Source: Fimbriiglobus ruber (GTDB taxonomy: Bacteria > Planctomycetota > Planctomycetia > Gemmatales > Gemmataceae). Taken from it: DNA of 64,000 nt. This document shows, piece after piece, positions 1 through 64,000 of the stretch. Made by a program: the position numbers and the translations under genes. The DNA is taken from NCBI RefSeq assembly GCF_002197845.1, contig NZ_NIDE01000019.1, positions 496,001-560,000 on the forward strand. The letters are read 5' to 3'. Position 1 is the first letter of the stretch. Each line of letters starts with the position of its first letter. The notes beneath the pieces are model-generated. The model worked only from the letters and a program-made list of their open reading frames with translations, did no database searches and had not been told where the DNA came from.

Positions 1-918
1 ATAGGCAGCGAGCAACTTCACCAACAACCCGGCGGCGATGCAGCCCACGTCGGTGGCGATGAAATACGCGAACACGCAAAGGCGAGTGACCGTGGGCGAA
101 AGCCCATGATAGTCCTGCAGGAACAACGGCAGCCACGCTCGGAGGAACTGCCAGCTCACATTCAGGCAACTAATCACGATCGCGAGCCCCACGAACTGAC
201 GTACAACGACAGCCCAACTCGCGGTCGAGGTATCAACGGCGGCCGGCGGAAGCGCGCCCTCAAGGTCGCCGCGACGGATGAGAGAAGCCCAGAGAGGCAC
301 CCACATCAGCCCAGCAATTCCGACGGACCAGAACGCAAACTCCCACCCGGCATTCGCGCGGTCCGCGATTTCGATGTACACGGGAACCGCGATCGCGCCG
401 AGCGACGCACCGCTTTGTAATAACGCATTTCCAAACGGGCGGTCTTTCGCGGTCAATATTTGGCGCACAGTCAACAGCGCACAGGGCCAGTGCCCCGCTT
501 CAAAAAATCCGAGCGCCGTCCGGCAAGTGAGTACCCATCGGAACGGTCCCGCGCCCGGGTCGTCCCCCGCCCGGACCAGCCAGTCGGTGAAGCCATCTTG
601 GCCCGCGAACGCGGTCGCGATTCCGGCCGCCGACCACCCGGCCAGCACCACCGGGTACAACCGCCGCGGACCGACCCGGTCGGCCACCGCGCCGAACACG
701 ATGGACCCGGCCGCGAACGCGAACCCGAAACATCCCTCTAATATCCCGATGCGGCGCTCCGCGATCTGATACTTCGCCTTCAGTACCGGCATCGAGACCG
801 AGGAGACCTGGCGGTCCGCGTAGTTCAGAAACGTGGCCAGCAGGAGAACGGCACAGACCCACCACTTCCACGACGGCGGGCGGGCGGGGAGAGGTTCGGA
901 CGCGGCGGGCGTACTCAT
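1..918 (-). CDS. MFS transporter, partial (C-terminus outside the window)
   Basis: This reading frame runs from an ATG at 918 to the left edge without a stop, giving 306 codons of a larger protein. The translation begins MSTPAASEPLPARPPSWKWW and continues into a first membrane helix with the family motif LNYADRQ. The A-like loop follows (GAVADRVGPRRL), then several more hydrophobic helices. This is the pattern of the anion:cation symporter branch of the major facilitator superfamily (ExuT/GudP-like), which imports sugar acids and similar anions by proton symport in the inner membrane. The substrate cannot be read from the sequence. Its ATG overlaps the TGA of the upstream creatininase-like gene by 4 bases (ATGA), so the two are probably translationally coupled. 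A shared pathway for a carboxylate or amide substrate is an inference. Confidence 0.85.
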   Translation of the reverse strand, partial: MSTPAASEPLPARPPSWKWWVCAVLLLATFLNYADRQVSSVSMPVLKAKYQIAERRIGILEGCFGFAFAAGSIVFGAVADRVGPRRLYPVVLAGWSAAGIATAFAGQDGFTDWLVRAGDDPGAGPFRWVLTCRTALGFFEAGHWPCALLTVRQILTAKDRPFGNALLQSGASLGAIAVPVYIEIADRANAGWEFAFWSVGIAGLMWVPLWASLIRRGDLEGALPPAAVDTSTASWAVVVRQFVGLAIVISCLNVSWQFLRAWLPLFLQDYHGLSPTVTRLCVFAYFIATDVGCIAAGLLVKLLAAY

Positions 919-1673
919 CCGTTCCAACTCCGTCCGTCCCATTTCAGGACTCGTTCGAGTAAAGCGACCACGTCCGCGGCGAACAGTTGGAACAGCATCT
1001 CGCCCTTCTCGGCGGTGGCGGCGGCAGGGTCGCCGATGTGGCCGGGGACGGTGCGCTCCTTGGTGATCCACCCGCGGCTGGCGGGGAGGAACGGGTCACC
1101 GAACTCCACGGCTTCGAGGTCGATGACGTTACCCACGAGGTGCGGGGCGAGTCGCAGCATCATGGACGTCTCCCACTCGCAGGCGTGGCCCATCTGCGTC
1201 TGCCGGGTCGCCGGGCTCGCCTTGTTCGGTTCGGCCCCGAGGCTCCAATACGTGGCGAAGAGAAACAGTAGGTCGTCGCGGTGGCGATACCGCTGCCGGG
1301 CTTCAAACACCGCTTGTTTGCCGGGAACGTCGTTACCGCCGTGGCCGTTCACGAACACGAGCCGCTTGAAGCCGTGGGCCACGAAGTTGTCGAGCAAGCC
1401 GTTGAGCAAGTCGAGGTACACCCGCGGCGGTGCGGACAAGGTGCCCGGGAAATCGAGGTGGTGGTCCGAGTTCCCGAGCCACTGGAGTGGCGCGAAGAGT
1501 ACCCGGTCGCCGAGCTTTTCCGCCGCGCGGCGAACGACTTCGCCCGCGAGCAAGCTGTCCGTAAACAGCGGCATGTGCCGCCCGTGCTGTTCCAGTGCGG
1601 CGACCGGAAAGACGACCGGCGTGTTCTTGTCCAGCGCCGCGATCGCGGGCCACGTAAGATCGGTGAGTTGCAT
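915..1673 (-). CDS. Creatininase-family (creatinine amidohydrolase-like) protein
   Basis: The product is a 252-aa metal-dependent amidohydrolase of the creatininase/MftE/ArfB fold, a usual length for the family. Visible metal-ligand motifs in order are ALEQHG (Glu and His), FTDS (Asp), GNSDHH (His) and ACEWE (Glu). VNGHGGND is the glycine-rich active-site loop. I start it at the ATG at 1673 (MQLTDLTWP), where family similarity begins; a further ATG lies 11 codons upstream. A GGAG lies about 13 bases upstream of the chosen ATG, so the start is not certain. It overlaps the downstream MFS gene by ATGA. The family includes creatininase, mycofactocin MftE and FAPy deformylases, so the substrate is unknown. 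The neighbouring permease suggests a catabolic role (inference). Confidence 0.85.
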   Translation of the reverse strand: MQLTDLTWPAIAALDKNTPVVFPVAALEQHGRHMPLFTDSLLAGEVVRRAAEKLGDRVLFAPLQWLGNSDHHLDFPGTLSAPPRVYLDLLNGLLDNFVAHGFKRLVFVNGHGGNDVPGKQAVFEARQRYRHRDDLLFLFATYWSLGAEPNKASPATRQTQMGHACEWETSMMLRLAPHLVGNVIDLEAVEFGDPFLPASRGWITKERTVPGHIGDPAAATAEKGEMLFQLFAADVVALLERVLKWDGRSWNG

Positions 1674-1700
1674 AAGGGCAGGAGATCTCCAAAAATCATT

Positions 1701-1795
1701 GGCCACAGATCAACGTAGATAAACACAGATCAGAAAATAACAACAACCTTATCTGCATGTCTGATCCGTGTTCATCTGCGTTGATCTGCGGCGAA
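1701..1795. repeat. Degenerate inverted repeat of the cgcagataaacgcagatgaa type
   Basis: Left arm (about 1701-1733) and right arm (about 1760-1795) are imperfect reverse complements. The right arm, read on the minus strand, begins CGCCGCAGATCAACGCAGAT. The same sequence family forms the cleaner palindrome at 46067-46178. It fills the gap between the amidohydrolase stop and the creatininase start, and could act as a transcript-end hairpin. It is non-coding. Confidence 0.6.
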
Positions 1796-1797
1796 AA

Positions 1798-3546
1798 TTA
1801 CTCTTTTGCTTCGTACACGACTTTGCCGCCGACCACGGTGTACAGCACTTTTGTTTCACGAATGTCGTCTACGGGACAGGAGAGGATGTCGCGGTCGACG
1901 ACGATCAGGTCGCCGAGTTTGCCGGCTTCCAGGGTGCCTTTTTCGCTCTCTTCGTGGTGGAGGTAGGCGTTGTTGGTCGTGTACAGGCGGAGGGCCTGTT
2001 CGCGGGTCAGGCATTCGTCCGGCTGGTGGACGTCGCCGCGTTCGGTATGGCGGGTGACGGCCACCCAGATGCCGAGCCAGGGGTTCCAGGGGTTTGTCGA
2101 GCGGATCGAGTCGTAGCGCAGCATGTGGTCGCTGCCGCCGCCGATGGTGGTGTGTGCGAGCCAACTTTTATAGGGCTGGAACCACCGCGTTCGCTCTTCG
2201 CCGAGAACCCTGCGGAGGGTGACGCCGTCTTTCCACAGCCACGCCGGCTGCACATCCGCGCAGACGCCCAGTTCCTTGCACCGCACGAGGTTGTTCGCGG
2301 ACGGAAAGTTGGCGTGCGTGATGCAAAAGCGCAGATCCTTGATCGGCGTGACGCGGTTCGCGAATTCGTAGGCGTCGAGCAGCACGTCCATGCCGCCCTC
2401 GCCGGCGCAGTGGGCGGTCACCTGCCACTTCCGCCGGGCCGCCTCCTCGACCACCATCTTCAACTGGTCGGGCGGGATGAACAGAAGGCCGCGGTAATCG
2501 TCGTCGGTGACTTGATACGTCGGTCCTTTCGGCCAGGGCGTGCGCATATACGCGGTGCCGTTCAACATGCCGCCGTCGAGGAACATCTTGATCGGCCCGA
2601 TCCGGACCCACTCGTCGCCCGTGCCGGTCGGGCCGCCGCGGCGGTCGGGTCCGGCCAGGCCGTCGAGCCGCTGGGCGACGGCCGCCCGCGAGCCGGTCGG
2701 GTCGAAGCTGCGGGCGACGTTGACGCGGATATCGAGGTCGTTGGCTTTCTGGAGCGACAGGTATAAGTCGAGCGAGTCGCGCCCGGCGTTGCGGTCGGCG
2801 ATGCTGGTGAGGCCGAGCTTGTTGTACTCGCGTAACAGTTTCTTGACCGCGACCCGTTTCGCACCGGTGGAGAGCGATTCCCCGTCGGACGGAACGCCCT
2901 TCAAGACACCGTATGCGTTCCGGAGCATGCCAGTCGGTTCACCCGTCTTCGCGTCGCGAACAATACGACCAGCAGGCGGGTCAGGCGTGTCGCGGGTGAC
3001 GCCGGACGCCATCAGTGCCGCGCTGTTCGCGACGCCCGCCGGGCCGGCGTGGTAAAGCACGGGGTGCCGGGGTGCGACCGCGTCCAACTCAGCTTTCGTC
3101 GGGAACCGCGCTTCCTTCAGTCGCGTCGGGAACGCGTACCGGATGACGATCCAGTGTCCCTCGGGCGTTTCCGCCACCTTCTTCTTCAGGAAGGCAAAAA
3201 CCTCTTCGAGCGATTGCAAATCGGGCAGGGGGCCGGACGCCTCACTCAGTGCGGCACCGAGCGGGTGGACGTGGCTGTCGTACAGGCCGGGCAGAAGGGT
3301 GTGGCCGCCGGCGTCGATCACGCGCGTCCGCGGCCCCTTTCGCGCCAGCGCGTCCTCGTTACTTCCGACCGCCACGATCCGCCCGTTCTTCACTGCGACG
3401 GCGGCTGCGGTCGGTGCCTTGGCGTTGAGGGTAACGACGCGGGCGTTGTGGACGATCAAATCCGCAGGCTCGGCGGGCTGCGATCGGAGGTCGGCGACTG
3501 AAACGATAAGAGCGCACGGTGCGAGAAACCAGCGAACGATTCGCAT
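1798..3546 (-). CDS. Secreted YtcJ-like amidohydrolase
   Basis: This 582-aa product is a member of the amidohydrolase superfamily, YtcJ/Amidohydro_3 type, a usual length for the family. An N-terminal signal peptide (MRIVRWFLAPCALIVSVADL) is followed by the beta-sandwich start DLIVHNARVVTLN. The metal-binding HxH is in YDSHVHPLG. Further ligands are probably in TAHCAGEGG and ITHANFPS, and the C-terminal catalytic Asp is in IGGGSDHML. The closing GKLGDLIVVDRD is typical of the composite domain. I chose the ATG at 3546 because a GGGA lies 8 bases upstream and the signal peptide begins there; the frame is open for 30 more codons. YtcJ-like enzymes hydrolyse amides and formamides of varied substrates; the real substrate here is unknown. 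It is a single gene with its own upstream region. Confidence 0.88.
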   Translation of the reverse strand: MRIVRWFLAPCALIVSVADLRSQPAEPADLIVHNARVVTLNAKAPTAAAVAVKNGRIVAVGSNEDALARKGPRTRVIDAGGHTLLPGLYDSHVHPLGAALSEASGPLPDLQSLEEVFAFLKKKVAETPEGHWIVIRYAFPTRLKEARFPTKAELDAVAPRHPVLYHAGPAGVANSAALMASGVTRDTPDPPAGRIVRDAKTGEPTGMLRNAYGVLKGVPSDGESLSTGAKRVAVKKLLREYNKLGLTSIADRNAGRDSLDLYLSLQKANDLDIRVNVARSFDPTGSRAAVAQRLDGLAGPDRRGGPTGTGDEWVRIGPIKMFLDGGMLNGTAYMRTPWPKGPTYQVTDDDYRGLLFIPPDQLKMVVEEAARRKWQVTAHCAGEGGMDVLLDAYEFANRVTPIKDLRFCITHANFPSANNLVRCKELGVCADVQPAWLWKDGVTLRRVLGEERTRWFQPYKSWLAHTTIGGGSDHMLRYDSIRSTNPWNPWLGIWVAVTRHTERGDVHQPDECLTREQALRLYTTNNAYLHHEESEKGTLEAGKLGDLIVVDRDILSCPVDDIRETKVLYTVVGGKVVYEAKE

Positions 3547-3928
3547 GCGTTTTCCCAACATTCGTGATCCGGAACGGAACAGGCGTGACCGGCAGTGTAC
3601 TACACCGCCCGCCTCGGTCGAGGGGTTACGTAACAATTTGCGGGAAAGACGGGTATGGCAGCCTGGGGCAGTTAGATTAGATCAAGAGGTTTGGTTAGGG
3701 ATGGGATTTGCCACCGACGTTTTCACGACGCCGGCCTCCTCCCAAATCTCCCATTTTCTCACACAGGTCCGGAATCGGATCAGCAGGAAGACCCAATCGC
3801 CTACTTTGAAGACCGTAGGAGGGACGTTGACGTTTCTTGCTCCATTGTGAGGTTCAAGTTGCGAAAGCGGTGCGGACGATACCGACTGTAACGGTGTTTC
3901 CGTTTTTCACGACAGTACCGCGTGAACT
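3547..3928. other. Divergent intergenic region between amidohydrolase and efflux operon
   Basis: These 382 bases separate two divergently transcribed units, so promoters for both should lie here. I see no convincing coding frame, no long repeat and no clear sigma-70 pair. The stretch just before 3929 is relatively AT-rich and is the best place for the efflux-operon promoter. Confidence 0.4.
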
Positions 3929-6900
3929 ATGCTATTCCGCATGAAAAACCGTCATAACGATTCGACTCGTCGAATCGGCGTGATGAGCGCCCGGAAACTC
4001 TTCTCACTGTGGCGGCCGGCGCTGCAAGTGGCGGTCGCGACGGAATTGCTGTTGCACGGCGTGGGATGCTCCCGCCCGTTCTACCGCAAGCAGGCCGACA
4101 AGGAAGTGTCGGAGATCCTGGGCGACAAGGACAAGTACGACGCCTGGAAGATCGACAACTTCCACATTTACCCCGACCCGCAGGCCCGGTTCGCCGACCC
4201 GAGCGACCCGGACCGGCCGCCCAAACCGCCGGACGACCCCGCCGCCTACGACCTGTCGCCCAACCCGCAGAAGCCCGGAAAGGCGGGGGTCGCGCGGGTT
4301 GAAGGCACCGGCTATCTCGCCCTGATCACCAAATGGGACAAGGAAAACCGCGAGAAACTCGCCCAGGAAGAAGCCACCGAGAAGGCGGAACTCGCCCGCG
4401 CGAACATCGGCGATTCCGACGACTTCGTCGGCCCGAAGCAGGAAATCCGCCTCGCTTCCGCCACCATGCAAGCCCCCCCAACCGCGCCTTCCGGCCCGGG
4501 TACGCCGGCCCCGTCGTCCGGTCCGCTCGGGGCAACGCCCTCGTCAGTTGAGACGACGCCGGCCGAAATTAATCAGACGGGTCTGGAAGCCACCGGGCGG
4601 ACATCGCTCGAAATCGCCGGGCGTCCGACCTACCGGATTTCGCTCGACCAGGCGGCCGAACTCGCCATGTTCAACAGTCGCGAGTATCAGGACCGGCGGG
4701 AAAACCTGTACTTGGCGGCCCTGCCGGTGTCCCAGGAGCGGTTCGCGTTCACCTCGCAACTGTTCGCCGCCTCGGAAGCGGTTCGTGGAGCCTCCGGCAG
4801 CCAAACCGCGAGCGGGACGACGAACTCCTGGAGCATCAATAACGGGGCGGGTCTCAGCAAAGTCTTACCCACGGGGGGGTTGCTCCTCCTGAACTTCGCC
4901 AACCAGACGGTGTTCGATTTCACGAACCCGAAGTCGACCCTCAGCACCACGACCCTCAATTTCAGCGCGCTACAACCCCTCCTGAAAGGCGGCGGCCAAG
5001 CCGTGGCCCTCGAATCGTTGACCCAGGCCGAGCGGAACCTGCTTTACCAAATCCGGACGTTCGCCCGCTTCCGCAAGGAGTTGTACGTCGAGATCGCGAG
5101 CAACAGCGGCGGCAGTATCTCCGGTTCGAGCTTCCAACCGACCGGGATTCTGTCGAACAACGGGGCCGGCGGCGGCGGTCTGGGCGGGTCCGGAATAGCC
5201 GTCGGCGGTGTGCCGAGTGGGGCGACAACGATCCCTGGCCCGATCCTCGCACCCAGTTCGCCCGGAAGTCTGAATCTCGGGGCCGCGATCACGCCCGCCC
5301 CGGCCGGCTACCTGAACACGATGTTGCAAAACATCGAAATCTACATCGACAAGGAAAACATCTCCGTCCTCAACCTCATCTTGCAACGATACCGCGGGTT
5401 GCTGGAAGGCGATGTCGTCGGGCCGCTCCAGGTCCAATCCGTCGAACAACAGTTGCTGACCGGCCGGGCCAACTTGCTCACCGACCAGCAGCAGTATCTC
5501 GATTCGATCGACAGCTTCAAGATCGAACTCGGGGTGCCGACTAATCTGAACATCGAGACTGACGATTCGGTCTTGAGGCCGCTCATGAAGCAGTACCGGC
5601 GGTCGCGGGCGATCATCGAGGAAGAGCAAGCCGCCGTCATGGACGCCTCCCGGCTGAGTACCCTGGACAAGGCTCCGCAAGTCCGGCCGGAACTGCTCAA
5701 CATGATGCAGAAAACCACGTTCGTGAAAGGAACCGAGTTCGCCAAAGCGATCCGGGCACGGTTGGCGGTGTGGGAAGCTCTGTCCGACAAAGACCTAAAG
5801 GACAAATTGGAGACGATTCGTCAGGAGACGCAAGCTCTTTTGAATCGCCAGGCCGAGCTTCAGAAAAACGACAAACTCCCCACTCCGGCGGATCAGGCCC
5901 GGCTAAAGGCCCTCGGGTCCGAAAGCGACCTCGGAAATTACGAACGGGTTCTGCGGAAATACGAGGCGGATTACGTCCAGGGCGGCACGGTGAAAAAATT
6001 GGACCCGACCGCCGAGCGCCGCCGGGTCGTGCAGTTCCGGGACGTGGCCAGTTACTGGCAGAAGATCCTGGTCGAAGCCCGCGACGAGCGGTGGGCGGCC
6101 ATTCGCAAGGGCTGGCCAGAACTCCCGCAGTGTTGTGTGGACGGGGTCGACCTCATCCACGCCGACCTGTCAACGGCCGAGGCGGCCGCCGCGCGACACG
6201 CCCTCGCGAACCGGTTCGACCTCATGAACGTCCGCGCCCAAATGGTGGACGCCTGGCGGCAACTGGCCGTGTTCGCCAACGCCCTACTCGGAACCTTCAC
6301 GGTCCAGTACAACCTTGCGACCAACTCCCCGCTGACGGTGGCCCAACCCACCAACATCGGCGGAAGTGGGACTACCAACCAACTTGTGCTCAATACGCAA
6401 CTCCCTCTGGTTCGAATCCAGGAGCGGAATAACTATCGCGGGAGTCAAATCGCGTACCAACGGCAGCGCCGGGCCTTGCAGGAAGCCGAAGATTTAGCTG
6501 TGAGAGCCGTGAGAAGTGAAATTCACTTGTTGCGTGTGTATGCCGAGAGCTATAGAATTCAGCAACGTCAACTGGAACTGGCCTACCTGACCATCGATAG
6601 TTCACTGGAGGCCTTGCAAGCTCCCAGTCCGCCCGGGACCGCCCGCGGCGGGGACGGCCCCGCCGCCCTGACCCAACAGTTACTAAGCGCACAACGCAGC
6701 CTTCCGGCCGCCCAAAACGCGTTGCTCGCGATCTGGATTAACTATCTAGACGCCCGTCTTCAACTTTATCGCGATCTCGAGTTGATGCCCCTCGACGCGA
6801 GAGGAGTATGGATCGATGAAATCCGAGCCTGCGACTGCGGCCTCAGCTCCGAACTCCTTCCCGGTGGCCCGCCCCTCCCAGCAACCGGAAGCGGCGCCCC

Positions 6901-6991
6901 CACACCCGGCAGCCAGCAACGGCTCGGCGAACCACGATCCATCCCACTCCCACTCCCCGCCGCAACGGGCGGTCAAAAAAGGATGGAGTAG
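3929..6991 (+). CDS. Very long TolC-family outer-membrane efflux protein
   Basis: This 1,020-aa product is about twice the length of ordinary TolC/OprM proteins. A signal-like N-terminus with Cys in HGVGCSRPF (possible but imperfect lipobox) leads to an acidic, Pro-rich region. TolC-type helices start near residue 234 (ISLDQAAELAMFNSREYQ). A Gly/Ser/Pro-rich insert lies at about 391-460 and a second, charged helical insert at about 564-730. The closing helices (NALLAIWINYLDARLQLYRD) are the classic TolC end. The frame continues about 57 residues past the usual end, overlapping the next gene by 176 bases; the tail is low-complexity and may not matter. It heads an export operon with an HlyD/MacA adaptor, an ATPase and a MacB-like permease, so it should form the outer-membrane channel. 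The start is uncertain: MLFRM at 3929, MKNRH at 3941 or MSARK further in, none with a clear ribosome-binding site. Confidence 0.85.
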   Translation: MLFRMKNRHNDSTRRIGVMSARKLFSLWRPALQVAVATELLLHGVGCSRPFYRKQADKEVSEILGDKDKYDAWKIDNFHIYPDPQARFADPSDPDRPPKPPDDPAAYDLSPNPQKPGKAGVARVEGTGYLALITKWDKENREKLAQEEATEKAELARANIGDSDDFVGPKQEIRLASATMQAPPTAPSGPGTPAPSSGPLGATPSSVETTPAEINQTGLEATGRTSLEIAGRPTYRISLDQAAELAMFNSREYQDRRENLYLAALPVSQERFAFTSQLFAASEAVRGASGSQTASGTTNSWSINNGAGLSKVLPTGGLLLLNFANQTVFDFTNPKSTLSTTTLNFSALQPLLKGGGQAVALESLTQAERNLLYQIRTFARFRKELYVEIASNSGGSISGSSFQPTGILSNNGAGGGGLGGSGIAVGGVPSGATTIPGPILAPSSPGSLNLGAAITPAPAGYLNTMLQNIEIYIDKENISVLNLILQRYRGLLEGDVVGPLQVQSVEQQLLTGRANLLTDQQQYLDSIDSFKIELGVPTNLNIETDDSVLRPLMKQYRRSRAIIEEEQAAVMDASRLSTLDKAPQVRPELLNMMQKTTFVKGTEFAKAIRARLAVWEALSDKDLKDKLETIRQETQALLNRQAELQKNDKLPTPADQARLKALGSESDLGNYERVLRKYEADYVQGGTVKKLDPTAERRRVVQFRDVASYWQKILVEARDERWAAIRKGWPELPQCCVDGVDLIHADLSTAEAAAARHALANRFDLMNVRAQMVDAWRQLAVFANALLGTFTVQYNLATNSPLTVAQPTNIGGSGTTNQLVLNTQLPLVRIQERNNYRGSQIAYQRQRRALQEAEDLAVRAVRSEIHLLRVYAESYRIQQRQLELAYLTIDSSLEALQAPSPPGTARGGDGPAALTQQLLSAQRSLPAAQNALLAIWINYLDARLQLYRDLELMPLDARGVWIDEIRACDCGLSSELLPGGPPLPATGSGAPTPGSQQRLGEPRSIPLPLPAATGGQKRME

Positions 6992-8795
6992 GTGGAAGAA
7001 GATCCTTGTCGTGGGAGCGGTCGTGGCCGTTCTTGGTACGGTCACGATCGCGGCCGTGATTCGGACGCGGAATGGCGCCGCCCGCCCGGAACTCGTACTC
7101 CACAAGGTCAAATACGATCGCGTGGAATTGACCATCGTTGAACGGGGTGCCCTCGAATCGACCAAGAACAGCGACATCGTCTGTCGCGTTCGGGCCGGTA
7201 ATAAAGGGGGCACGATCGCCAGCCAGATCAAAATGGTGATCGACGACGGGTCCGAGGTGAGAGGGCCGCGGCCGGAAAAGCCGACCGGGGATCTCGTCGT
7301 CGACCTCGACTCGTCCGGCCTTGAGGAACAACTCAAGACCCAGAAAATCGTCGTCGACAAGGCCGAGTCGGACAAGATTCAAGCCGAAGAACAGTACAAG
7401 ATTAGTGTCAGCCAGAACGAGAGTAACATCAAGACGGCCGAAACGGACGTCGAGCTGGCAGCCATCGATCTCAGTAAGTACACGGGGATCGATGTCGAAG
7501 AAATCCTCAAAACTGGTGCCCTCAGCAAGCTGCACCAGGAACTCAAGTCCGCCAACCGGAACGCCACGCGACCGGCGCGGGAACTCGCCGACGAGGATTT
7601 GAAGAAATTCAAAACCGGCGAATACCTCCAGGAACTGAAGGACGACCTGGGCCAAGTCGAAACCGCGCAATCCGATTTAACGCAGCAAGAGGACCGCGAG
7701 GCTTGGGCGTTCCGGATGGCGAAGAAGGGGTATCAAACCCAAAGCCAGGCCCAGTCCGAAACATCTCGGAAAGAAAGCTACCAGCTCTCGTTCAACAAGA
7801 TGACGCTCCAACTCGACGTACTGGTGAAATACAAGAAAGTTCGCATGCTCACCCAGTACGTGACCGCTCTCGAAGAGAAACAGCGGACGCTCGACCGCGT
7901 CATCAAGCAGGCCAAATCCCAGGAAGCCAAGGACCGGAGCGACCGCGAGTCCAAGAAATCGGTCTGGGAACAGGAACTGGCCCACTACCACGACATCGAG
8001 AGCGAGATCAAGAAGTGCAAGATCTACGCCCCGCAGGACGGCATGGTGGTTTACTACATCCCCGAACAGGCGCGGTTCGGCGGCGGCTCGCAGCAATCGA
8101 TCGTGGCCCAAGGCGAACCGGTCCGCGAAGGCCAGAAGTTGATGCAGATCCCCGACCTGCGGCACATGCTCGTGAACACGAAAGTCCACGAGGCTCTCGT
8201 GTCCCGGGTCCACCCCGGCCAGAAGGCGACCATCCGCATCGACTCCTACGGCAACCGACTCCTGCGGGGGGTCGTTGACTCGGTCGCCACGGTCGCGGCG
8301 CAGGCGGACTTCATGTCTTCGGACGTCAAGGTTTACGCCACCAAGGTCGCCATCAACTCCGACGACATGGAGGGGATGGACCTCAAGCCCGGGATGAGTG
8401 CGGAGGTCACGATCGTCATCGCGGACGCCCTGGAACACGTCCTTACGGTCCCCCTTCAGTCGATCGTGGGCGGCAGCGAGATGAAGTCGAAGCGAACGGT
8501 CGTCGTCATGACGCCGAGTGGACCGCAGGAACGCGAGGTGGTCATCGGCCTCAGCAACGACAAGGTGGCCGAAGTCAAAGAAGGACTTCAGGAGGGGGAC
8601 GAAGTCGTCGAGAATCCGAAGGCCGTTCTCGGCGAGAAGGCCAAGGTCCGCGAAGTAGGCGGCGACAATAAAGGCGGCGAAAAGGGCGGACCCGGCGACT
8701 TCGGCGGCGAGAAAAAGGGCGGCGGCCGCGGCAAAGGGAAGGGCAAAGGAGGCCCGCCTCCGGGTATGTCGCCGGACCCGAGCGGCGGGCGGTAA
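6816..8795 (+). CDS. MacA/HlyD-like periplasmic adaptor of the export operon
   Basis: The 659-aa product is a membrane-fusion (adaptor) protein. The order is a Pro/Ser/His-rich cytosolic lead of about 55 residues, one membrane helix (KKILVVGAVVAVLGTVTIAAV) and a first barrel/lipoyl half. A long coiled-coil hairpin rich in Lys, Glu and Gln follows (about 170-390). The returning lipoyl half has CKIYAPQDGMVVYY, and then come beta-barrel segments. The last 45 residues are Gly/Lys-rich (KGGGRGKGKGKGG), which is unusual and could be a flexible tail. The start lies inside the TolC gene, out of frame, with 176 bases of overlap; no later in-frame ATG precedes the membrane helix, so the overlap is probably real. 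It should bridge the inner-membrane MacB-like pump and the TolC-like channel. Confidence 0.87.
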   Translation: MKSEPATAASAPNSFPVARPSQQPEAAPPHPAASNGSANHDPSHSHSPPQRAVKKGWSRWKKILVVGAVVAVLGTVTIAAVIRTRNGAARPELVLHKVKYDRVELTIVERGALESTKNSDIVCRVRAGNKGGTIASQIKMVIDDGSEVRGPRPEKPTGDLVVDLDSSGLEEQLKTQKIVVDKAESDKIQAEEQYKISVSQNESNIKTAETDVELAAIDLSKYTGIDVEEILKTGALSKLHQELKSANRNATRPARELADEDLKKFKTGEYLQELKDDLGQVETAQSDLTQQEDREAWAFRMAKKGYQTQSQAQSETSRKESYQLSFNKMTLQLDVLVKYKKVRMLTQYVTALEEKQRTLDRVIKQAKSQEAKDRSDRESKKSVWEQELAHYHDIESEIKKCKIYAPQDGMVVYYIPEQARFGGGSQQSIVAQGEPVREGQKLMQIPDLRHMLVNTKVHEALVSRVHPGQKATIRIDSYGNRLLRGVVDSVATVAAQADFMSSDVKVYATKVAINSDDMEGMDLKPGMSAEVTIVIADALEHVLTVPLQSIVGGSEMKSKRTVVVMTPSGPQEREVVIGLSNDKVAEVKEGLQEGDEVVENPKAVLGEKAKVREVGGDNKGGEKGGPGDFGGEKKGGGRGKGKGKGGPPPGMSPDPSGGR

Positions 8796-8873
8796 GCCAA
8801 CTTTGCGGGCGGGAGTTCTCATACGGCTCTCGCCCGTCGCCCGTCGCCCCTTCCGTTTCTTCTGGGCCGAACC

Positions 8874-9692
8874 ATGCTGCCAGTCGCCAAACCGCCCGTC
8901 GCCCGCATTGTCAATCTGGTGAAAAACTACGATTTGGAGTCGGTCACAGTCCGCGCCCTCCGCGGCGTGTCTCTCACGTTCGCGGACGGGGATTTTATCG
9001 CATTGATGGGTCCGTCCGGATCCGGGAAATCGACCCTTCTTAATCTCCTCGGCTGTCTCGACCGTCCCTCGTCCGGTGAATACTATCTCGGCGGCGAGAA
9101 CGTCGCCGACATGGATGACGACCAACTGTCCGATGTCCGCAGCCGGTACATCGGGTTCATTTTTCAGTCGTACAACCTGCTGGCGCAATACACGGTCGTC
9201 GAAAACATCGAAGTCCCGCTGCTGTACCAGGGGGCTCGACTCAACGCCAAGACCCGAGAGCGGTGCATCAGACTGGCCGAGATGGTCCAACTCGGGAACC
9301 GCCTCGACCACCGCCCGATGCAACTGTCCGGCGGCCAGCAGCAGCGGGTCGCCATCGCCCGCGCCCTCGTTAACGACCCGCACGTCATCCTGGCCGACGA
9401 GCCGACCGGCAACCTCGACTCGAAGACCAGCGACGAAATCATGACGATGCTGACCGAGTTAAACAAAGCCGGCAAGACCATCATCATGGTGACCCACGAA
9501 AACGACATTGCGGGGTGGGCCCGGCGTGTCGTGCGGATGCGCGACGGCGTCGTCGAGTCGGACGTGCGCAACGATCCCATCCCCGTGGCCCCGCCCACCG
9601 GCGACGTGGCCGAGGTCTTGCCTCTGGTTCTCGAACGGGACGGCCTCTGGGCACCGGGCGGGTCGGCGGACGCCGACGGGGAGGAGTCATGA
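8874..9692 (+). CDS. MacB/LolD-like ABC transporter ATP-binding protein
   Basis: This 272-aa protein is an ABC ATPase of the LolD/MacB/FtsE class. It has Walker A (GPSGSGKST), the Q-loop (FIFQSYNLL), the signature LSGGQQQRVAIARAL, Walker B with ILADEPTGNLD, and the switch His in MVTHEND. The length is typical with a 35-residue acidic tail. The ATG follows a 78-base gap after the adaptor gene. Its TGA overlaps the ATG of the permease gene (ATGA at 9689-9692), showing translational coupling. With the permease it makes a split MacB-type pump, powering export of an unknown substrate (peptide, lipid, lipoprotein or drug) together with the upstream adaptor and channel. Confidence 0.93.
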   Translation: MLPVAKPPVARIVNLVKNYDLESVTVRALRGVSLTFADGDFIALMGPSGSGKSTLLNLLGCLDRPSSGEYYLGGENVADMDDDQLSDVRSRYIGFIFQSYNLLAQYTVVENIEVPLLYQGARLNAKTRERCIRLAEMVQLGNRLDHRPMQLSGGQQQRVAIARALVNDPHVILADEPTGNLDSKTSDEIMTMLTELNKAGKTIIMVTHENDIAGWARRVVRMRDGVVESDVRNDPIPVAPPTGDVAEVLPLVLERDGLWAPGGSADADGEES

Positions 9693-11047
9693 TCCGTTAC
9701 CTGATCATCGGCGTGTTCGCGGCCGGGTTCATTGCCCTGGCGATCAGCATCTTCTCGTCGGACAAGGGGCGGCGCGGCCTGGTCCTCGCCCTCCGTAGCC
9801 TCTGGCTGCACAAACTTCGATCGGTCCTCTCCGTCCTGGGCATCATCATCGGCACGTTCGCCGTGATCACCCTGATGGCGTTCGGCGAAGGGAGCATGAA
9901 AGACGCCCTCGACGACATCGCCCGGCAGGGGGCGACGAACGTCATTGTTCGCAGCGTTAAACCGTCCGACGACTCCTCGACCCAGCGCCGCACCCGGGTC
10001 GCGATTTACGGTCTGACGTACGCCGACTACGAGCGTTTCAAAACGATTCCCACGGTCACGCAGATGGTCCCCATGCGAATTTTCCCCCAGGAGATTCGCT
10101 ACCTGGATCGCTTGCGGAACGGCCGCGTGGTGGCCACGACCGCCGCGTACCCGGACGTGAACACCGAAGTGCGGATGGCGTCCGGGCGGTTCCTGGTCGA
10201 CGACGACGACGACCAGATGCGGAACGTGGCGGTCCTCGGGTCCGAGGTGGCCGACCGGTTGTTCCCGTTCGAAGACCCGTTGACGCAGACGGTCCGCCTG
10301 GGGAATTACTTTTACGAAGTCGTCGGCGTGATCGCTAACCGCCAGGCGCTGGCCGCCGTCGGCGGGAGCAGCCAGGCCTCCGAGGACTTCAACAACGACG
10401 TGTACATTCCCCTTCGCACGTGCCGGGCGCGGTATGGCGAAAAGATCATGATCCGGCAAAGCGGGTCGTTCAGCGGCGAGCAGGTCGAACTGAGCCAGGT
10501 CACGCTGACGATGAAGGACATGGACAGCGTCCGTCCGTCCGGGTCGATCGTCCGGTCGCTCATCGAGCGGTATCACTTGAAAAGCGATTACGCCGTGACG
10601 ATTCCGCTCGACCGGTTGGAAGCGGCCGAGCGGGAAAAAGAGCGGTTCACGCAGTTGTTGGCGATGATCGCGGGTATCTCGCTCCTGGTCGGCGGCATCG
10701 GCATCATGAACATCATGCTGGCGACCGTGACCGAGCGGACGCGCGAAATCGGTATCCGTCGTGCCCTGGGGGCGAAACGGCGGGACATCATCCTCCAGTT
10801 TCTGATCGAGGCGGTGGTCCAGACGAGTGTGGGCGGGTTGGTCGGGGTCATCCTCGGGGTGATGACCGTGTTCAGCGTGCCGTGGGTAGCCGAACACGTC
10901 TTTGAAGCGCGCCAGCCCGCCGTTCTGAACGGGTGGTCGATTGTGTATTCGCTCGGCGTGTCGGTGGGCGTCGGGGTCGTCTTCGGCCTGTACCCGGCCC
11001 GGCGCGCCTCTCGGCTCGACCCGATCGAAGCCTTGCGGCACACGTAA
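9689..11047 (+). CDS. MacB/FtsX-like ABC transporter permease
   Basis: I start this 452-aa permease at the ATG at 9689, which overlaps the ATPase stop and has GAGGAG just upstream. A longer open frame upstream is only the antiparallel-coded ATPase region. An N-terminal hydrophobic stretch (MIRYLIIGVFAAGFIALAIS) is followed by the MacB core: TM1 LRSVLSVLGIIIGTFAVITL and a periplasmic MacB_PCD domain of about 240 residues. Three C-terminal membrane helices come next, with the conserved GGIGIMNIMLATVTERTREI and the coupling helix RRALGAKRRDII. The end PARRASRLDPIEALR is typical. This family works by mechanotransmission rather than transporting across the inner membrane. The extra N-terminal helix before TM1 is slightly unusual. 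Confidence 0.92.
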   Translation: MIRYLIIGVFAAGFIALAISIFSSDKGRRGLVLALRSLWLHKLRSVLSVLGIIIGTFAVITLMAFGEGSMKDALDDIARQGATNVIVRSVKPSDDSSTQRRTRVAIYGLTYADYERFKTIPTVTQMVPMRIFPQEIRYLDRLRNGRVVATTAAYPDVNTEVRMASGRFLVDDDDDQMRNVAVLGSEVADRLFPFEDPLTQTVRLGNYFYEVVGVIANRQALAAVGGSSQASEDFNNDVYIPLRTCRARYGEKIMIRQSGSFSGEQVELSQVTLTMKDMDSVRPSGSIVRSLIERYHLKSDYAVTIPLDRLEAAEREKERFTQLLAMIAGISLLVGGIGIMNIMLATVTERTREIGIRRALGAKRRDIILQFLIEAVVQTSVGGLVGVILGVMTVFSVPWVAEHVFEARQPAVLNGWSIVYSLGVSVGVGVVFGLYPARRASRLDPIEALRHT

Positions 11048-11086
11048 GCCGCTACTCGTTCGGGCGAGACCCGACTCCAGTCGCGT

Positions 11087-11124
11087 GCCCGAACCGCCCC
11101 GACGCAATCGGAGGCGGTTCGGGC
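11087..11124 (+). terminator. Stem-loop terminator after the MacAB-like operon
   Basis: A perfect 12-bp stem (GCCCGAACCGCC with GGCGGTTCGGGC) encloses a 14-base loop, 40 bases after the permease stop. It is followed by a short T-containing stretch, not a full U-tract. Confidence 0.75.
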
Positions 11125-11507
11125 ATTGTCGTTTCTGTCGGCGTACTGTGTTGATAGCGTTTTGAACGTCGGGATTTCTGGATCGACGACGCACCGAAAA
11201 CCTTCTGACTCGACCCAGTCATCCCTGGTATTCCAGTCTCAAAGGCTCGCCCAATCGGCCCCGGTTCCCGATCCCACTTGTCGGTCTACGTGATTTTTTG
11301 CCTGTGTTATGGCGATTAAGACGCCGTAGTGGGGGAAAAAAGGGAAATAATTCGGCATGCCTCAGATGTTGGGTTATTCGTTGGTGTTATCAGTCGTGAT
11401 TCCAGTCTCGTTGGACGGAAAGTCGTCGGGTTTCCCTCGAATTTATGCCCGCGGCTCCCGATAAGGATGTGGGTGGCCCGATCGCGGGTATTACGAGGGG
11501 AACAATT
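11125..11507. other. Intergenic region upstream of small secreted protein gene
   Basis: About 380 bases without a convincing reading frame. The stretch at about 11290-11400 is more AT-rich than its surroundings and is the likely promoter zone for the gene at 11508. I see no repeat or structured RNA that I can name. Confidence 0.35.
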
Positions 11508-11828
11508 ATGACCCGGATTCGCGGACTGATGCTGATGGGAGTGGCTGCGGGGATGGCGCTGGCGGCTGCGGGTGGCGCGACGGCCGGCCCCCCCGGGAAC
11601 GGCAGCGACAGCGATCAGAGTTCGTACTCTCCGCTCCGCTACTGGGCTCCCTGGCTGGCCCGCGGGAAAGACCACTGCAACGGCCCGAAGCTGAGCATGT
11701 ACCCGCCCGATCGCCACCCGGAGAGCCCGCCGCTCGTCCTGCGACTGACGTATCAAAAGCGGACCGCTCCTCCCGAGGCGACCATCATCGACCGCCCGAG
11801 CGCGGGCGCCGATTCGCCGGCGCGGTAG
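11508..11828 (+). CDS. Small secreted protein of unknown function
   Basis: The 106-aa product starts at the ATG at 11508, preceded by AGGGG at a good distance. It has a signal peptide (MTRIRGLMLMGVAAGMALAA, cleavage likely near AGGATA-GPP). The mature part is about 80 residues, aromatic and Pro-rich, with a single Cys (KDHCNGPK). I do not recognise a named family; the sequence resembles short planctomycete-type exported proteins. It stands alone, with its own upstream region and a convergent purE gene downstream. Confidence 0.7.
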   Translation: MTRIRGLMLMGVAAGMALAAAGGATAGPPGNGSDSDQSSYSPLRYWAPWLARGKDHCNGPKLSMYPPDRHPESPPLVLRLTYQKRTAPPEATIIDRPSAGADSPAR

Positions 11829-11915
11829 ACCGCACTTCTGCCCGAAGAACGGCCGGTTCCCGTCACAATACGCGACGCCATCTTCGGGTTTGTAAAACGA
11901 TTATTCTCGCCCCAA

Positions 11916-12419
11916 TCACCCGCCCCGCGGGTCCGGGTGGGCGAGGATGGTCTGGGTCTGATTTTCTCGGAACACTTTTAGCGCCTGTCTGATGAGTGGG
12001 TACTTGTTCGCCAGGATCGCGGCCGCCATCAGCCCGGCGTTCGTCGCGCCGGCTTTGCCGATCGCGAGCGTGCCCACCGGGATGCCGGCCGGCATCTGTA
12101 CGATCGCGAGCAGGGCGTCGATGCCGCGGAGCATCGAGTGTTCGGTGCCGACCGGCACGCCTAGCACCGGGAGTGTAGTTTTCGCCGCGCACATCCCTGG
12201 CAGGTGCGCGGCTCCGCCTGCGCCGGCGATGATGACTTCTAACCCACGCTCTTCGGCCCGTGACGCGTACTCGAAAAGCTTGTCCGGCGTCCGGTGTGCG
12301 GAGACCACCTCGACTTCGTGCGAGACGCCGAGTTGCGCCAGCGCCTCGGCCGCGTGCTTCATCGTCTCCCAGTCGGACTTCGAGCCCATGATGATGCCGA
12401 CGAGCGGGTTGGCGGACAT
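11916..12419 (-). CDS. purE: N5-carboxyaminoimidazole ribonucleotide mutase
   Basis: The 167-aa protein is PurE class I, which moves the carboxyl group of N5-CAIR to make CAIR in purine synthesis (cytosolic, octameric). Family hallmarks are all present: [13 protein letters not shown] at the N-terminus, [11 protein letters not shown] (catalytic His), [14 protein letters not shown], and [11 protein letters not shown] near the active site. I start it at the ATG at 12419 (MSANPLVG), where the family begins; the frame is open 12 codons further. purK is not adjacent in this window, which is common outside enterics. Confidence 0.96.
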
Positions 12420-12497
12420 AAGTTCTCGTTTCTCCGGATAACACGAATCGACCACGAACCGCGAAAACGGTATCCGGCCCTCGCGCGAGTTGCCGGT

Positions 12498-12713
12498 TTA
12501 TTTGCCGCCGAACAGCCCGCCGAGCTTGCCGGCGACCGACCCGAACAGCTCCTGTGCCGCGCCGGGGTTGCCGGAGAGCAATGACTCGACTTGCTCGGCC
12601 AGCGCCGGCGGCAATTTCTCTTTGATATGAGCTACGACGACCGCGACGGCCGCCTTTGCCTGGTCCGGGTTGATTCCCGTCTTGTCCGCGACTTGTTTAA
12701 CGAGTTCGTCCAC
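12498..12713 (-). CDS. Small helical cytosolic protein, GTG start
   Basis: The best start is a GTG at 12713, because GGAG lies 7 bases upstream in the transcript; a longer frame with an ATG at 12794 adds a basic, unlikely leader. The 71-aa product reads MDELVKQVADKTGINPDQAK and then two more amphipathic helices, ending in a Gly-rich GKLGGLFGGK. The pattern (helix, NPDQAKAAV, amphipathic helix, KLPPALAEQVESLL) recalls small DUF2267/DUF2780-like helical proteins, but I cannot assign it firmly. It lies 78 bases upstream of purE on the same strand and could be cotranscribed with it. Confidence 0.65.
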   Translation of the reverse strand: MDELVKQVADKTGINPDQAKAAVAVVVAHIKEKLPPALAEQVESLLSGNPGAAQELFGSVAGKLGGLFGGK

Positions 12714-12796
12714 TCTGTGTCTCCGTAAAGGTCGAAGGTTAGGGCCGCTCGGAAAGCGCGTTGACAAGGGCTGCCCCGTCGGTGACTTTATCATTT

Positions 12797-13900
12797 ATGA
12801 TTAAACAGATCACGACACTTTTTTTGGTCGGTGGCTTCGCTCTGGTCGCCGGCGTGGTTTGCGTGGCCCAGCCGGTTGTCCCACAGACCGTGCCGTTTCA
12901 AGTCGTCGTACCGGCGAAGACCGACCTCCCGCCGAAGAATTTCACCGAGAAGTTGCCTGGCACGAAGGTCCAGTTCGAAATGGTCTACGTCCCCGGCGGC
13001 GAGTTTTCGATGGGCAGCCCCGAGGGCGAGTCCGGCCGCTCCACGGACGAAGGCCCGCGCCATCGGGTGCGCGTGAAACCGTTTTGGCTCGGCCGCTTCG
13101 AGGTCACCTGGGACGAATATCGCTCGTTCACGGACGACCGAACCCTCTACCAGACGAACGAGTTGCCCGCGCTGTTCGTCCACAAGTTCAAGGCCGACGC
13201 GATCACGAAGCCGTCGGCGTCTTACGTCGACGAGTTCTATAGCCACGGCAGCGCGGACCATCCGGCCCTCAGCATCACGCACCACGCGGCGATGATGTAT
13301 TGCCACTGGCTGCGGTGGAAAACCCATAAGCGGTACCGCCTGCCGACCGAGGCCGAGTGGGAATACGCCTGCCGCGCGGGGTATGAAGGGCTGTTCGGCT
13401 TTGACGCGGCGGCCGAAAAGCTCAACGACTATGCGTGGTATCGAGGCAACTCAGCGACCAAAAACCACACGCACGAAAGCAACGACCGTGGGGCCGAAGG
13501 AGAGCGGACTACGCACCGGGTGGGCACGAAGAAGCCGAACAAGTTCGGCCTGTGCGACATGCACGGGAACGTCGCCGAATGGTGCGTCGACCTGTTCGAC
13601 GCCCGTTTCTACGAGAAGGCTGCGCGCGACAACCCGGCGGCCGGTCCGGTGAACGTGCCGGGCGACAAGAAGTGGGGCCACGTCGTCCGGGGCGGGTCGT
13701 GGGCTGACGGTCCGGATCGGCTCCGTAGTGCCGCCCGGCGTGTGTCCGACCGCTCGTGGCAGAAGCACGACCCGCAAAACCCGCGGAGTATTTGGTGGCT
13801 CACGAAGATGGACGTAATCGGATTCCGCGTCTGTATCCCGGTCGAGGAATATCCGAGCCTCCTCGACCTGAAACCGATGGTTGTGGCAAAACCGGAATAG
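12797..13900 (+). CDS. Secreted SUMF1/FGE-fold protein without catalytic cysteines
   Basis: The 367-aa product has a signal peptide (MIKQITTLFLVGGFALVAGV) and one formylglycine-generating-enzyme-sulfatase (SUMF1) domain. Typical blocks are VPGGEFSMGSPEGE, FEVTWDEYRSF, RLPTEAEWEYACRAG, GLCDMHGNVAEWC and VVRGGSWADGPDRLRSA. True FGE carries two active-site cysteines in the last region; here the matching stretch has none, so it should not make formylglycine. Such domains are very common in planctomycetes as substrate- or ligand-binding exported proteins. The ATG at 12797 begins the signal peptide. The next gene follows closely on the same strand. Confidence 0.87.
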   Translation: MIKQITTLFLVGGFALVAGVVCVAQPVVPQTVPFQVVVPAKTDLPPKNFTEKLPGTKVQFEMVYVPGGEFSMGSPEGESGRSTDEGPRHRVRVKPFWLGRFEVTWDEYRSFTDDRTLYQTNELPALFVHKFKADAITKPSASYVDEFYSHGSADHPALSITHHAAMMYCHWLRWKTHKRYRLPTEAEWEYACRAGYEGLFGFDAAAEKLNDYAWYRGNSATKNHTHESNDRGAEGERTTHRVGTKKPNKFGLCDMHGNVAEWCVDLFDARFYEKAARDNPAAGPVNVPGDKKWGHVVRGGSWADGPDRLRSAARRVSDRSWQKHDPQNPRSIWWLTKMDVIGFRVCIPVEEYPSLLDLKPMVVAKPE

Positions 13901-13967
13901 CCGCGGACACAAACGGATGGGAAAATGTCCGGGACGTGATTCCCGACCCGCCTACTGGATTGTTACC

Positions 13968-14651
13968 TTGCGAAAGTACGTTGTCTGCCTTTCCATCATC
14001 TTCCTGGTGGCAAACAGTCGCGCGGCGGACGGGCCTTCGCTCCAGGTTTCTGTGACTGAAACGGCCCCGCCGGACGCGCTGGCGGAAGGGGTGCGCGGCA
14101 TCCTGGGCCGGTCGGCGGTGACGGTCGCCGACGCGGGCGGGGAAGCGCGGCTCGTCATCTGGTTCCGCGCCGTGGTGCCGGCCAAGGCGACCGCCGACCA
14201 AATCAAGAACGGGCTGACCTACCGGGAGATTCCGGACGGCACGCTGGTCGCCGCGGTCAAGTTCGCGAAGCCGTTCGTGGATTACCGAAAACAGGAAATT
14301 GCCGCCGGCGTCTACACGCTACGGATCGCGTTCCAACCCGAGACCGGCGACCACATGGGCACCGCCCCACACCCCGAGTTTGCTTTGCTCACGCCGGCCG
14401 ACAAGGATACAGACCCGGACCCGATTGAGGCGAAAAAACTCTACAAGCTCAGCGCCGGCACCACGGGCGGGGACCACCCGGGCGTCATGCTCTTGTTCCC
14501 CCAGGTGGCGGGCAAGACCGCCGCACCCACGATCGGGGAAAAGCCCGACGGGGTAAAAGTGCTGGTCGCGAAGTGGGCGATCGACGCCGAAGGAGAGAAA
14601 GCCACTCTCGGGTGTGCGATTACGGTCGCGGGCCACAGTAAAAGCCGGTAG
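13968..14651 (+). CDS. Exported protein of unknown function, probable TTG start
   Basis: The frame is open from 13881, but that start would overlap the previous gene and give a 29-residue polar leader. A TTG at 13968 opens directly onto a signal peptide (RKYVVCLSIIFLVANSRAAD), so I place the start there (227 aa). The ribosome-binding site is weak. The mature protein is beta-rich, with repeated Asp/Lys/Ala segments and no recognised motif, membrane helix or Cys pair. Function unknown. It follows the SUMF1-like gene by 67 bases and may be cotranscribed. Confidence 0.6.
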   Translation: MRKYVVCLSIIFLVANSRAADGPSLQVSVTETAPPDALAEGVRGILGRSAVTVADAGGEARLVIWFRAVVPAKATADQIKNGLTYREIPDGTLVAAVKFAKPFVDYRKQEIAAGVYTLRIAFQPETGDHMGTAPHPEFALLTPADKDTDPDPIEAKKLYKLSAGTTGGDHPGVMLLFPQVAGKTAAPTIGEKPDGVKVLVAKWAIDAEGEKATLGCAITVAGHSKSR

Positions 14652-14773
14652 TGAAGGGCGTCGCGCACAGCTCACCGCGCGGTTTAAACTCGCTCTTCCC
14701 CCATGCCGCGGAGTTCGCTATCCTCCCGTGCCTTCCAGACTGGTCAGTCTGGATCGTCACGGAGGTCGAGGGC

Positions 14774-16057
14774 ATGGGCGAGGAACAAGAGAAGCCGGGA
14801 ATCCTTAAAGGCTGGGTTAAGACAGGCCTCGGGGCGCTGTTGGGGCTCGGGTCCGGAGTAGTGGGGGTGTACACGACCGCGATCGTCAACCAGGTGGCCA
14901 AACCGAGCCAGCCCGTCGCGAATTTCGCCGTGACCACGGACGGGTTGGACATGACCTGTCAGAATCAGGCGACCGGTGAAAGTGGGTGGTGGGACTTCGG
15001 CGACGGAGCACCGCTCGAACCGTTCGACCCCGCGCAGCCGTCCGTCGCTCATAAGTTCGCCAAGCCCGGCAACTACAGCGTCAAACTCACCGTCCGCAAC
15101 TTCCTGATGGAAGAGAACAGCCGGTCCGTACCCGTCGATCTGACGCCCGCGGCCTTGCCACCGAGCATCACCGGGCTGACCGTCGAATCGATCGGCGGTC
15201 CGAAACCCGTTGCGCCGGCCGCGTTCCGGATCAAGGGCGAGGTCAAGAACGCCGAGAGCATCATCCTCGACCTCGGAGACAAGGTCGAGGTGAACACCGA
15301 GACCGGGCCGTTCGAACGACTGGTCGTGTTCGAGAAGCCGGGCGAGTACCCGATTCAAGTGATCGCCACGACCGGGAAGACGGTCACGAACCAGCGGCGG
15401 GCTGTGACCGTCAGCCCCTCGGCCGAGGGGATCATTTCCGTGATCCTCCGCGTGAACGGGACGGGTCATCGCCACGACCGCCACGAACACCTGTCCACGC
15501 CTGTTTTGACGCACGCGGCCGGGGCGAAGATGGTCGAGCGTGTCGTGGCCGCCAAGCCGGGGCACGTGATCCTCGAAGCGAAAGTCGGCAAGGTGACGAG
15601 CCAGTCCGTGAGTAACCTCAAGACGGAGGTCGCGCCCGACCACAAGTCCGTCAAAATCTCCGCCGACTGGACCGGCCCTTCGACAACGGGTAACGCGCCC
15701 GGGGGCGGCGACGTGATGGTCCCGCTGCTTCTGGTCGAAGAGAGGGAAAAGCCGGCAACGGAAGCGGCCCAGCCCGAAACGGCGTCCGCCGTTTTCCCCG
15801 GCGCAAACTCTAATGTGATCCTGGCACTCCCCCCGCAACCGCACGGGATGAGTGAATTTCAACGGAAGATCGCCCTCGAAATCCGGCAGGCGAGGGCGGC
15901 CGGTCAATCGACCCTCTTCGTCAACGAACCGGACGTGAAATTCCCCTGGACGAAGACGATCGACGGCCCCGGCTTCGCGCTCACCTTCAACGCGACGCTC
16001 GTCGGCGAACACGTGCAAATTCTTCTCACGCAGACCCAAATCCAGGCCGGCCGGTGA
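14774..16057 (+). CDS. Membrane-anchored protein with a PKD-type domain
   Basis: The start is the ATG at 14774 (MGEEQEKPGILKGW), with GGAGG 8 bases upstream; the longer open frame has no support. The 427-aa product has one membrane segment near the N-terminus (TGLGALLGLGSGVVGVYTTAI). A PKD fold follows at about residues 50-120, with the hallmarks WWDFGDGAP and HKFAKPGNYSVKLTVRN. A second Ig-like region (residues 130-210) and a C-terminal domain of unknown type come after it. No enzyme motif is visible. PKD domains normally mediate protein or glycan contacts outside the cytoplasm. Ends just before the DUF971-Mrp pair. Confidence 0.75.
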   Translation: MGEEQEKPGILKGWVKTGLGALLGLGSGVVGVYTTAIVNQVAKPSQPVANFAVTTDGLDMTCQNQATGESGWWDFGDGAPLEPFDPAQPSVAHKFAKPGNYSVKLTVRNFLMEENSRSVPVDLTPAALPPSITGLTVESIGGPKPVAPAAFRIKGEVKNAESIILDLGDKVEVNTETGPFERLVVFEKPGEYPIQVIATTGKTVTNQRRAVTVSPSAEGIISVILRVNGTGHRHDRHEHLSTPVLTHAAGAKMVERVVAAKPGHVILEAKVGKVTSQSVSNLKTEVAPDHKSVKISADWTGPSTTGNAPGGGDVMVPLLLVEEREKPATEAAQPETASAVFPGANSNVILALPPQPHGMSEFQRKIALEIRQARAAGQSTLFVNEPDVKFPWTKTIDGPGFALTFNATLVGEHVQILLTQTQIQAGR

Positions 16058-16185
16058 CGTGATCACCGGCGGCGCGATCGGAAACCCCGGCGGCGCGAGA
16101 GCCCGCCGGGGTTTCACTCATTTCCCCCGCGCCTACTACAATGACGAGACGGGCTTGGAATCCGAGGCGAGTTTCAGGTGTGGGC

Positions 16186-16509
16186 ATGACGGCCGAGCCG
16201 CTACGTCCGGTATCACTCAAGCGGGAAGGGGACGGGCTGCGCGTGGCCTGGAGCGACGGGGCGGCCACGTTCGTCACCTGGGCCGCGTTGCGGGCGAACT
16301 GCCCGTGCGCTTCGTGCATTGACGACCGGGCCAAGCCGCCTAACCCGTTTCGGATTTTAAGCGAACGCGAGATGGCCGCCGGTGCGCCCGCCCCGGTCGC
16401 GATGAAGGCGGTCGGGCACTACGCCTACCAGATCTCCTGGAACGACGGCCACAGCACCGGAATTTACACGATCGAAGCGCTGCGGAAACTGGGCGAACCC
16501 ACGACATAG
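16186..16509 (+). CDS. DUF971 protein (Fe-S cluster related)
   Basis: The 107-aa product matches the DUF971 / GBBH-like N-terminal domain. It has WSDGAATFVTWAALRANCPC, the closely spaced Cys pair CPCASC, and the closing KAVGHYAYQISWNDGHSTGI followed by EALRKL. The ATG at 16186 (MTAEPLRP) is preferred; an in-frame ATG 15 codons earlier gives an atypical leader. The domain is frequently encoded beside Mrp/ApbC, as here (13-base gap), which points to a role in Fe-S cluster assembly or delivery. That link comes from gene neighbourhood, not from a reaction known to me. Confidence 0.88.
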   Translation: MTAEPLRPVSLKREGDGLRVAWSDGAATFVTWAALRANCPCASCIDDRAKPPNPFRILSEREMAAGAPAPVAMKAVGHYAYQISWNDGHSTGIYTIEALRKLGEPTT

Positions 16510-16522
16510 TACGGAGTCAGGA

Positions 16523-17338
16523 ATGTCACCGCCGATGCCCGGTCAGAAGTTTTCCCTGCCCGGGGTCAAACACGTTATTGCGGTCGCCAGCGGCAAGGGC
16601 GGGGTCGGCAAGTCGACCGTGGCCGCGAACCTGGCCGTCGCCCTGCACATGCACGGCCAACGGATCGGGCTCATGGACGCGGACATTTACGGGCCGTCGG
16701 TCCCGATGATGTTCGGCCTCGGCCTCGTCGACCAGACGCGGACGCCGTTCCCGATCGAGCGGCAGGGTCTGAAGTTGATGAGCATGGGCTTCCTGGTCGA
16801 CCCGAACCAGGCGGTCATCTGGCGCGGCCCGAAGGTGGCCCAGGCGGTCGGCTCGTTCCTCGTACAGATCCCGTGGGGCGACCTCGATTTCCTCATCATC
16901 GACCTACCGCCCGGCACCGGCGACGCCCAACTCACACTCTCGCAACAGGCCCCGCTGACGGGCGCGATCGTCGTCACCACGCCCCAGGACGTAAGCCTGA
17001 TCGACGCACGGAAGGGCGTGCGGATGTTCCAGGAGGTCCGCGTCCCGGTCCTCGGCGTCGTGGAGAACATGAGCTACTTCGTCGGCGACGACGGCAAGCG
17101 CTACGAGATCTTCCGGTCCGGGGGCGGCAAAAAGTTAGCGGCCGAAGCTGGCGTCTCGCTCCTGGGCGAACTGCCGATCGACCCGCGCGTGGCCGAGTGC
17201 GGCGACGCGGGCGAGCCGATCGTGAGCAAGTACCCGGATTCCGTGGTCGCCAAGGCATATGTAGCCCTGGCGCAGAGCGTTCTCAACGAGATGAAGAAGC
17301 GGCCGACGACCGACGCGCTGCCCGAGGTGGAACTGTAG
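16523..17338 (+). CDS. Mrp/ApbC-family P-loop ATPase lacking the CxxC cluster motif
   Basis: The 271-aa protein is a Mrp/NBP35-type ATPase (Fe-S carrier family). It shows the deviant Walker A VASGKGGVGKSTVAANLA, the DADIYGPSVP loop, IDLPPGTGDAQLTLSQ and TTPQDVSLIDARKG. It lacks the N-terminal DUF59 domain found in many Mrp proteins. The usual CxxC that bridges a [4Fe-4S] cluster at the dimer interface follows ENMSYF in the family, but here that stretch reads ENMSYFVGDDGKRYEIF, with no Cys. The only Cys I see is in AECGDAG. So either cluster binding is lost or ligands come from a partner such as the upstream DUF971 protein, which has CPCASC. Confidence 0.9.
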   Translation: MSPPMPGQKFSLPGVKHVIAVASGKGGVGKSTVAANLAVALHMHGQRIGLMDADIYGPSVPMMFGLGLVDQTRTPFPIERQGLKLMSMGFLVDPNQAVIWRGPKVAQAVGSFLVQIPWGDLDFLIIDLPPGTGDAQLTLSQQAPLTGAIVVTTPQDVSLIDARKGVRMFQEVRVPVLGVVENMSYFVGDDGKRYEIFRSGGGKKLAAEAGVSLLGELPIDPRVAECGDAGEPIVSKYPDSVVAKAYVALAQSVLNEMKKRPTTDALPEVEL

Positions 17339-17460
17339 GGAGCGACCGCGCTGCTCTCGGATTTGCCGGCCTGCACTTTTATGACCGAGTCGTGCGCGTG
17401 TTCCACGCGCGCGTCTTCATTTTCGGATGACCGGAATTCACGTCGCCGGTCGGCACAAGA

Positions 17461-19161
17461 ATGTCTATCGCCGACTGGTTGCATAAGTTGTCCGGCTCGC
17501 GTAGGCTGATTACTCTGTTTGTCGCCAGAGGATATGCCGTGCATCACATCGCCTGCATTTGCATTCTGAATATGGTTGCGCCAAGTTTAGTGAATAACGA
17601 TTTTCGGGCGGGCGGGCGTGCCATAATCAAGCGGGCCGGTGTCGAGTTCATGAGTGAGCCGAATGGGCAGAAACGATCTGATCTGGGGGAGATCCGCGAG
17701 CCGCTTGTCATCATCATTGGGCAGAACAAAGAATGGCTAAGATTGCGACAACAGGGTCAGGAAGGGTGGGTTCCGAAAACCGAAGTCATTCTCGTCCGGG
17801 TCGCCGTCGACTATTTCACAAACCTGATCCGGTCTACGCCAAACAACTCCGACCACTTCCTCAGGCGGGCTGCGGCCTTTTACGAGCGGAAGGAATTCGC
17901 CAAGGTCCTTGCGGACTGTGACGACGTGATCCGCCTCGATCCGAAGTGCGCCCCCGCGTTCCATTATCGGGGCATGACGTGGCACGCCAAGAAGGACTAC
18001 GCTAAGGCGATCGACGCCTACACCGCGGCGCTCAGACTCGACCCCAAATACGTGTCTGTCTACAACGGTCGGGGTGACGTCTGGCGCGTCAAAAAAGAGT
18101 TCGACAAAGCCCTCGACGACTTCGCCGAGGCGTTGCGCCTCGACCCCAAGAATACGTCAGCTCTTAGCGGCCGGGGGTCGGTTTGGTTCGACGCGAAGAA
18201 CTACAGCAACGCGATCGACGACTATTCCGCAGCCCTACGACTGAACCCCAACCTTCCTCACACGGTCAACAACCGCGGGACGGCCTGGTATGCCAAAAAG
18301 GACTACGCCAAGGCGATCGACGATTATACCGCGGCCATCCGCCTTTCTCCCAACCAGCCCGCGTACTTTCACGACCGCGGGACCGCCTGGCGCGCCACCG
18401 GGAAGTATGACAAAGCGATCGACGACTACACCGCGGCCATCGGCCTCGGGGCCAAAAAGGCCATCGTCTATTTCAACCGCGGCATGACGTGGCACGAAAT
18501 GCGGCAACGGGATAAGGCCGTCGAAGACTTCACCGAGGCGATCCGACTCGACCCTCAACACGTCGCCGCGTGGGCCAACCGGGCTATCGTCCTGAGTGAA
18601 ATGAAAGAGCACGACAAAGCCGTCGAAGATTTCACGACGGTTTTACGGCTCGCCCCAAAATCCGTGGTCGCGTTTGTGAATCGTGGGGCATCGTTCCACG
18701 CCCTGAAGAAATACGACAAAGCGATCGACGATTACAACGCGGCAATCAACCTCGCTCCAAAACTCCCACACGCATTCAGTAACCGGGGCAATGCCCGCCG
18801 TGATAATAAACAGTACGACGCAGCCATTGCCGATTACAACGAGGCTATCAGACTGGATCCCAAACTGGCCGGCCCGTACAGCGGCCGGGCGTGGTTACTG
18901 GCGACCTGCCCGGACGAGAAGTTCCGCCACGGCAAAACGGCCGTAGCCGACGCCCAAAAAGCCTGCGAATTGACCCTGTGGAAACACGCCCCGTACCTGC
19001 TCTCGCTTGCCGCGGCGTACGCCGAGGAGGGGCAGTTCGATGAGGCGGTGAAATGGGCCAAAAAGTCTCTGGAGGACAAGGAATTCGCAAAAGAATTTGC
19101 AGAAAAAGGCCCGGCGGCGTTGAAACAGTTCGAGGCGAAAAAACCGTATCGGGACGAATAA
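17461..19161 (+). CDS. TPR-repeat protein with SH3b-like N-terminal domain
   Basis: The product (up to 566 aa) has an N-terminal hydrophobic stretch and then a short bacterial SH3-like domain ending WLRLRQQGQEGWVPKTEV. Ten clear 34-residue TPR units follow, with consensus like RGTAWYAKKDYAKAIDDYTA and AIRLDPK. Two diverged repeats close the protein. TPR arrays bind proteins; no enzyme domain is present. The exact start is unclear: ATG at 17461, GTG inside AVHHIACIC, or the ATG at MVAPSLV near 17572. The first 30 residues look unlike a normal signal peptide. The gene is alone, with a 122-base gap from mrp and a long gap after it. Confidence 0.82.
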   Translation: MSIADWLHKLSGSRRLITLFVARGYAVHHIACICILNMVAPSLVNNDFRAGGRAIIKRAGVEFMSEPNGQKRSDLGEIREPLVIIIGQNKEWLRLRQQGQEGWVPKTEVILVRVAVDYFTNLIRSTPNNSDHFLRRAAAFYERKEFAKVLADCDDVIRLDPKCAPAFHYRGMTWHAKKDYAKAIDAYTAALRLDPKYVSVYNGRGDVWRVKKEFDKALDDFAEALRLDPKNTSALSGRGSVWFDAKNYSNAIDDYSAALRLNPNLPHTVNNRGTAWYAKKDYAKAIDDYTAAIRLSPNQPAYFHDRGTAWRATGKYDKAIDDYTAAIGLGAKKAIVYFNRGMTWHEMRQRDKAVEDFTEAIRLDPQHVAAWANRAIVLSEMKEHDKAVEDFTTVLRLAPKSVVAFVNRGASFHALKKYDKAIDDYNAAINLAPKLPHAFSNRGNARRDNKQYDAAIADYNEAIRLDPKLAGPYSGRAWLLATCPDEKFRHGKTAVADAQKACELTLWKHAPYLLSLAAAYAEEGQFDEAVKWAKKSLEDKEFAKEFAEKGPAALKQFEAKKPYRDE

Positions 19162-19319
19162 ATTTGCCGCCCGGACCCCGCTCTCGTGATGGTCATTGGC
19201 CGCTACCGTCGGAAGCAAGCGTTCCGAAGCGTTTCGGGCGTCGACTTTGGATGTCGGTCGGATCGCCTCGGAACGCGGACCGTCATCTCGCAATGATTCT
19301 GCTGCACTTTTGTCCAAGT

Positions 19320-19450
19320 CTACGCCTTCTCGATAAAACCCGATAATCGGCGCAAAAAGCGCAGAAAATCGCCCCGTGCTTTCTCGTCCAACCCCGCCCA
19401 GCCCTCATCCGGATAATCCTTCGCGGCCGTGCACAGTTCCCAGTCGTTCA
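19320..19450 (-). pseudogene. Possible C-terminal gene remnant, about 43 codons
   Basis: On the minus strand a frame reads LNDWELCTAAKDYPDEGWAG and ends GFIEKA followed by TAG at 19322-19320. Codon use is GC-rich at third positions, like real genes here, and the segment is helical and acidic. A TAA lies just upstream in frame, and there is no start codon. It could be the stub of a deleted gene. The rest of the 460-base gap (19162-19622) shows nothing I recognise. Confidence 0.25.
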
Positions 19451-19622
19451 GTGGTTAACGCTCGTCGCTCGTTGGCGAATACCTTTCGCCCAACATTGAA
19501 AGAAGCAGGCCAGTAACGCTCGCCCGTCGTCTCCGGCCGGAGATGATCTCAATTCACAACGAAGGTGGTAATTGTCTCCGGCGACAGCCTAAAATCTTAA
19601 AAAGAAAAGGGAAGCAATTGTT

Positions 19623-20894
19623 ATGGGCGTGATGCCTGCCAGATCGCTGACATCCGCCGACCGAGAGGCGCTCGCAGCACGCCTCCTCGAAGTCCGCCGG
19701 TCGACCGAACAACTGTGCGAACCCTTGGTGACGGACGATTACCTACTTCAGTCGATGCCAGACTGCAGTCCACCAAAATGGCACTTGGCTCATACCACCT
19801 GGTTTTTCGAAACCTTTATCCTCGCACCCTTCGAGCCTAACTATCGGCCGCACCATTCTCTTTTTTCCTTCTTATTCAACTCTTACTACGAGGCTGTCGG
19901 TGAGCGTTGGCCGCGGCCGGCACGCGGGTTGCTCTCTCGACCAACCGTGGAAGAAGTCTTCTGCTACCGAAAAAGAGTAACCGAGCGAATGACGACTCTT
20001 TTCCAGGAAGCGAACGTGGCAACGTGGGAGGCGATTCTTCCCGTTCTCGATCTCGGTATCAACCACGAACAACAGCACCAAGAACTTCTACTCACCGATC
20101 TGAAGCACGCGTTCGGCCTCAATCCCTTGCTGCCGGCCTATCAGTCCGGAACGATTTCCGGCGGGGGGGTCGACACGTCACTCCGCTGGGAGGAGTATCC
20201 GGCCGAGATCAGATGGATTGGCCACATGGGTTCGGAGTTCGCCTTCGACAACGAATCACCCCGGAATCGCGTGTTTGTCGAGTCCTTTCGAATCGCGTCC
20301 CGGCTCGTGACCGCGGGCGAGTACTTGGCATTTGTCGACGACGGCGGGTACGACAGGCCGGAATTCTGGCTCTCCGACGGCTGGGCAGCCCAGAAGCAAA
20401 AGGGTTGGGCCGCGCCGCTCTACTGGAACCTCGCCGACCAGACCCTCTTCACCCTCCGCGGGCCGCAACCTCTCGATCCGCGAGAACCCGTTTGTCACAT
20501 CAGTTACTACGAAGCCGACGCCTTCGCCCGATGGGCTGGCGCCCGGTTACCCACCGAGGTCGAGTGGGAAACCGCGGCTTCGGGCCGCGAGGTGGCCGGT
20601 AACTTCCTCGATTCCGGCCGGCTTCACCCGGCCCCCGACGCGGGCGGTGGTCAGTTCTTCGGCGACGTGTGGGAGTGGACGGCCAGCCCTTACACCCCCT
20701 ACCCTGGTTACCGCCCCGTGGCCGGCGCGCTGGGCGAGTACAACGGGAAGTTCATGTGTAACCAGATGGTGTTACGCGGCGGCTCCTGTGTGACCCCCCG
20801 GGGTCACGTCCGCCCGACGTACCGTAACTTCTTCCCGCCCGACGCCCGCTGGCAGTTTTCCGGTCTCCGCCTCGCGAAGGATGGCCCCGCATGA
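19623..20894 (+). CDS. egtB: Ergothioneine biosynthesis sulfoxide synthase EgtB
   Basis: The 423-aa protein is EgtB, the non-haem iron enzyme that joins hercynine to a thiol donor with O2 to form the sulfoxide precursor of ergothioneine. The N-terminal DinB_2 domain carries the iron ligands: KWHLAHTTWFFE (first His) and the HX3HXE motif in NHEQQHQELLLTDLKHAFG. The C-terminal FGE-sulfatase domain has RLPTEVEWETAA, FGDVWEWTASPY and LRGGSCVTPRGH. The start at 19623 has AAGGGA upstream. The stop overlaps the egtD ATG (ATGA). There is no egtA or egtC in the window, so the enzyme may use cysteine directly, as in some two-gene pathways, rather than gamma-glutamylcysteine (inference). Confidence 0.95.
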   Translation: MGVMPARSLTSADREALAARLLEVRRSTEQLCEPLVTDDYLLQSMPDCSPPKWHLAHTTWFFETFILAPFEPNYRPHHSLFSFLFNSYYEAVGERWPRPARGLLSRPTVEEVFCYRKRVTERMTTLFQEANVATWEAILPVLDLGINHEQQHQELLLTDLKHAFGLNPLLPAYQSGTISGGGVDTSLRWEEYPAEIRWIGHMGSEFAFDNESPRNRVFVESFRIASRLVTAGEYLAFVDDGGYDRPEFWLSDGWAAQKQKGWAAPLYWNLADQTLFTLRGPQPLDPREPVCHISYYEADAFARWAGARLPTEVEWETAASGREVAGNFLDSGRLHPAPDAGGGQFFGDVWEWTASPYTPYPGYRPVAGALGEYNGKFMCNQMVLRGGSCVTPRGHVRPTYRNFFPPDARWQFSGLRLAKDGPA

Positions 20895-21841
20895 CGACGC
20901 GCCGCCCCGCGGTCCCCGCGATCGACCTCTTCCGTGCCGACGTCCTCTCCGGGCTCTCGTCCCCGCGGAAACGGCTGCCGTCCAAATACTTTTACGACGA
21001 CGCCGGGTCGCGACTGTTCGACCAGATCACCGAGCTGGAAGAGTATTACCTGACGCGGACCGAGTTGGCGATCGTGAACGCGAACGCCGGAGCAATGGCC
21101 GCCCGGTGCGGTTCCCGGTGTCTGCTGATCGAACTCGGCGCGGGCAGCCTGGTGAAAGTCCGACTGTTGCTCGACCGACTCGATCGCCCGGCCGGGTATG
21201 TACCCGTGGACGTGTCGGGCGAACACCTGCGGGCCGCCGCGAAAGAGTTAGCCGCGGACTACCCCGGTCTGGGCGTGTACCCGGTCGTCGCGGACTTTAC
21301 GCGCCCGTTCGAGGCGCCGCCGGTTGAGGCGGTGCGGCGGGTGGCGTACTTCCCCGGGTCCACGCTCGGCAACTTCGACCCACCCGAAGCCGACGCGCTG
21401 CTCCGACGGGTGTCCCGGCTCGTTGGTCCCGGCGGCGGGTTGCTCCTCGGGGTCGATCTGCGGAAGGATTCTGCCATACTGGAGCCGGCCTACAACGACG
21501 CACGGGGCGTGACCGCCGCGTTCAACCGCAACCTGTTGGTACGGATCAACCGCGAACTCGGAGCCGACTTCGACCCGGCCGCGTTTCGCCACCGCGCGGT
21601 CTACGACCGCGAGCAGTCGCGGATCGAGATGCACCTGGTCAGCACCACGGAGCAGCGCGTGCGGGTGGCCGGCCGGATGTTCGCGTTCCGCCCCGGGGAA
21701 TCGGTCCACACCGAGAACTCGTACAAATACGACCTCACCGATCTGACCCGCCGCGCCGCCGCATGCGGCCTCCGCACCGACGAAACGTGGGTCGACGAGA
21801 ACCATTATTTTGCCGTGGTGTATCTGACCGCCGCGGGCTGA
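20891..21841 (+). CDS. egtD: L-histidine N-alpha-methyltransferase EgtD
   Basis: The 316-aa protein is EgtD (Methyltransf_33), which trimethylates histidine with three SAM to give hercynine, the first step of ergothioneine synthesis. Family marks are KYFYDDAGSRLFDQITEL, EEYYLTRTELAI, the SAM-binding ELGAGSLVKVRLLLDRL, YVPVDVSGEHL, the highly conserved FPGSTLGNFDP, and LLGVDLRKD. Length and order match the family. It overlaps egtB by 4 bases, so the pair is coupled in translation and must be one operon. Confidence 0.97.
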   Translation: MTTRRPAVPAIDLFRADVLSGLSSPRKRLPSKYFYDDAGSRLFDQITELEEYYLTRTELAIVNANAGAMAARCGSRCLLIELGAGSLVKVRLLLDRLDRPAGYVPVDVSGEHLRAAAKELAADYPGLGVYPVVADFTRPFEAPPVEAVRRVAYFPGSTLGNFDPPEADALLRRVSRLVGPGGGLLLGVDLRKDSAILEPAYNDARGVTAAFNRNLLVRINRELGADFDPAAFRHRAVYDREQSRIEMHLVSTTEQRVRVAGRMFAFRPGESVHTENSYKYDLTDLTRRAAACGLRTDETWVDENHYFAVVYLTAAG

Positions 21842-21860
21842 CTTTAATTGGGAGATTGTC

Positions 21861-22142
21861 ATGAAAGCGACCTGGAACGGTGCGGTGCTAGCCGAGTCCG
21901 ACAAAACGATCGTGGTCGAGGGCAACCACTATTTCCCGCCCGACGCGATCCACAAAGAATTCTTCAAGTCGAGCGACACCCACACCGTCTGCGGGTGGAA
22001 GGGGACGGCGAGTTACTACACTATCGCGGCCAACGGGGGACAGAACCCGGACGCCGCGTGGTATTACCCCGAGACGAAAGACGCGGCGAAGGAGATCGCC
22101 GGGTACGTCGCGTTTTGGAAAGGTGTGAAGGTGGAAGGTTGA
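21861..22142 (+). CDS. DUF427 domain protein in the ergothioneine operon
   Basis: The 93-aa product is one DUF427 (NTP_transf_9) domain: MKATWNGAVLAESDKTIVVE, YFPPDAIHKEFFKSSDTHT, CGWKGTASYYT, AAWYYPETKDAA and GYVAFWKGVKVE. The length is that of a stand-alone family member. GGGAG lies just upstream of the ATG, 19 bases after egtD. Its TGA overlaps the TTG start of the ABC ATPase (TTGA). The domain has no established reaction that I can name. Its place inside an egt operon hints at a role linked to the thiol product or to stress; that is inference. Confidence 0.9.
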   Translation: MKATWNGAVLAESDKTIVVEGNHYFPPDAIHKEFFKSSDTHTVCGWKGTASYYTIAANGGQNPDAAWYYPETKDAAKEIAGYVAFWKGVKVEG

Positions 22143-22900
22143 GCGGCGCGACGTTCGTTCTCGACGGCGTGACAAAGGCGTACGCTGGCCGGGCGGCACT
22201 CGGTCCCCTCACGCTCCGCGTGCCGACCGGACAGACGACGGTTCTGATCGGCCCGAGCGGGTGCGGGAAATCCACGCTGTTGCGTCTGCTCGTCGGGTTG
22301 GTCGAGGCCACCGCCGGCGACGTCACGTTCGACGGCACTTCCGTTGTTCCGGGCACCGCGCGGGCCGTGCGGCTACGCACCGGGTATGTCATCCAGGACG
22401 GCGGCCTGTTCCCGCACATGACCGCCCGCGGCAACATGACCTTGATGGCCCGGCACCTCGGTTGGGACCGTGCCCGGATCGAGTCGCGCGTGGCGGAACT
22501 GACCGCACTGACCCGATTCCCGGCCGACGGACTGGACCGCTACCCGGAACACCTCTCCGGCGGTCAACGGCAGCGCGTCGGGTTGATGCGCGCCCTGATG
22601 TTGAATCCGGACGCGCTCTTGCTCGACGAACCGCTCGGTGCCCTCGACCCGCTCGTTCGCGCCGACCTCCAGACCGAGCTTCGCGACATTTTCCGGGCGC
22701 TCGGGAAGACGGTCGTCCTCGTCACCCACGACCTCGGCGAAGCGGCGTTCTTCGCCGACCGCGTCGTGTTGCTCCGGGACGGTCGAATCGTTCAGGAAGG
22801 CAGTCCGGCCGACCTGTGGCACCGCCCGGCCGACCCGTTCGTGACCCGGTTCGTGCAGGCCCAGCGCGGTCCGGAGGTGCTCGAAAATGCGAATGCCTAG
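22139..22900 (+). CDS. ABC transporter ATPase, OpuCA/EgtV-like, TTG start
   Basis: The 253-aa ATPase begins at a TTG that overlaps the DUF427 stop (TTGA at 22139-22142); no ATG or GTG fits the family start SGATFVLDGVTKAY. It has Walker A (GPSGCGKST), the Q-loop (VIQDGGLFPHMT), the signature LSGGQRQRVGLMRAL, Walker B ALLLDEPLGALDP and the switch HDLGEA. It lacks the C-terminal CBS pair present in many OpuCA proteins, so it is short. The family moves quaternary amines (glycine betaine, choline, carnitine) and includes EgtV, the ATPase of the ergothioneine importer. Coupling to egtBD makes ergothioneine, or hercynine, the favoured substrate (inference). Confidence 0.9.
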   Translation: MSGATFVLDGVTKAYAGRAALGPLTLRVPTGQTTVLIGPSGCGKSTLLRLLVGLVEATAGDVTFDGTSVVPGTARAVRLRTGYVIQDGGLFPHMTARGNMTLMARHLGWDRARIESRVAELTALTRFPADGLDRYPEHLSGGQRQRVGLMRALMLNPDALLLDEPLGALDPLVRADLQTELRDIFRALGKTVVLVTHDLGEAAFFADRVVLLRDGRIVQEGSPADLWHRPADPFVTRFVQAQRGPEVLENANA

Positions 22901-24461
22901 GCGGCAACAGAATCCCGCCGCCTCAGTAGCGTCCTCGCGTCGCCCTTTCGCGGCCGTACTTCTCGGCCTCTCTTTTTGCTCCGGCTTGGTTGTGCTGCCC
23001 GCTTTCTTGTCCGGGTGCTCCCGGGGGAGCGAAAAGCCGGTCGTGATCGGCTCGAAGAAGTTCACGGAGTCGGTCATTCTGGCGGAGATGGGCACCCAAC
23101 TCGCCCGCGCCGGCGGGGTCGAGGCTCGCCGCGACGACCTCGGCGGCACGCCCGCGCTGTGGCTCGCCCTCACGGGTGGCGACATTGACGCCTACCCCGA
23201 GTACACGGGGACGATCACCCGACAGATCCTGAACGCCGACCCGCCGGACCTCGCCGCGGCTCTGGCCGCGCACGGCGTCCGGGTCAGCCGGTCGCTCGGC
23301 TTTCGCAACAACTACGCGCTCGGCATGCGAAAGGACGTGGCCGCCGCGAAGGGGATCGCGACGATCTCCGATCTCCGCACGCACCCCGCCCTGCGACTCG
23401 GTTTTATTCACGAATTTCTCGACCGACCGGACGGCTGGCCGGGCGTCAAGCGACGCTACGAGCTGCCGCAAACCGACGTGCAGGGGATGAACCACACGCT
23501 GGCGTATCGGGCGCTTGTCGAAAAGGCGATCGACGTAACGGAGGTGTACACCACCGACGGCGAGATCGCACAATTCGACCTCCTTGCCCTGACCGACGAC
23601 CGCCACTTCTTCCCGGCGTACGAAGCGGTTTGGCTCTATCGCGCCGACCTGGAAACCCGGCACCCGAAGGTGGTCGCCCAACTCCGACGGCTCGAAGGGC
23701 GAATCTCCGAAGCCGACATGCAGCGGATGAATGGCCGCGCACAGGGCGAGCAGAAAGAAGACGAACGCCAAATCGCCGGCGAGTTTCTCCACAATACGGT
23801 GGGACTCGAAGGTGGTCCGGCGGTCGGGTCGATCGACGGATCACTCGGCGGGCGGCTGCTGGAGACGACCTACGAACACCTTCGGCTCGTCGTACCGTCG
23901 TTACTCGCGGCGGTGCTGGTCGCCGTGCCGCTCGGCATGGTCGCCGCCCGCCGGCCGACGTTGGGCACGGTCGTACTCGCTTTGACCGGCGTGCTTCAGA
24001 CGATCCCGTCGTTGGCTCTCCTTTTGTTCATGATTCCACTGATGATGTGGCTCGTCGGCCAGGGTACCGGTGCGCCGCCGGCGATCGCCGCCCTGTTCCT
24101 CTATAGTCTGCTCCCGATCGTCCGGAACACTCACGCCGGGTTGATCGGAATCCCCGCCCCCCTTCGAGAGTCGGCCGAGGCGCTCGGCCTGCCCTGGTGG
24201 GCCATACTCTGGCGTATCGAAATCCCGCTGGCTGTGCCGACGATCCTCGCGGGCGTCCGGACCGCGGCCGTCATCAACGTCGGCACCGCGACCCTCGGCG
24301 GGTTTATTGGGGCCGGCGGGTACGGCCGCCCGATCCTTCGCGGGATTGATAAGTTTGATGTCCCGCTCATGCTCGAAGGGGCGATTCCGGCCGCCGTGAT
24401 GGCTCTGGCGATCGAGGCTTTCTTCGGGTTGATCGAGCGACTCGTCTCTCGGCGGCGGTAA
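22887..24461 (+). CDS. Fused substrate-binding protein and permease of a quaternary-amine / ergothioneine-type ABC transporter
   Basis: The 524-aa protein joins two parts. Residues 1-310 are a lipoprotein-like binding domain: signal helix, lipobox LSGC, then VVIGSKKFTESVILAEMGTQ, which is the OpuCC/OpuAC-type start, and ALTGGDIDAYPEYTGT. Residues 325-524 are a BPD permease with about five helices, EAA-loop RESAEALGLPWWAILWRIEI and TLGGFIGAGGYGRPIL. EgtU of Streptococcus and Helicobacter, the ergothioneine importer, is also a permease/binding-protein fusion, but with the permease first; here the order is reversed. The ATG at 22887 has GGAGG about 9 bases upstream and overlaps the ATPase gene by 14 bases. 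It is the last gene of the egt operon. Betaine or choline remain possible substrates. Confidence 0.88.
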   Translation: MRMPRRQQNPAASVASSRRPFAAVLLGLSFCSGLVVLPAFLSGCSRGSEKPVVIGSKKFTESVILAEMGTQLARAGGVEARRDDLGGTPALWLALTGGDIDAYPEYTGTITRQILNADPPDLAAALAAHGVRVSRSLGFRNNYALGMRKDVAAAKGIATISDLRTHPALRLGFIHEFLDRPDGWPGVKRRYELPQTDVQGMNHTLAYRALVEKAIDVTEVYTTDGEIAQFDLLALTDDRHFFPAYEAVWLYRADLETRHPKVVAQLRRLEGRISEADMQRMNGRAQGEQKEDERQIAGEFLHNTVGLEGGPAVGSIDGSLGGRLLETTYEHLRLVVPSLLAAVLVAVPLGMVAARRPTLGTVVLALTGVLQTIPSLALLLFMIPLMMWLVGQGTGAPPAIAALFLYSLLPIVRNTHAGLIGIPAPLRESAEALGLPWWAILWRIEIPLAVPTILAGVRTAAVINVGTATLGGFIGAGGYGRPILRGIDKFDVPLMLEGAIPAAVMALAIEAFFGLIERLVSRRR

Positions 24462-24553
24462 ACGCCCGTTCCGGATGAAAGTGCGAAAAAGTTCGACTGC
24501 GAGAGACGACTATTTTCAATGCCCATCCGCTAAGCCTGCCGTTTGCAGAATCA

Positions 24554-25444
24554 TCATGTCTGCTGTGCTACAAGTTTGCGGAGGATCGTTTCAAGCGTTA
24601 CACTTCCTTTGATTGATCCCGTCTCACCGCCTTCAAACTCGATCCACCCCTCGTTAAATCCCTCCAGCATCCGAATGCGGGGCGTGGGATCGCTCATGCC
24701 TTGTTTCTTGAACAGAACCTCCCATTCGTCGCGCGGGATGGCCACCGCCCGGACGGGTTGGCCCAGCACCTTCGCGAATGTCTCAGCGAGTTCGTTTGGC
24801 GTGATGCGTTGCGGGCCTTCGAGTTCGACCACCTTTCGGCCGGTCCATTCTTGTTGCAGCAGTTCGGCCGCCACACGGCCGACGTCCGCGGTCGCGACCA
24901 TCGGGAATGGCTTGTCCAGGGGCTGGAGGTAGCTCTGGATGATCCCGCTCGTGGCTGCCGGTTCGACGTCCCAGGCGGCGTTTTCCATGAACCAGCCCGC
25001 GCGGAGGAACGCGACGGGCACCGGCAACCGGCCGAGCGACTGCTCCAACATTTGAAGCTGGGTGAGCAGGTTCGTCTGCTTCGCTTGCGCCCCGATCGTC
25101 GACAGGCCGACGACCCGGCTCGGCCGCACCGCGTCGAGAGCCGTGTGCAACGCCTTGATCGTGGCCGCCGCTTCGGGGAAGCCGTTCGACGGATCGAAAG
25201 TCGGCGGGAGCAGGATGAACACGCCGTCCACGCTGGTGAACGCGGCCTGGAGGGCCGCGGCGTCGTTCACGTCGGCCAGCGCGACCTCGCAGCCGCGTTG
25301 CGCCCAGGCTTTCCCTTTCTCGGCGTCTCGCACGACGGCGCGGACCGTGTGGCCCGCGGCCAGTAACGTTCGCGCCACCGCACCGCCGACCTGACCCGTG
25401 ATCCCCGTGACGGCGAACCGAAGCCGTTGTTGTTGGTTCGACAT
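24554..25444 (-). CDS. NmrA-type NAD(P)-binding protein
   Basis: This 296-aa protein belongs to the atypical SDRs of the NmrA/HSCARG group. The N-terminal dinucleotide loop is FAVTGITGQVGGAVARTLL. Next come AVVRDAEKGKAWAQRGCEV, GVFILLPPTFDP, VVGLSTIGAQAKQ, FLRAGWFMENAAW and the closing NELAETFAKVLGQPVRAVAI. These proteins sense the NAD(P) redox state or act as NADPH-dependent quinone reductases (QorB-like); which applies cannot be read. AAGGAG lies 7 bases before the ATG. It is downstream of the frameshifted SDR by 38 bases, in what looks like a TetR-controlled unit. Confidence 0.9.
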   Translation of the reverse strand: MSNQQQRLRFAVTGITGQVGGAVARTLLAAGHTVRAVVRDAEKGKAWAQRGCEVALADVNDAAALQAAFTSVDGVFILLPPTFDPSNGFPEAAATIKALHTALDAVRPSRVVGLSTIGAQAKQTNLLTQLQMLEQSLGRLPVPVAFLRAGWFMENAAWDVEPAATSGIIQSYLQPLDKPFPMVATADVGRVAAELLQQEWTGRKVVELEGPQRITPNELAETFAKVLGQPVRAVAIPRDEWEVLFKKQGMSDPTPRIRMLEGFNEGWIEFEGGETGSIKGSVTLETILRKLVAQQT

Positions 25445-25482
25445 GGCAAGTCTCCTTATGGTTAGTCTGTAATAAAAGCGAG

Positions 25483-26245
25483 TTACAGGAACATGCCGCC
25501 GGACGCTTCCAACCGCTGGGCGTTAACCCACCGGCCCTCATCGGAGCAGAGGAACGCGATGACGCCGCCGATGTCGTCCGGCACGCCCACGCGGCCGAGG
25601 GCAGTTTGCGAAGCCAGGAAATCCTTGGCGCCCGGGTGTTCGAGGGCGCTGCGCGTGAAGTCGGTCTCGATCGCGCCCGGGGCGACGACATTCGCCGTAA
25701 TGCGGCGCGGCCCGAGTTCTTTGGCCAGGTACCGCGTCAACACTTCGATCGCCCCCTTCATCGCGCCGTAGGCCGAGTAGCCGGGGATGGCGAACCGGGC
25801 CAGGCCGCTCGACGTGTTCACAATGCGGCCGCCGTCGGCCAACAGCGGGAGCAGCTTTTGTGTCAAGAAATAAACGCCCTTGAGGTGGACGTTCATCAGG
25901 CTGTCGAAGTCGTCCTCGGTCGTCTCGGCGAAGGGTTTCCGTCTGTCGATGCCCGCGTTGTTGATGAGGAAATCGAAGGTCTTCCGTTGCCAGTGTTGCT
26001 GGAGGGCGGCGGCCACCGCGTCGGCGAATCGGCCGAACTGACTCACGTCGGCTACGTCCAGTTGCAGTAGCGCGGCTTTGCGGCCCAGCTTTTCGATCTC
26101 GGCCGCGACGGCTTCGCCTTCCTGTTTTTGGCTGCGGTACGTGAGGATGATGTCCGCGCCGTTGCTGGCCAACCGTAGAGCTGTTGCGGCCGAGCCCGCG
26201 GCTGCCGCCGGTGACGAGAGCGATCTTGCCCGTAATGCCGTTCAT
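25483..26245 (-). pseudogene. Short-chain dehydrogenase (SDR) interrupted by a 2-bp deletion
   Basis: Translation from the ATG at 26245 (GGAG upstream) gives MNGITGKIALVTGGSRGLGR, the perfect SDR start with the TGxxxGxG cofactor motif, and then leaves frame. A second frame picks up at about 26190 with TALRLASNGADIILTYRSQK and carries the rest. That part has FLINNAGIDRRKP, the catalytic NTSSG, YSAYGAMKGA (YxxxK), ANVVAPGAIETDF and a normal end at 25483. The join needs two extra bases at the GGCCGCAAC site near 26186-26190, as if one CG of CGCG was lost. The downstream frame alone (229 aa from a TTG) lacks the cofactor loop. So the gene is broken here, unless this is a sequencing error. An intact protein would be about 254 aa. 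Confidence 0.85.
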
Positions 26246-26315
26246 GGGAATCTCCGTTTGCCTTGCCAGAAGAATCGAAGCCTAGGTTCGTGGCTTCACT
26301 TCTCGAACAATTTGC

Positions 26316-26330
26316 TTTACGTTACGTAAA
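26316..26330. promoter_or_regulatory. Palindromic operator, site 1 (probable TetR site)
   Basis: TTTACGTTACGTAAA is a perfect 7+1+7 palindrome in the 160-base divergent gap between the SDR and the TetR gene. Size and place fit a TetR-family dimer site overlapping the promoters. A second, imperfect copy lies 49 bases away. Confidence 0.7.
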
Positions 26331-26364
26331 ATGATACTGTGGCTGCCAGAGGCGTCAAACAAAA

Positions 26365-26379
26365 TTTACGTGACGGAAC
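26365..26379. promoter_or_regulatory. Palindromic operator, site 2 (imperfect copy)
   Basis: TTTACGTGACGGAAC matches the site-1 palindrome at 13 of 15 positions (the centre base is free), same spacing. It sits 26 bases before the regulator ATG, so occupancy would block that gene. Confidence 0.55.
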
Positions 26380-26405
26380 GGAAAAATAATTCTGAAAGGG
26401 CCGCG

Positions 26406-26999
26406 ATGAGTCCGGGCCAGAAGAAAACGCGTGGTCGGCCCCGCAGCGCCGTGGCCGCTTCACACGACACGATTCTCTCCGCGGTCTTCGACATCCTGCA
26501 GGAGAAATCGGTCCGCGACCTCACGATCGAGGAGGTCGCCAAACGGGCCGGTGTCGGCAAGCCGACCATCTACAAGTGGTGGCCCACCAAGGCGGCCCTG
26601 GTGATGGCCATGTTCGACGAGCGCATCGTCGGCAAGCTGGCGACCCCGAATGCGAAAACGGCCGAGCAGGCGATCCGCGCCCAGGTGACGGAACTCATTC
26701 CTCTATTCAACGGATTCTTCGGGAAGGTCATCGCGGACATCATTGCCGAGGGACAATCCGATTCCTCAGTTCTGGAGGAATACCGCCTCCGCTATCAGAT
26801 TAAGCTACGTGCCTTCTCGGTCGAAGTCATCAACCGTGCGGTCGAGACCGGCGAGTTTCAGAAAAAGATCGACCCCGAAGTCTTGATCGACATGATTTAC
26901 GGGCCGATCTATTACCGTCTTTTGGTGCGGCACGCCCCACTCGACGCGGCGTTCGGCAAAGCCGTCGTCGACAACATCCTGGCGCACCTCAAGTCATAA
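26406..26999 (+). CDS. TetR/AcrR-family transcriptional regulator
   Basis: The start is the ATG at 26406 (MSPGQKKTRGRPRS) with AAGGG upstream; the frame is open 25 codons further, through operator site 2, which argues against the longer form. The 197-aa protein has the N-terminal HTH (TILSAVFDILQEKSVRDLTI, EEVAKRAGVGKPTIYKWWPT) and a TetR_C-type ligand-binding half with the conserved YGPIYYRLLVRHAPLD. It is divergent from the SDR-NmrA genes and has two operator-like palindromes in the gap. It very likely represses itself and that pair, with release by a small molecule (inference). Confidence 0.92.
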   Translation: MSPGQKKTRGRPRSAVAASHDTILSAVFDILQEKSVRDLTIEEVAKRAGVGKPTIYKWWPTKAALVMAMFDERIVGKLATPNAKTAEQAIRAQVTELIPLFNGFFGKVIADIIAEGQSDSSVLEEYRLRYQIKLRAFSVEVINRAVETGEFQKKIDPEVLIDMIYGPIYYRLLVRHAPLDAAFGKAVVDNILAHLKS

Positions 27000-27058
27000 A
27001 CGGGCTACTCATTCGCGGCCCGGACGGGTGTTCGGGCCGCGTCGACTTCCGCCACGAA

Positions 27059-28594
27059 TTATCCGCCAAGAGCCGCATGAGCCCGTTTTACCAACGCCGT
27101 GTCCGGGCCGCCGGAGCCGCGGAGGTTGTACACACTCGCCGCCAGGAAGCGATCTCGCCAGACCGGCGACACGCGGAAGTAGTCTTCGAACACAGCCGAG
27201 CTGAACTTGTAGTCGTGCGAATCACTTCCTTTGAAGAACACGAGCAAGCGGGCGGCGTCGAAGAAGGCTTGCGGGTCGTTTTTGCCGCGGGCGTAGCTCA
27301 GCGCCTTGCGGGCCGCCAAATCCCGGTTCCGGCTCACGTCGGCCAGGATCTCGGCCGCCGCGTCGGTCTTTCCGTCTAGCGGGGCGGGGTCCAGCGTATC
27401 GAGCCGGATGTCGTTCAGGGGTTTGCCCCGGTGGTTCATGTCCTCCCGGATGTGAGTCAGGAAAGCCGCGTTTTGTAGCAGGAGCCAGCGGCGGGTCTCG
27501 TCGTTCCCCGTGGCGCCGAAGGCGTAGTGGATCGCGTTCGTCAGGGTCAACGTGTGCAGTCCGAGGATGCCGGGCTGGCGCGACAGCAACTCGCCGGCGC
27601 CGACGTGGAGCGCGTCCCAAACCGTCTGGGCGCGGTAGCCCTTGTTGAGCAGGTCGACGACTTTGTCCGAGATTTCCGCGGTCGACGCCTGACGCAGGGC
27701 GGCCAGTAAGTCGGTCGTGGCGGCCGGGTCGTCTTTGTCGTTTTCGAGCCAGTTGTTATTGACGCGGGCGGCGACTTCGAGGTTGCGGCGGCCGGGCCGG
27801 TCGACCGGGAGGTCGCCTTTGATCGGGTCTTCGTTCTTGTTGTGGGCGAGGAGCGCGTAGGCCAGTGATCGCAGCACCGGCTCGGCGTGCTGCCAGCCGA
27901 CGCACTGGAGCGCCCGCCAGCTTTGGGAGACGTAGATGGCCTTGTGGCCGATGTCGCGGAGGTCGCGGGCGCCGTACCGGTTGAAGAGTTCGTACACCTC
28001 GGCCGCGCCGGCGGTGCGGACCAGCCCGGCCACGGCGGCGTCGGCGGCCGACTCGTCCCAGCGGTCCATCGCGTCGACGAAGGCTTGTCGGGCCTTGCGG
28101 GCCGGCGGCACCTTGGCTTCTTCGACCGGGCTCATCCGCCAGCCGCTCGTTTTGACGGTTTCCGCCTGGGACGACTTGAAGTTGTCCAGCGCCCAGAACA
28201 AGGGCAGCCAGCGCTCGCGGTCCGGGGCGGCCTGACTGGCGAGGTGGGCCGAGTGAACGACGAGGACCGCGTGGAATTTAAACCCGACGCTGGGCCTCGG
28301 TTGCACGTTGCGGATGCCGGCGAGGAGGAGGGCCGCGAGCAGGTCGCGGTAGCCGAGACCCTTCTTGATCCGGGCCGCGACTTCTTCCAAAAGGCGGTCG
28401 CGTGACGTCTCTTCCAGAAGGCGAACGAGCGGCTCGATTTCGGGATCGAGGCGGACCAGTTTCGGGTCGAGGTTGGTCTCGGCCGCGGACACGGGCGGCA
28501 AGCCCGTGAACTGCGCGAGCCCTTCCAGGCCGAGCAGCGTGCTACCGGCCGTGGTCGCCCGCAGGAAGTTCCTGCGCGTCCAATCGGGGGTCAT
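27059..28594 (-). CDS. Tat-exported conserved protein of unknown function (paralogue 1)
   Basis: The 511-aa product starts with a twin-arginine signal (TRRNFLRATTAGSTLLGLEG, then cleavage near VSAAET), so it is folded before export. The mature part is almost wholly helical. Segments such as LLEEVAARIKKGLGYRDLLA, HAVLVVHSAHLASQ and WALDNFKSSQAETVKTSGWRM recur in similar form in the next gene. No known catalytic motif is visible, but His residues (FKFHAVLVVHSAH, HYAFGATGNDE, HIREDMNHRG) could bind a metal. The export route suggests a cofactor or metal. It and the next gene are tandem paralogues on the same strand, so one system. I do not recognise a named family. Confidence 0.8.
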   Translation of the reverse strand: MTPDWTRRNFLRATTAGSTLLGLEGLAQFTGLPPVSAAETNLDPKLVRLDPEIEPLVRLLEETSRDRLLEEVAARIKKGLGYRDLLAALLLAGIRNVQPRPSVGFKFHAVLVVHSAHLASQAAPDRERWLPLFWALDNFKSSQAETVKTSGWRMSPVEEAKVPPARKARQAFVDAMDRWDESAADAAVAGLVRTAGAAEVYELFNRYGARDLRDIGHKAIYVSQSWRALQCVGWQHAEPVLRSLAYALLAHNKNEDPIKGDLPVDRPGRRNLEVAARVNNNWLENDKDDPAATTDLLAALRQASTAEISDKVVDLLNKGYRAQTVWDALHVGAGELLSRQPGILGLHTLTLTNAIHYAFGATGNDETRRWLLLQNAAFLTHIREDMNHRGKPLNDIRLDTLDPAPLDGKTDAAAEILADVSRNRDLAARKALSYARGKNDPQAFFDAARLLVFFKGSDSHDYKFSSAVFEDYFRVSPVWRDRFLAASVYNLRGSGGPDTALVKRAHAALGG

Positions 28595-28682
28595 GGGTTG
28601 GATCTCCGGAGAGGTCGCCGTCTTTTCCCGATGCGTAACACCGGGAAAAGACGGCAGGTAGTCCGACGCGAAACCGAAGAGG

Positions 28683-30218
28683 TCACACCTTCAACAACTT
28701 CTGCGCTTCCACGTACCCCGCGGACGGGTAGCCGTACTCGCTCGCGGTCACGCGGGCGAGGGCGACGAGGTGCCGCCCACGGAAGGCCGGCCGCGTGGCG
28801 GCGTACTCTTCCGTGACCGTGCGGTAATATTTCTCGGCGTGCAGGGCGCCGTCTTCGCTCACGGCGTATCGGAGCAGCAGGTCGAAGACCGGTCGGGGGG
28901 CGAGCCCCAGTTAGCCGTAGCGGTGGATGGCCGCCGCCGCCCGCGCCTGGTCCTTATCGCGAATCGCGGCTTCGGCCTCGCCGAGGAGCGGGCCAGCCTC
29001 CTTCGCCGTGATCTTCTCCAGGTGTTCGGGCAGCGGCCGCGGTTGCTTGCTCTGGCCGTGGGCTTGGCCGGCGGTGTGGTACGCCCCGACGATCAGGCTC
29101 GCGAACGTGTTGCGCGGGTCGCTGACCCGGGAAATGTTCCGCCAGGCGTTGGCCGAGTCCGAGGCGTGGACGCCGACCGAGGCGCCGTGAACGCTGCCCA
29201 CCGGCTTGCCAGCTGAGACTTCGTTTTCCTTGCGGCCCGGGTCGCACAGGACGAGCCGGTTGGCCGCGAGCGAGATCGCCTCGCCGACGGCCTCGGGAGC
29301 CATGCCTTCGGCGAGGGCGGCAGCCGCCGCGTCGGCCGCCGCGGCGCGGGTGCCGCCGTAAATCGTCTGGGCGAGGTGTTCGATCCAGGCGTCGTCGGCC
29401 TCGCGGGTGCCGACCTTCCGGCCCGCCAGCCGGTGCTGGTCGAGGATCTTCGGCAGCGCGGCCCTCAGTCCCGTCCGGTCGCCACGTTCCTCGGCCGAGC
29501 AGAAGCGGACCGACTGGCGGAGGAGCGTGTGGGCCTGGTCCTTGCCGACCAGGTCGAGGATGGCCCACGACCGCCAGGCCAGGACGACGCGGTGGACGTC
29601 GATCTCGTCTTGTACGCAGAACTGGAGGTGGTTGTAGGCTTCACCAACGTCTCCGTGGGCGATGGCGGCGTAGGTCCGTTCGGCCGCGGCCACGTCTTTC
29701 TTGCGGGTGGCCTCGCGCAGCACTTCGCCCGCGGGGCGGTCCTTCGGCAACTCCGCCACCGCTTCGACCGGGTGTAGCACTTCGTTCTTGTGCCCCCCGC
29801 AGTTTTGCATGCGCTGCGTGTTGCGGTGGAGAACCTTGAGAACGGGCAGCGCGCGGCGGTCCTCGGGCAATTCCTTGGACATGGTCAGGGCCGGGACGAG
29901 GGCCATGAACGCGTGGTAGCCGTCGTAGTCCTGGCCGCCGAACGTGCGGGCGTTCGCCAGCGCGCCGGCCCCGACCAAGGTACCCAGCTCGGTGCCGGAC
30001 TGGATTTTCGCGATCAGGATCGGCAACAACTTGTCGGCGGGCGTGTCCTGCATCAGGGCGACCAGCGGTTCGCGGTCGCCGAACGTCAGACGTTCGGGGG
30101 CGTCACCGGCGAAGGCGGGGGCCAAGCCCATATCGGCGGCGAGGGCCGGGCCGACGCTGGCGACCAGCATTCCTTTGCCAACGTCGGCGAGAAAGTCGCG
30201 GCGGGTACGGTTCGTCAT
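28683..30218 (-). pseudogene. Tat-exported paralogue 2 with an in-frame TAA near the 3' end
   Basis: The ATG at 30218 opens a Tat signal (TNRTRRDFLADVGKGMLVAS) and a 435-residue frame that stops at TAA, 28913-28911. The same frame then stays open for 75 more codons (LGLAPRPVFDLLLRYAVSED to EAQKLLKV, TGA at 28685-28683). That segment aligns with the end of paralogue 1: AEKYYRTVTEEYAATRPAFR here, SSAVFEDYFRVSPVWRDRF there. Counted through, the product is 511 residues, exactly the length of paralogue 1. A single change (GAA to TAA) would explain it. It may be a recent nonsense mutation, a sequence error or, less likely, readthrough. The shorter 435-aa form would lack the conserved C-terminal region. 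Confidence 0.8.
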
Positions 30219-30439
30219 GAGCGTGTTCCTCGGGAGAAGGGACGGCCGGCGAGTGGTCGGCCGGAAGGTGGAAGGTCTCCGCGCGAGCGAATCAGGAATC
30301 AGACATTACTGTCCGACGGTGTCACGAGAGCGAAGCGACTTCGAGGTGCCTTGTCGGGACGAGTGTCGTCCGAGTCGGGCGGTGCTACCAGAACGGCCGT
30401 GTCGGCCCCAATGGTCTACGAGTGCGGTCGGTTAACGAA

Positions 30440-30447
30440 GAATCTCA
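30440..30447. repeat. Target-site duplication, left (GAATCTCA)
   Basis: The 8-base GAATCTCA directly precedes the left inverted repeat of the IS66-type element, and the same 8 bases directly follow the right one. Eight bases is the IS66-family target-duplication length. Confidence 0.9.
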
Positions 30448-30463
30448 GTAACTTCTCAATAAC
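30448..30463 (+). repeat. IS66-type left terminal inverted repeat
   Basis: GTAACTTCTCAATAAC, the exact reverse complement of 32335-32350. Confidence 0.9.
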
Positions 30464-30539
30464 CCCGCGGGCGTCGGCATCGCGCGCGGGTGCCCCGCCG
30501 AACAGGAAGTTCGGTGGCGTCGAGAGCTTGAATAGAAGT

Positions 30540-32240
30540 CTATATCGTTGCGGAACCGGCCGCTCTCTGGCGGACCAACTCCGATAAAGGAAGTAACTCT
30601 CCCGCCTTCAGGATTCGATCCTGAAGGTAGGACGTAAAGCGAACTCCCAGCTTCTTGCACGTCGACTTCAAACTCAAAAACGTATCCCGGCAACGCTTGC
30701 CCAACTCGCCACGCGTGCCGGCACTGATCTTCCGCTTCGTCGCCCAGTCCCGAAAATCACGCTCGGCCGTGTTGGTGTGCAGCGGCAGGTCCGGACGATC
30801 CAGAACCCGTAACAAGTCCGCTTTCTTGCCCGCCATACGCTGCAACGCCGCGTTCAACTCCGGCCAGATGGTCGTGCGGCCGACGATGGCATCGAAACGC
30901 GCTCGCAGCAACTCGGCCTGGCTCGGCGTCGGCGCCAAACGATACGCCTTCAAGTCGGCGTACAGTTGCCAGACCGCCGTCAACACCTCTTCCATCGCTT
31001 GACATTGCTCACGGCCACACGGCGTCAACTTGGCCAGATTGCGTTCCTGGTGAATCCAGCACAAGCCATGAACGAACAGGGCATAAATCGCCGAGCCATC
31101 GCTGACGAGGCCCAAGTTCGGCGATAGGCCGTGAGCAATCGCGCTGCCCAGCAACGCCGCCTCCGTCATCGTTTGACGATGCTTCGCGTTGTCGATTCCC
31201 AGGCCATCCAAATGCTGATTCCAGGCCGACACATCCGCGAACGTCCGTGTCACGAACGGACGCTCCCCCACGTCGCCGGTCGACACCTCGGCTTGCAACA
31301 ACGGCCAGATTTTGGCAGGCAACCCCTGTCGCGTCAGGTAGGCCCAGGCATGCTCGTTCAGCACATAATCGATCCGACCGCAACGCAGCACATCCAGGAA
31401 TTTGCTCCGCTCTTTCGTGTCGCTGCTGTGGAAGGACGTGAAGAATTCATTGCAAATGCACAGACACGAACCGTAACGTCCCTGGTGGGGAGCCCCCGAA
31501 TCGTCCACGTTCAGGCAGGTGAAAACCTGCAAGGCCGTCGGCAACAAGGCGTCCTTCTCTGCGTGAAACGCCGCGTGATTCTCGGTCAACATGTTGTTGA
31601 CTTGGCCCGCGGAAATGTCGACGCCGTAATCCCGCAATTCTTCGAGAAGGCGACTCTGGGGAACGTGGGCCGCGTAATGCTGTTGCAACACGAAACCAAG
31701 CAATCCGGGACCGAAATGCCCGCGAATTCCCGCCGGCAGTTCGCCACGAATCCACTCCCCCATCGGCGCCTGCCAGGTTTCCAACCAATACCGCGTGTTG
31801 TGTGTTTTGATCACCAGATCCTGCACGACGAACGCATCGCGACGCAACAACTTCGCGTCGGGCGGCAACGGTTTCGGCGTGACCGGAACCTCGGCGTGAA
31901 TCGGCAGATCGTGGGTCTTCGAACGCTTCTGCGAACCGGGCCTCTTGCCATCGGGCAATGGAGGAGTGAAGGGCTTGCTTAACTTGCTGGGCTTGCTGTT
32001 GGACGCGGGTTTCTTCGGACCTCCCTTGAGTTGTGTGATCTCTCCCGTGAGTTGCGTAAGTTCGGTTTCGAGATCCGCAATGCGTTGGGAGTACTCTTCG
32101 ATCACCTTCAGCAAGAGAAGCACGAGAGGGGTTCTGTCGTCGTCGCGGATGCCCGCGATGACTTCTGGCCATGACGCCGCCGCGGGTGTTGCCACCTCCC
32201 GGCCGGAGTCGTTGCCGTCAGTACTCGCGGAAAGGTTCAT
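30540..32240 (-). CDS. IS66-family transposase
   Basis: The 566-aa product matches IS66-type TnpC. An N-terminal Leu-zipper-like helix (EYSQRIADLETELTQLTGEI) is followed by a basic Lys/Pro linker, then a Zn-ribbon-like region that here lacks the usual Cys pairs. The RNase H-like core has NVDDSGAPHQGRYGS (first Asp region), SDGSAIYALFVHGLCWIHQE (second Asp and WIHxxR-like block) and PLHTNTAERDFRDWATKRK with the catalytic Glu in the NxAERxxR-like motif. The frame is uninterrupted and the catalytic blocks are present, so it may be active. The stop lies 77 bases inside the left end; a small CCGAAC/GTTCGG stem-loop lies between. Confidence 0.92.
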   Translation of the reverse strand: MNLSASTDGNDSGREVATPAAASWPEVIAGIRDDDRTPLVLLLLKVIEEYSQRIADLETELTQLTGEITQLKGGPKKPASNSKPSKLSKPFTPPLPDGKRPGSQKRSKTHDLPIHAEVPVTPKPLPPDAKLLRRDAFVVQDLVIKTHNTRYWLETWQAPMGEWIRGELPAGIRGHFGPGLLGFVLQQHYAAHVPQSRLLEELRDYGVDISAGQVNNMLTENHAAFHAEKDALLPTALQVFTCLNVDDSGAPHQGRYGSCLCICNEFFTSFHSSDTKERSKFLDVLRCGRIDYVLNEHAWAYLTRQGLPAKIWPLLQAEVSTGDVGERPFVTRTFADVSAWNQHLDGLGIDNAKHRQTMTEAALLGSAIAHGLSPNLGLVSDGSAIYALFVHGLCWIHQERNLAKLTPCGREQCQAMEEVLTAVWQLYADLKAYRLAPTPSQAELLRARFDAIVGRTTIWPELNAALQRMAGKKADLLRVLDRPDLPLHTNTAERDFRDWATKRKISAGTRGELGKRCRDTFLSLKSTCKKLGVRFTSYLQDRILKAGELLPLSELVRQRAAGSATI

Positions 32241-32334
32241 GCGGCCAACATAAGAAACCCCCCTTCGATCAGCTGCGCCACGGACCCGGAATTTCTAAAC
32301 GCAAGCACCCCCTGCTCGGCGACCGTCGCAGGAA

Positions 32335-32350
32335 GTTATTGAGAAGTTAC
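32335..32350 (-). repeat. IS66-type right terminal inverted repeat
   Basis: GTTATTGAGAAGTTAC, the exact reverse complement of 30448-30463. Confidence 0.9.
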
Positions 32351-32358
32351 GAATCTCA
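32351..32358. repeat. Target-site duplication, right (GAATCTCA)
   Basis: Identical to 30440-30447 and adjacent to the right inverted repeat. Confidence 0.9.
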
Positions 32359-32591
32359 GCCTGTTTCGGCTGTCGTGACGTGCCGGGCGGCGGGAGGACC
32401 ACCACGAATTGACCGCGCGCGGGGGGAGCCCGCCGTTCGGCTCCTGCAGTATCCACTGCCGGGGCGCGTTGTCAAGCGCGCAAGACGACCGATTGGCTCA
32501 TGGATCGGCCCACCCCGCGAGCCGTTGTCAATGCCGGCGATAAGATGCCCACCACGCTCGTCAGCAAGATCGCCCGCGATTTCGAGACAGG
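32359..32591. other. Intergenic region between IS element and glycosyltransferase
   Basis: These 233 bases were joined to 30219-30439 before the IS arrived, giving one intergenic region of about 450 bases. I see no convincing gene or repeat; it should contain the promoter for the glycosyltransferase. Confidence 0.35.
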
Positions 32592-34310
32592 ATGCTCTCC
32601 GCGATGCCAGACGACAACCTCACCCGGCCCGTCGAAATTCCCGATCGAAAGCCGGGAATCTGCAGTGCGGAATTTGTCGCGGCGTGCGCGGTTCTGGTCG
32701 CGGCGGCCGTGTTGTTCGGGGGCCGACTCGGGGACCGCGGGGTCGTCTCCGAGGAATTGCGGTGGGCCGAGGTCGCGCGCGAAATGCGCCAAACCGGGAA
32801 CTTCTTTCAGCCGACGATCAACGGCCAGACGTACTACGACAAGCCCGTCGGTTCGTACTGGCTGATCGTCGCAGCCTCATACTTAACCGGTGAAGTCGAC
32901 GAAACCGCGGCCCGGCTCCCGGCGGCCGTCGCCGGGTGGGTGGGCGTGTTACTGGTCATGTGCCTCGGCGCGCGATTGTACGATGCCCGCACCGGCGTCT
33001 TTGCCGGCACGGTACTCGCCACCTGCTTCGGCTTCGCGTTCTACGCCCGCCGTGCGACCGCGGACGTGGAAACCGTCACCGGTGTACTCGCGGCCGTCTG
33101 GCTGTTCGCCCGCCACCGCGACCGCCCGCAGGGGCCGTGGGTTCTTCTCCTTTGGCTGGTGATGGCGGTCACGTCGCTGACGAAGGGGTTACTCGGTTTC
33201 GTACTGCCGCTCGCCGTCCTCGGCGTCTACGGTCTGTTGGTATCCGTACCGCGCGACCGCGGCCGGGTGGCGGGGTTTGCGGAACGTTACCGCTGGTTCT
33301 TTAACTGGTGGTCACTCGTTGCGGTTCCGCTCGCCGTGGCTGTGTACTTCGCGCCATTTCTGTTGTCCGAACGGCAAAGCGGATCGGCCGACGGGCTGGA
33401 CATGGTCTTTCGCGAAAACGTGCGCCGGTTTTACGCCCCGCACAATCACACGGGGTCCGTTTACCTCTATGTGGGCGTGATCTTCGTTCTCGCGGCTCCG
33501 TGGTCGGCGTTCCTGCTCGCCGCACTCTTGCCGGGCAAGCAAAAGAGCGACGGCGACCGGCTCGCCCGGGCTTATTTCTGGGCGGTCTTCGTGTTCTTCA
33601 CCCTCGCCTCGTCGCGGCGGAGTTATTACCTGCTCCCGGTCCTCCCGGCCGTCGCGTTACTCGTGGCGCGCGTTCTGACCGCACCTGTGGACGAACTTTT
33701 GCCCCTTGCCCGGCGACTCCGTGTCGTTGGATATGTGTTGTTCGGCTGTGTCGTGGTCGGGGCCGGCGTCCTCTTGCTGCCTCCGGCGAATTTACTCCCC
33801 GCGCCCTACGATCACTTGCCCGACTTGCCGGCGCGATGGGCTTACGCGACCGGCTGCGTCGCGAGCCCCATCGCCTTCGGCTGGTCGGTCGTCCGGGCGC
33901 GTCATCGGCTTCCTGCGGTCGTCGCCGCGATCACCTTCGCGGGACTGGCGTACGCACTGCTCGTGGCACTGCCGGCGGCCGACGAGTTCCGCACCCGCCG
34001 GACGTTCGCGGCCGAGGTCCGCGCGCGCGTTGCCGATGCCCCGGACCACCTCGCGCTCTACCACGCCCGCGACATCGCGTTTGACCTGAACCACCCGGTC
34101 CGCCTTCACGAGTACACCGCGCCGGACGAACTCACGGCGGCTCTTCGGGCGGGCACGGTGCGCTGGGTCATCGCGCGCCGCCGATACCTTGCCGGGCTCA
34201 CTCTCCCGGCGGCCGTGCAATTCGAGGAAAAAGCTTACCCCTGGGACGGCACCGATCAGCTGGGAGATAAGATGGTGCTGCTGGAAGCCACGGGATCACA
34301 TGAACGCTGA
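32592..34310 (+). CDS. GT39/ArnT-like membrane glycosyltransferase
   Basis: The 572-aa protein is a polyprenol-phosphate-sugar-dependent glycosyltransferase of the GT-C fold (ArnT/PMT-like), acting in the inner membrane with its active site in the periplasm. After TM1 comes the family loop VVSEELRWAEVAREMRQTGN, then YYDKPVGSYWL, about ten more membrane helices and a soluble C-terminal domain of about 130 residues. In ArnT relatives the loop has an acidic pair usually beginning with Asp (DExRYAEIAREM); here it is SEE, a conservative Asp-to-Glu-like change. Starts at 32592 (MLSAMPDD) or 32604 are both possible. The acceptor (lipid A, protein, or other glycan) is unknown. Same-strand rluB follows 75 bases later. 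Confidence 0.85.
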   Translation: MLSAMPDDNLTRPVEIPDRKPGICSAEFVAACAVLVAAAVLFGGRLGDRGVVSEELRWAEVAREMRQTGNFFQPTINGQTYYDKPVGSYWLIVAASYLTGEVDETAARLPAAVAGWVGVLLVMCLGARLYDARTGVFAGTVLATCFGFAFYARRATADVETVTGVLAAVWLFARHRDRPQGPWVLLLWLVMAVTSLTKGLLGFVLPLAVLGVYGLLVSVPRDRGRVAGFAERYRWFFNWWSLVAVPLAVAVYFAPFLLSERQSGSADGLDMVFRENVRRFYAPHNHTGSVYLYVGVIFVLAAPWSAFLLAALLPGKQKSDGDRLARAYFWAVFVFFTLASSRRSYYLLPVLPAVALLVARVLTAPVDELLPLARRLRVVGYVLFGCVVVGAGVLLLPPANLLPAPYDHLPDLPARWAYATGCVASPIAFGWSVVRARHRLPAVVAAITFAGLAYALLVALPAADEFRTRRTFAAEVRARVADAPDHLALYHARDIAFDLNHPVRLHEYTAPDELTAALRAGTVRWVIARRRYLAGLTLPAAVQFEEKAYPWDGTDQLGDKMVLLEATGSHER

Positions 34311-34385
34311 CGCCTCAACGGCCCGCGGTTATACGTTCGGGCAATATGACCGACGGAAGCCGGAAAACAGTCGTAGAATGGCCTC

Positions 34386-35441
34386 ATGGAACGTCTCAAT
34401 AAATACTTGGCCCACGCGGGCGTCGGGTCGCGCCGCCACTGTGATTCGCTGATCGCGGCCGGGCGCGTCAAAATCAACGGCGTGCGCGTCACCGACCTCG
34501 GCATGAAGGTCGACCCCGACGCGCAAAAAGTGTTCGTGGACGACGAGCCCGTCCGCGTCGAGAAGCCGGTCTACTGGGTGGTCCACAAACCGCCCGGGTA
34601 TCTGTGTACCAACCACGACCCCTCCGGTCGGCCGTTGGCCATGCACCTCATCCCGCACGTCGAACAGCGCGTCTACACCGTCGGGCGGTTGGACGAGGCG
34701 AGCGAGGGGATGTTACTGATGACGAACGACGGCGAACTTGCTCAAACGCTGATGCACCCGCGGTACGGTGTCGAGAAAACGTACCTCGTACTCGTGGCCG
34801 GCAAGCCGACCAAGGACGACCTCCAGCGACTACTCGACGGCGTCTGGCTGAGCGACGGGAAAGTCCGCGCGAAGTCGGTCCGGCGGATGAAGCCGCAGGG
34901 CGACAGCACCTGGATTCGGGTTGTTCTCTGCGAGGGGAAGAACCGGGAAATCCGGCGGATGCTCGCCAAACTCGGGCACAAGGTCTTGCGGCTGAAGCGC
35001 GTCGCCATCGGCCCGGTGTTACTCGACAAACTCCCGAAGGGGAAAGCCCGCAAGTTGAGTCTGCCCGAACTCACCGAGCTGAAAAAGTCCGCGGTTTCGG
35101 CCGAACGCCGGGTCGAGAAAGTGGCGGGCGAGGCCCGGCAAAATTCCGACGAGGCCGAGAGTCAGCCGGCGACAAAGCCCGTTCCTCCCAGGCATCCCGC
35201 TCCCGGGGCACCAGCCGGACGCCGGGAATTTGTGCCGAACCCCAACTCCGGCGGCAAACCGTCATCGGCCGGACCGCGGGTGTACGTACCCAAGCCCGCC
35301 GCGAAGAAATCGCCACTCGCGCGGCCCGGCCCCGGTAGGCCCGGCCCCGGTAGGCCGGCAGGCAGTCGGCCCGTCGGTGGACGCCCACCCGGAAAGAAGC
35401 CGTTCGGCCGTCCGCCGGGTCGGGGTGGCCCGGGTAAATAA
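34386..35441 (+). CDS. rluB: RsuA/RluB-family rRNA pseudouridine synthase
   Basis: The 351-aa protein has an N-terminal S4 RNA-binding domain (MERLNKYLAHAGVGSRRHCD, LIAAGRVKINGVRVTDLG) and the pseudouridine synthase domain with the catalytic Asp in VGRLDEASEGMLLMTNDGEL. The conserved GKNREIRRMLAKLGHKVLRL follows. This is the RluB/RluE/RsuA group, which modifies a large- or small-subunit rRNA uridine; RluB-like 23S U2605 is the likely target. After residue 240 comes a Pro/Arg/Lys/Gly tail of about 110 residues (PGPGRPGPGRPAG), probably disordered and RNA-binding. In DNA this holds a short direct repeat at about 35326-35355. The ATG at 34386 starts the S4 domain exactly. Confidence 0.92.
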   Translation: MERLNKYLAHAGVGSRRHCDSLIAAGRVKINGVRVTDLGMKVDPDAQKVFVDDEPVRVEKPVYWVVHKPPGYLCTNHDPSGRPLAMHLIPHVEQRVYTVGRLDEASEGMLLMTNDGELAQTLMHPRYGVEKTYLVLVAGKPTKDDLQRLLDGVWLSDGKVRAKSVRRMKPQGDSTWIRVVLCEGKNREIRRMLAKLGHKVLRLKRVAIGPVLLDKLPKGKARKLSLPELTELKKSAVSAERRVEKVAGEARQNSDEAESQPATKPVPPRHPAPGAPAGRREFVPNPNSGGKPSSAGPRVYVPKPAAKKSPLARPGPGRPGPGRPAGSRPVGGRPPGKKPFGRPPGRGGPGK

Positions 35442-35466
35442 GGACGGCGTTAGTCTTCCGAGGGCG

Positions 35467-35496
35467 TTGACACGATTGGGGCTGCCGACTTATCAT
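35467..35496 (+). promoter_or_regulatory. Sigma-70-type promoter for the metal-efflux operon
   Basis: TTGACA (35467-35472), an 18-base spacer and TATCAT (35491-35496) match the -35 consensus fully and the -10 in 5 of 6. It lies 28 bases before the ATG at 35524. This is the clearest housekeeping-type promoter in the window. No separate operator palindrome was recognised. Confidence 0.65.
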
Positions 35497-35523
35497 GGTT
35501 GTGTTCCACGGGATGCTGCCCAG

Positions 35524-35940
35524 ATGCTTCGGCTCGTTGTTACGGTATTGGTCGGGTTGCCGTTACTGCTCCTGCCGCCGGGCATGTGCATCTGCCGGGT
35601 TACGCCCCAATCGCTCGCCAAATTCGGAACCAGACTCGCTTCCCGTGCGAAGGTTCCCTTTGAAGCCTATTCCGTTTTCGCCGGTGTCACTGCCCAGCCC
35701 ATTCCGGAAAGAGACGACCCCACCGAACACAATCCGGGCTGCCCCGCGATGTTTGGCGTGGCACCGGCCAAACTCACCGCGCCCGACCAGCTGAGTCTCG
35801 ATCCGCCCGCGGCCGCGGCATTTGTCGCCGTCGCGTCGGTGGAAACGAATGTGGACTGGTGCCACACGTCCCTGCCGATCACGTTCGTGCCGATAGCTTC
35901 GCAACCGCTTTATGTGTACCACTGCGCGCTGTTGATCTAA
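35524..35940 (+). CDS. Small exported Cys-containing protein leading a metal-efflux operon
   Basis: I start this 138-aa protein at the ATG at 35524, which opens on a hydrophobic signal or anchor (MLRLVVTVLVGLPLLLLPPG) immediately followed by CIC. The longer open frame overlaps rluB and is not supported. The mature part has scattered Cys and His (EHNPGCPAMFG, DWCHTS, YVYHC), which suits metal binding, but no named family is recognised. It is preceded by a strong promoter-like pair and followed by two RND adaptors and a CusA/CzcA pump, so it is probably the first gene of that operon. A periplasmic metal-handling role is inference from context. Confidence 0.65.
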   Translation: MLRLVVTVLVGLPLLLLPPGMCICRVTPQSLAKFGTRLASRAKVPFEAYSVFAGVTAQPIPERDDPTEHNPGCPAMFGVAPAKLTAPDQLSLDPPAAAAFVAVASVETNVDWCHTSLPITFVPIASQPLYVYHCALLI

Positions 35941-36043
35941 ATCACACCTCGTTTGCAAGTTCTTCTCCTTCCGTCGCACAGTTTTCCCACCTGACCTGAC
36001 CCGCAGTGCCCACCCCTTTGGGGTGCCGACACGAGGTTTGCCG

Positions 36044-37603
36044 ATGGGGTTTGATTCAAACCGCGCCGCGCCGCGCCCGGGAGCGCCGGAGCCGCGACTG
36101 ACCCGGTTATGGGCTCACGCCAGGGGTGCCCTTTCGACCCTGACGGTGACGTCCATGCTCGGCGGGCTCGCGTATTGGGGGCATGCGTCCGAGTGGACTT
36201 TTGCCGTCAGCCCGGTGCCGCCGAAAAGTGATGACAAACCCGTGACCCCGGCCGCGGTCTGGACCACCAAAGTGGTCCAACGACCGGATACATCTGAGGG
36301 TACCGGTCCCTCTTTCTTTGGCGGACCCGTTGAGTCACCAGACGACGTCTGGGGGGCCGTGACCGGGCCGGTGGCCGTGGTCGGGCGGGACTGGCTCCGC
36401 GTACGTACCGCCCTCGCCGTCCGACCGCGGTCGGTAGGCGATACCCCGTGTCTGGCTCGCACGGTCCAGGTCTGTTTCCCCACCGCCGAGGACGCCGAAA
36501 AGATCGGGATCGAGGTGGTACCCGTGGGCCGGGGGGGCGTCGTCGAGGCGATCCCGGCCGCCGGCGTAATCGATTTCGACGTGGCCCGTACCACGCGCTT
36601 ACCGGCTCGTGCGCGGGGCACCGTCCGGGCCGTGTTCAAGGGGCTGGGTGACCGCGTTCGCCCCGGCGACGTTCTCGCCCTGGTCGACGCGGCGGACGTC
36701 GGCAAGGCGAAGGCCGAACTCCTCCAGGCGCTCGTCCAACTCCGGCTCCGCTCACGAATGAAAAACAATCTCGCGGGAGTCGAAGGCGTCGTGTCCGGAC
36801 AACGACAACGCGAAGCCGCCGCGGCGGTGACGGACGCCGAGGTCCGCGTGCGGACGGCGGAGCAGGCGCTGGTGAACCTGGGACTGCCGGCCCGCGCCGA
36901 CGCACTGAAGGAGTTGGATACCGGGGAAGCCATGAAGCGGCTGCGGTTCCTCGGCCTGCCGGACGGGATCACGACGGCCGTCGAATCGACCGGGTCCGCC
37001 AACCTGCTCCCGGTCGTGGCCACGACGTCGGGCACGATCCTCGCCGCCTCCGCGGTCGCCGGCGAAATCACCGACCCGACCCGCCCGCTCTTCACCGTCA
37101 CGGACACCGGCGTCGCCGACGTGACGCTCTTCCTGTCCCCGGCCGACGTCCCACTCGTGCGGCTGGGAATGCCGGTTCACTTCACGCCGGACGGATTGAC
37201 CGACACCTTCGTTGGCACGCTGGCGTGGATCGGTACGGCCGCGGACGAGCGGTCGCGGAGGGTGCCGATCCGCGGCGAATTCGACAACGCCGACGGCCGT
37301 CTCCGAGATTCTGCGTTGGGCTGTGGGAAGGTCGTCCTGCGGACCGAGCCGTTCGCGGTCCTCGTCCCGGCCGACGCCGTGCGAACCGAAGGCGATTGTC
37401 AGTACGTCTTCGTTCGCGACCCGGGTGAGACGGTCGCTTACAGTGCGCGGCCCGTCCTCCTTGGTGCCGCGGACGGCCACGGGAGCGTCGAGGTCATCAC
37501 CGGCGTGAGGCCGGGGGAGTTTGTCGTTACGAAAGGTTCGACCTTCCTGGGCGGCGAACTCCAGACGACTCTGGCGAACCAGTCAACGGGGGGTGGACGT
37601 TGA
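36044..37603 (+). CDS. RND efflux periplasmic adaptor 1 (CusB/CzcB-like, divergent)
   Basis: The ATG at 36044 has GAGG 8 bases upstream (a GTG 21 bases earlier is possible). The 519-aa protein has one N-terminal membrane anchor (TLTVTSMLGGLAYWG). A first barrel strand (GVVEAIPAAGVIDFDVART) leads to the lipoyl half (GTVRAVFKGLGDRVRPGDVL, ALVDAADVGKAKAELLQALV), an alpha-hairpin, and the returning half (NLLPVVATTSGTILAASAVA). The beta-barrel contains IRGEFDNADGRL, and the end has AVLVPADAVRTEGDCQYVFV. A small stem-loop (CACCCC/GGGGTG, 36011-36025) precedes the start. Its stop overlaps the TTG start of the next adaptor (TTGA). Two adaptors in a row may form a mixed ring under the pump. Confidence 0.85.
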   Translation: MGFDSNRAAPRPGAPEPRLTRLWAHARGALSTLTVTSMLGGLAYWGHASEWTFAVSPVPPKSDDKPVTPAAVWTTKVVQRPDTSEGTGPSFFGGPVESPDDVWGAVTGPVAVVGRDWLRVRTALAVRPRSVGDTPCLARTVQVCFPTAEDAEKIGIEVVPVGRGGVVEAIPAAGVIDFDVARTTRLPARARGTVRAVFKGLGDRVRPGDVLALVDAADVGKAKAELLQALVQLRLRSRMKNNLAGVEGVVSGQRQREAAAAVTDAEVRVRTAEQALVNLGLPARADALKELDTGEAMKRLRFLGLPDGITTAVESTGSANLLPVVATTSGTILAASAVAGEITDPTRPLFTVTDTGVADVTLFLSPADVPLVRLGMPVHFTPDGLTDTFVGTLAWIGTAADERSRRVPIRGEFDNADGRLRDSALGCGKVVLRTEPFAVLVPADAVRTEGDCQYVFVRDPGETVAYSARPVLLGAADGHGSVEVITGVRPGEFVVTKGSTFLGGELQTTLANQSTGGGR

Positions 37604-39234
37604 GTACGCATGTCCAACGAGACCGCAGCCAACCTTCCCGAATGGTCCCGACGGCGTCAGCACCGGCCCGGCCTTCCAACCTCTGGCTGCACCGCATCGG
37701 CCGGCTGCTCCGAATCGGAGTCTCGCTCGGCCTGACGGCCCTCTGCGTGGGCGGGGTTGTGTTCGTCGGACTCGCCACCGATTGGGGGGTGCCGCGGCTT
37801 TCCAAGCTAACCGGAGATGACGAACCGGCCGTCAAAGATTGGTGCGCGGAACACGGGGTGCCGGAAGTGTCATGCGTGGAATGCAAGCCGGACTTGCTGC
37901 CGCGCCCCGCGCCCCAGGGTTGGTGCGCCGCCCACGGCGTTTTCGAGTGCCCGATCGAACACCCCGAAGTCGCTCATACCGCTACCCCCACACCGTCTGA
38001 TGGTGCCCGCGAGCGTGCCGAGCGTGCCCTGGCTTACGCCCCCCGGTCGGAAAACAACAGCGCGTGCAAGCTACACGAACGGCGAATCCAATTTCCCTCC
38101 CGGGAGGCGTTCGAGCGGCTCACGATCGGCCTCGCACCGGCTACCCTCGGTCCCGTGTCGGAAGGGGTCGTCGCGCCCGGCGAGGTGAGTTACGACCCGG
38201 TCCGTGTCGCGCGGGTCGGGCCGCGAGCCGCCGGGGTCGTCTGGCGGGCCGATCGTTGGACCGGCGACCGCGTTCGCAGGGGGGACGTCGTGGCCCTCGT
38301 CGACGCCGCCGACATCGGGCACGCCAAGGCCGAGTTCATCCAGGCGATCGTGGCCGAGGATCTCAAGACCAAGATGCGGGACTCGCTCGCGTCGTCGCCC
38401 GGGACCATACTCCGTAAGGACGTGGAGGCGGCCGAGGGGGCGGTCGCGGAAGCTCACGTCCGGCTCGCGCTGGCCGAGCAGGGTTTGCTCAATCTCGGCC
38501 TGGCAGTCCCGCCCGCTTACCGCGCGATTCCCGTGGGCGATCTCGCGGCGAAAATCCAATACCTCGGCATTCCCCAAAGTCTGGTCGGAGACGTGGCGGC
38601 TCACACCCGGTCGAGCAATTTACTGCCCGTGACGGCGCCGTTCGACGGTGTCATCATCTCGCGCTCGACGGGACCGGGCGAGACCGCGGACCCGAAAGGG
38701 GTTCTCTACACGATCGCGGACACGTCGACCGTCTGGCTGACCGCGAACACCCGGCCGGAAGACGCGGACCGGGTGAAAATGGGCCAGCCCGTCAGGTTTC
38801 GCCAACAGGGCCGCCCGGACATCTGGACCGGGACGGTGGCGTGGGTCAGTCCGGTGGTCGATCCGGCGACGCGGACCGTTCCCGTCAGGGTCAGTCTGCC
38901 GAACCCCGACGGCCAGCTCAAGGCCAAGACTTACGGCACGGCCGAGATCATCCAGCGCGACGAGCCTCACGCGCTCCTGGTGCCGTCTGCCGCGGTCCAC
39001 AGCGAAGGCGACTGCCGCGTCGTCTTCGTTCGTGACCGAAACTTTGAGAGTTCTGAGTACAAGGTCTTTCACGTCCGGACCGTTCGCGTTGGAGCGAAAA
39101 CCGAGACCCAGACCGAGATCGCCGCGGGCTTGCTTCCGGGAGAAGTCGTCGCAACCACCGGGAGCGGTGTACTCCGGGCGGAACTCCTCCGGGCGACCAT
39201 TCACGCGGATGAAGAACTAACGACGAAAAGGTAG
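37600..39234 (+). CDS. RND efflux periplasmic adaptor 2 with Cys/His metal-binding motifs, TTG start
   Basis: The start is a TTG in the TTGA overlap with adaptor 1 (an ATG at 37642 is the alternative). The 544-aa protein has an N-terminal anchor (IGVSLGLTALCVGGVVFVGL) and then two copies of a Cys/His motif: DWCAEHGVPEVSCVEC at about 80-95 and GWCAAHGVFECPIEHPE at about 107-123. The adaptor fold follows, with GVVWRADRWTGDRVRRGDVV, the hairpin, NLLPVTAPFDGVIISRSTGP and TADTSTVWL-like barrel strands (LYTIADTSTVWLTAN). WCxEHGVPExxCxxC-type motifs occur in CzcB/CusB-like proteins of this phylum and should bind soft or transition metals before hand-over to the pump. The stop is followed by a 250-base gap with a large inverted repeat before the pump gene. 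Confidence 0.87.
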   Translation: MSTHVQRDRSQPSRMVPTASAPARPSNLWLHRIGRLLRIGVSLGLTALCVGGVVFVGLATDWGVPRLSKLTGDDEPAVKDWCAEHGVPEVSCVECKPDLLPRPAPQGWCAAHGVFECPIEHPEVAHTATPTPSDGARERAERALAYAPRSENNSACKLHERRIQFPSREAFERLTIGLAPATLGPVSEGVVAPGEVSYDPVRVARVGPRAAGVVWRADRWTGDRVRRGDVVALVDAADIGHAKAEFIQAIVAEDLKTKMRDSLASSPGTILRKDVEAAEGAVAEAHVRLALAEQGLLNLGLAVPPAYRAIPVGDLAAKIQYLGIPQSLVGDVAAHTRSSNLLPVTAPFDGVIISRSTGPGETADPKGVLYTIADTSTVWLTANTRPEDADRVKMGQPVRFRQQGRPDIWTGTVAWVSPVVDPATRTVPVRVSLPNPDGQLKAKTYGTAEIIQRDEPHALLVPSAAVHSEGDCRVVFVRDRNFESSEYKVFHVRTVRVGAKTETQTEIAAGLLPGEVVATTGSGVLRAELLRATIHADEELTTKR

Positions 39235-39275
39235 CCTTACGATTGGTCTTGATCGCGGGTCCGTGTCGGCCCCCG

Positions 39276-39427
39276 GTGTCCCCGGGCTCCCGCCCGGGTC
39301 TACGTTCGGTCGCCCCGGAGGGGCGGAAGACCACAAACGGTCCGTGCGGCGGGTCCGTCGCACGAGCGCCGGATTTCCGCCCCTCCGGGGCGGCCTAACG
39401 TAGACCCGGGCGGGAGCCCGGGGACAC
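39276..39427. repeat. Long palindromic element A (53-bp arms)
   Basis: Left arm 39276-39328 and right arm 39375-39427 are reverse complements at 51 of 53 positions, separated by 46 bases. Each arm is itself built of two smaller hairpins, one around CCCGGGCTCCCGCCCGGG and one around CCGCCCCGGAGGGGCGG. It lies between adaptor 2 and the pump gene, inside the likely operon. It is non-coding and shares its layout with the element at 48804-48963. Confidence 0.9.
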
Positions 39428-39530
39428 TGGGCAAACGACGACACCGACCACCGAAGACCGGCTGACGTTCGAGTCGGCCCGACGTGTGATTTCCCGAGCG
39501 TGTTTCGTCCGTTATTTCCGAGACCCCGCC

Positions 39531-42500
39531 GTGCTCAACCGAATCATTGATTTCTCGCTACGGTTCCGCTTTCTGATTTTGCTCGGGGCGGTGGCGTCGG
39601 CCGTGGTCGGTGCCGTCTCACTTCGGTTTCTGGACATCGATGCGTTTCCGGACACGACCCCGGTCCAGGTCCAGGTCAACACCACGGCTCCGGCGTTGGG
39701 GCCGGAAGAAGTCGAGCAGCAGATCACGTTTCCCATCGAACAGGCGCTCGGCGGCCTGGCCAAGTTGCAGGCCGTCCGGTCGGTCTCCAAGCCCGGACTT
39801 TCCCAGGTCGTCATTCTGTTTGAAGACGGGACGGATGTGTACTTCGCGCGACAAATCGTTAACGAGCGGCTGAACAGCGTGGCCTTACCCGCCGGGATCG
39901 ACCGGCCGAAACTGGGGCCCGTCACGACCGGGTTGGGGGAGGTGTTTCACTACGTCGTGTCGCTGAAGGGCGTCGACGTGTCGGCGCTGCCGGAATCCCT
40001 CCAGGTGGAAAAGCTGACCTACCTGCGGACCGTGCAGGACTGGCAGATCCGGCCGAAACTGCGGCCCGTCCCGGGCGTGGCCGAAGTGAACTCCTGGGGT
40101 GGGTTTGAAAAGCAATATCAGGTCCGAGTCAATCCGGACCGCTTGTACAAGTACGGCCTGACGTTCGACCAGACGGTCGAGGCGGTCGCCCGGAACAACA
40201 AAAACGTCGGCGGCGGGAGTATCCGACAAAACAGCCAGTCGTTCATCGTGCAGGGCCAGGGTCGGACGGCGAACGAGGAAGAGATTAGCGACATCGTCGT
40301 AGCCGCGAAGGACGGCGTCCCGGTCCGCGTCCGCGACGTGGCGGTCGTGTCGGTCGGGCACGAGTTGCGACGGGGCTCGGCGACGGCGAACGGCCGCGGC
40401 GAGGTCGTCCTGGGGCTCTGCTTCCTGACGACCGGGGAAAACAGCAAAACCGTCAGTACCGCCTTGCGGCAAAAGCTCGACGAGATCGGCCCGACTCTAC
40501 CGCCGGACGTGGAAGTCCGGGTGGTGTACGACCGCACCGAACTCGTGGACATGGTCATCGACACGGTCCGCAAGAACCTGTTCGAGGGTGGGTTGCTCGT
40601 GGTCGCGGTCTTGTTCGCGTTCCTCGGAAACCTCCGCGCGGCCGCCATCGTCGCCCTGGCAATCCCCCTGTGTATGTTGTTCGCGTTCTCCGGCATGCTC
40701 CGCTTCGGCATCGCGGCCAGTCTACTTAGCCTGGGGGCAATCGACTTTGGGATGGTCGTCGACAGTTCGGTGGTGATGATCGAAAACTGCGTCCGCCGGA
40801 TCGCTCACGAACCCGACCGGCCGAAACTCGATGTCGTCCGCGACGCGGCCGTGGAGGTCCGGCGGCCGACGCTCTTCGGCGAACTCATCATCATGATCGT
40901 CTACCTTCCAATCCTGACGTTGGAGGGGACATCAGGTAAGCTGTTCCGCCCGATGGCCCTGACGGTCCTCTTTGCCTTGGCAGGGAGCATGGTCCTGTCC
41001 ATGACCCTAATGCCGGTCCTGGCCAGTCTCGTGCTGCCGCGGCGAATCCGGGAGACCCAACCGCTCTTGAGCCGTCTGGCCTTACTCGCGTACCGCCCGG
41101 TTCTGAGTTTCAGCATGACGTTCAAGCTGCCGGTCCTCGCGTTCGCCATCTGCTCAATGGTCGTCGCGTTCGGACTCATTGCCCCCAATCTCGGGAGCGA
41201 ATTCATCCCCAAACTCTCCGAAGGGGCAATCGCGGCTAACATCACCCGCCTTCCGGGGACGGACCTGTCGGAATCCAATCGCCTGAACACGATCACGGAA
41301 CGGATGATTCGTGAGGCGTTCCCGGACGAAGTCCGCGACGCCTGGTGCCGGGTCGGGTCGGCCGACGTGGCGACCGACCCAATGGGCATCGAACTGAGCG
41401 ATTTTTACATCATTTTGTACCCCCGCGAGAGATGGAAGAAGGCGAAGACCCAGGCTGAGTTGACGGACCTGATCGAGCGGGAGGTCCGCACGATCCCGGG
41501 GCAGAAGGTTCAATTCTCTCAGCCGATCGAGATGCGGATTGAGGAAATGGAGACCGGCGTCCGGAGCGACCTCGGCGTGAAACTCTACGGTGACGATTAC
41601 AAGATTCTGTTGGCCGAGGCCGCCAAGATCGAGCGCGTGCTGAGCGAAATCCCCGGCAATCGCGGCGTCGCGGTCGAGCAAGTCACCGGGCAGCCGGTCC
41701 TCAAAATCAAGATCAAGCAGGACGAGATCGCCCGGTACGGCATCACCGCCCAGTCCGTGTTGGAGGTGGTCCGGGCGGTGGGCAAGGTCGAGGCCGGGGA
41801 TATCGTCGAAGGGCAAATCCGGGTTCCGCTGGTCGTCAGGTTGGCCGACCGAGATCGAGCCGATCCAACGGCGATCGGGGCCGTCCTGGTCACCACCCCG
41901 GGTGGAGAGCGCGTCCCCCTCTCCCGGCTCGCCACATTGGAGACGACCGAAGGCCCGTCCACGATCAGCCGCGAGTGGGGTCAGCGGCGGATCACGATCA
42001 CGTCCAACGTCCTCGGGCGGGACGTTGGGAGTTTCGTGGCGGAGGTGCGTGAGAAGATGAAGCCGATCGTGGAGAAGTTGCCCAAGGGTCGGTACCACGT
42101 CGAGTACGCCGGGGAATTCGAGAACTACGAGCGGGCTCGCGAGCGATTGTTAATTGTCGTGCCGGCGGGCGTCTTTCTGATATTCCTACTCCTCTGCCTG
42201 ACGTACCACAACGTGGTCGATGCCTTCCGCGTGTTGACCGGGGTGCCCTTCGGTTGGGTGGGTGGGGTACTCGCCTTGTGGGTGAGAGACCTGCCGTTCT
42301 CCATTTCCGCCGCGGTCGGCTTCATTGCCCTGACGGGTGTCGCCGTGTTGGACGACATGATTCTCGTCAGCTACGTCCGGCAACTTCGCCGACAGGGTGT
42401 GCCGGTCGAGGCTGCGCTGCGGGGGGCCGCGATCACCCGACTGCGGCCGGTCCTGATGACCACGCTGGTCGCGAGTTTCGGGTTCCTGCCGATGGCTTTG

Positions 42501-42758
42501 AGTACCAGTCAGGGGGCCGAAGTCCAACGGCCGCTCGCCACGGTGGTGATCGGAGGGGTAATCGGGGCGATGATCATGTCGCTGCTCGTTCTGCGCGTGC
42601 TGTACCTAATATTCGACGCCGCGGCTCACGCGGCCTATTGGGTTTTGGTCCGCGTGTTGCCAGCCCATGAGAAGCTGATCGGCAAAGCGTTGGGCTTGGA
42701 CTTTTCGGACGACGAAGCCGAAGCGGAGAGCGCGGAGCCGACGTTGCCGATCACGTAG
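39531..42758 (+). CDS. Heavy-metal RND efflux pump (CusA/CzcA family)
   Basis: The protein is an HME-type RND pump of about 1,075 aa. I prefer the GTG at 39531, which gives the family start MLNRIIDFSLRFRFLILLGA; an in-frame GTG at 39486 would add 15 atypical residues. Family blocks are DIDAFPDTTPVQVQVNT, TFPIEQALGGLAKLQAVRS, YKYGLTFDQTVEAV and the TM4 proton-relay motif GAIDFGMVVDSSVVMIEN, with both Asp and the Glu kept. GVPVEAALRGAAITRLRPVL and STSQGAEVQRPLATVVIGG also match. Twelve membrane helices and two large periplasmic loops are visible. Metal choice (Cu/Ag or Zn/Co/Cd/Ni) is not settled by motifs I can see. No outer-membrane channel gene is in this operon, so one must be encoded elsewhere. 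Confidence 0.93.
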   Translation: MLNRIIDFSLRFRFLILLGAVASAVVGAVSLRFLDIDAFPDTTPVQVQVNTTAPALGPEEVEQQITFPIEQALGGLAKLQAVRSVSKPGLSQVVILFEDGTDVYFARQIVNERLNSVALPAGIDRPKLGPVTTGLGEVFHYVVSLKGVDVSALPESLQVEKLTYLRTVQDWQIRPKLRPVPGVAEVNSWGGFEKQYQVRVNPDRLYKYGLTFDQTVEAVARNNKNVGGGSIRQNSQSFIVQGQGRTANEEEISDIVVAAKDGVPVRVRDVAVVSVGHELRRGSATANGRGEVVLGLCFLTTGENSKTVSTALRQKLDEIGPTLPPDVEVRVVYDRTELVDMVIDTVRKNLFEGGLLVVAVLFAFLGNLRAAAIVALAIPLCMLFAFSGMLRFGIAASLLSLGAIDFGMVVDSSVVMIENCVRRIAHEPDRPKLDVVRDAAVEVRRPTLFGELIIMIVYLPILTLEGTSGKLFRPMALTVLFALAGSMVLSMTLMPVLASLVLPRRIRETQPLLSRLALLAYRPVLSFSMTFKLPVLAFAICSMVVAFGLIAPNLGSEFIPKLSEGAIAANITRLPGTDLSESNRLNTITERMIREAFPDEVRDAWCRVGSADVATDPMGIELSDFYIILYPRERWKKAKTQAELTDLIEREVRTIPGQKVQFSQPIEMRIEEMETGVRSDLGVKLYGDDYKILLAEAAKIERVLSEIPGNRGVAVEQVTGQPVLKIKIKQDEIARYGITAQSVLEVVRAVGKVEAGDIVEGQIRVPLVVRLADRDRADPTAIGAVLVTTPGGERVPLSRLATLETTEGPSTISREWGQRRITITSNVLGRDVGSFVAEVREKMKPIVEKLPKGRYHVEYAGEFENYERARERLLIVVPAGVFLIFLLLCLTYHNVVDAFRVLTGVPFGWVGGVLALWVRDLPFSISAAVGFIALTGVAVLDDMILVSYVRQLRRQGVPVEAALRGAAITRLRPVLMTTLVASFGFLPMALSTSQGAEVQRPLATVVIGGVIGAMIMSLLVLRVLYLIFDAAAHAAYWVLVRVLPAHEKLIGKALGLDFSDDEAEAESAEPTLPIT

Positions 42759-42802
42759 TGCTTATAATTTTTTCGTCATAATCCAATTGACAATTTTGGT
42801 GT

Positions 42803-42827
42803 GAGTCCCCGGGGAGCCCGGGGACTC
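42803..42827. terminator. Bidirectional stem-loop terminator
   Basis: GAGTCCCCGGG and CCCGGGGACTC form a perfect 11-bp stem with a 3-base loop, between the convergent pump and DUF2252 genes. The plus side continues CATCCTTTAT. Its stem also resembles the outer part of element A. Confidence 0.75.
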
Positions 42828-42837
42828 ATCCTTTATC

Positions 42838-43989
42838 TCAGCGGACGGGGCTGGCGTAAGCTTCGTTAGCGACGGGCTCGGGCTTTTGAGCCGATTTCCG
42901 GATTGAGCGCCGCCACGTTTTCCAATCCTCCTCGATCGCCTTTGCCATGGTCCGGGCCGCTTTCGGGAGCCAATCTTTTGGCCGGTCGTCCAGGTCTTTT
43001 ATGATCGAGGCCGCCGCGTTGGGAGTGCCCAGGTGAACGTTGGCCGTCTCGGCACCCATTGACTGGAAGACGCAGCCCAAATCGTCCGCGTTGATCAAAC
43101 TTTTTAACTCGATCCGAGAACACCGCGGCGCCAGTCGTCGGGTGATCCACGTCGACCCGGCCCGATAAAACGGGTCCGGGCAGCGAACGGCGCGCTTGAC
43201 GATCTCGGCCATCCTTGAGCGGCTGCGGTCGGTTTTCCCCGCGGCCCACGCCGTCGCCGGGGGGACGACGGTTTTCGTTTCCCGGGCGACCCATCCGCCG
43301 TCCCAGTCGACGAGGGCCACGTACCGCGGCTTGCCCAGACTACCCATGCCGACCCGGGACCGTTCGCGGTACTGCGGCGTCAGCCCCTTCGCCGGGAGAT
43401 CGTGCGTCAACGCGGCGACTGCGGCCTCGGGTGGGACGACTTCCGGTTGGTTCAGAACTTTCGTAAACTTCCGCCAGAAGATGACCGGGTCGCGATCGCC
43501 CTGGACCGCCAGCGCACGGAGCTGGGCGTGGCGTTCTTCGAGGACGAACGGCTCGCCGCCGGCCTCCAGGCACGCCCGGTATCCGTCCAGTATCTGTCGG
43601 CAGGCGGCGGAATACTTCGTGTTCAGCGACCCGTCGTTGCGGGCGAACCGGATACTCGCGGCGAGCCGGACGAGGTCGTTCGTGTAGGAGAGTTCGTCCG
43701 CTTCGTCGAAATCGTTCACGCCCCAGACGAGCCGGGCGTCCGTGTCGCGCCACGTGCCGAAGTTTTCGATGTGGAGGTCGCCGACCGCGAGAACCCGCGG
43801 CCCGGCGGCGAGGTCAGCACACAACTCCGACCAGTGTTGGACCCAGCGGTAGTACGTCCCACGAAAAAACGGAAATGCGTCGGTCGGCGCGGCCATTTGC
43901 TGGTGTTTGTAAGTCAAGTCCGCGTCGTGAATCTCACAGAACCGAGCCAACCACAATTCATAACTCGATGTTGCTTCCAAGATGTCCAT
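42838..43989 (-). CDS. DUF2252 family protein
   Basis: The 383-aa protein matches DUF2252. It has FFRGTYYRWVQHW, the conserved VLAVGDLHIENFGTWRDTDA with HxExF, WGVNDFDEADELSYTNDLVR with a DFDE acidic pair, and KSLINADDLGCVFQSMGAET near the end. The fold resembles kinase-like phosphotransferases (HxExF and DFD echoing catalytic and metal loops), but no reaction is established to my knowledge. It begins at the ATG at 43989, 90 bases from the divergent nuclease-like gene. It may share a control region with it; no functional link is clear. Confidence 0.88.
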   Translation of the reverse strand: MDILEATSSYELWLARFCEIHDADLTYKHQQMAAPTDAFPFFRGTYYRWVQHWSELCADLAAGPRVLAVGDLHIENFGTWRDTDARLVWGVNDFDEADELSYTNDLVRLAASIRFARNDGSLNTKYSAACRQILDGYRACLEAGGEPFVLEERHAQLRALAVQGDRDPVIFWRKFTKVLNQPEVVPPEAAVAALTHDLPAKGLTPQYRERSRVGMGSLGKPRYVALVDWDGGWVARETKTVVPPATAWAAGKTDRSRSRMAEIVKRAVRCPDPFYRAGSTWITRRLAPRCSRIELKSLINADDLGCVFQSMGAETANVHLGTPNAAASIIKDLDDRPKDWLPKAARTMAKAIEEDWKTWRRSIRKSAQKPEPVANEAYASPVR

Positions 43990-44078
43990 GACGGTCTACC
44001 GCGAAATGGGTGGGAAACGGGATCACTTTCCCCGTACCAAAATCATATTGTATCTCCTGAACCGATCTAGCTGTTCGG

Positions 44079-45209
44079 ATGCGCACTTCAGTAAAGCGGG
44101 GCCGTACCGTGCCGACTCGCGTCGCGACGTTCAACGTGAACAATCTGTTCGATCGGCCGCGGGTTTTTCAGACGGACGGGCCGAACGGGCCGACCCTCGG
44201 CGGGGTGGTCCGCGACATCCAGGAGTTGCAAGCGCTGCTCGGCCGCGACCTGTACGACGCCGCGACGAAAGCGCGGATCGTCGAGCTGCTAACCAAGTAT
44301 CAATTCCAATCCGACAATCCGAACCGCTGGTTTACGATTAATGAGGTGCGCGGCTCGCTGTACGACGTCCGCGACGGCCGCATCGAGATCCGGCCCGCCG
44401 GGCGGACGGGCTGGGTCGGGACCGTCGAACTCGTCCGGGACGTGGTCCCGAGTGCGTGTACCGACAACACCGGCCGGGTCATCGCGGCGGTCCGGCCGCA
44501 CGTGATGTGTGTGGCCGAGGTCGAGAGCCGGCTCACCCTCGACCACTTCAACCGGGCCGTCCTCCGGCGGTTCGGGTGGACGTTCGAGCACACCATGCTG
44601 ATCGACGGGAACGACCGGCGGGGAATCGACGTGGGACTGATGTCCCGGTTCCCGATCGGGGCCATGTTCAGCCACATCGACGACCCGGACCCGCTCGACA
44701 ACGACACCGGCAAACTCTTCAACCGCGATTGCCCGGAATACGAAGTTTGCCTCCCTTCCGGTCGGTCGCTGTGGATGTTGTGCAACCACCTCAAAAGTAA
44801 GCGGGTGCAACCGGGCGGCGACTCATTCGCGGAGGGCAAGCGGACCCGGCAGGCGAACCGGATCGCCGAACTCCTTCAAAATTACGATTTGACGCACGAC
44901 CTCGTGGTCGTGGCCGGCGACATGAACGACACCCCGGACAGCCCGGCCCTTCGGAATCTTCTCGCCACGCCAAACTTGTTCGACGTGCTTTCGTCGCTCA
45001 AGTTGTCCGGTCCGCGGTGGACGATCCGCCATTTGCGGGACCACGAACAAATCGATTTCTTGTTGGTTTCGCAACCGTTGTGGGAGAAACTGTCGGCGGT
45101 GGGCGTGGAGCGGCGCGGGATGTACGAGCCCGGCTCGTTCCCCGAAATTCGCTCCCGCGAGGATCAGGCTTCGGACCACGCGTGCGTGTGGGCGGAGTTC
45201 GATATTTAA
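44079..45209 (+). CDS. Endonuclease/exonuclease/phosphatase (EEP) family protein
   Basis: The 376-aa protein has the DNase I-like EEP fold. It shows ATFNVNNLFDRPR (metal-binding Asn), VMCVAEVESRLTLDHFN (metal-binding Glu), GIDVGLMSRFPIG, LCNHLKSKR (catalytic His), VVVAGDMNDTPDSPAL (Asp and Asn) and QIDFLLVSQPL. The end SDHACVWAEF has the catalytic Asp-His pair. All core residues are present, so it should be an active phosphodiesterase or phosphatase. There is no signal peptide, so it acts in the cytosol; the substrate (nucleic acid, lipid or inositol phosphate) is unknown. The start could be the ATG at 44079 or a GTG ten codons in. Confidence 0.9.
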   Translation: MRTSVKRGRTVPTRVATFNVNNLFDRPRVFQTDGPNGPTLGGVVRDIQELQALLGRDLYDAATKARIVELLTKYQFQSDNPNRWFTINEVRGSLYDVRDGRIEIRPAGRTGWVGTVELVRDVVPSACTDNTGRVIAAVRPHVMCVAEVESRLTLDHFNRAVLRRFGWTFEHTMLIDGNDRRGIDVGLMSRFPIGAMFSHIDDPDPLDNDTGKLFNRDCPEYEVCLPSGRSLWMLCNHLKSKRVQPGGDSFAEGKRTRQANRIAELLQNYDLTHDLVVVAGDMNDTPDSPALRNLLATPNLFDVLSSLKLSGPRWTIRHLRDHEQIDFLLVSQPLWEKLSAVGVERRGMYEPGSFPEIRSREDQASDHACVWAEFDI

Positions 45210-45338
45210 CGCGCCGCTCGACGCGCGACCGAATCTCGGCTCGACCGGCACCGTTGCCCGCGCCAGGTGTTATGATTGCTAGGAACCGTTGGATTGTGGC
45301 CGAAGGGCGTCCCCGTCAAATTTTCCTGGGGTCGAGAG

Positions 45339-46061
45339 ATGGCGACGAAAACGAACCGCTCCCGCGATCACGCGGGTTCGACCTTACCCAGGAAGGGTCG
45401 GGAATTTGTCCCACCGCGGCGGGGCGAAAAACCACCGGCCGCGACCGGGCGCGGGATCGGCATTGCGGCGCTCGGGATGTTGTTGTTCGCCGGAGTTTTG
45501 GTCGGATTCATGATGGGGTTTGGCAAGTCCGAGAAAAAGCCGTCGCGGGTGCGGGCCGAAGTCGCACAGGCTACGCCTTCCTCAACGCCGGCCACGACTC
45601 CGAATCCCCTGTCCGGAAGCACGACACCCCCGCCATTGACCCATCCCGAACCACAACCCGAACCGAAGAAACCGGAGCCCAAAAAACCCGAACCGAAGAA
45701 GCCGGAACCCAAGAAAGAAGAAGCCAAAAAGCCGGAGCCGAAGAAGCCCGACCCGAAGCCCAAGACCGAACCGAAAACCGCTGTGACGGCAGTGCCGTTC
45801 GCCAAGGTCGCGGCGATCTTCAAGTCAAACTGCCTGCTCTGCCACGGCGACCCGACGATCAAGGGCGGTCTCGACATCCGCTCGATTGCAAGCATCAAGA
45901 AGGGTGGCGACAGCGGCCCCGGGATCATGCCGGGCGTGCCCGCCAAGAGCCAGCTGTGGATGTCGATCGAGAACGGCGAAATGCCCCCGCCGAACAAGCC
46001 CCAACTCACGGACGCCGAGAAGAAGCTGATTAAAGACTGGATCGCCAGCGGAGCCAATTAA
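45339..46061 (+). CDS. Membrane-anchored planctomycete cytochrome c (PSCyt1-like)
   Basis: I start it at the ATG at 45339 (MATKTNRSRDHAGS), where the product (240 aa) becomes typical. A basic cytosolic lead is followed by one membrane helix (GIGIAALGMLLFAGVLVGFM). Then comes a roughly 60-residue linker of near-perfect EPKKP repeats, and the PSCyt1 domain with FKSNCLLCHGDPTIKGGLDI (CxxCH haem site) and NGEMPPPNKPQLTDAEKKLI (Met ligand region in EMPPP). Such domains occur at the N-terminus of large planctomycete multi-domain proteins; here it stands alone on a spacer, as an electron carrier or redox sensor outside the membrane. Partners are not visible. Confidence 0.88.
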   Translation: MATKTNRSRDHAGSTLPRKGREFVPPRRGEKPPAATGRGIGIAALGMLLFAGVLVGFMMGFGKSEKKPSRVRAEVAQATPSSTPATTPNPLSGSTTPPPLTHPEPQPEPKKPEPKKPEPKKPEPKKEEAKKPEPKKPDPKPKTEPKTAVTAVPFAKVAAIFKSNCLLCHGDPTIKGGLDIRSIASIKKGGDSGPGIMPGVPAKSQLWMSIENGEMPPPNKPQLTDAEKKLIKDWIASGAN

Positions 46062-46066
46062 GAACA

Positions 46067-46178
46067 TTTCGCCGCAGATAAACGCAGATGAACGCGGATC
46101 AGATCAGAGATCAATCAAGAATTCGATTCTTTGATCTTTGATCTGATCCGCGTTCATCTGCGTTTATCTGCGGCGAAA
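46067..46178. repeat. Palindromic repeat of the cgcagataaacgcagatgaa type
   Basis: Left arm 46067-46114 and right arm 46131-46178 are reverse complements at 47 of 48 positions with a 16-base loop. It starts TTTCGCCGCAGATAAACGCA. A decayed copy lies at 1701-1795. It follows the cytochrome stop by 5 bases and probably also ends that transcript. Confidence 0.92.
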
Positions 46179-46238
46179 AATCTTACGGATGTGGTGCCGG
46201 TTTGAGACGGTCATGAAAAACTCAGAGGGATTTCAGGT

Positions 46239-47045
46239 ATGGATTTGGAATTAGCGGGACGCACGGCGGTCGTGTTCGGCGGCGCCCGCGGCTTGGGGCA
46301 CGCGATCGCGGTTGCGCTTGGGCGTGAGGGCGCGCGGATCGCACTCGTCGACGTGTCGCCGGTCGTCCACGGGGTTGCGGAAGAGTTTGCGGCCGCGGGC
46401 GTGAAAGCGGTGGGGTACGTCGCCGATGCCACGGACTACGCCGCCGTGCGGGCGACGGCCGACCGCATCCGCGCGGACTTCGGAAGCGTCGACCACGTGC
46501 AATTCGCCGTCGGAATCGGGTCGGGGCAGTTCGGCTTCCCGTTCTGGAACGTCGACCCGGGCGTTTGGGATCGCGTTCTCCGCGTGAATCTGGTGGCGGC
46601 CGTCAACGTCGCCCACGCATTCGCGCCGGGCATGGCCGAGGCCCGGAAGGGGACGTTTCTGTTCCTGTCGTCCGTGGCGGGGCAGATGGGATCGCAGACC
46701 GACCCGCCGTACAGCGCGGCGAAGGCCGGGTTGATTAACTTCGCCCAGTGCGCCGCGAAAGACCTGGCCCCGTTCGGCGTCCGCGTGAACACGATCTGCC
46801 CGGGGATGATCAAGACGGACCTCAATCGCTCCGTCTGGCAGGCGTGGGCCGGCCAACAGCCGCCGGACCTGTGGCGGTCTTACGAGGACTGGACGGCCGA
46901 GAAAATTCAGAAGGTCGTGCCGCTCAACCGCTGGCAAACGCCCGAAGATGTTGCTGCAATGGCCGTGTTCCTCGCGTCCGCCCGCGCCGCGAACGTCACC
47001 GGCCAGACGATCAACGTCGACGGCGGCTTCGTGATGCATTGGTGA
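46239..47045 (+). CDS. SDR-family oxidoreductase
   Basis: The 268-aa classical SDR has the cofactor loop AVVFGGARGLGHAIAVALGR, the NAD-type acidic end VDVS, VADATDYAAV and HVQFAVGIGS. This last is a divergent version of the usual NNAG: here AVGI, so the NNAG motif is lost. The catalytic Ser is in LFLSSVAGQMGS, YSAAKAGLINF carries YxxxK, and CPGMIKTDLNRS and NVDGGFVMHW close the protein. The length is normal and catalytic residues are present. It uses NAD(H) or NADP(H); the substrate is unknown. The downstream DUF1080 gene starts 28 bases later, so they may be cotranscribed. Confidence 0.9.
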   Translation: MDLELAGRTAVVFGGARGLGHAIAVALGREGARIALVDVSPVVHGVAEEFAAAGVKAVGYVADATDYAAVRATADRIRADFGSVDHVQFAVGIGSGQFGFPFWNVDPGVWDRVLRVNLVAAVNVAHAFAPGMAEARKGTFLFLSSVAGQMGSQTDPPYSAAKAGLINFAQCAAKDLAPFGVRVNTICPGMIKTDLNRSVWQAWAGQQPPDLWRSYEDWTAEKIQKVVPLNRWQTPEDVAAMAVFLASARAANVTGQTINVDGGFVMHW

Positions 47046-47073
47046 TCCCGATTCCTTTTCGGAGGCTCCGGCT

Positions 47074-47808
47074 GTGCGATACTTCCTCTCCCGCGCCTTT
47101 TCTCTGGCGGCAGTCGCCGTCGTTTCCCTCACGCTTTCGGCCCGCGCGGCCGATCCGGCGCCCGTCTCGGGTGTGGACGCGGTCGTGAAGAAGTTGCCCG
47201 CGACCGAAAAGCCGATCCACCTGTTCGACGGCAAAGACCTCGACGGCTGGGACGGCGCGAAGGAGTATTGGTCCGTTCAGGACGGGGCGATCCGCGGCGC
47301 GAATACCAGCCCGGTCCCGAGCAGCACGTACCTGTTCACCAAGGACAGCTACCGGAACTTCCGCTTGCTGCTCGAAGTCAAGCAAACCCGGTCGCCGAAG
47401 CATTCGCCCATGCACTCGGCCGTCGCCGTCCTCGGCGAACGCTTCACCGACAAGGGCGACAACGCCCACGGCTTCAAAGGGCCACTCGTCATGTTCTGCA
47501 ACGACTGGGGCGTCTGGGACGCACACCGTCGGAACCGCGTTGCCCCGGGCGGCGCGGGCGGCAAACTGGAAAAGGTCGGCGAGTGGAACCTGATCGAAGT
47601 GCTGGCGGTCGGCAACCACATCCGCTGCGCGGCCAACGGCGGGCTCGTTTTCGACTTCACGGACAAGCCGGAAATGCTGAAGGAATCACCAATCGGATTA
47701 CAACTGCACGCCAACGGCCAACCGCAGGAGTTCTTGTTCCGCGGGCTGGTTCTGACGAAAGACCCGGAAGACAAGCTCGTGACCGCGAAGGACGAAGCGA
47801 AGCCGTGA
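47074..47808 (+). CDS. Secreted DUF1080 (LamG-like, glycoside-hydrolase-related) protein, GTG start
   Basis: The 244-aa protein starts at a GTG with GGAGG upstream and has a signal peptide (MRYFLSRAFSLAAVAVVSLT). The mature part is one DUF1080 / 3-keto-disaccharide hydrolase domain: IHLFDGKDLDGWDGAKEYWS, VQDGAIRG, YRNFRLLLEVKQTRSPKHSP, GEWNLIEVLAVGNHIRCAAN and IGLQLHANGQPQEFLFRGL. This jelly-roll fold is greatly expanded in planctomycetes and binds or cleaves carbohydrates. It probably works outside the cytoplasm. It follows the SDR gene closely. Confidence 0.92.
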   Translation: MRYFLSRAFSLAAVAVVSLTLSARAADPAPVSGVDAVVKKLPATEKPIHLFDGKDLDGWDGAKEYWSVQDGAIRGANTSPVPSSTYLFTKDSYRNFRLLLEVKQTRSPKHSPMHSAVAVLGERFTDKGDNAHGFKGPLVMFCNDWGVWDAHRRNRVAPGGAGGKLEKVGEWNLIEVLAVGNHIRCAANGGLVFDFTDKPEMLKESPIGLQLHANGQPQEFLFRGLVLTKDPEDKLVTAKDEAKP

Positions 47809-47871
47809 TTCCAGTCAGATGCCGAATGCGTCCGATACGCGGCTCAATACCGTTGGGGTTTATGCTTTCCA

Positions 47872-48501
47872 ATGACGCTCCCGACCTCGTACCGTCCGGT
47901 CAAACTCGTCGCCGTTGATCTCTCGGGTCGAGGTCTGGTGGAGGCATTCGTATTTCGCGACTATCCCGCAAACCGTCTGAGTGTGATCGAACGTGATTGG
48001 GCGCTTGCCCGAGAGCGAGCGTATCAGGAAGGTCTTGGATCGGGACTTTATCTTCTGGAACATTCTCATTGGGATTGGCGCCGGAAAGAAAAGAGCATAG
48101 AAGATGGCCGGCACATGCTGCTGGCTCTTGAGTGCCGCGACGAGACTCAAGGGCTTATGGCTATCCAGAGATCACCTCGACATTCCGTCCTCTCATCCGG
48201 TGCAGCGGTCGTGTACGTGGATTATGTCGAAGCGGCACCTTGGAATCTGAAAGCGTCTTCGGTCGCTCCGCGATATCTCGGTGTCGGAACGATCTTGCTC
48301 GCCGAAGCCGTGCGCCTGAGCATAGAAACGGGCCACGAGGGAAGGGTCGGGTTGCACTCGCTCCCGCAGGCTGAAGGGTTCTACCGGCGGTGTGGGATGA
48401 ACCGGCTCGGTCCCGATTCCGCCTACTACGACTTGACTTACTTTGAGTACACTGGCCAGCAGGCAGTATCATGGCTCGCTGGGCTGGAGGGTCCAGTATG
48501 A
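47872..48501 (+). CDS. GNAT-like acetyltransferase
   Basis: The 209-aa protein has a GNAT-type C-terminal half. Strand VVYVDYVEAAPWN leads to RYLGVGTILLAEAVRLSIET, where RxxGxG/A is the acetyl-CoA loop (RYLGVG). GRVGLHSLPQAEGFYRRCGM is the typical last part of the fold. The N-terminal half is divergent. The acceptor is unknown. Its TGA overlaps the ATG of a 71-aa protein (ATGA), a tight pair that recalls toxin-antitoxin or enzyme-modulator couples, though in known GNAT toxins the antitoxin usually comes first. It starts after a 63-base gap from the DUF1080 gene. Confidence 0.72.
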   Translation: MTLPTSYRPVKLVAVDLSGRGLVEAFVFRDYPANRLSVIERDWALARERAYQEGLGSGLYLLEHSHWDWRRKEKSIEDGRHMLLALECRDETQGLMAIQRSPRHSVLSSGAAVVYVDYVEAAPWNLKASSVAPRYLGVGTILLAEAVRLSIETGHEGRVGLHSLPQAEGFYRRCGMNRLGPDSAYYDLTYFEYTGQQAVSWLAGLEGPV

Positions 48502-48713
48502 CTAACTCTTTTGAAGAACGTTACCGGCAACTTTTGGAGATGGAAGACGGGGAACCCATCTCCGCAGGCGCCCGAGTTTCACACGTTCGGACCGCCATCG
48601 AGTCGGGTCGGGGAGTTTACGTCGATCTTTCTTCGGTCGCGGAGGAAAAGCGAGCGGCCTTACTGGACGAGATCCAAGCACTCGTCGCTCGTTACTCGCC
48701 CGTTGCCCATTAG
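48498..48713 (+). CDS. 71-aa acidic protein coupled to the GNAT gene
   Basis: The start ATG at 48498 overlaps the GNAT stop by four bases. The 71-residue product, starting MTNSFEERYRQLLEMEDGEP, is acidic and mostly helical, with a C-terminal helix (SVAEEKRAALLDEIQALVAR). No Cys pair, membrane helix or DNA-binding motif is visible. Tight coupling implies the two proteins are needed in a set ratio. I do not recognise a family. Confidence 0.65.
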   Translation: MTNSFEERYRQLLEMEDGEPISAGARVSHVRTAIESGRGVYVDLSSVAEEKRAALLDEIQALVARYSPVAH

Positions 48714-48803
48714 CGACGTTCGGTTCGTATTTCCTTTTGCCCCGACGCCCCTCGTGTCGGGTTCGTGTTTCACATTCGATATTTGGTACGAGTGAAGTCC
48801 ACC

Positions 48804-48963
48804 CGGGGTCGGCCCAGGGCTCACGGCCTGGGCTAATCGCTGTCGCCCCGTTGGGGCTCAAAACCGCCGAACGGGCCGCGTTTTCCGATTTCTCCTCGAC
48901 CGATTGGAAGCCCCAACGGGGCGACAGCGAATAGCCCAGGCCGTCAGCCCTGGGCCGACCCCG
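48804..48963. repeat. Long palindromic element B (55-bp arms)
   Basis: Left arm 48804-48858 and right arm 48909-48963 are reverse complements at 53 of 55 positions, with 50 bases between. Each arm again holds two smaller hairpins, around GCCCAGGGCTCACGGCCTGG and around CGCCCCGTTGGGGC, in the same order as element A. It separates the 71-aa protein gene from the convergent ABC-2 permease gene. Confidence 0.92.
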
Positions 48964-49013
48964 AGGAGACTGCTTCTCAACCCAACGCCAGCCTCTGGCG
49001 TTCCAGACTTCCC

Positions 49014-50447
49014 TCACTCCAGCTTCATCGCGAACCACGCAAGCAGCAGAAAAACGCCGCCGAAGCCGGCCAACACCCCGCACGACAACAACACCTGGCT
49101 CACGTTCGGGGCCGCCCCGTCCGGGTTGAGGAGTTGGGCGTAGGCGTCGAGGGCCCAGGCGTGCGGGGTGACGAGACTGATCTGTCGCATTTCTTCGGGC
49201 ATCATCTCGCGCGGCATCATCGACCCGCTCACGCCAGCCAGCACCAATACGAGTAGCGTGCCGTAGACGGCGACTTGCGTTTCCGTCTTCGCGAGCCCGG
49301 CGACCAGCACGGCTAACCCGACCGCCGCGAGCGAGGTGCCACACACCACGGGCACCAACAGCCACGGTTCCGGCCCCCAACTCATGCCGAATACGAGCTT
49401 GCCGCACAGTAGCAGAAAAGCGCCCTGAAACAGAGATACGACCAAGCAGGGGATCACTTTCCCGAGCAGGATTTGCCCGCGCGAAAGTGGTGCCAGGCGG
49501 AGCCGCGTTAAAGTCCCGTGTCGGCGTTCGGCCACGAACAACCAGCCCACGGTCAGCACGAGGAAGAACGCGAACGTGACCGTGTACGAGGGCACGAGAA
49601 CCTGATACCGTACTGTCCCGCGCTTCAACCCAAAGATTTGATCCTGCTCAGAATAGGAGGCGCGGTTTTCGTCTTTGTGTTCCGGGGCCTCGCTCTTGGT
49701 CAGAGAAGACCAGGTTTTTGCCGTGAACTTGTAATTGTTGAAAAAGTTTTCGATACCCTTCTTCATCGCCGCACCGATCACGACCTTCATGCTGGCCGGC
49801 ATGGAAAACCCGCCCGGAAGCCGGGGCAGATATTTCTCCATCTTCTCCAAAAACTTCTCGGTCCCGATCAGGTCGAAGGCCTGGCCGATCATCCACGGGA
49901 TGACGACCCGAAACAGACTCACCTGCACGACCTGCTGTATCACCGAACTGCCGACCGGCTGGGTCGGGTTGGTCAGGAATTCGACGCCGACGGCTTCGGT
50001 CCGGACGCCGTCGCGAAACAGGGGGTTGATCGGGTCTTTCTTGAACTCCTCCCCGACGAACGAACACCGCTGCAACCGGTCGCTAAATTCCGGCTTGAGG
50101 ACGACGACTGCGGCCCGGTCCCCGCGTTCGACCAGTCGTTTCGCCTCCTCGCGCGTGGCGATCCGCTCGACGCGGATGTTGGCCGTGTCGGTCAGGTCAT
50201 CGAGGAAGATGTCGGACCACGGGACGGGGGGAAATTCCCGTTTGGCGTCGGGCGGGAGCCCGGCGTCCTCGACCACGACCGACACGCGGATGCGGTCGTC
50301 CGGCTTTTTCCCGAACACGCCGCCGAGCGACACGCCCAGGATGAGGATCAGGACGAGCGGCATCACGAGCAGGATGACCGCCGACCGCGGGTCGCGGATG
50401 AGGAGTCGGAGGTCTTTGTGCGCGATGGCAAGTATGGGCATGAGCAT
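49014..50447 (-). CDS. ABC-2 type exporter permease
   Basis: The 477-aa permease has an N-terminal helix after the conserved AIAHKDLRLLIRDPRSAVIL. A periplasmic domain of about 240 residues follows, with a helical part (FLEKMEKYLPRLPGGFS). Five C-terminal helices start at YTVTFAFFLVLTVGWLFVAE, with the ABC-2 motif RRHGTLTRLRLAPLSRGQIL between TM2 and TM3. This is the NatB/YhaP-like ABC2_membrane_3 type. The ATPase gene is 83 bases upstream on the same strand. Export of an ion, drug or lipid is plausible; the substrate is unknown. The start is MLMPILA at 50447 or MPILA two codons on. Confidence 0.9.
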   Translation of the reverse strand: MLMPILAIAHKDLRLLIRDPRSAVILLVMPLVLILILGVSLGGVFGKKPDDRIRVSVVVEDAGLPPDAKREFPPVPWSDIFLDDLTDTANIRVERIATREEAKRLVERGDRAAVVVLKPEFSDRLQRCSFVGEEFKKDPINPLFRDGVRTEAVGVEFLTNPTQPVGSSVIQQVVQVSLFRVVIPWMIGQAFDLIGTEKFLEKMEKYLPRLPGGFSMPASMKVVIGAAMKKGIENFFNNYKFTAKTWSSLTKSEAPEHKDENRASYSEQDQIFGLKRGTVRYQVLVPSYTVTFAFFLVLTVGWLFVAERRHGTLTRLRLAPLSRGQILLGKVIPCLVVSLFQGAFLLLCGKLVFGMSWGPEPWLLVPVVCGTSLAAVGLAVLVAGLAKTETQVAVYGTLLVLVLAGVSGSMMPREMMPEEMRQISLVTPHAWALDAYAQLLNPDGAAPNVSQVLLSCGVLAGFGGVFLLLAWFAMKLE

Positions 50448-50470
50448 AATCGTCTCGTAAAGTCTGGGCC

Positions 50471-50515
50471 GCCCAGGTTCGACACGCCCAGGTTCGACAC
50501 GCCCGGGTTCGACAC
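50471..50515. repeat. Three tandem 15-bp repeats
   Basis: Three copies of GCCCAGGTTCGACAC (third copy with one change, GCCCGGGTTCGACAC) lie head-to-tail in the 83-base gap between the ABC ATPase and permease genes. The unit is a multiple of three and reads as RFDTP-like peptides in one plus frame, but the gap is not coding. Confidence 0.85.
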
Positions 50516-50530
50516 GCCGGGCGCGTCGGC

Positions 50531-51466
50531 TCAGTCCCGTAATCCGCGACCCGTGAGGTGCAGGAAAACACGTTCCAGGTTCGGCTGGTCAATGTTCAGC
50601 GCGGTCGGCTCGGCACCCAACTCCGTGCAAATGGCGATCAGTTTCGGCAGCACCGGGGCGACGTCGGTCGCGGTTAATTCCAGTCCGTCGGCCGTCGGCG
50701 TACAGTGCTTCACCCCCGGCAGCACCGCAATCCGTTCGACCAGGCCGGGCGGCACGGCCGACAGGTGGACGCGGGCGATCGCGTCCAGGCTCTTGAGCAG
50801 GTTCGTCCGCGTGTCGCAGGCCATCACCCGGCCGGCGTCGAGGATCGCGATCCGCGGGCAGAGCGATTGCACTTCTTCCATGTAGTGGCTGGTGTAAATC
50901 ACCGTCAGCCCGGCCGCGTTGAGGGCTTTCACCTGCTCGAAGATGTGGTTGCGCGATTGCGGGTCGACGCCCGTCGTCGGTTCGTCGAGGAGCAAAAGTT
51001 GCGGGCGGTGGACGACCGACACGGCGAGGTTCAACCGCCGCTTCATGCCGCCGGAAAAGGTACCCGCCCGATCGTTCCCGCGGTCCGTCAGGGCGACGGC
51101 CGCCAGCATCTCGTCGACCCGCTTCGCGAGGTCGCCGCCGCGCATGCCGTAGAGCTTGCCGAAGAAGGTCAGGTTTTCCCGGGCGGTCAGTTCGGGATAA
51201 ATCGCCAGATCCTGCGTGGCGAGGCCGACCGCCCGGCGGAGGTCGCGGTGAGAACTGTCGAAGGTCTTCCCGAACAAACTGACCGCGCCCCGGTCCGCGT
51301 TGGTGAGCCCGGAGAGGATCGAGAGGAGTGTCGTTTTGCCGGCGCCGTTCGGCCCGAGCAGGCCGAATAACTCGCCCGGGCTCACGGCCAGCGACACGCC
51401 GGCGAGTGCCGGCGAGCGGCCGTAGCTCTTGTGAACGTCCGTCGCGTCGAGAATCGGGGTCGTCAT
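50531..51466 (-). CDS. ABC-2 type exporter ATP-binding protein
   Basis: The 311-aa ATPase starts at the ATG at 51466 (MTTPILDATDVHKSYG). It has Walker A (GPNGAGKTT), the Q-loop (LATQDLAIYPELT), the signature FSGGMKRRLNLAVSV, Walker B LLLLDEPTTGVDP and the switch YTSHYMEE. It is of the NatA/DrrA type that pairs with ABC-2 permeases. The C-terminal 90 residues are a regulatory tail of usual length. It forms an operon with the permease downstream. The divergent photolyase gene starts 42 bases away, so the promoters overlap or lie back to back. Confidence 0.94.
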   Translation of the reverse strand: MTTPILDATDVHKSYGRSPALAGVSLAVSPGELFGLLGPNGAGKTTLLSILSGLTNADRGAVSLFGKTFDSSHRDLRRAVGLATQDLAIYPELTARENLTFFGKLYGMRGGDLAKRVDEMLAAVALTDRGNDRAGTFSGGMKRRLNLAVSVVHRPQLLLLDEPTTGVDPQSRNHIFEQVKALNAAGLTVIYTSHYMEEVQSLCPRIAILDAGRVMACDTRTNLLKSLDAIARVHLSAVPPGLVERIAVLPGVKHCTPTADGLELTATDVAPVLPKLIAICTELGAEPTALNIDQPNLERVFLHLTGRGLRD

Positions 51467-51508
51467 GGCGCCTATCATACGGGCGACCCGCGAACACGGT
51501 ATCCACCC

Positions 51509-53137
51509 ATGCCCTCAATCAACGAAGCCCGCGTCCGGGCGGCCAACGACCGACCCGTCAACGAGGCCGGCGACTACGTGCTTTACTGGTGCCAGATGTT
51601 CCGCCGGTTGCACGCGAATCACGCCCTCGACCACGCGCTCCACTGGTCCCGGCGGCTCAAGAAGCCACTCGTCGTTTACGAAGGTCTCAAGCTGAATTAC
51701 CCGTGGGCCTGCGCCCGGTTTCACCAGTTCATGCTGGAAGGGATGCGCGACAACGCGGCCGCCGCGCAGCACCTCGGCGTTGCATATTGGCCGTTCGTCG
51801 AGACGCCCGGCGACACGGGCCGAGGGCTCGTGCGCAAACTCTGCGAGAAAGCCTGTCTCCTCGTCACCGACGACTACCCACAGTTCATCGTCCCGGCCCA
51901 GATTCGGGCCGTTGCCGCGGCGGTGGCGATCGCCGTTCACGCGATCGACGGCAACGGTACGGTGCCGCTCTCGAAGCTCGGACCGCCCACCGCAGCGGCG
52001 GCCCACCTGCGGCCGAAGTTGCACAAATTGTTCCCGGAAGCCTGGTCGCACAAGGCGGCCGTCGAACTGGATGTGCCCAAGGTCGCGAAGTCCAAACTGG
52101 ACTCGCCGTTCGCTTCATGGGAAGCGCCGAAGGACATTGCGATGTTCGTCAAAAAACTCCCCATCGATCACACCGTTCCCGCCGTACCCGACGTCGAGGG
52201 CGGAAGCCGGGCGGCGGCCGGGGCCGTGAAAGCGTTCGTGGACGATAAATTGTCCCGGTACGCGGACGGCCGCAACCAACCGGACGACCCGGCGGAGAAC
52301 GCCGCGAGCGGCTTGAGTTTTTACCTGCGCCACGGGCACGTCGGCATCGAGGAAGTATGTGCAGCCGTGTTGGAAGCCACCGGGAAATGGACCGCGGCCG
52401 AGATCAACCCGGCGACCCGCAACAAGGACGACTTCTTTTGCCGGGACGCCAACGTCAACAGCTTCCTGGACGAAGCCATCACGTGGCGGGACGTCGGTTA
52501 CCAGTGGAATTTCGCGCGGAACGTGGCCCTTTCGACCCAGAAGCCGTCACACTCGCATAAAAGCTGGCAGGCGGACCGGGACAAACACCCGTTGTTCAAC
52601 TTCCAGCACTACGATTTTTCGCCGCAATCTTCGTCCGGCACCCTCGACGCGGTGCTGCCGGAGTGGGCGAAGGCCAGCCTGGCGAAGCACGCCCGCGACC
52701 GGCGGCCGTTCCTGTACACGCTGGAACAGTTCGAGTCGGCCGATACGCACGACGACCTCTGGAACGCCGCCCAGCGCGAACTCGTCGCCACGGGGCGGAT
52801 TCACAACTACCTGCGGATGCTTTGGGGGAAGAAAGTTCTCGAATGGTCCGAGACGCCGGAAGAGGCCTACCGCGTCCTCGAACACCTCAACAACAAGTAC
52901 GCCCTCGACGGCCGCGACCCGAATTCTTACACGGGCATCCTCTGGTGCTTCGGCCTCTTCGATCGCCCCTGGCCGCCCGAGCGAAACGTCTTCGGATCGG
53001 TCCGGTACATGACCTCGGAAAGCACCGCGAAGAAATTCAAGTTGCAGGGGTATTACGATTACACGTCGCGGCTATCGACGGTGGCCGACGTGCGCGCGGG
53101 CAAAATCGCGGCACCCCGACCCGCCGGTTTATTCTGA
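51509..53137 (+). CDS. phr: Class II CPD photolyase
   Basis: The 542-aa protein is a class II cyclobutane-pyrimidine-dimer photolyase, which uses blue light and FADH- to split UV dimers. Typical blocks are DYVLYWCQMFRRLHANHALD, RLKKPLVVYEGLKLNYPWAC, RFHQFMLEGM, DDYPQFIVPAQI and SGLSFYLRHGHVGIEEV. The C-terminal FAD domain has YTLEQFESADTHDDLWNAAQ, RMLWGKKVLEW and NPxSYTGI-like DPNSYTGILWCFGLFDRPWP. The ATG at 51509 fits the start of the family; the frame is open 26 codons upstream. It is divergent from the ABC-2 genes. This class is rarer in bacteria than class I and is common in planctomycetes, animals and plants. Confidence 0.94.
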   Translation: MPSINEARVRAANDRPVNEAGDYVLYWCQMFRRLHANHALDHALHWSRRLKKPLVVYEGLKLNYPWACARFHQFMLEGMRDNAAAAQHLGVAYWPFVETPGDTGRGLVRKLCEKACLLVTDDYPQFIVPAQIRAVAAAVAIAVHAIDGNGTVPLSKLGPPTAAAAHLRPKLHKLFPEAWSHKAAVELDVPKVAKSKLDSPFASWEAPKDIAMFVKKLPIDHTVPAVPDVEGGSRAAAGAVKAFVDDKLSRYADGRNQPDDPAENAASGLSFYLRHGHVGIEEVCAAVLEATGKWTAAEINPATRNKDDFFCRDANVNSFLDEAITWRDVGYQWNFARNVALSTQKPSHSHKSWQADRDKHPLFNFQHYDFSPQSSSGTLDAVLPEWAKASLAKHARDRRPFLYTLEQFESADTHDDLWNAAQRELVATGRIHNYLRMLWGKKVLEWSETPEEAYRVLEHLNNKYALDGRDPNSYTGILWCFGLFDRPWPPERNVFGSVRYMTSESTAKKFKLQGYYDYTSRLSTVADVRAGKIAAPRPAGLF

Positions 53138-53177
53138 CTGGTTGTTCTTCCGATGGGGACGACCTTGTGAAGAGCCC

Positions 53178-53209
53178 CGGCACCGGGGAGCATAAGCTCC
53201 CCGGTGCCG
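53178..53209. terminator. Bidirectional stem-loop terminator
   Basis: CGGCACCGGGGAGC and GCTCCCCGGTGCCG form a perfect 14-bp stem with a 4-base loop (ATAA), between the convergent photolyase and ahcY genes. Confidence 0.82.
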
Positions 53210-53218
53210 AGACGCCGA

Positions 53219-54640
<1,422 letters not shown>

Positions 54641-54663
54641 GTTCAAAGTCTCCTAAACGATGA

Positions 54664-54745
54664 ACGGGCGCCGTTGCACGGTAGTAAGCCACCTCATCGA
54701 GCCTGGCAAGTACGCCAATGCGTCCCGTTGCAGCGCCCCTCGAAG
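54664..54745 (-). promoter_or_regulatory. SAH riboswitch controlling ahcY
   Basis: On the minus strand the leader reads TCGAGGGGCGCTGCAACGGG, then CCAGGCTCGA, then AACGGCGCCC. These are the three conserved blocks of the S-adenosylhomocysteine riboswitch. P1 forms between CGAG and CTCG, P2 from ACGC with GCGT plus GCAA with TTGC, and the pseudoknot from GGGCGC with GCGCCC. The 3' pseudoknot strand lies about 11 bases before AGGAG of ahcY, so SAH binding could free translation or stop a terminator. The position upstream of ahcY is the classic one. Confidence 0.9.
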
Positions 54746-55035
54746 ACGTGGTGTGGACTGGTCGGGTCTGAGCAATGCCTCGCTAGTGGGTCAGCAAATG
54801 GCAAATCGACCCGATTGAGGGCGACCTGACTTCGGAATTATCGGCACGGGCACCACGGGCGTCCAGACCTTTTCCTTTCAACGAGCGGGTCGGCGGCACG
54901 CTGGCCGCTCGGCCGGGGGCAGCACCTGAAATTTTAAAATCATGCGAAATCGAGGTTTTCCGCCGGTTGCGTCGTTCGCGTTCTGGCCGAGGTCCGATAG
55001 GTCATCTCGCAGGTCTTCCATCCCGACGCTCGCCG

Positions 55036-55188
55036 CCGGCGCTCGGCGCGGGTCTCCGACCCCGCCGTTCGGCCCGACCGCAGGTCTCCCGCCGCTCGCC
55101 CCCCTCGGACACCGCCTCCTCTTCTGGCGGGCATTGGAGACCTGCGGTCCGAAGAACGGCGGGGTCGGAGACCCGCGCCGAGCGCCGG
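55036..55188. repeat. Long palindromic element C (53-54-bp arms)
   Basis: Left arm 55036-55089 and right arm 55136-55188 are reverse complements except for a short mismatched patch with one indel. Each begins, from outside, CCGGCGCTCGGCGCGGGTCT. The gap is 46 bases. It is non-coding, between ahcY's leader and the DUF3455 gene. It has the size of elements A and B but a different core. Confidence 0.88.
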
Positions 55189-55354
55189 TGCAGGGGGCAA
55201 TTGCGACCGGATGGTTCTGCCCTTCCATTTCTGCCGCCTCATGAGCCCAATTTGAATGGTCCGGCGATCAAGTTTTCGCCACAATTACTTGGGAAGATGG
55301 TACTCGGGAACATTTCTGACAATTCGCGAACAAACAGATGGGAAGGAGATTTTT

Positions 55355-55885
55355 ATGATTCGCATTCTTGCACACGTTTTGTTATTCGCGGTCAGTTTGC
55401 AGGCACCAATCTCGGCCGCCGAGCCGGATGCTCCCAAAGAGTTGGCCGTCCCCGTCGGACACACGTTGGTGGCGACGGTGAAAGCCAAGGGTGTCCAGGT
55501 CTACAAGGCCGTCGAAGGGAAGACCGGGAAATGGGAGTGGATTCTCGACGGGCCGCTTGCCGACCTGTCGGACGAACAAGGCAAGCGTGTGGGTCGCCAC
55601 TATGACGGCCCGGCCTGGGAAGCCGCCGACGGAAGCAAGGTCGTTCGTGACACGGCGGAAGCAGTGAAGCAGAGTCCGGCACCCGATCCAAAAGCCGATA
55701 TCCCTTGGCTATTGGTCCGAGTGAAAGCAGCGGACGACACGCCTGGGGCTTTCGCTGGGGTGGTGTACATTCAACGGCTGAACACGGCCGGCGGGAAAGC
55801 ACCGGCCGACGCCCCGAAGCGTGCCGGAACCAAAATCGGTGTGCCCTACACGGCCGTGTACCAGTTGTGGGCCAAGGCCGGGTGA
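55355..55885 (+). CDS. Secreted DUF3455-like protein
   Basis: The ATG at 55355 has GGAAGGAG upstream and opens a signal peptide (MIRILAHVLLFAVSLQAPIS); the 33 extra codons before it are not supported. The 176-aa product has a mature domain with GKWEWILDGPLADLSDEQGK, VGRHYDGPAWEAADGSKVV, DIPWLLVRVKA and GVVYIQRLNTAGGKAP. This matches the DUF3455 family of small exported proteins. Function is not established. It stands alone; element C lies 166 bases upstream. Confidence 0.85.
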   Translation: MIRILAHVLLFAVSLQAPISAAEPDAPKELAVPVGHTLVATVKAKGVQVYKAVEGKTGKWEWILDGPLADLSDEQGKRVGRHYDGPAWEAADGSKVVRDTAEAVKQSPAPDPKADIPWLLVRVKAADDTPGAFAGVVYIQRLNTAGGKAPADAPKRAGTKIGVPYTAVYQLWAKAG

Positions 55886-55901
55886 CCCCGACGAGAACGG
55901 T

Positions 55902-56279
55902 TCATTCCTCGACCGACAGTGGGTTCCTCGCGAAAATCCATTCTTTGATCGGCGTCCCGTCGACGAGGTGCTTCTGCACGAACTCCGGCACGCGATCGGC
56001 CGTGAGATTTGCGTAGTACGTACCTTCCGGGTAAACGACGGCGAGTGGTCCGCTTTGGCACGCGCGGAGGCAGCCGACTTTGGTGCGGTAGCAGGAACGA
56101 TCGGGAGTTCCCGGCGACAGGCCGCGCTCCTTCAATTCCGCCTTCAAAGCTTCCCACGCGGCTGAGCCGACTTCGGACGAGCAGCACTGATCGCCGATGC
56201 ACAAGAACACGTGCCGCTGGTAACTGCCGATCCCGAGTTTGCCCGCGACCTCGGTCAGCTTTGCCATCTCCTTGCTCAC
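55902..56279 (-). CDS. Thioredoxin-fold [2Fe-2S] ferredoxin
   Basis: I start it at the GTG at 56279, which has GAGG 9 bases upstream; an ATG four codons on has a ribosome-binding site with no spacing. The 125-aa product has RHVFLCIGDQCCSSEVG and SCYRTKVGCLRACQSGPLAV, giving the Cys ligands of the thioredoxin-like ferredoxin family (as in NuoE or Aquifex Fd). The closing TYYANLTADRVPEFVQKHL is also typical. It should carry one electron in the cytosol. It is convergent with the DUF3455 gene; P-II lies upstream on the same strand with a 159-base gap, so it may be separate. Confidence 0.88.
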   Translation of the reverse strand: MSKEMAKLTEVAGKLGIGSYQRHVFLCIGDQCCSSEVGSAAWEALKAELKERGLSPGTPDRSCYRTKVGCLRACQSGPLAVVYPEGTYYANLTADRVPEFVQKHLVDGTPIKEWIFARNPLSVEE

Positions 56280-56438
56280 GGTCCGATTCCTCGTCGCGAC
56301 GTTTCGTTCGTGCATTCCGTCCTGGCGTCTTATCTCGTGTCGCGCGACTCGACCACCGCGCAAAAGCGAGCCGGCCGACGGTCCGCGCGCTCGTCGCGCG
56401 GGGGCCGCCGGCCGGTCAGGCTCATGGAGTCGTGCGCC

Positions 56439-56792
56439 TTACGGCCCGATCGCGTCCGGGCCGCGTTCGCCGGTCCGGATGCGGACGGCGTCGTCGAGGC
56501 CGAGGACGAAGATCTTGCCGTCGCCGATGTTGCCGGTGTCGCCGGTGCGGGCCGCGTGGACGATCGCCTCGACGGTCGCGTCGACGAACGCCTCGTTCAC
56601 CGCGATTTCCAGCTTCACCTTCGGGAGCAACCGGATCTGGACCTCGGACCCGCGGTACACTTCCGTGTACCCGCGCTGGCGGCCGCACCCGCGGACGTCG
56701 CTCACGGTCATGAGGTACACGTCCGTCTCGGCGAGTGCCTGCTGCACGTCTTCCAATTTCTCCGGGCGGATGATCGCAACAATCAGTTTCAC
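56439..56792 (-). CDS. glnK: P-II nitrogen regulatory protein lacking Tyr51, GTG start
   Basis: The 117-aa protein is a P-II signal protein (GlnB/GlnK), which senses ATP/ADP and 2-oxoglutarate and plugs or frees Amt. It has KLIVAIIRPEKLEDVQQAL, the T-loop GCGRQRGYTEVYRGSEVQIR (residues 35-54), LPKVKLEIAV, and GDGKIFVLGLDDAVRIRTGE. Gln39 and Lys58, used for 2-oxoglutarate, are present. Position 51, the Tyr that GlnD uridylylates in proteobacteria, is Val here; Ser49 is kept. So control is probably by ligands only, or by another modification. It follows amt on the same strand, as in glnK-amtB pairs. Confidence 0.93.
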   Translation of the reverse strand: MKLIVAIIRPEKLEDVQQALAETDVYLMTVSDVRGCGRQRGYTEVYRGSEVQIRLLPKVKLEIAVNEAFVDATVEAIVHAARTGDTGNIGDGKIFVLGLDDAVRIRTGERGPDAIGP

Positions 56793-56892
56793 TTCACCCT
56801 CGAATCAGGTGTGTTGGTTTGGGGAGTGGAGTTGGGATTCGGAGGTCGGCCCCGGGCCACACGTCCTCGGGGCGATGGTTATTTGCGGAACA

Positions 56893-56919
56893 CCCCCCCG
56901 TCGCGAATCGACGGGGGGG
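56893..56919 (-). terminator. Stem-loop between amt and glnK (attenuator-like)
   Basis: A perfect 11-bp stem (seven C then GTCG, pairing with CGAC then seven G) with a 5-base loop lies 20 bases after the amt stop and 100 bases before glnK. It may reduce or adjust readthrough into glnK, or protect the 3' end. Confidence 0.65.
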
Positions 56920-56938
56920 ATACTCGCAAGGGTTACGG

Positions 56939-59422
56939 TTACGCCGGGGTGACCTTGATGGCCTTTCCGGGCAACCGCTTCTTGAGCAAGGTCTCCAGCT
57001 TCGCGATCAGGGCCGCGTGGTCGCCGCCGCGGAGCCGGAACTTGGTCCCGCTCAGCGTCGTGACGTGCGGGTAGACGGCGAGGAAGTTCGGGTCGGCCGG
57101 GTGGTCGCTCGGCTGACAGAGGGCGTTCCACACGGTCTTGAGTTCCGCGTGGGTGACCCCGTCGACCGACACCTCGAACCGGCCGTTGCCCTTCGGCGAG
57201 GTCGCGGCCCGCGGTTCGGACGTTCCCGCCCGAATCGTTTCGGTCGCGAACCCGAAGTCGAAGCCGACTTCGCCGTGTTCGGAGTGGTCGAGCCCCTCGG
57301 TCTCGTCCTTCTTGCTCGTCGAGAAGTTCCCGAGCGTAATCACGTGCGTGAGTAAGACCAGGATCGCACTGACGACGAACGCGAACCCGACCGAGATCGA
57401 AGCGGCTTTCACCTGAATAAAGAACTGGCTGTACGGCCCCTTCTTGTCCTTGCCGTCGTGTTCCTTGTCGTCCTGCTTGTCGATGATGGCCTGGAGCTTG
57501 TCTGATTCGTCCTTCAAACTCTTCGCGGTCGCGGCCGCATCGTCGACGACCGCCTGGACGTCGGCCAAGGGTTTTTTCTCGTCGTCCAGGGCCTTCTTGG
57601 CTTCGTCCAATTTCTTGGTGGCCTCGGCCGCATCACCCTTGGCGTCGGTGATCTTCTTGACTTCCGCTTCGGCGTCCGCAACTTTCTTCTCGGCCTCTTC
57701 GACTTTCTTCTTCGGTTCGTCGAGCTTCTTGGCCTCTTCGGCGGCCTTCTTATCAGCTTCGGGAAGTTCCTTCTTGATCTCTTCGACTCGGGCGCGACTC
57801 CACTTCCACGCGAACGGTCCGTCGCCGCCACTACTCGCCCCGCCGGGATTGATTGCCGTTGAACAGAACAACCCGGTCAACACGGCACCCACAAACCCAC
57901 CGATCCCGTGAACCCCGAAGGCGTCGAGAGAGTCGTCATACTTGAACAACCCCTTCAGCCACACGGCAATGTAGCAGATCAGGGCTGCCGCCAGACCGAT
58001 GACAATGCCGCCCCAGACGTAAACGTATCCGGATGCAGGCGTCACCGCTACGAGTCCAGCAACGATCCCGGAAGCGAGGCCGAGGGCTGTCGGCTTACCC
58101 TTGTGCAGCCACTCGATCAGCATCCACCCGAGGCCGGCAGCAGCCGCTGCGGCTTGCGTGGCGGTGAAAGCGGACGCCGCTTGATACGTGCTCGCCGTTG
58201 CACTGCCGCCGTTGAAGCCGAACCAACCGAACCACAACAACCCGGCTCCGAGGAGGGTCAGGACCATGCTATTCGGGTGGATTGCGGTCTTCGGGTAGCC
58301 GTCCCGGCGGCGCAACACGAGACACGCGGCAAACCCGGCCATGCCGGCCGCGATGTGAACGACGGTCCCACCCGCGAAGTCGAGAGCGCCCAGCTTGCCG
58401 AGGAAGCCGATCGCATTGCTGCCGCGCTTGGCCACGAGTACGGAAGGATCGAACCAGTCGAACGCCCAGACCATATGGGCGAGCGGACAGTAGACGAAAC
58501 TCACCCAAAGGATCATGAAGATACAGAACGGCCAGAAACGAATTCGCTCGGCGATCGCCCCGCTGATGAGTGCCGGGGTGATGATCGCGAACATCCCCTG
58601 GAACATCACGTGAACGTAGACCGGGATGTTGTAGCCGGGTAAAAATTGGTCGGCCGCGACGCCTTTCAAACAGAACAGATCCCAACTCCAACCGATCACC
58701 CCGCCGTCTTCGACCCCGAGGAAATTAATCTTGATCTGAGACGGCCCGAACGCCAACCCGTAGCCGAAGACGATCCAGAACACGCCGACGACTGCCAAGG
58801 CGGCCATGCTCTGCATCATGGTTGCTAGCACGTTTTTGCGGCGGACCATACCGCCGTAAAACAGAGCCAGACCGGGAACCATGAACATGACAAACGCGCT
58901 GGAGGTCAACATCCAGGACGTGTCACCTTTTTTCTTAGCGTCGTCGCCGAAACTCTTACCATCGTTGGCAGTCGACTTCACCTCGTCGAGGGTCTTTTTC
59001 GTTTCATCGACCGTCTTCTTGGTCTCGGCGAAGTCGCCGATCCCTTTCATGGATACTTGCAGAGCATCGACGGTCTTCTTGACTTCGTCACCGGTTTTGC
59101 CGGCGGCCTCGGCTTTGGTCGCCGCCGACAGAGCCTCTTTCTTCAACTCCGCCAATGCCTTTTCGGATTCCGCTGCTGACTTCTTCGTCTCTTCCAGTTC
59201 CGTCTTGGTCGCGGCGAGTTCTTTCTTGAACTCGGCGAGCGTTTTCTTGAGGTCGGGCGCCTTTTCTTTTTCTTTCTCCTTGTCTGTGTCCTCAACCTGT
59301 GCCACTTTTTTCTTGGTGGTCTTCGGGGTTGGGTTCTCTTCTTGGGAAACCACCGGCCCGCACAATAGCATGGCACAGGCGGCTACAAATGGAATCATCA
59401 ACCATCGTCGAGAGGAGGTCAT
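56939..59422 (-). CDS. amt: Ammonium transporter with two added coiled coils and a C-terminal domain
   Basis: The 827-aa protein is about twice the usual Amt length. A signal peptide (MIPFVAACAMLLCGPVVS) and a Lys/Glu coiled coil (about 35-160) lead into the Amt core. The core has ALFYGGMVRRKNVLATMMQS, DFAGGTVVHIAAGMAG (Asp160 and the first pore His), WFGFNGGSA and AFGVHGIGGFVGAVLTG (second pore His). Between TM10 and TM11 a second coiled coil of about 130 residues is inserted (about 527-660). After TM11 comes the GlnK-binding tail GLDHSEHGEVGFDF and an extra domain of 80 residues (748-827). With Amt topology both coils should be periplasmic and the tail cytosolic. The ATG at 59422 has AGGGG 7 bases upstream. 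Confidence 0.93.
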   Translation of the reverse strand: MTSSRRWLMIPFVAACAMLLCGPVVSQEENPTPKTTKKKVAQVEDTDKEKEKEKAPDLKKTLAEFKKELAATKTELEETKKSAAESEKALAELKKEALSAATKAEAAGKTGDEVKKTVDALQVSMKGIGDFAETKKTVDETKKTLDEVKSTANDGKSFGDDAKKKGDTSWMLTSSAFVMFMVPGLALFYGGMVRRKNVLATMMQSMAALAVVGVFWIVFGYGLAFGPSQIKINFLGVEDGGVIGWSWDLFCLKGVAADQFLPGYNIPVYVHVMFQGMFAIITPALISGAIAERIRFWPFCIFMILWVSFVYCPLAHMVWAFDWFDPSVLVAKRGSNAIGFLGKLGALDFAGGTVVHIAAGMAGFAACLVLRRRDGYPKTAIHPNSMVLTLLGAGLLWFGWFGFNGGSATASTYQAASAFTATQAAAAAAGLGWMLIEWLHKGKPTALGLASGIVAGLVAVTPASGYVYVWGGIVIGLAAALICYIAVWLKGLFKYDDSLDAFGVHGIGGFVGAVLTGLFCSTAINPGGASSGGDGPFAWKWSRARVEEIKKELPEADKKAAEEAKKLDEPKKKVEEAEKKVADAEAEVKKITDAKGDAAEATKKLDEAKKALDDEKKPLADVQAVVDDAAATAKSLKDESDKLQAIIDKQDDKEHDGKDKKGPYSQFFIQVKAASISVGFAFVVSAILVLLTHVITLGNFSTSKKDETEGLDHSEHGEVGFDFGFATETIRAGTSEPRAATSPKGNGRFEVSVDGVTHAELKTVWNALCQPSDHPADPNFLAVYPHVTTLSGTKFRLRGGDHAALIAKLETLLKKRLPGKAIKVTPA

Positions 59423-59515
59423 GCAGTGCCCCTTGTTGCAGGGAAAGGCCAAAGGCTCCTATTCACAGCGCACGAGTCGAAGCGAGTATCGGCGTCAAGT
59501 GAATGCGAAGAATTA

Positions 59516-59531
59516 AGCAGAGAGAATGCCA
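59516..59531 (-). promoter_or_regulatory. Candidate sigma-54 promoter for amt-glnK
   Basis: On the minus strand TGGCATTCTCTCTGCT shows GG and GC separated by exactly 10 bases, as in the -24/-12 consensus TGGCAC-N5-TTGCA, about 95 bases before the amt ATG. Amt-glnK operons are often under NtrC and sigma-54. Confidence 0.5.
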
Positions 59532-59870
59532 ACAAACCTGCGCGGAAGTTTTAGTTGCTAACTGCTTGATTGTGAAGAACTTGCGAAAAGCGATTGCCTA
59601 GATTACCATTCCTGATCACTTCTCTGCTTGCCTTTTTCTTGTGCAGTAACTGATTAATTATTGAGCCAAAGATACTCTGCCATATCTTGGCGCTGCTTAC
59701 GAGATGCGCACTTTTTGTCGCTCTTCGCCCGGTTATCAGTGAAGTTCCCTGGATGCGGTTTTTTTCCAAACCTAATTACTAATCACGGGTCGCATTTCTG
59801 AAAGGAAAACGGGATTTCGATGACTAAGGGGAGGGCAGTTTGATGAGTTAATCAGCTGTGAGGAACAGAT
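59532..59870. other. AT-rich divergent region between amt and redoxin genes
   Basis: About 340 bases, clearly more AT-rich than the genes around it, with no supported reading frame. It should hold upstream activator sites for amt and the promoter for the redoxin gene. I could not pick a convincing NtrC palindrome by eye. Confidence 0.4.
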
Positions 59871-60413
59871 ATGAACAAGTTATCAGGAGTGCTGTTTTGC
59901 ATTCTCCTCCTCGGAAATGGAGCATCAGCTGTCGAAGAACCGGGCGACCTGTCAAAACCGCAGCCCGCGCCCGAACTGGTGAAGGTCAGTGACTGGATCA
60001 ACACGAAGCCGGTTCGGCTCGCGGACCTCAAGGGCCGAGTCGTTGTGGTCCACTTTTGGACGCGGGGATGCATCAACTGTGCTCACAATTACCCGCATTA
60101 CCGCAAATGGACGACCGCTTACAAAGATAAGAACGTGACGATTCTGGGAATTCATACCCCCGAATTTGAAGGTGAAAAGAGTGCGGACGCGATACGAAAA
60201 GCGATGAAGGAGCATCATCTCACCTTTCCGGTCGCCGTCGATAATGAAGGCGCGAACTGGTCGGCCTGGCGCAACCGCTACTGGCCGTGCGTTTACGTTG
60301 TGGACAAAAAAGGGATCGTGAAGTACCGCTGGGAAGGAGAACTCGGCGAAAAAGGCGAAGCCTGGGTTCGCGAACGAATCGACACCCTTCTGGCTGACGA
60401 GAAGAAGGACTGA
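59871..60413 (+). CDS. Exported TlpA-like thiol-disulfide redoxin
   Basis: The 180-aa protein has a signal peptide (MNKLSGVLFCILLLGNGASA) and a thioredoxin fold of the TlpA/AhpC-TSA type. It has VSDWINTKPVRLADLKGRVV, VVHFWTRGCINCAHNYPHYR (active-site CxxC as CINC), TILGIHTPEFEGEK, and NRYWPCVYVVDKKGIVKYR with a cis-Pro region. It should reduce or oxidise thiols in the periplasm, for instance for cytochrome c maturation or peroxide defence. A strong stem-loop follows 66 bases after the stop. The mature N-terminus keeps no extra domain. Confidence 0.92.
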   Translation: MNKLSGVLFCILLLGNGASAVEEPGDLSKPQPAPELVKVSDWINTKPVRLADLKGRVVVVHFWTRGCINCAHNYPHYRKWTTAYKDKNVTILGIHTPEFEGEKSADAIRKAMKEHHLTFPVAVDNEGANWSAWRNRYWPCVYVVDKKGIVKYRWEGELGEKGEAWVRERIDTLLADEKKD

Positions 60414-60479
60414 TGACTTCGGCAACAAATCCGTGCGCCGCGACGATCAGGATGGTGTGGAGTTGTGTCGGTAAACGAA

Positions 60480-60510
60480 GGCACCCCTCCGGGGGGGTAG
60501 GAGGGGTGCC
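60480..60510 (+). terminator. Stem-loop terminator after the redoxin gene
   Basis: GGCACCCCTCC and GGAGGGGTGCC form a perfect 11-bp stem with a 9-base loop, followed by TGTGGGAATGATTT. Confidence 0.82.
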
Positions 60511-60970
60511 TGTGGGAATGATTTCTGACTGGTGTGCTGACGTGTCGGGGAAAGGGGGTGGGAGAGAGGGGGAAATTCTCTCCCGTCAGTTCTTGGTCAC
60601 ATGATCCGGGGGGAGGATCAAGGACCGCGGCCGTGTCCTGGTCGCGATGGGGGAAGCGTCACCTTGGGGGAAGGGTCGGCTACTCGCGGTCGAGACACCA
60701 CTCCGAACCACTCGGCGGTTGTTCGGAACGATTAAACATAAAGCAGGTGCCGTGCCAAGGAACGAATCCGGCCCCATCGGTCAACAAGAGGAATGACACT
60801 AGATAAGGTAAGTGTTGAGTTTAAGACCGAAATACAGCCGAGGAAGAAACCAGATCGATACCGCGCGAACAATGAAAAATCCGGAAAATGTAATTTCTAC
60901 CGCGTGCAATGACCGGGTGGTAAGAATGGTTTACAACTGACGGCTCTTACGCTGTTTATCCAGTCAATTC
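60511..60970. other. Intergenic region with no recognised feature
   Basis: About 460 bases with only short, weak open frames on both strands and no repeat shared with the rest of the window. The part from 60790 to 60900 is AT-rich. It may be the decayed remainder of the gene whose start survives at 60971-61085. Confidence 0.35.
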
Positions 60971-61085
60971 TCAATTGCCCAGCTTCGCGGAAGCGGCACC
61001 AGGGAGTCGCAGCCCGATCAAGATCGCAATCATTGCGATCACGACGAGCAGTTCGATCAGTGTGAACGCTCGCCGGGCGAATGCA
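60971..61085 (-). pseudogene. Prepilin / DUF1559 N-terminal remnant
   Basis: On the minus strand a frame reads RRAFTLIELLVVIAMIAILI and then GLRLPGAASAKLGN before a TGA at 60973-60971. The first part is the unmistakable type IV prepilin N-terminus (cleavage before F, Glu at +5) of the DUF1559 family, which is hugely expanded in planctomycetes and normally about 300-400 aa. Here it ends after about 35 residues, and upstream the frame meets a stop with no ATG, GTG or TTG. So it is a stub with both start and body lost. Confidence 0.8.
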
Positions 61086-61179
61086 TGGTAGCCATGTCAA
61101 GGCCCGGCTGACGACGACGAGCGCACCCGGAAGGGAGTACTTTCCGACATCACCCGAACCCAATTCTTCCGACCAATCG

Positions 61180-62517
61180 TTACCGCCGCTTCAAAACGGC
61201 CGGAATGCCGTCCTTCGGCAGCAGCGTGATCTGCGGCTCGAATTCGGGCGGCGCGTGCGACTCCAGGGTGAACCGGAACCGCTGCCCGACCGCGGCGAGG
61301 ATGATGACCGCTTCCATCAGCGCAAACGTGTTGCCGATGCACACACGGGGGCCGCCGCCGAACGGGTAGTAGGCGTAACGCGGTAGCCGGGACGCCAGGC
61401 CGTCGAGCCAGCGCTCGGGGCGGAATTCCTCCGGGTCCGGGAAATATCGCGGGTCGCGGTGGGACACCCACTGGGCCATGAACACCGTTAATCCCTTCGG
61501 GACGCGATACCCGCCCAGTTCCAGATCCTTGGTCGCCTGCCGTCCGATCAGATAAACGGGCGGGTAAACCCGCATCGCTTCGGTGACGACGGCGTCCGTG
61601 TACGGGAGCCTGGTCAAGTCCTCGACCGTCGGCGTTCGCCCATTCAGGACCGTCTTCCATTCGTCGACGAGCTTTTCCTCGACCTTCGGGTGTCGGGCGA
61701 GGAGGTGCCAGCTCCAGGACAACGTGAGGGCGGTCGTTTCGTGCCCGGCCAGGTAGAGCGTCATCGCCTCGTCGCGAAGTTGCCGGTCGGTCATCGGCTT
61801 GCCGTCCTCGTCGCGGGCGGCAATCAATCGGGAGAGCAGGTCGTTCCCCGGCTCTTTTCGCGCGCGGCCGTGGGCGATGAAGCCGTCGACCACGCGGTAC
61901 AGGTGGGCAACCTTCCGCTTGAGCCGGAGGTTGTGGGGTGTGGGTATCCAGAGGGGGAATTTGAGTAGGTTGCCGATCCGGTAACTCATCAGGTCGAACG
62001 ATTCCCGCAGCGTGTTCGTGAATTCTTCGCGGTCGCCGGGGTCGTCCAGATCGAACAGCGTTTTCAAGGCGATCGCGCTGGTCAGTGAGCTGAATTCGTA
62101 GTGAACGTCGACCTTTTCCCCGGGCCGCCAGTTCGCGAGCATCCGGTCGGCGAGGTCGCCCATGAGCGGCGCGTAAGTCAACACCCGGCTCTTGAGAAAC
62201 GCGGGCTGGGAGAGTTTTCGCTGCCGGAGCCAGAAATCGCCTTCGCTCAATACGAGGCCGTTGCCGAGAACCGGGCGGTATAGTTGTGCCCCGAAGTGCT
62301 TGATGTAATGCTTCGCGTCTGTGACCAGAACCTGCTCGATCAGATCCGGGTGGCTGGCGAGGAAGATGCGCCGCGGGCCGAAGCGAATGGTGGCCAGATC
62401 CCCGTATTCGCGGGCGACGTCCAGAAAGAAGTCGAGGCGCCGGGGAAGGAACTGGTGCAGGTTGCCGGAAAAGAATCGGCCGGGAGGACCGGGAGGCAGT
62501 TTTGAAGACGGGGGCAC
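61180..62517 (-). CDS. Cytochrome P450
   Basis: I choose the GTG at 62517, which has GGAGG 8 bases upstream and gives the Pro-rich P450 start PPSSKLPPGPPGRFFSGNL; the longer frame from 62610 adds 31 unlikely residues. The 445-aa protein has the I-helix oxygen motif LYLAGHETTALTLSW, ExxR in VTEAMRVYPPVYLIGRQ, the PERF-like EFRPERWLDG and the haem loop YYPFGGGPRVCIGNTFALME with the Cys ligand. It is soluble and close to the CYP4/CYP102-like fatty-acid hydroxylase branch by these motifs. No ferredoxin or reductase gene is next to it (a [2Fe-2S] ferredoxin is 5 kb away). Substrate unknown. Confidence 0.94.
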   Translation of the reverse strand: MPPSSKLPPGPPGRFFSGNLHQFLPRRLDFFLDVAREYGDLATIRFGPRRIFLASHPDLIEQVLVTDAKHYIKHFGAQLYRPVLGNGLVLSEGDFWLRQRKLSQPAFLKSRVLTYAPLMGDLADRMLANWRPGEKVDVHYEFSSLTSAIALKTLFDLDDPGDREEFTNTLRESFDLMSYRIGNLLKFPLWIPTPHNLRLKRKVAHLYRVVDGFIAHGRARKEPGNDLLSRLIAARDEDGKPMTDRQLRDEAMTLYLAGHETTALTLSWSWHLLARHPKVEEKLVDEWKTVLNGRTPTVEDLTRLPYTDAVVTEAMRVYPPVYLIGRQATKDLELGGYRVPKGLTVFMAQWVSHRDPRYFPDPEEFRPERWLDGLASRLPRYAYYPFGGGPRVCIGNTFALMEAVIILAAVGQRFRFTLESHAPPEFEPQITLLPKDGIPAVLKRR

Positions 62518-62699
62518 AGGCACATCCTCCGGTCGCAACGGGCGGCCGCGGCGGTTCGCGCGGCCAGAGAGTACATTACCAACGAAACCGAACGCGGGGC
62601 ATGCGAACAATTCCCGTCACCAGGCCGGTACTCGTTCCGCCCCGGTCGGCGTAAGAAATCCCCAAGGACATTCGACACTTCGATCAGGGGGAATCGCCC

Positions 62700-64000
62700 G
62701 TGGCGACTGATAATTTGGTCCGCGACCTGACTGCCGCGCTGGACGGCGTTCCGCTGATCGACCCGCACTCGCACATCGACCCGCACGCCCCGGTCTCGAA
62801 GTCGCTCGACGACATCCTCGGCTACCACTACTACACCGAACTGGCTCATTCCGCCGGCATGCCCCAAACATCGTTGGCAAAAGACGTCCCGCTGCGCGAA
62901 CGGGTGCGCGAGATCGTCAAGTACATGAGCCGGTTCGACAACACCGCCCAGTACGCCTGGTTCGTGGACATCGCCAGGACGTTCCTCGGCTTCCAGGGCG
63001 ACCGCGTCACGTCCGCGGACGCCGACGCGCTGTTCGACGCGGCCGAGAAGACCTTCGCCCAGCCGGACTGGGAGCAGCAAGTTTTTGCCAAGACGAAGCT
63101 CGAAAAGATCTTCCTCACAAACGAATTCGACGACCCACTCGACGGGTTCGACACGGCGAAGTACGTCCCCTGCCTCCGCACGGACACACTCGTCTTCCAC
63201 CTCGATAAACCCGAGAATCGGCAACGTCTCGTAAAGACGACCGGCGTGGAAATCGGCGACGCGCAGACGCTCCGCAAGGCGATCTGGAAGTTGTTCGCCC
63301 ACTTCAAGGCGAAGGGCGCGAAGGCGTGTGCGATCTCGCTGCCGCCGGACTTCGCGCCGGTTCCCGTGTCTGAAGGCGACCTCGATCGGGCCGTCCAAAC
63401 CGTTTGCAAGGGCGGGCTCCTCTCGCGGGGGATGTTCGAGGCCGTGCAAATGGCCAAGGGCGTCCTCGGCGTGGGTGGCGCGGAAACGTCCGCGAAGGAC
63501 GTCCTCGGCCTCGGCGTCTTCTGGCTACTCGCCGAGCATTGCCGCGAGTTCGGGCTGCCATTCGATCTGATGATCGGCGTGAACCGCCGCGTTTACGAGA
63601 AGGGCGTCTACCAGGGCCAGGATCTCTTCGACCGGCGGACGAGCCTGATCCAGTACCGCGAGCTATTCAACCACTTCCCCGAAGTGACGTTCCCGATCTC
63701 GGTCCTGACGAGCGGGCAGAATCAGGAACTGGTCGCGTATTCGTGGATCTTCCCGAACGTGGTCCCGAACGGCCACTGGTGGTATTCAAACATCCCGACC
63801 TACATCGGCCGTGACCTGGGCGAGCGCCTTCAAGCGGTGCCGAAGACCAAGCTCGTCGGCTACTATTCCGATGCGTACAAGTTGGAGTTCGTCGCGCCGA
63901 AATATGGCATGTACCGTAAGATCCTGGCGACGACCCTGGCCGACGACTTCGTTCGCCCCGGGCGGCTGAGCGAGGTGGAAGCCGTCCTGCTCGGAACTCG
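62700..64000 (+). CDS. Glucuronate-isomerase-like amidohydrolase-fold protein, partial, GTG start
   Basis: A GTG at 62700 with AGGGG 8 bases upstream opens a frame that stays open to the right edge (433 codons, no stop). It begins MATDNLVRDLTAALDGVPLI and has a metal-type HxH in DPHSHIDPHAP. Further blocks are LGYHYYTELAHSAG, WFVDIARTFLGFQGDRV and FLTNEFDDPLDG, and later FDLMIGVNRRVYEKGVYQGQ and NVVPNGHWWYSNIPTYI. The layout is that of uronate isomerase (UxaC) relatives in the amidohydrolase superfamily, which in planctomycetes often have unassigned substrates. The MFS permease at the other end of the window is of a sugar-acid type, but 60 kb away. It is divergent from the P450 gene. Confidence 0.85.
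   Translation, partial: MATDNLVRDLTAALDGVPLIDPHSHIDPHAPVSKSLDDILGYHYYTELAHSAGMPQTSLAKDVPLRERVREIVKYMSRFDNTAQYAWFVDIARTFLGFQGDRVTSADADALFDAAEKTFAQPDWEQQVFAKTKLEKIFLTNEFDDPLDGFDTAKYVPCLRTDTLVFHLDKPENRQRLVKTTGVEIGDAQTLRKAIWKLFAHFKAKGAKACAISLPPDFAPVPVSEGDLDRAVQTVCKGGLLSRGMFEAVQMAKGVLGVGGAETSAKDVLGLGVFWLLAEHCREFGLPFDLMIGVNRRVYEKGVYQGQDLFDRRTSLIQYRELFNHFPEVTFPISVLTSGQNQELVAYSWIFPNVVPNGHWWYSNIPTYIGRDLGERLQAVPKTKLVGYYSDAYKLEFVAPKYGMYRKILATTLADDFVRPGRLSEVEAVLLGT

Follow-up and report, generated by a model that had tools for sequence, protein, structure and literature searches.

The window analyzed here is a 64,000-nucleotide stretch of the Fimbriiglobus ruber genome. It contains an ammonium transporter gene (amt) and a PII/GlnK gene with the following features:

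56939..59422, minus strand: amt gene, 827 aa, with its ATG at 59422 and its stop ending at 56939
59345..59422, minus strand: putative signal peptide, approximately residues 1-26 (read by eye; relatives have signal-like N-termini)
58925..59344, minus strand: predicted N-terminal periplasmic extension, residues 27-166 (model and heptad analysis)
57860..58924, minus strand: Amt core TM1-TM10, residues 167-521 (alignment, fold, and pore residues)
57428..57859, minus strand: TM10-TM11 insert, residues 522-665, modelled as an antiparallel helical hairpin (536-593 / 599-650)
57257..57427, minus strand: TM11 and GlnK-docking tail, residues 666-722, containing EGLDxxEHGExxFD
57182..57256, minus strand: flexible linker, approximately residues 723-747 (pLDDT <50 over 721-745)
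56942..57181, minus strand: C-terminal domain of about 80 aa, approximately residues 748-827, with a b-a-b-b-a-b ferredoxin-like order of elements
56439..56792, minus strand: PII/GlnK gene, 117 aa, PF00543, directly downstream of amt

The amt product was the sole PF00909 protein found in the 12.36-Mb genome. With no second Amt found, any Amt-mediated uptake has to run through this coil-decorated form. Of 39 loci, 35 had at least 600 nt of downstream sequence, and in 34 of these a PII gene followed amt on the same strand. An artefact or frameshift was ruled out, as the frame is open, close pairs differ mostly synonymously, and relatives share the architecture.

The protein matched PF00909 at 358.6 bits (cut-off 23.2) and TIGR00836 at 390.3 bits (cut-off 343.3), and Amt/AmtB entries in the PDB were matched by its sequence as well as by its fold. 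The modelled core superposed on A. fulgidus Amt-1 (2b2f) with a Z of 55.6 and an rmsd of 1.7 over 390 residues, and on E. coli AmtB with a Z of 53.9. Pore residues F274, F278, W319, D348, H356, W400, F403, S407, and H505 were intact, matching all of AmtB F103, F107, W148, D160, H168, W212, F215, S219, and H318; 8 of these 9 were invariant in a 33-row alignment, and F103 was nearly so. These AmtB residues make up the Phe gate, the S1 site, D160, and the twin-His pair; some of the roles are given in excerpts of PMC10433425. Since the pore is intact, the tail carries the GlnK-type EGLDxxEHGE motif, and glnK is the neighboring gene, we infer that amt encodes a working, GlnK-regulated ammonium channel. 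The same fold, pore residues, EGLD..HGE tail, and glnK partner gene are found in AmtB and Amt-1, and a cleaved signal peptide has also been proposed for AmtB (PMC10433425, in excerpt). Unlike those proteins, the F. ruber Amt has a 144-residue TM10-TM11 gap, an N-terminal extension of about 140 residues, and an 80-residue domain past the GlnK tail.

The gap between TM10 and TM11 (residues 522-665) compares with about 16 residues in AmtB, a net gain of about 128 by alignment. AlphaFold2, applied to this protein alone of the family, placed helices at 536-565 and 568-593, a turn, and a helix at 599-650, with pLDDT values of 83-97 for blocks across 531-660. The insert is thus modelled as an antiparallel helical hairpin with two arms and a turn. 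VIA-align superposed it at a Z of about 11 on other antiparallel hairpins, among them the receptor-binding domains of colicins E2 and E9, a score that a common arrangement could also produce. The colicin hairpins and the Vipp1 helical hairpin are alike in geometry (Z 10.7-11.1, rmsd 3.6-4.9), although long helices often reach Z values of this size and no sequence kinship with the insert is claimed.

Heptad power of hydrophobic residues in the insert exceeded that of shuffled sequences (z 9.6). Tests of the family took the 34 of 41 inserts that were long enough, leaving out seven of about 50 aa, and gave a mean z of 3.8. The mean spectrum had its maximum at 3.5 residues and a further hump at 2.3 (7/3); the peak fell at 3.3-3.7 in 26 of the 34 and was absent there in the other 8. 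Some inserts had a low z (0.2, 0.8, 0.9, and -0.9 in the frame-broken L089). The hydrophobic fraction at positions a/d was 0.52/0.48, whereas shuffles put through the same treatment gave 0.41/0.38. The earlier note had proposed a coil of about 130 residues at this site, and the gap, the modelled hairpin, and the 3.5-residue period bear it out. It had also placed both extra segments on the outer side of the membrane, where the 11-helix Amt topology (PMC10433425, in excerpt) and the alignment of the core would likewise put them. As each insert is a single antiparallel hairpin, three inserts would give six helices in a trimer, and the N-terminal extensions could add three more.

The putative signal peptide consists of a hydrophobic run and a small-residue end before Q, with cleavage probably near the VVS/QE junction, and about 140 residues separate it from TM1. 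In the AlphaFold2 model, residues 18-77 were disordered (pLDDT <50), helices at 73-106 and 111-127 were of low to modest confidence (pLDDT 47-73 in 10-residue blocks), and a single helix (131-178) entered TM1, its blocks outside the membrane having pLDDT values of 68-74. Heptad power was again above that of shuffles, with a z of 5.8 here and a mean of 4.3 across the family (n = 25). The spectral peak lay at 3.3-3.7 residues in 17 of 26 extensions and was absent there in 9, and z was near or below 0 in relatives L069, L071, and L083. The suggestion of a Lys/Glu coil before the core stands as to its kind, but its proposed length of about 125 residues was generous; part of the region is modelled as disordered. 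Several relatives in genus g6 had GC or AC at a lipobox-like site of the signal peptide; a lipoprotein N-terminus was not adopted as a general feature because other relatives are without the cysteine.

The C-terminal domain, described in the earlier note as 80 residues following the GlnK-binding tail, was recovered at about 748-827, with modelled blocks from residue 751 on at pLDDT 89-95 and a mean of 86.3 when the domain was modelled alone. The models had a b-a-b-b-a-b order of elements. The best structural Z was 6.2 and the best Foldseek E was 0.05, and no family stood out. The structural matches, which included AcrB porter subdomains, HMA domains, Cas2, and PII-like proteins, belonged to the widespread ferredoxin-like type; none was prominent, and kinship with PII is not claimed. 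No PDB sequence match to the domain was found up to an E of 10, and Pfam returned weak, single-member chance matches only. In a class-wide sample, the domain was confined to Gemmataceae. Alignments were drawn from 40 sequences: A1 (33 rows) for the fold and for the family search and A2 (37 rows) for the C-terminal domain.

We compared 80 Amt proteins from Gemmataceae, taken from 84 genomes with an Amt match (G013, G034, G054, and G056 were unused). An insert of 49-204 aa was present at the same site in 41 of the 80, across 14 genera and including the isolates Gemmata sp. IIL30 and Zavarzinella formosa DSM 19928. All 41 fell on one side of one branch (SH-aLRT 100), and the insert required one change on the tree vs a mean of 27 in shuffles. 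Because the insert-bearers form a single clade with one change, the insert was probably gained once, with no loss among the sampled Amts. Inserts that were unfolded and not conserved would have refuted the proposal in the earlier note; here, the hairpin is folded in the model and the insert is retained in relatives. The frame-broken L089 was kept in the tree, heptad z, spectrum, and omega analyses and left out of the identity profile, the start-independent length analysis, and the a/d test.

Conservation within the insert was uneven. Pairwise identity of 33 inserts was 67% over the first five residues from a DG anchor, which is also present in some insert-free relatives, and 14% in the middle, vs 10% expected from composition. 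Beyond the anchor, identity was 23-30% over the next 15 residues (first arm) and 18-40% over the last 20 (second arm). Length ranged from 83 to 204 aa inside g6. By sequence comparison, the base of the hairpin is partly conserved, whereas its tip varies in length and has a sequence close to random. The median dN was 0.43 for the insert vs 0.09 for the core. Insert omega had a median of 0.37 (100 of 119 pairs having a finite dS); two close pairs with inserts of equal length gave 0.05 and 0.09, and some pairs reached 0.9-1.3 (1.31 and 1.03, for example), though the latter were poorly alignable.

N-terminal extensions of at least 80 residues occurred solely alongside long inserts (24 of 24, in 75 rows), and 8 of 39 usable insert-bearers combined a short extension (31-66 residues) with an insert of 83-144 aa. 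With start-independent lengths, phylogenetically independent contrasts (PIC) gave an r of 0.28 (p = 0.08; rank test p = 0.012) for 39 rows, 0.22 (p = 0.23; rank test p = 0.024) for the 32 rows with inserts of at least 80 aa, and 0.31 (p = 0.008; rank test p = 0.009) for 75 rows with and without an insert. Start-dependent lengths gave 0.31 (p = 0.048, 40 rows) and 0.30 (p = 0.014, 68 rows). L072, which starts at a contig edge and had no signal found, was left out of these correlations; those covering both kinds of protein also exclude L114, L133, and L134 (long branches), and the start-dependent one a further eight rows with doubtful starts. The length correlation is weak after correction for phylogeny.

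In a sample of 199 genomes from the phylum, 72 had a PF00909 match. Among the 150 matches listed, 145 crossed TM10-TM11 and had no more than 45 extra residues over the full length of the domain; the other five were the F. ruber protein, two that on reading proved to be frameshifts, one cut by a contig end, and G426. We also called 638 open reading frames, crudely, in an 800-kb genome sample, 24 of them polytopic (by crude TM calling). Coil-like composition with some hydrophobic stretch was found in 40, of which 37 were not polytopic and 3 were. Two of the latter had no real coil (by eye, one resembles a cytochrome c biogenesis protein and the other an ABC-2-type permease), which leaves the Amt as the one polytopic protein flagged in this sample.

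Ks-Amt5 of Kuenenia stuttgartiensis (6EU6) and Sd-Amt1 of Shewanella denitrificans (8QJ3) also consist of an Amt core and a C-terminal addition, and are longer than the transport domain. Ks-Amt5 is reported in excerpts of PMC5764959 to bind ammonium but not translocate it and to signal through a histidine kinase. In contrast, the F. ruber addition is an 80-residue domain with a ferredoxin-like order of elements after a normal GlnK-type tail; no kinase family was found in Pfam or NCBIfam scans of the protein, which ends after that domain. The word "coiled" does not occur in the main text of PMC5764959 or of the review PMC10433425. Our search of open-licence papers found no Amt with an outer coiled coil and no paper joining ammonium transporters, coiled coils, and Planctomycetes, in keeping with the earlier note, to which no described Amt with a coil between TM10 and TM11 was known. 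A parallel in mode of working is offered by MmpL5 and MmpL10, mycobacterial RND proteins that are likewise trimeric inner-membrane transporters with a long periplasmic coiled-coil insertion (PMC12501195 and PMC12183618, in excerpt). In MmpL5, a 196-aa insertion is predicted to be an antiparallel coiled coil that extends to the peptidoglycan-arabinogalactan layer, and its deletion abolishes pump function (PMC12501195, in excerpt). However, MmpL proteins have an unrelated fold and are exporters with a proposed tube, whereas Amt subunits each own a pore, and known Amt cores trimerize without any coil.

The reading we prefer, tentatively and at just under an even chance, is that the protein functions as an Amt trimer under GlnK regulation and bears a periplasmic coiled-coil crown, of which the shape and not the sequence has been kept. 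The TM10-TM11 loop gained the antiparallel coiled-coil hairpin, probably once, in one Gemmataceae lineage; in the alignments, the membrane-proximal ends stayed recognizable as the tip grew and shrank. In most proteins of the clade, not all, the N-terminus after the signal peptide is a long, usually heptad-bearing segment running into TM1, modelled at low to moderate confidence. In the trimer of this protein, three hairpins and up to three N-terminal helices would form a crown on the outer face; with a rise of 0.15 nm per residue, arms of about 55 residues would make it about 8 nm tall. That shape and helicity are what is kept is suggested by the low identity combined with strong periodicity and an absence of losses. 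Retention across the clade while the tip changed in length looks like a selected structural crown. The job of the crown may be passive and structural, either stiffening or clustering the trimer or holding space in the variable, convoluted planctomycete periplasm, and a spacer or scaffold appears to be the likeliest role. The range of 49-204 aa and the unconserved tip argue against a ruler for a fixed layer or a tip that docks a conserved partner. The unchanged core would still carry out the transport chemistry, with regulation from inside through GlnK and possibly the C-terminal domain.

The main rival, which we consider somewhat unlikely, is near-neutral growth of a tolerant outer loop, in which a K/E/A-rich helix entered once and then expanded and contracted without a specific function. 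Such a loop would be tolerant because it lies away from the pore chemistry and its helices are soluble. The 14% identity at the tip, the swings from 83 to 204 aa within g6, the fast dN, omega values that in some pairs reach about 1, and a composition like that of the N-terminal extension are all consistent with this scenario. However, none of the 41 rows of the clade lacks the insert, although deletion would be easy, most rows keep the heptad periodicity, omega is well below 1 in close pairs, and no other polytopic protein in the sampled 800 kb had such a coil.

Alternatively, the crown could be an envelope anchor or docking post, positioning the channel by contact with peptidoglycan, with a partner protein, or with a facing membrane in the convoluted periplasm. 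The reach of about 8 nm from the modelled helices, a periplasm that can be enlarged and convoluted in planctomycetes (PMC5394234, in excerpt), the reach of the MmpL5 coil to the peptidoglycan-arabinogalactan layer (PMC12501195, in excerpt), and the lipobox-like signal peptides of some relatives would fit. We nevertheless regard this as quite unlikely, since 49-204 aa within one clade measures no fixed distance, the middle of the hairpin is near-random in sequence, and lipidation is not general, the cysteine being absent in several relatives. An outer gate or filter, in which the hairpin base modulates ammonium entry or subunit coupling, is highly improbable: the insert does sit between TM10, with its twin-His residue, and the clamping helix TM11 (helix XI; PMC10433425 and PMC5764959, in excerpt), and the base is its better conserved part, but the pore residues are unchanged, clade identity past the DG anchor is just 23-30% and 18-40% in the two arms, and AmtB-type channels need no such part.

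A bolder reading, which we think doubtful, is that three hairpins and three N-terminal helices form one coiled-coil stalk on the outer face, about 8 nm tall here; the longest relatives, if they too have simple hairpins, would perhaps reach 13 nm. Such a stalk might position the channel, or gather channels together, within the convoluted periplasm of the Gemmata lineage. TM1 and TM11 would link it to the GlnK side, with the Gemmataceae-only, putatively ferredoxin-like domain acting as a second cytoplasmic regulator.

Few membrane proteins have been studied as closely as Amt channels, and the usual picture of them is that of a compact trimer. If true, an outer stalk would make this the first uptake channel known to us with an MmpL-like crown. 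The insert-bearing lineage offers a natural series of length variants (49-204 residues) for probing the effect of an outer crown on a channel and, because named isolates carry the insert, a handle on the organization of the unusual planctomycete periplasm.

The amt gene of Fimbriiglobus ruber and the transporter core of its product were located as follows.

59422-56939, minus strand: amt gene, 827-residue product (gene call and translation)
Residues 167-521 and 666-722 of the product: Amt ammonium transporter core (PF00909 and TIGR00836 profiles)

In profile scans the protein scored 358.6 bits against PF00909 and 390.3 bits against TIGR00836, above the 343.3 cut-off of the latter, and its AlphaFold2 model superposed on A. 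fulgidus Amt-1 with an rmsd of 1.7 (Z 55.6) across 390 residues. All AmtB pore residues checked (F103, F107, W148, D160, H168, W212, F215, S219 and H318) were kept; in a 33-row alignment of this protein and relatives, 8 were invariant and the F103 counterpart was nearly so. The GlnK-docking motif, EGLD..EHGE, was present, and 146 bases downstream of amt came a PII gene in the same orientation. Among relatives, 35 of 39 loci extended 600 nt or more past amt, and a same-strand PII gene followed amt in 34 of these 35. A PF00909 search of the genome (12.36 Mb, 97% complete) found no other Amt. The Amt open frames in two congeneric genomes were 858 and 831 aa long. At window 55902-56363 (minus), downstream of glnK and co-oriented with it, a small protein had a Cys pattern that by eye resembled that of a thioredoxin-like 2Fe-2S ferredoxin.

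Sequence alignment gave a gap between TM10 and TM11 of 144 residues, compared to approximately 16 in E. coli AmtB. AlphaFold2 modelled this insert as a hairpin with helices at 536-565 and 568-593, a turn, and a helix at 599-650 (pLDDT 83-97 for the hairpin blocks). In VIA-align comparisons it resembled colicin hairpins and further helical hairpins at Z ~11, a likeness that may be mere geometry given the long helices. Because K/E/A-rich sequence is readily modelled as helix, periodicity was tested. Hydrophobic power at 3.5 residues exceeded that of shuffles with a z of 9.6 in this insert, and the mean heptad z was 3.8 for the 34 inserts long enough to test. A spectral peak within 3.3-3.7 was found in 26 of the 34 and was lacking in the rest. 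The mean hydrophobic spectrum peaked at 3.5 both in inserts and in N-extensions (the segments between signal peptide and TM1), with a hump at 2.3 (7/3). Hydrophobic residues made up 0.52 and 0.48 of positions a and d, compared to 0.41 and 0.38 in identically treated shuffles. In the insert, alanine was elevated at g, c and d; this could let further helices pack, although we offer the point as a suggestion only.

The earlier note had proposed a search for the same insert in other Gemmataceae, and it was found there. Our sample comprised 95 genomes, including that of F. ruber; 84 matched the Amt family profile and 80 were compared with one protein each. The gap was 49-204 residues in 41 of the 80 proteins (14 genera) and 13-34 residues in the other 39 (19 genera). 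A tree of core columns alone, excluding insert, N-extension and C-terminal domain (quick method, no bootstrap), placed all 41 insert-bearers on one side of one branch (SH-aLRT 100, one change); 3 insert-free rows had very long branches. The simplest reading of these sequences is that the insert was gained once and never lost in the 80-protein sample. In a draw across Planctomycetota, the scope of the insert survey, 145 of 150 listed Amt matches spanned the TM10-TM11 point with no more than 45 additional residues across the whole domain; the other 5 were our protein, 3 that we interpreted as frameshifted or cut by a contig end, and 1 further match.

The Amt profile had no match in 11 of the 95 Gemmataceae genomes, some 97-98% complete (G001, G021, G023, G031, G035, G041, G048, G072, G078, G086 and G091), and an Amt of this kind may be absent from them. 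Several planctomycete Amt matches lay in open frames of ~900-1280 aa (genomes G098, G304, G376, G101, G105 and others), which suggests other domain fusions. One locus titled Alphaproteobacteria (L044) carried tandem Amt frames at 3923-5254 and 5449-7392, the second with ~240 residues of open frame ahead of the core.

Among 33 inserts compared pairwise, identity fell from 67% in the first five residues, counted from a DG near the insert start, to 16-18% past ~20-25 residues, and from 40% to ~14-20% inward from the insert end. In the middle it was 14%, compared to 10% expected from composition. When close relatives with unequal inserts were aligned, the extra residues were mostly interior and both ends matched (for example 106 vs 193 residues from the DG); in 1 of the 4 pairs shown (107 vs 116) they lay close to the second end. 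Most of this pattern would follow from a hairpin whose base is fixed and whose tip is free. Median dN was 0.43 for the insert and 0.09 for the core over 119 non-independent pairs, and median omega was 0.37, a value inflated by alignment error, compared to 0.11. Insert omega reached 0.9-1.3 in some pairs, was 0.43 for the relatives at loci L076 and L079, and was 0.05 and 0.09 in two pairs of close relatives whose inserts are equally long.

The N-extension of our protein spans ~140 residues from signal peptide to TM1. In the AlphaFold2 model, residues 18-77 were disordered, helices 73-106 and 111-127 had low to modest confidence, and helix 131-178 was continuous with TM1. Its heptad z against shuffles was 5.8, with a mean of 4.3 across 25 N-extensions; 17 of 26 had a spectral peak within 3.3-3.7 and the remainder did not. 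In 75 rows, with lengths counted from where the hydrophobic signal region ends, the N-extension had a median of 131 residues in the 39 insert-bearing rows and of 29 in the 36 without an insert, among which the longest was 68. All 24 rows with at least 80 residues had an insert of at least 104, and 8 rows had a short N-extension despite an insert of 83-144, suggesting that the insert came first and the N-terminal coil later. Phylogeny-corrected contrasts of the two lengths gave r 0.31, p 0.008 for all 75 rows (rank test p 0.009), r 0.28, p 0.08 for the insert clade (rank test p 0.012), and r 0.22, p 0.23 for inserts of at least 80 (rank test p 0.024). The pattern fits packing of the N-terminal coil on the hairpin, but we do not take it as proof because the corrected correlation is weak. 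In many relatives (loci L001, L002, L004, L005, L008, L010 and others) the signal peptide contained a lipobox-like motif (FAGC, VTGC or LTGC); if it is lipidated, their N-terminal coil would have tethers at both ends.

After the docking tail and a flexible linker, structure prediction showed a folded domain of ~80 residues in b-a-b-b-a-b order. Among 198 genomes of the class, its profile (E 0.001) matched 41; all of them belonged to the 47 sampled Gemmataceae, and none to the 151 sampled from outside that family. There were 43 matches, with two copies in 2 genomes, and they fell in open frames whose lengths, 580-907 aa, are those of these Amts. The domain was present in 40 of 40 compared sequences, with or without insert, and therefore probably predates the insert. 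Pfam and PDB sequence searches returned no clearly related family or sequence; the fold belongs to the common ferredoxin-like type (Z 6.2 for the best structural match), and the domain may regulate in the cytoplasm beside GlnK. In some Gemmataceae this domain also occurred in an additional Amt, or Amt-sized frame, that has diverged (genomes G038 and G039; locus L031, 2-1837).

In an 800-kb sample of the F. ruber genome (~6%; 638 crudely called ORFs, 24 polytopic), a coil filter flagged 3 polytopic proteins, 2 of them false on reading, leaving the Amt; 37 further flagged ORFs had fewer hydrophobic stretches. Most polytopic proteins in this sample therefore do not carry a coil. A literature search on Amts with additions, mostly outside subscription papers, found none with an outer coiled coil; neither "coiled" nor "planctomycet" occurs in the main text of a review of prokaryotic Amts (PMC10433425), nor "coiled" in the main text of the Ks-Amt5 paper (PMC5764959).

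The trimeric transporter MmpL5 has a 196-residue insertion predicted to be an antiparallel coiled coil and required for function (PMC12501195), and such a domain drives oligomerisation in MmpL10 (PMC12183618). These proteins are unrelated to Amt and the comparison is limited to working principle; MmpL5 and MmpL10 are the best precedents for our favoured reading, that the insert is a shape-selected crown on the periplasmic face of the trimer. Its basis is a single clade without loss, a heptad, hairpin-like sequence, a recognisable base, a free tip and intact channel residues. With inserts spanning 49-204 residues, it is unlikely to act as a strict ruler between layers. As a shape-selected crown, the hairpins would assemble within the Amt trimer to a height of perhaps ~8 nm, and their role would be passive and structural.
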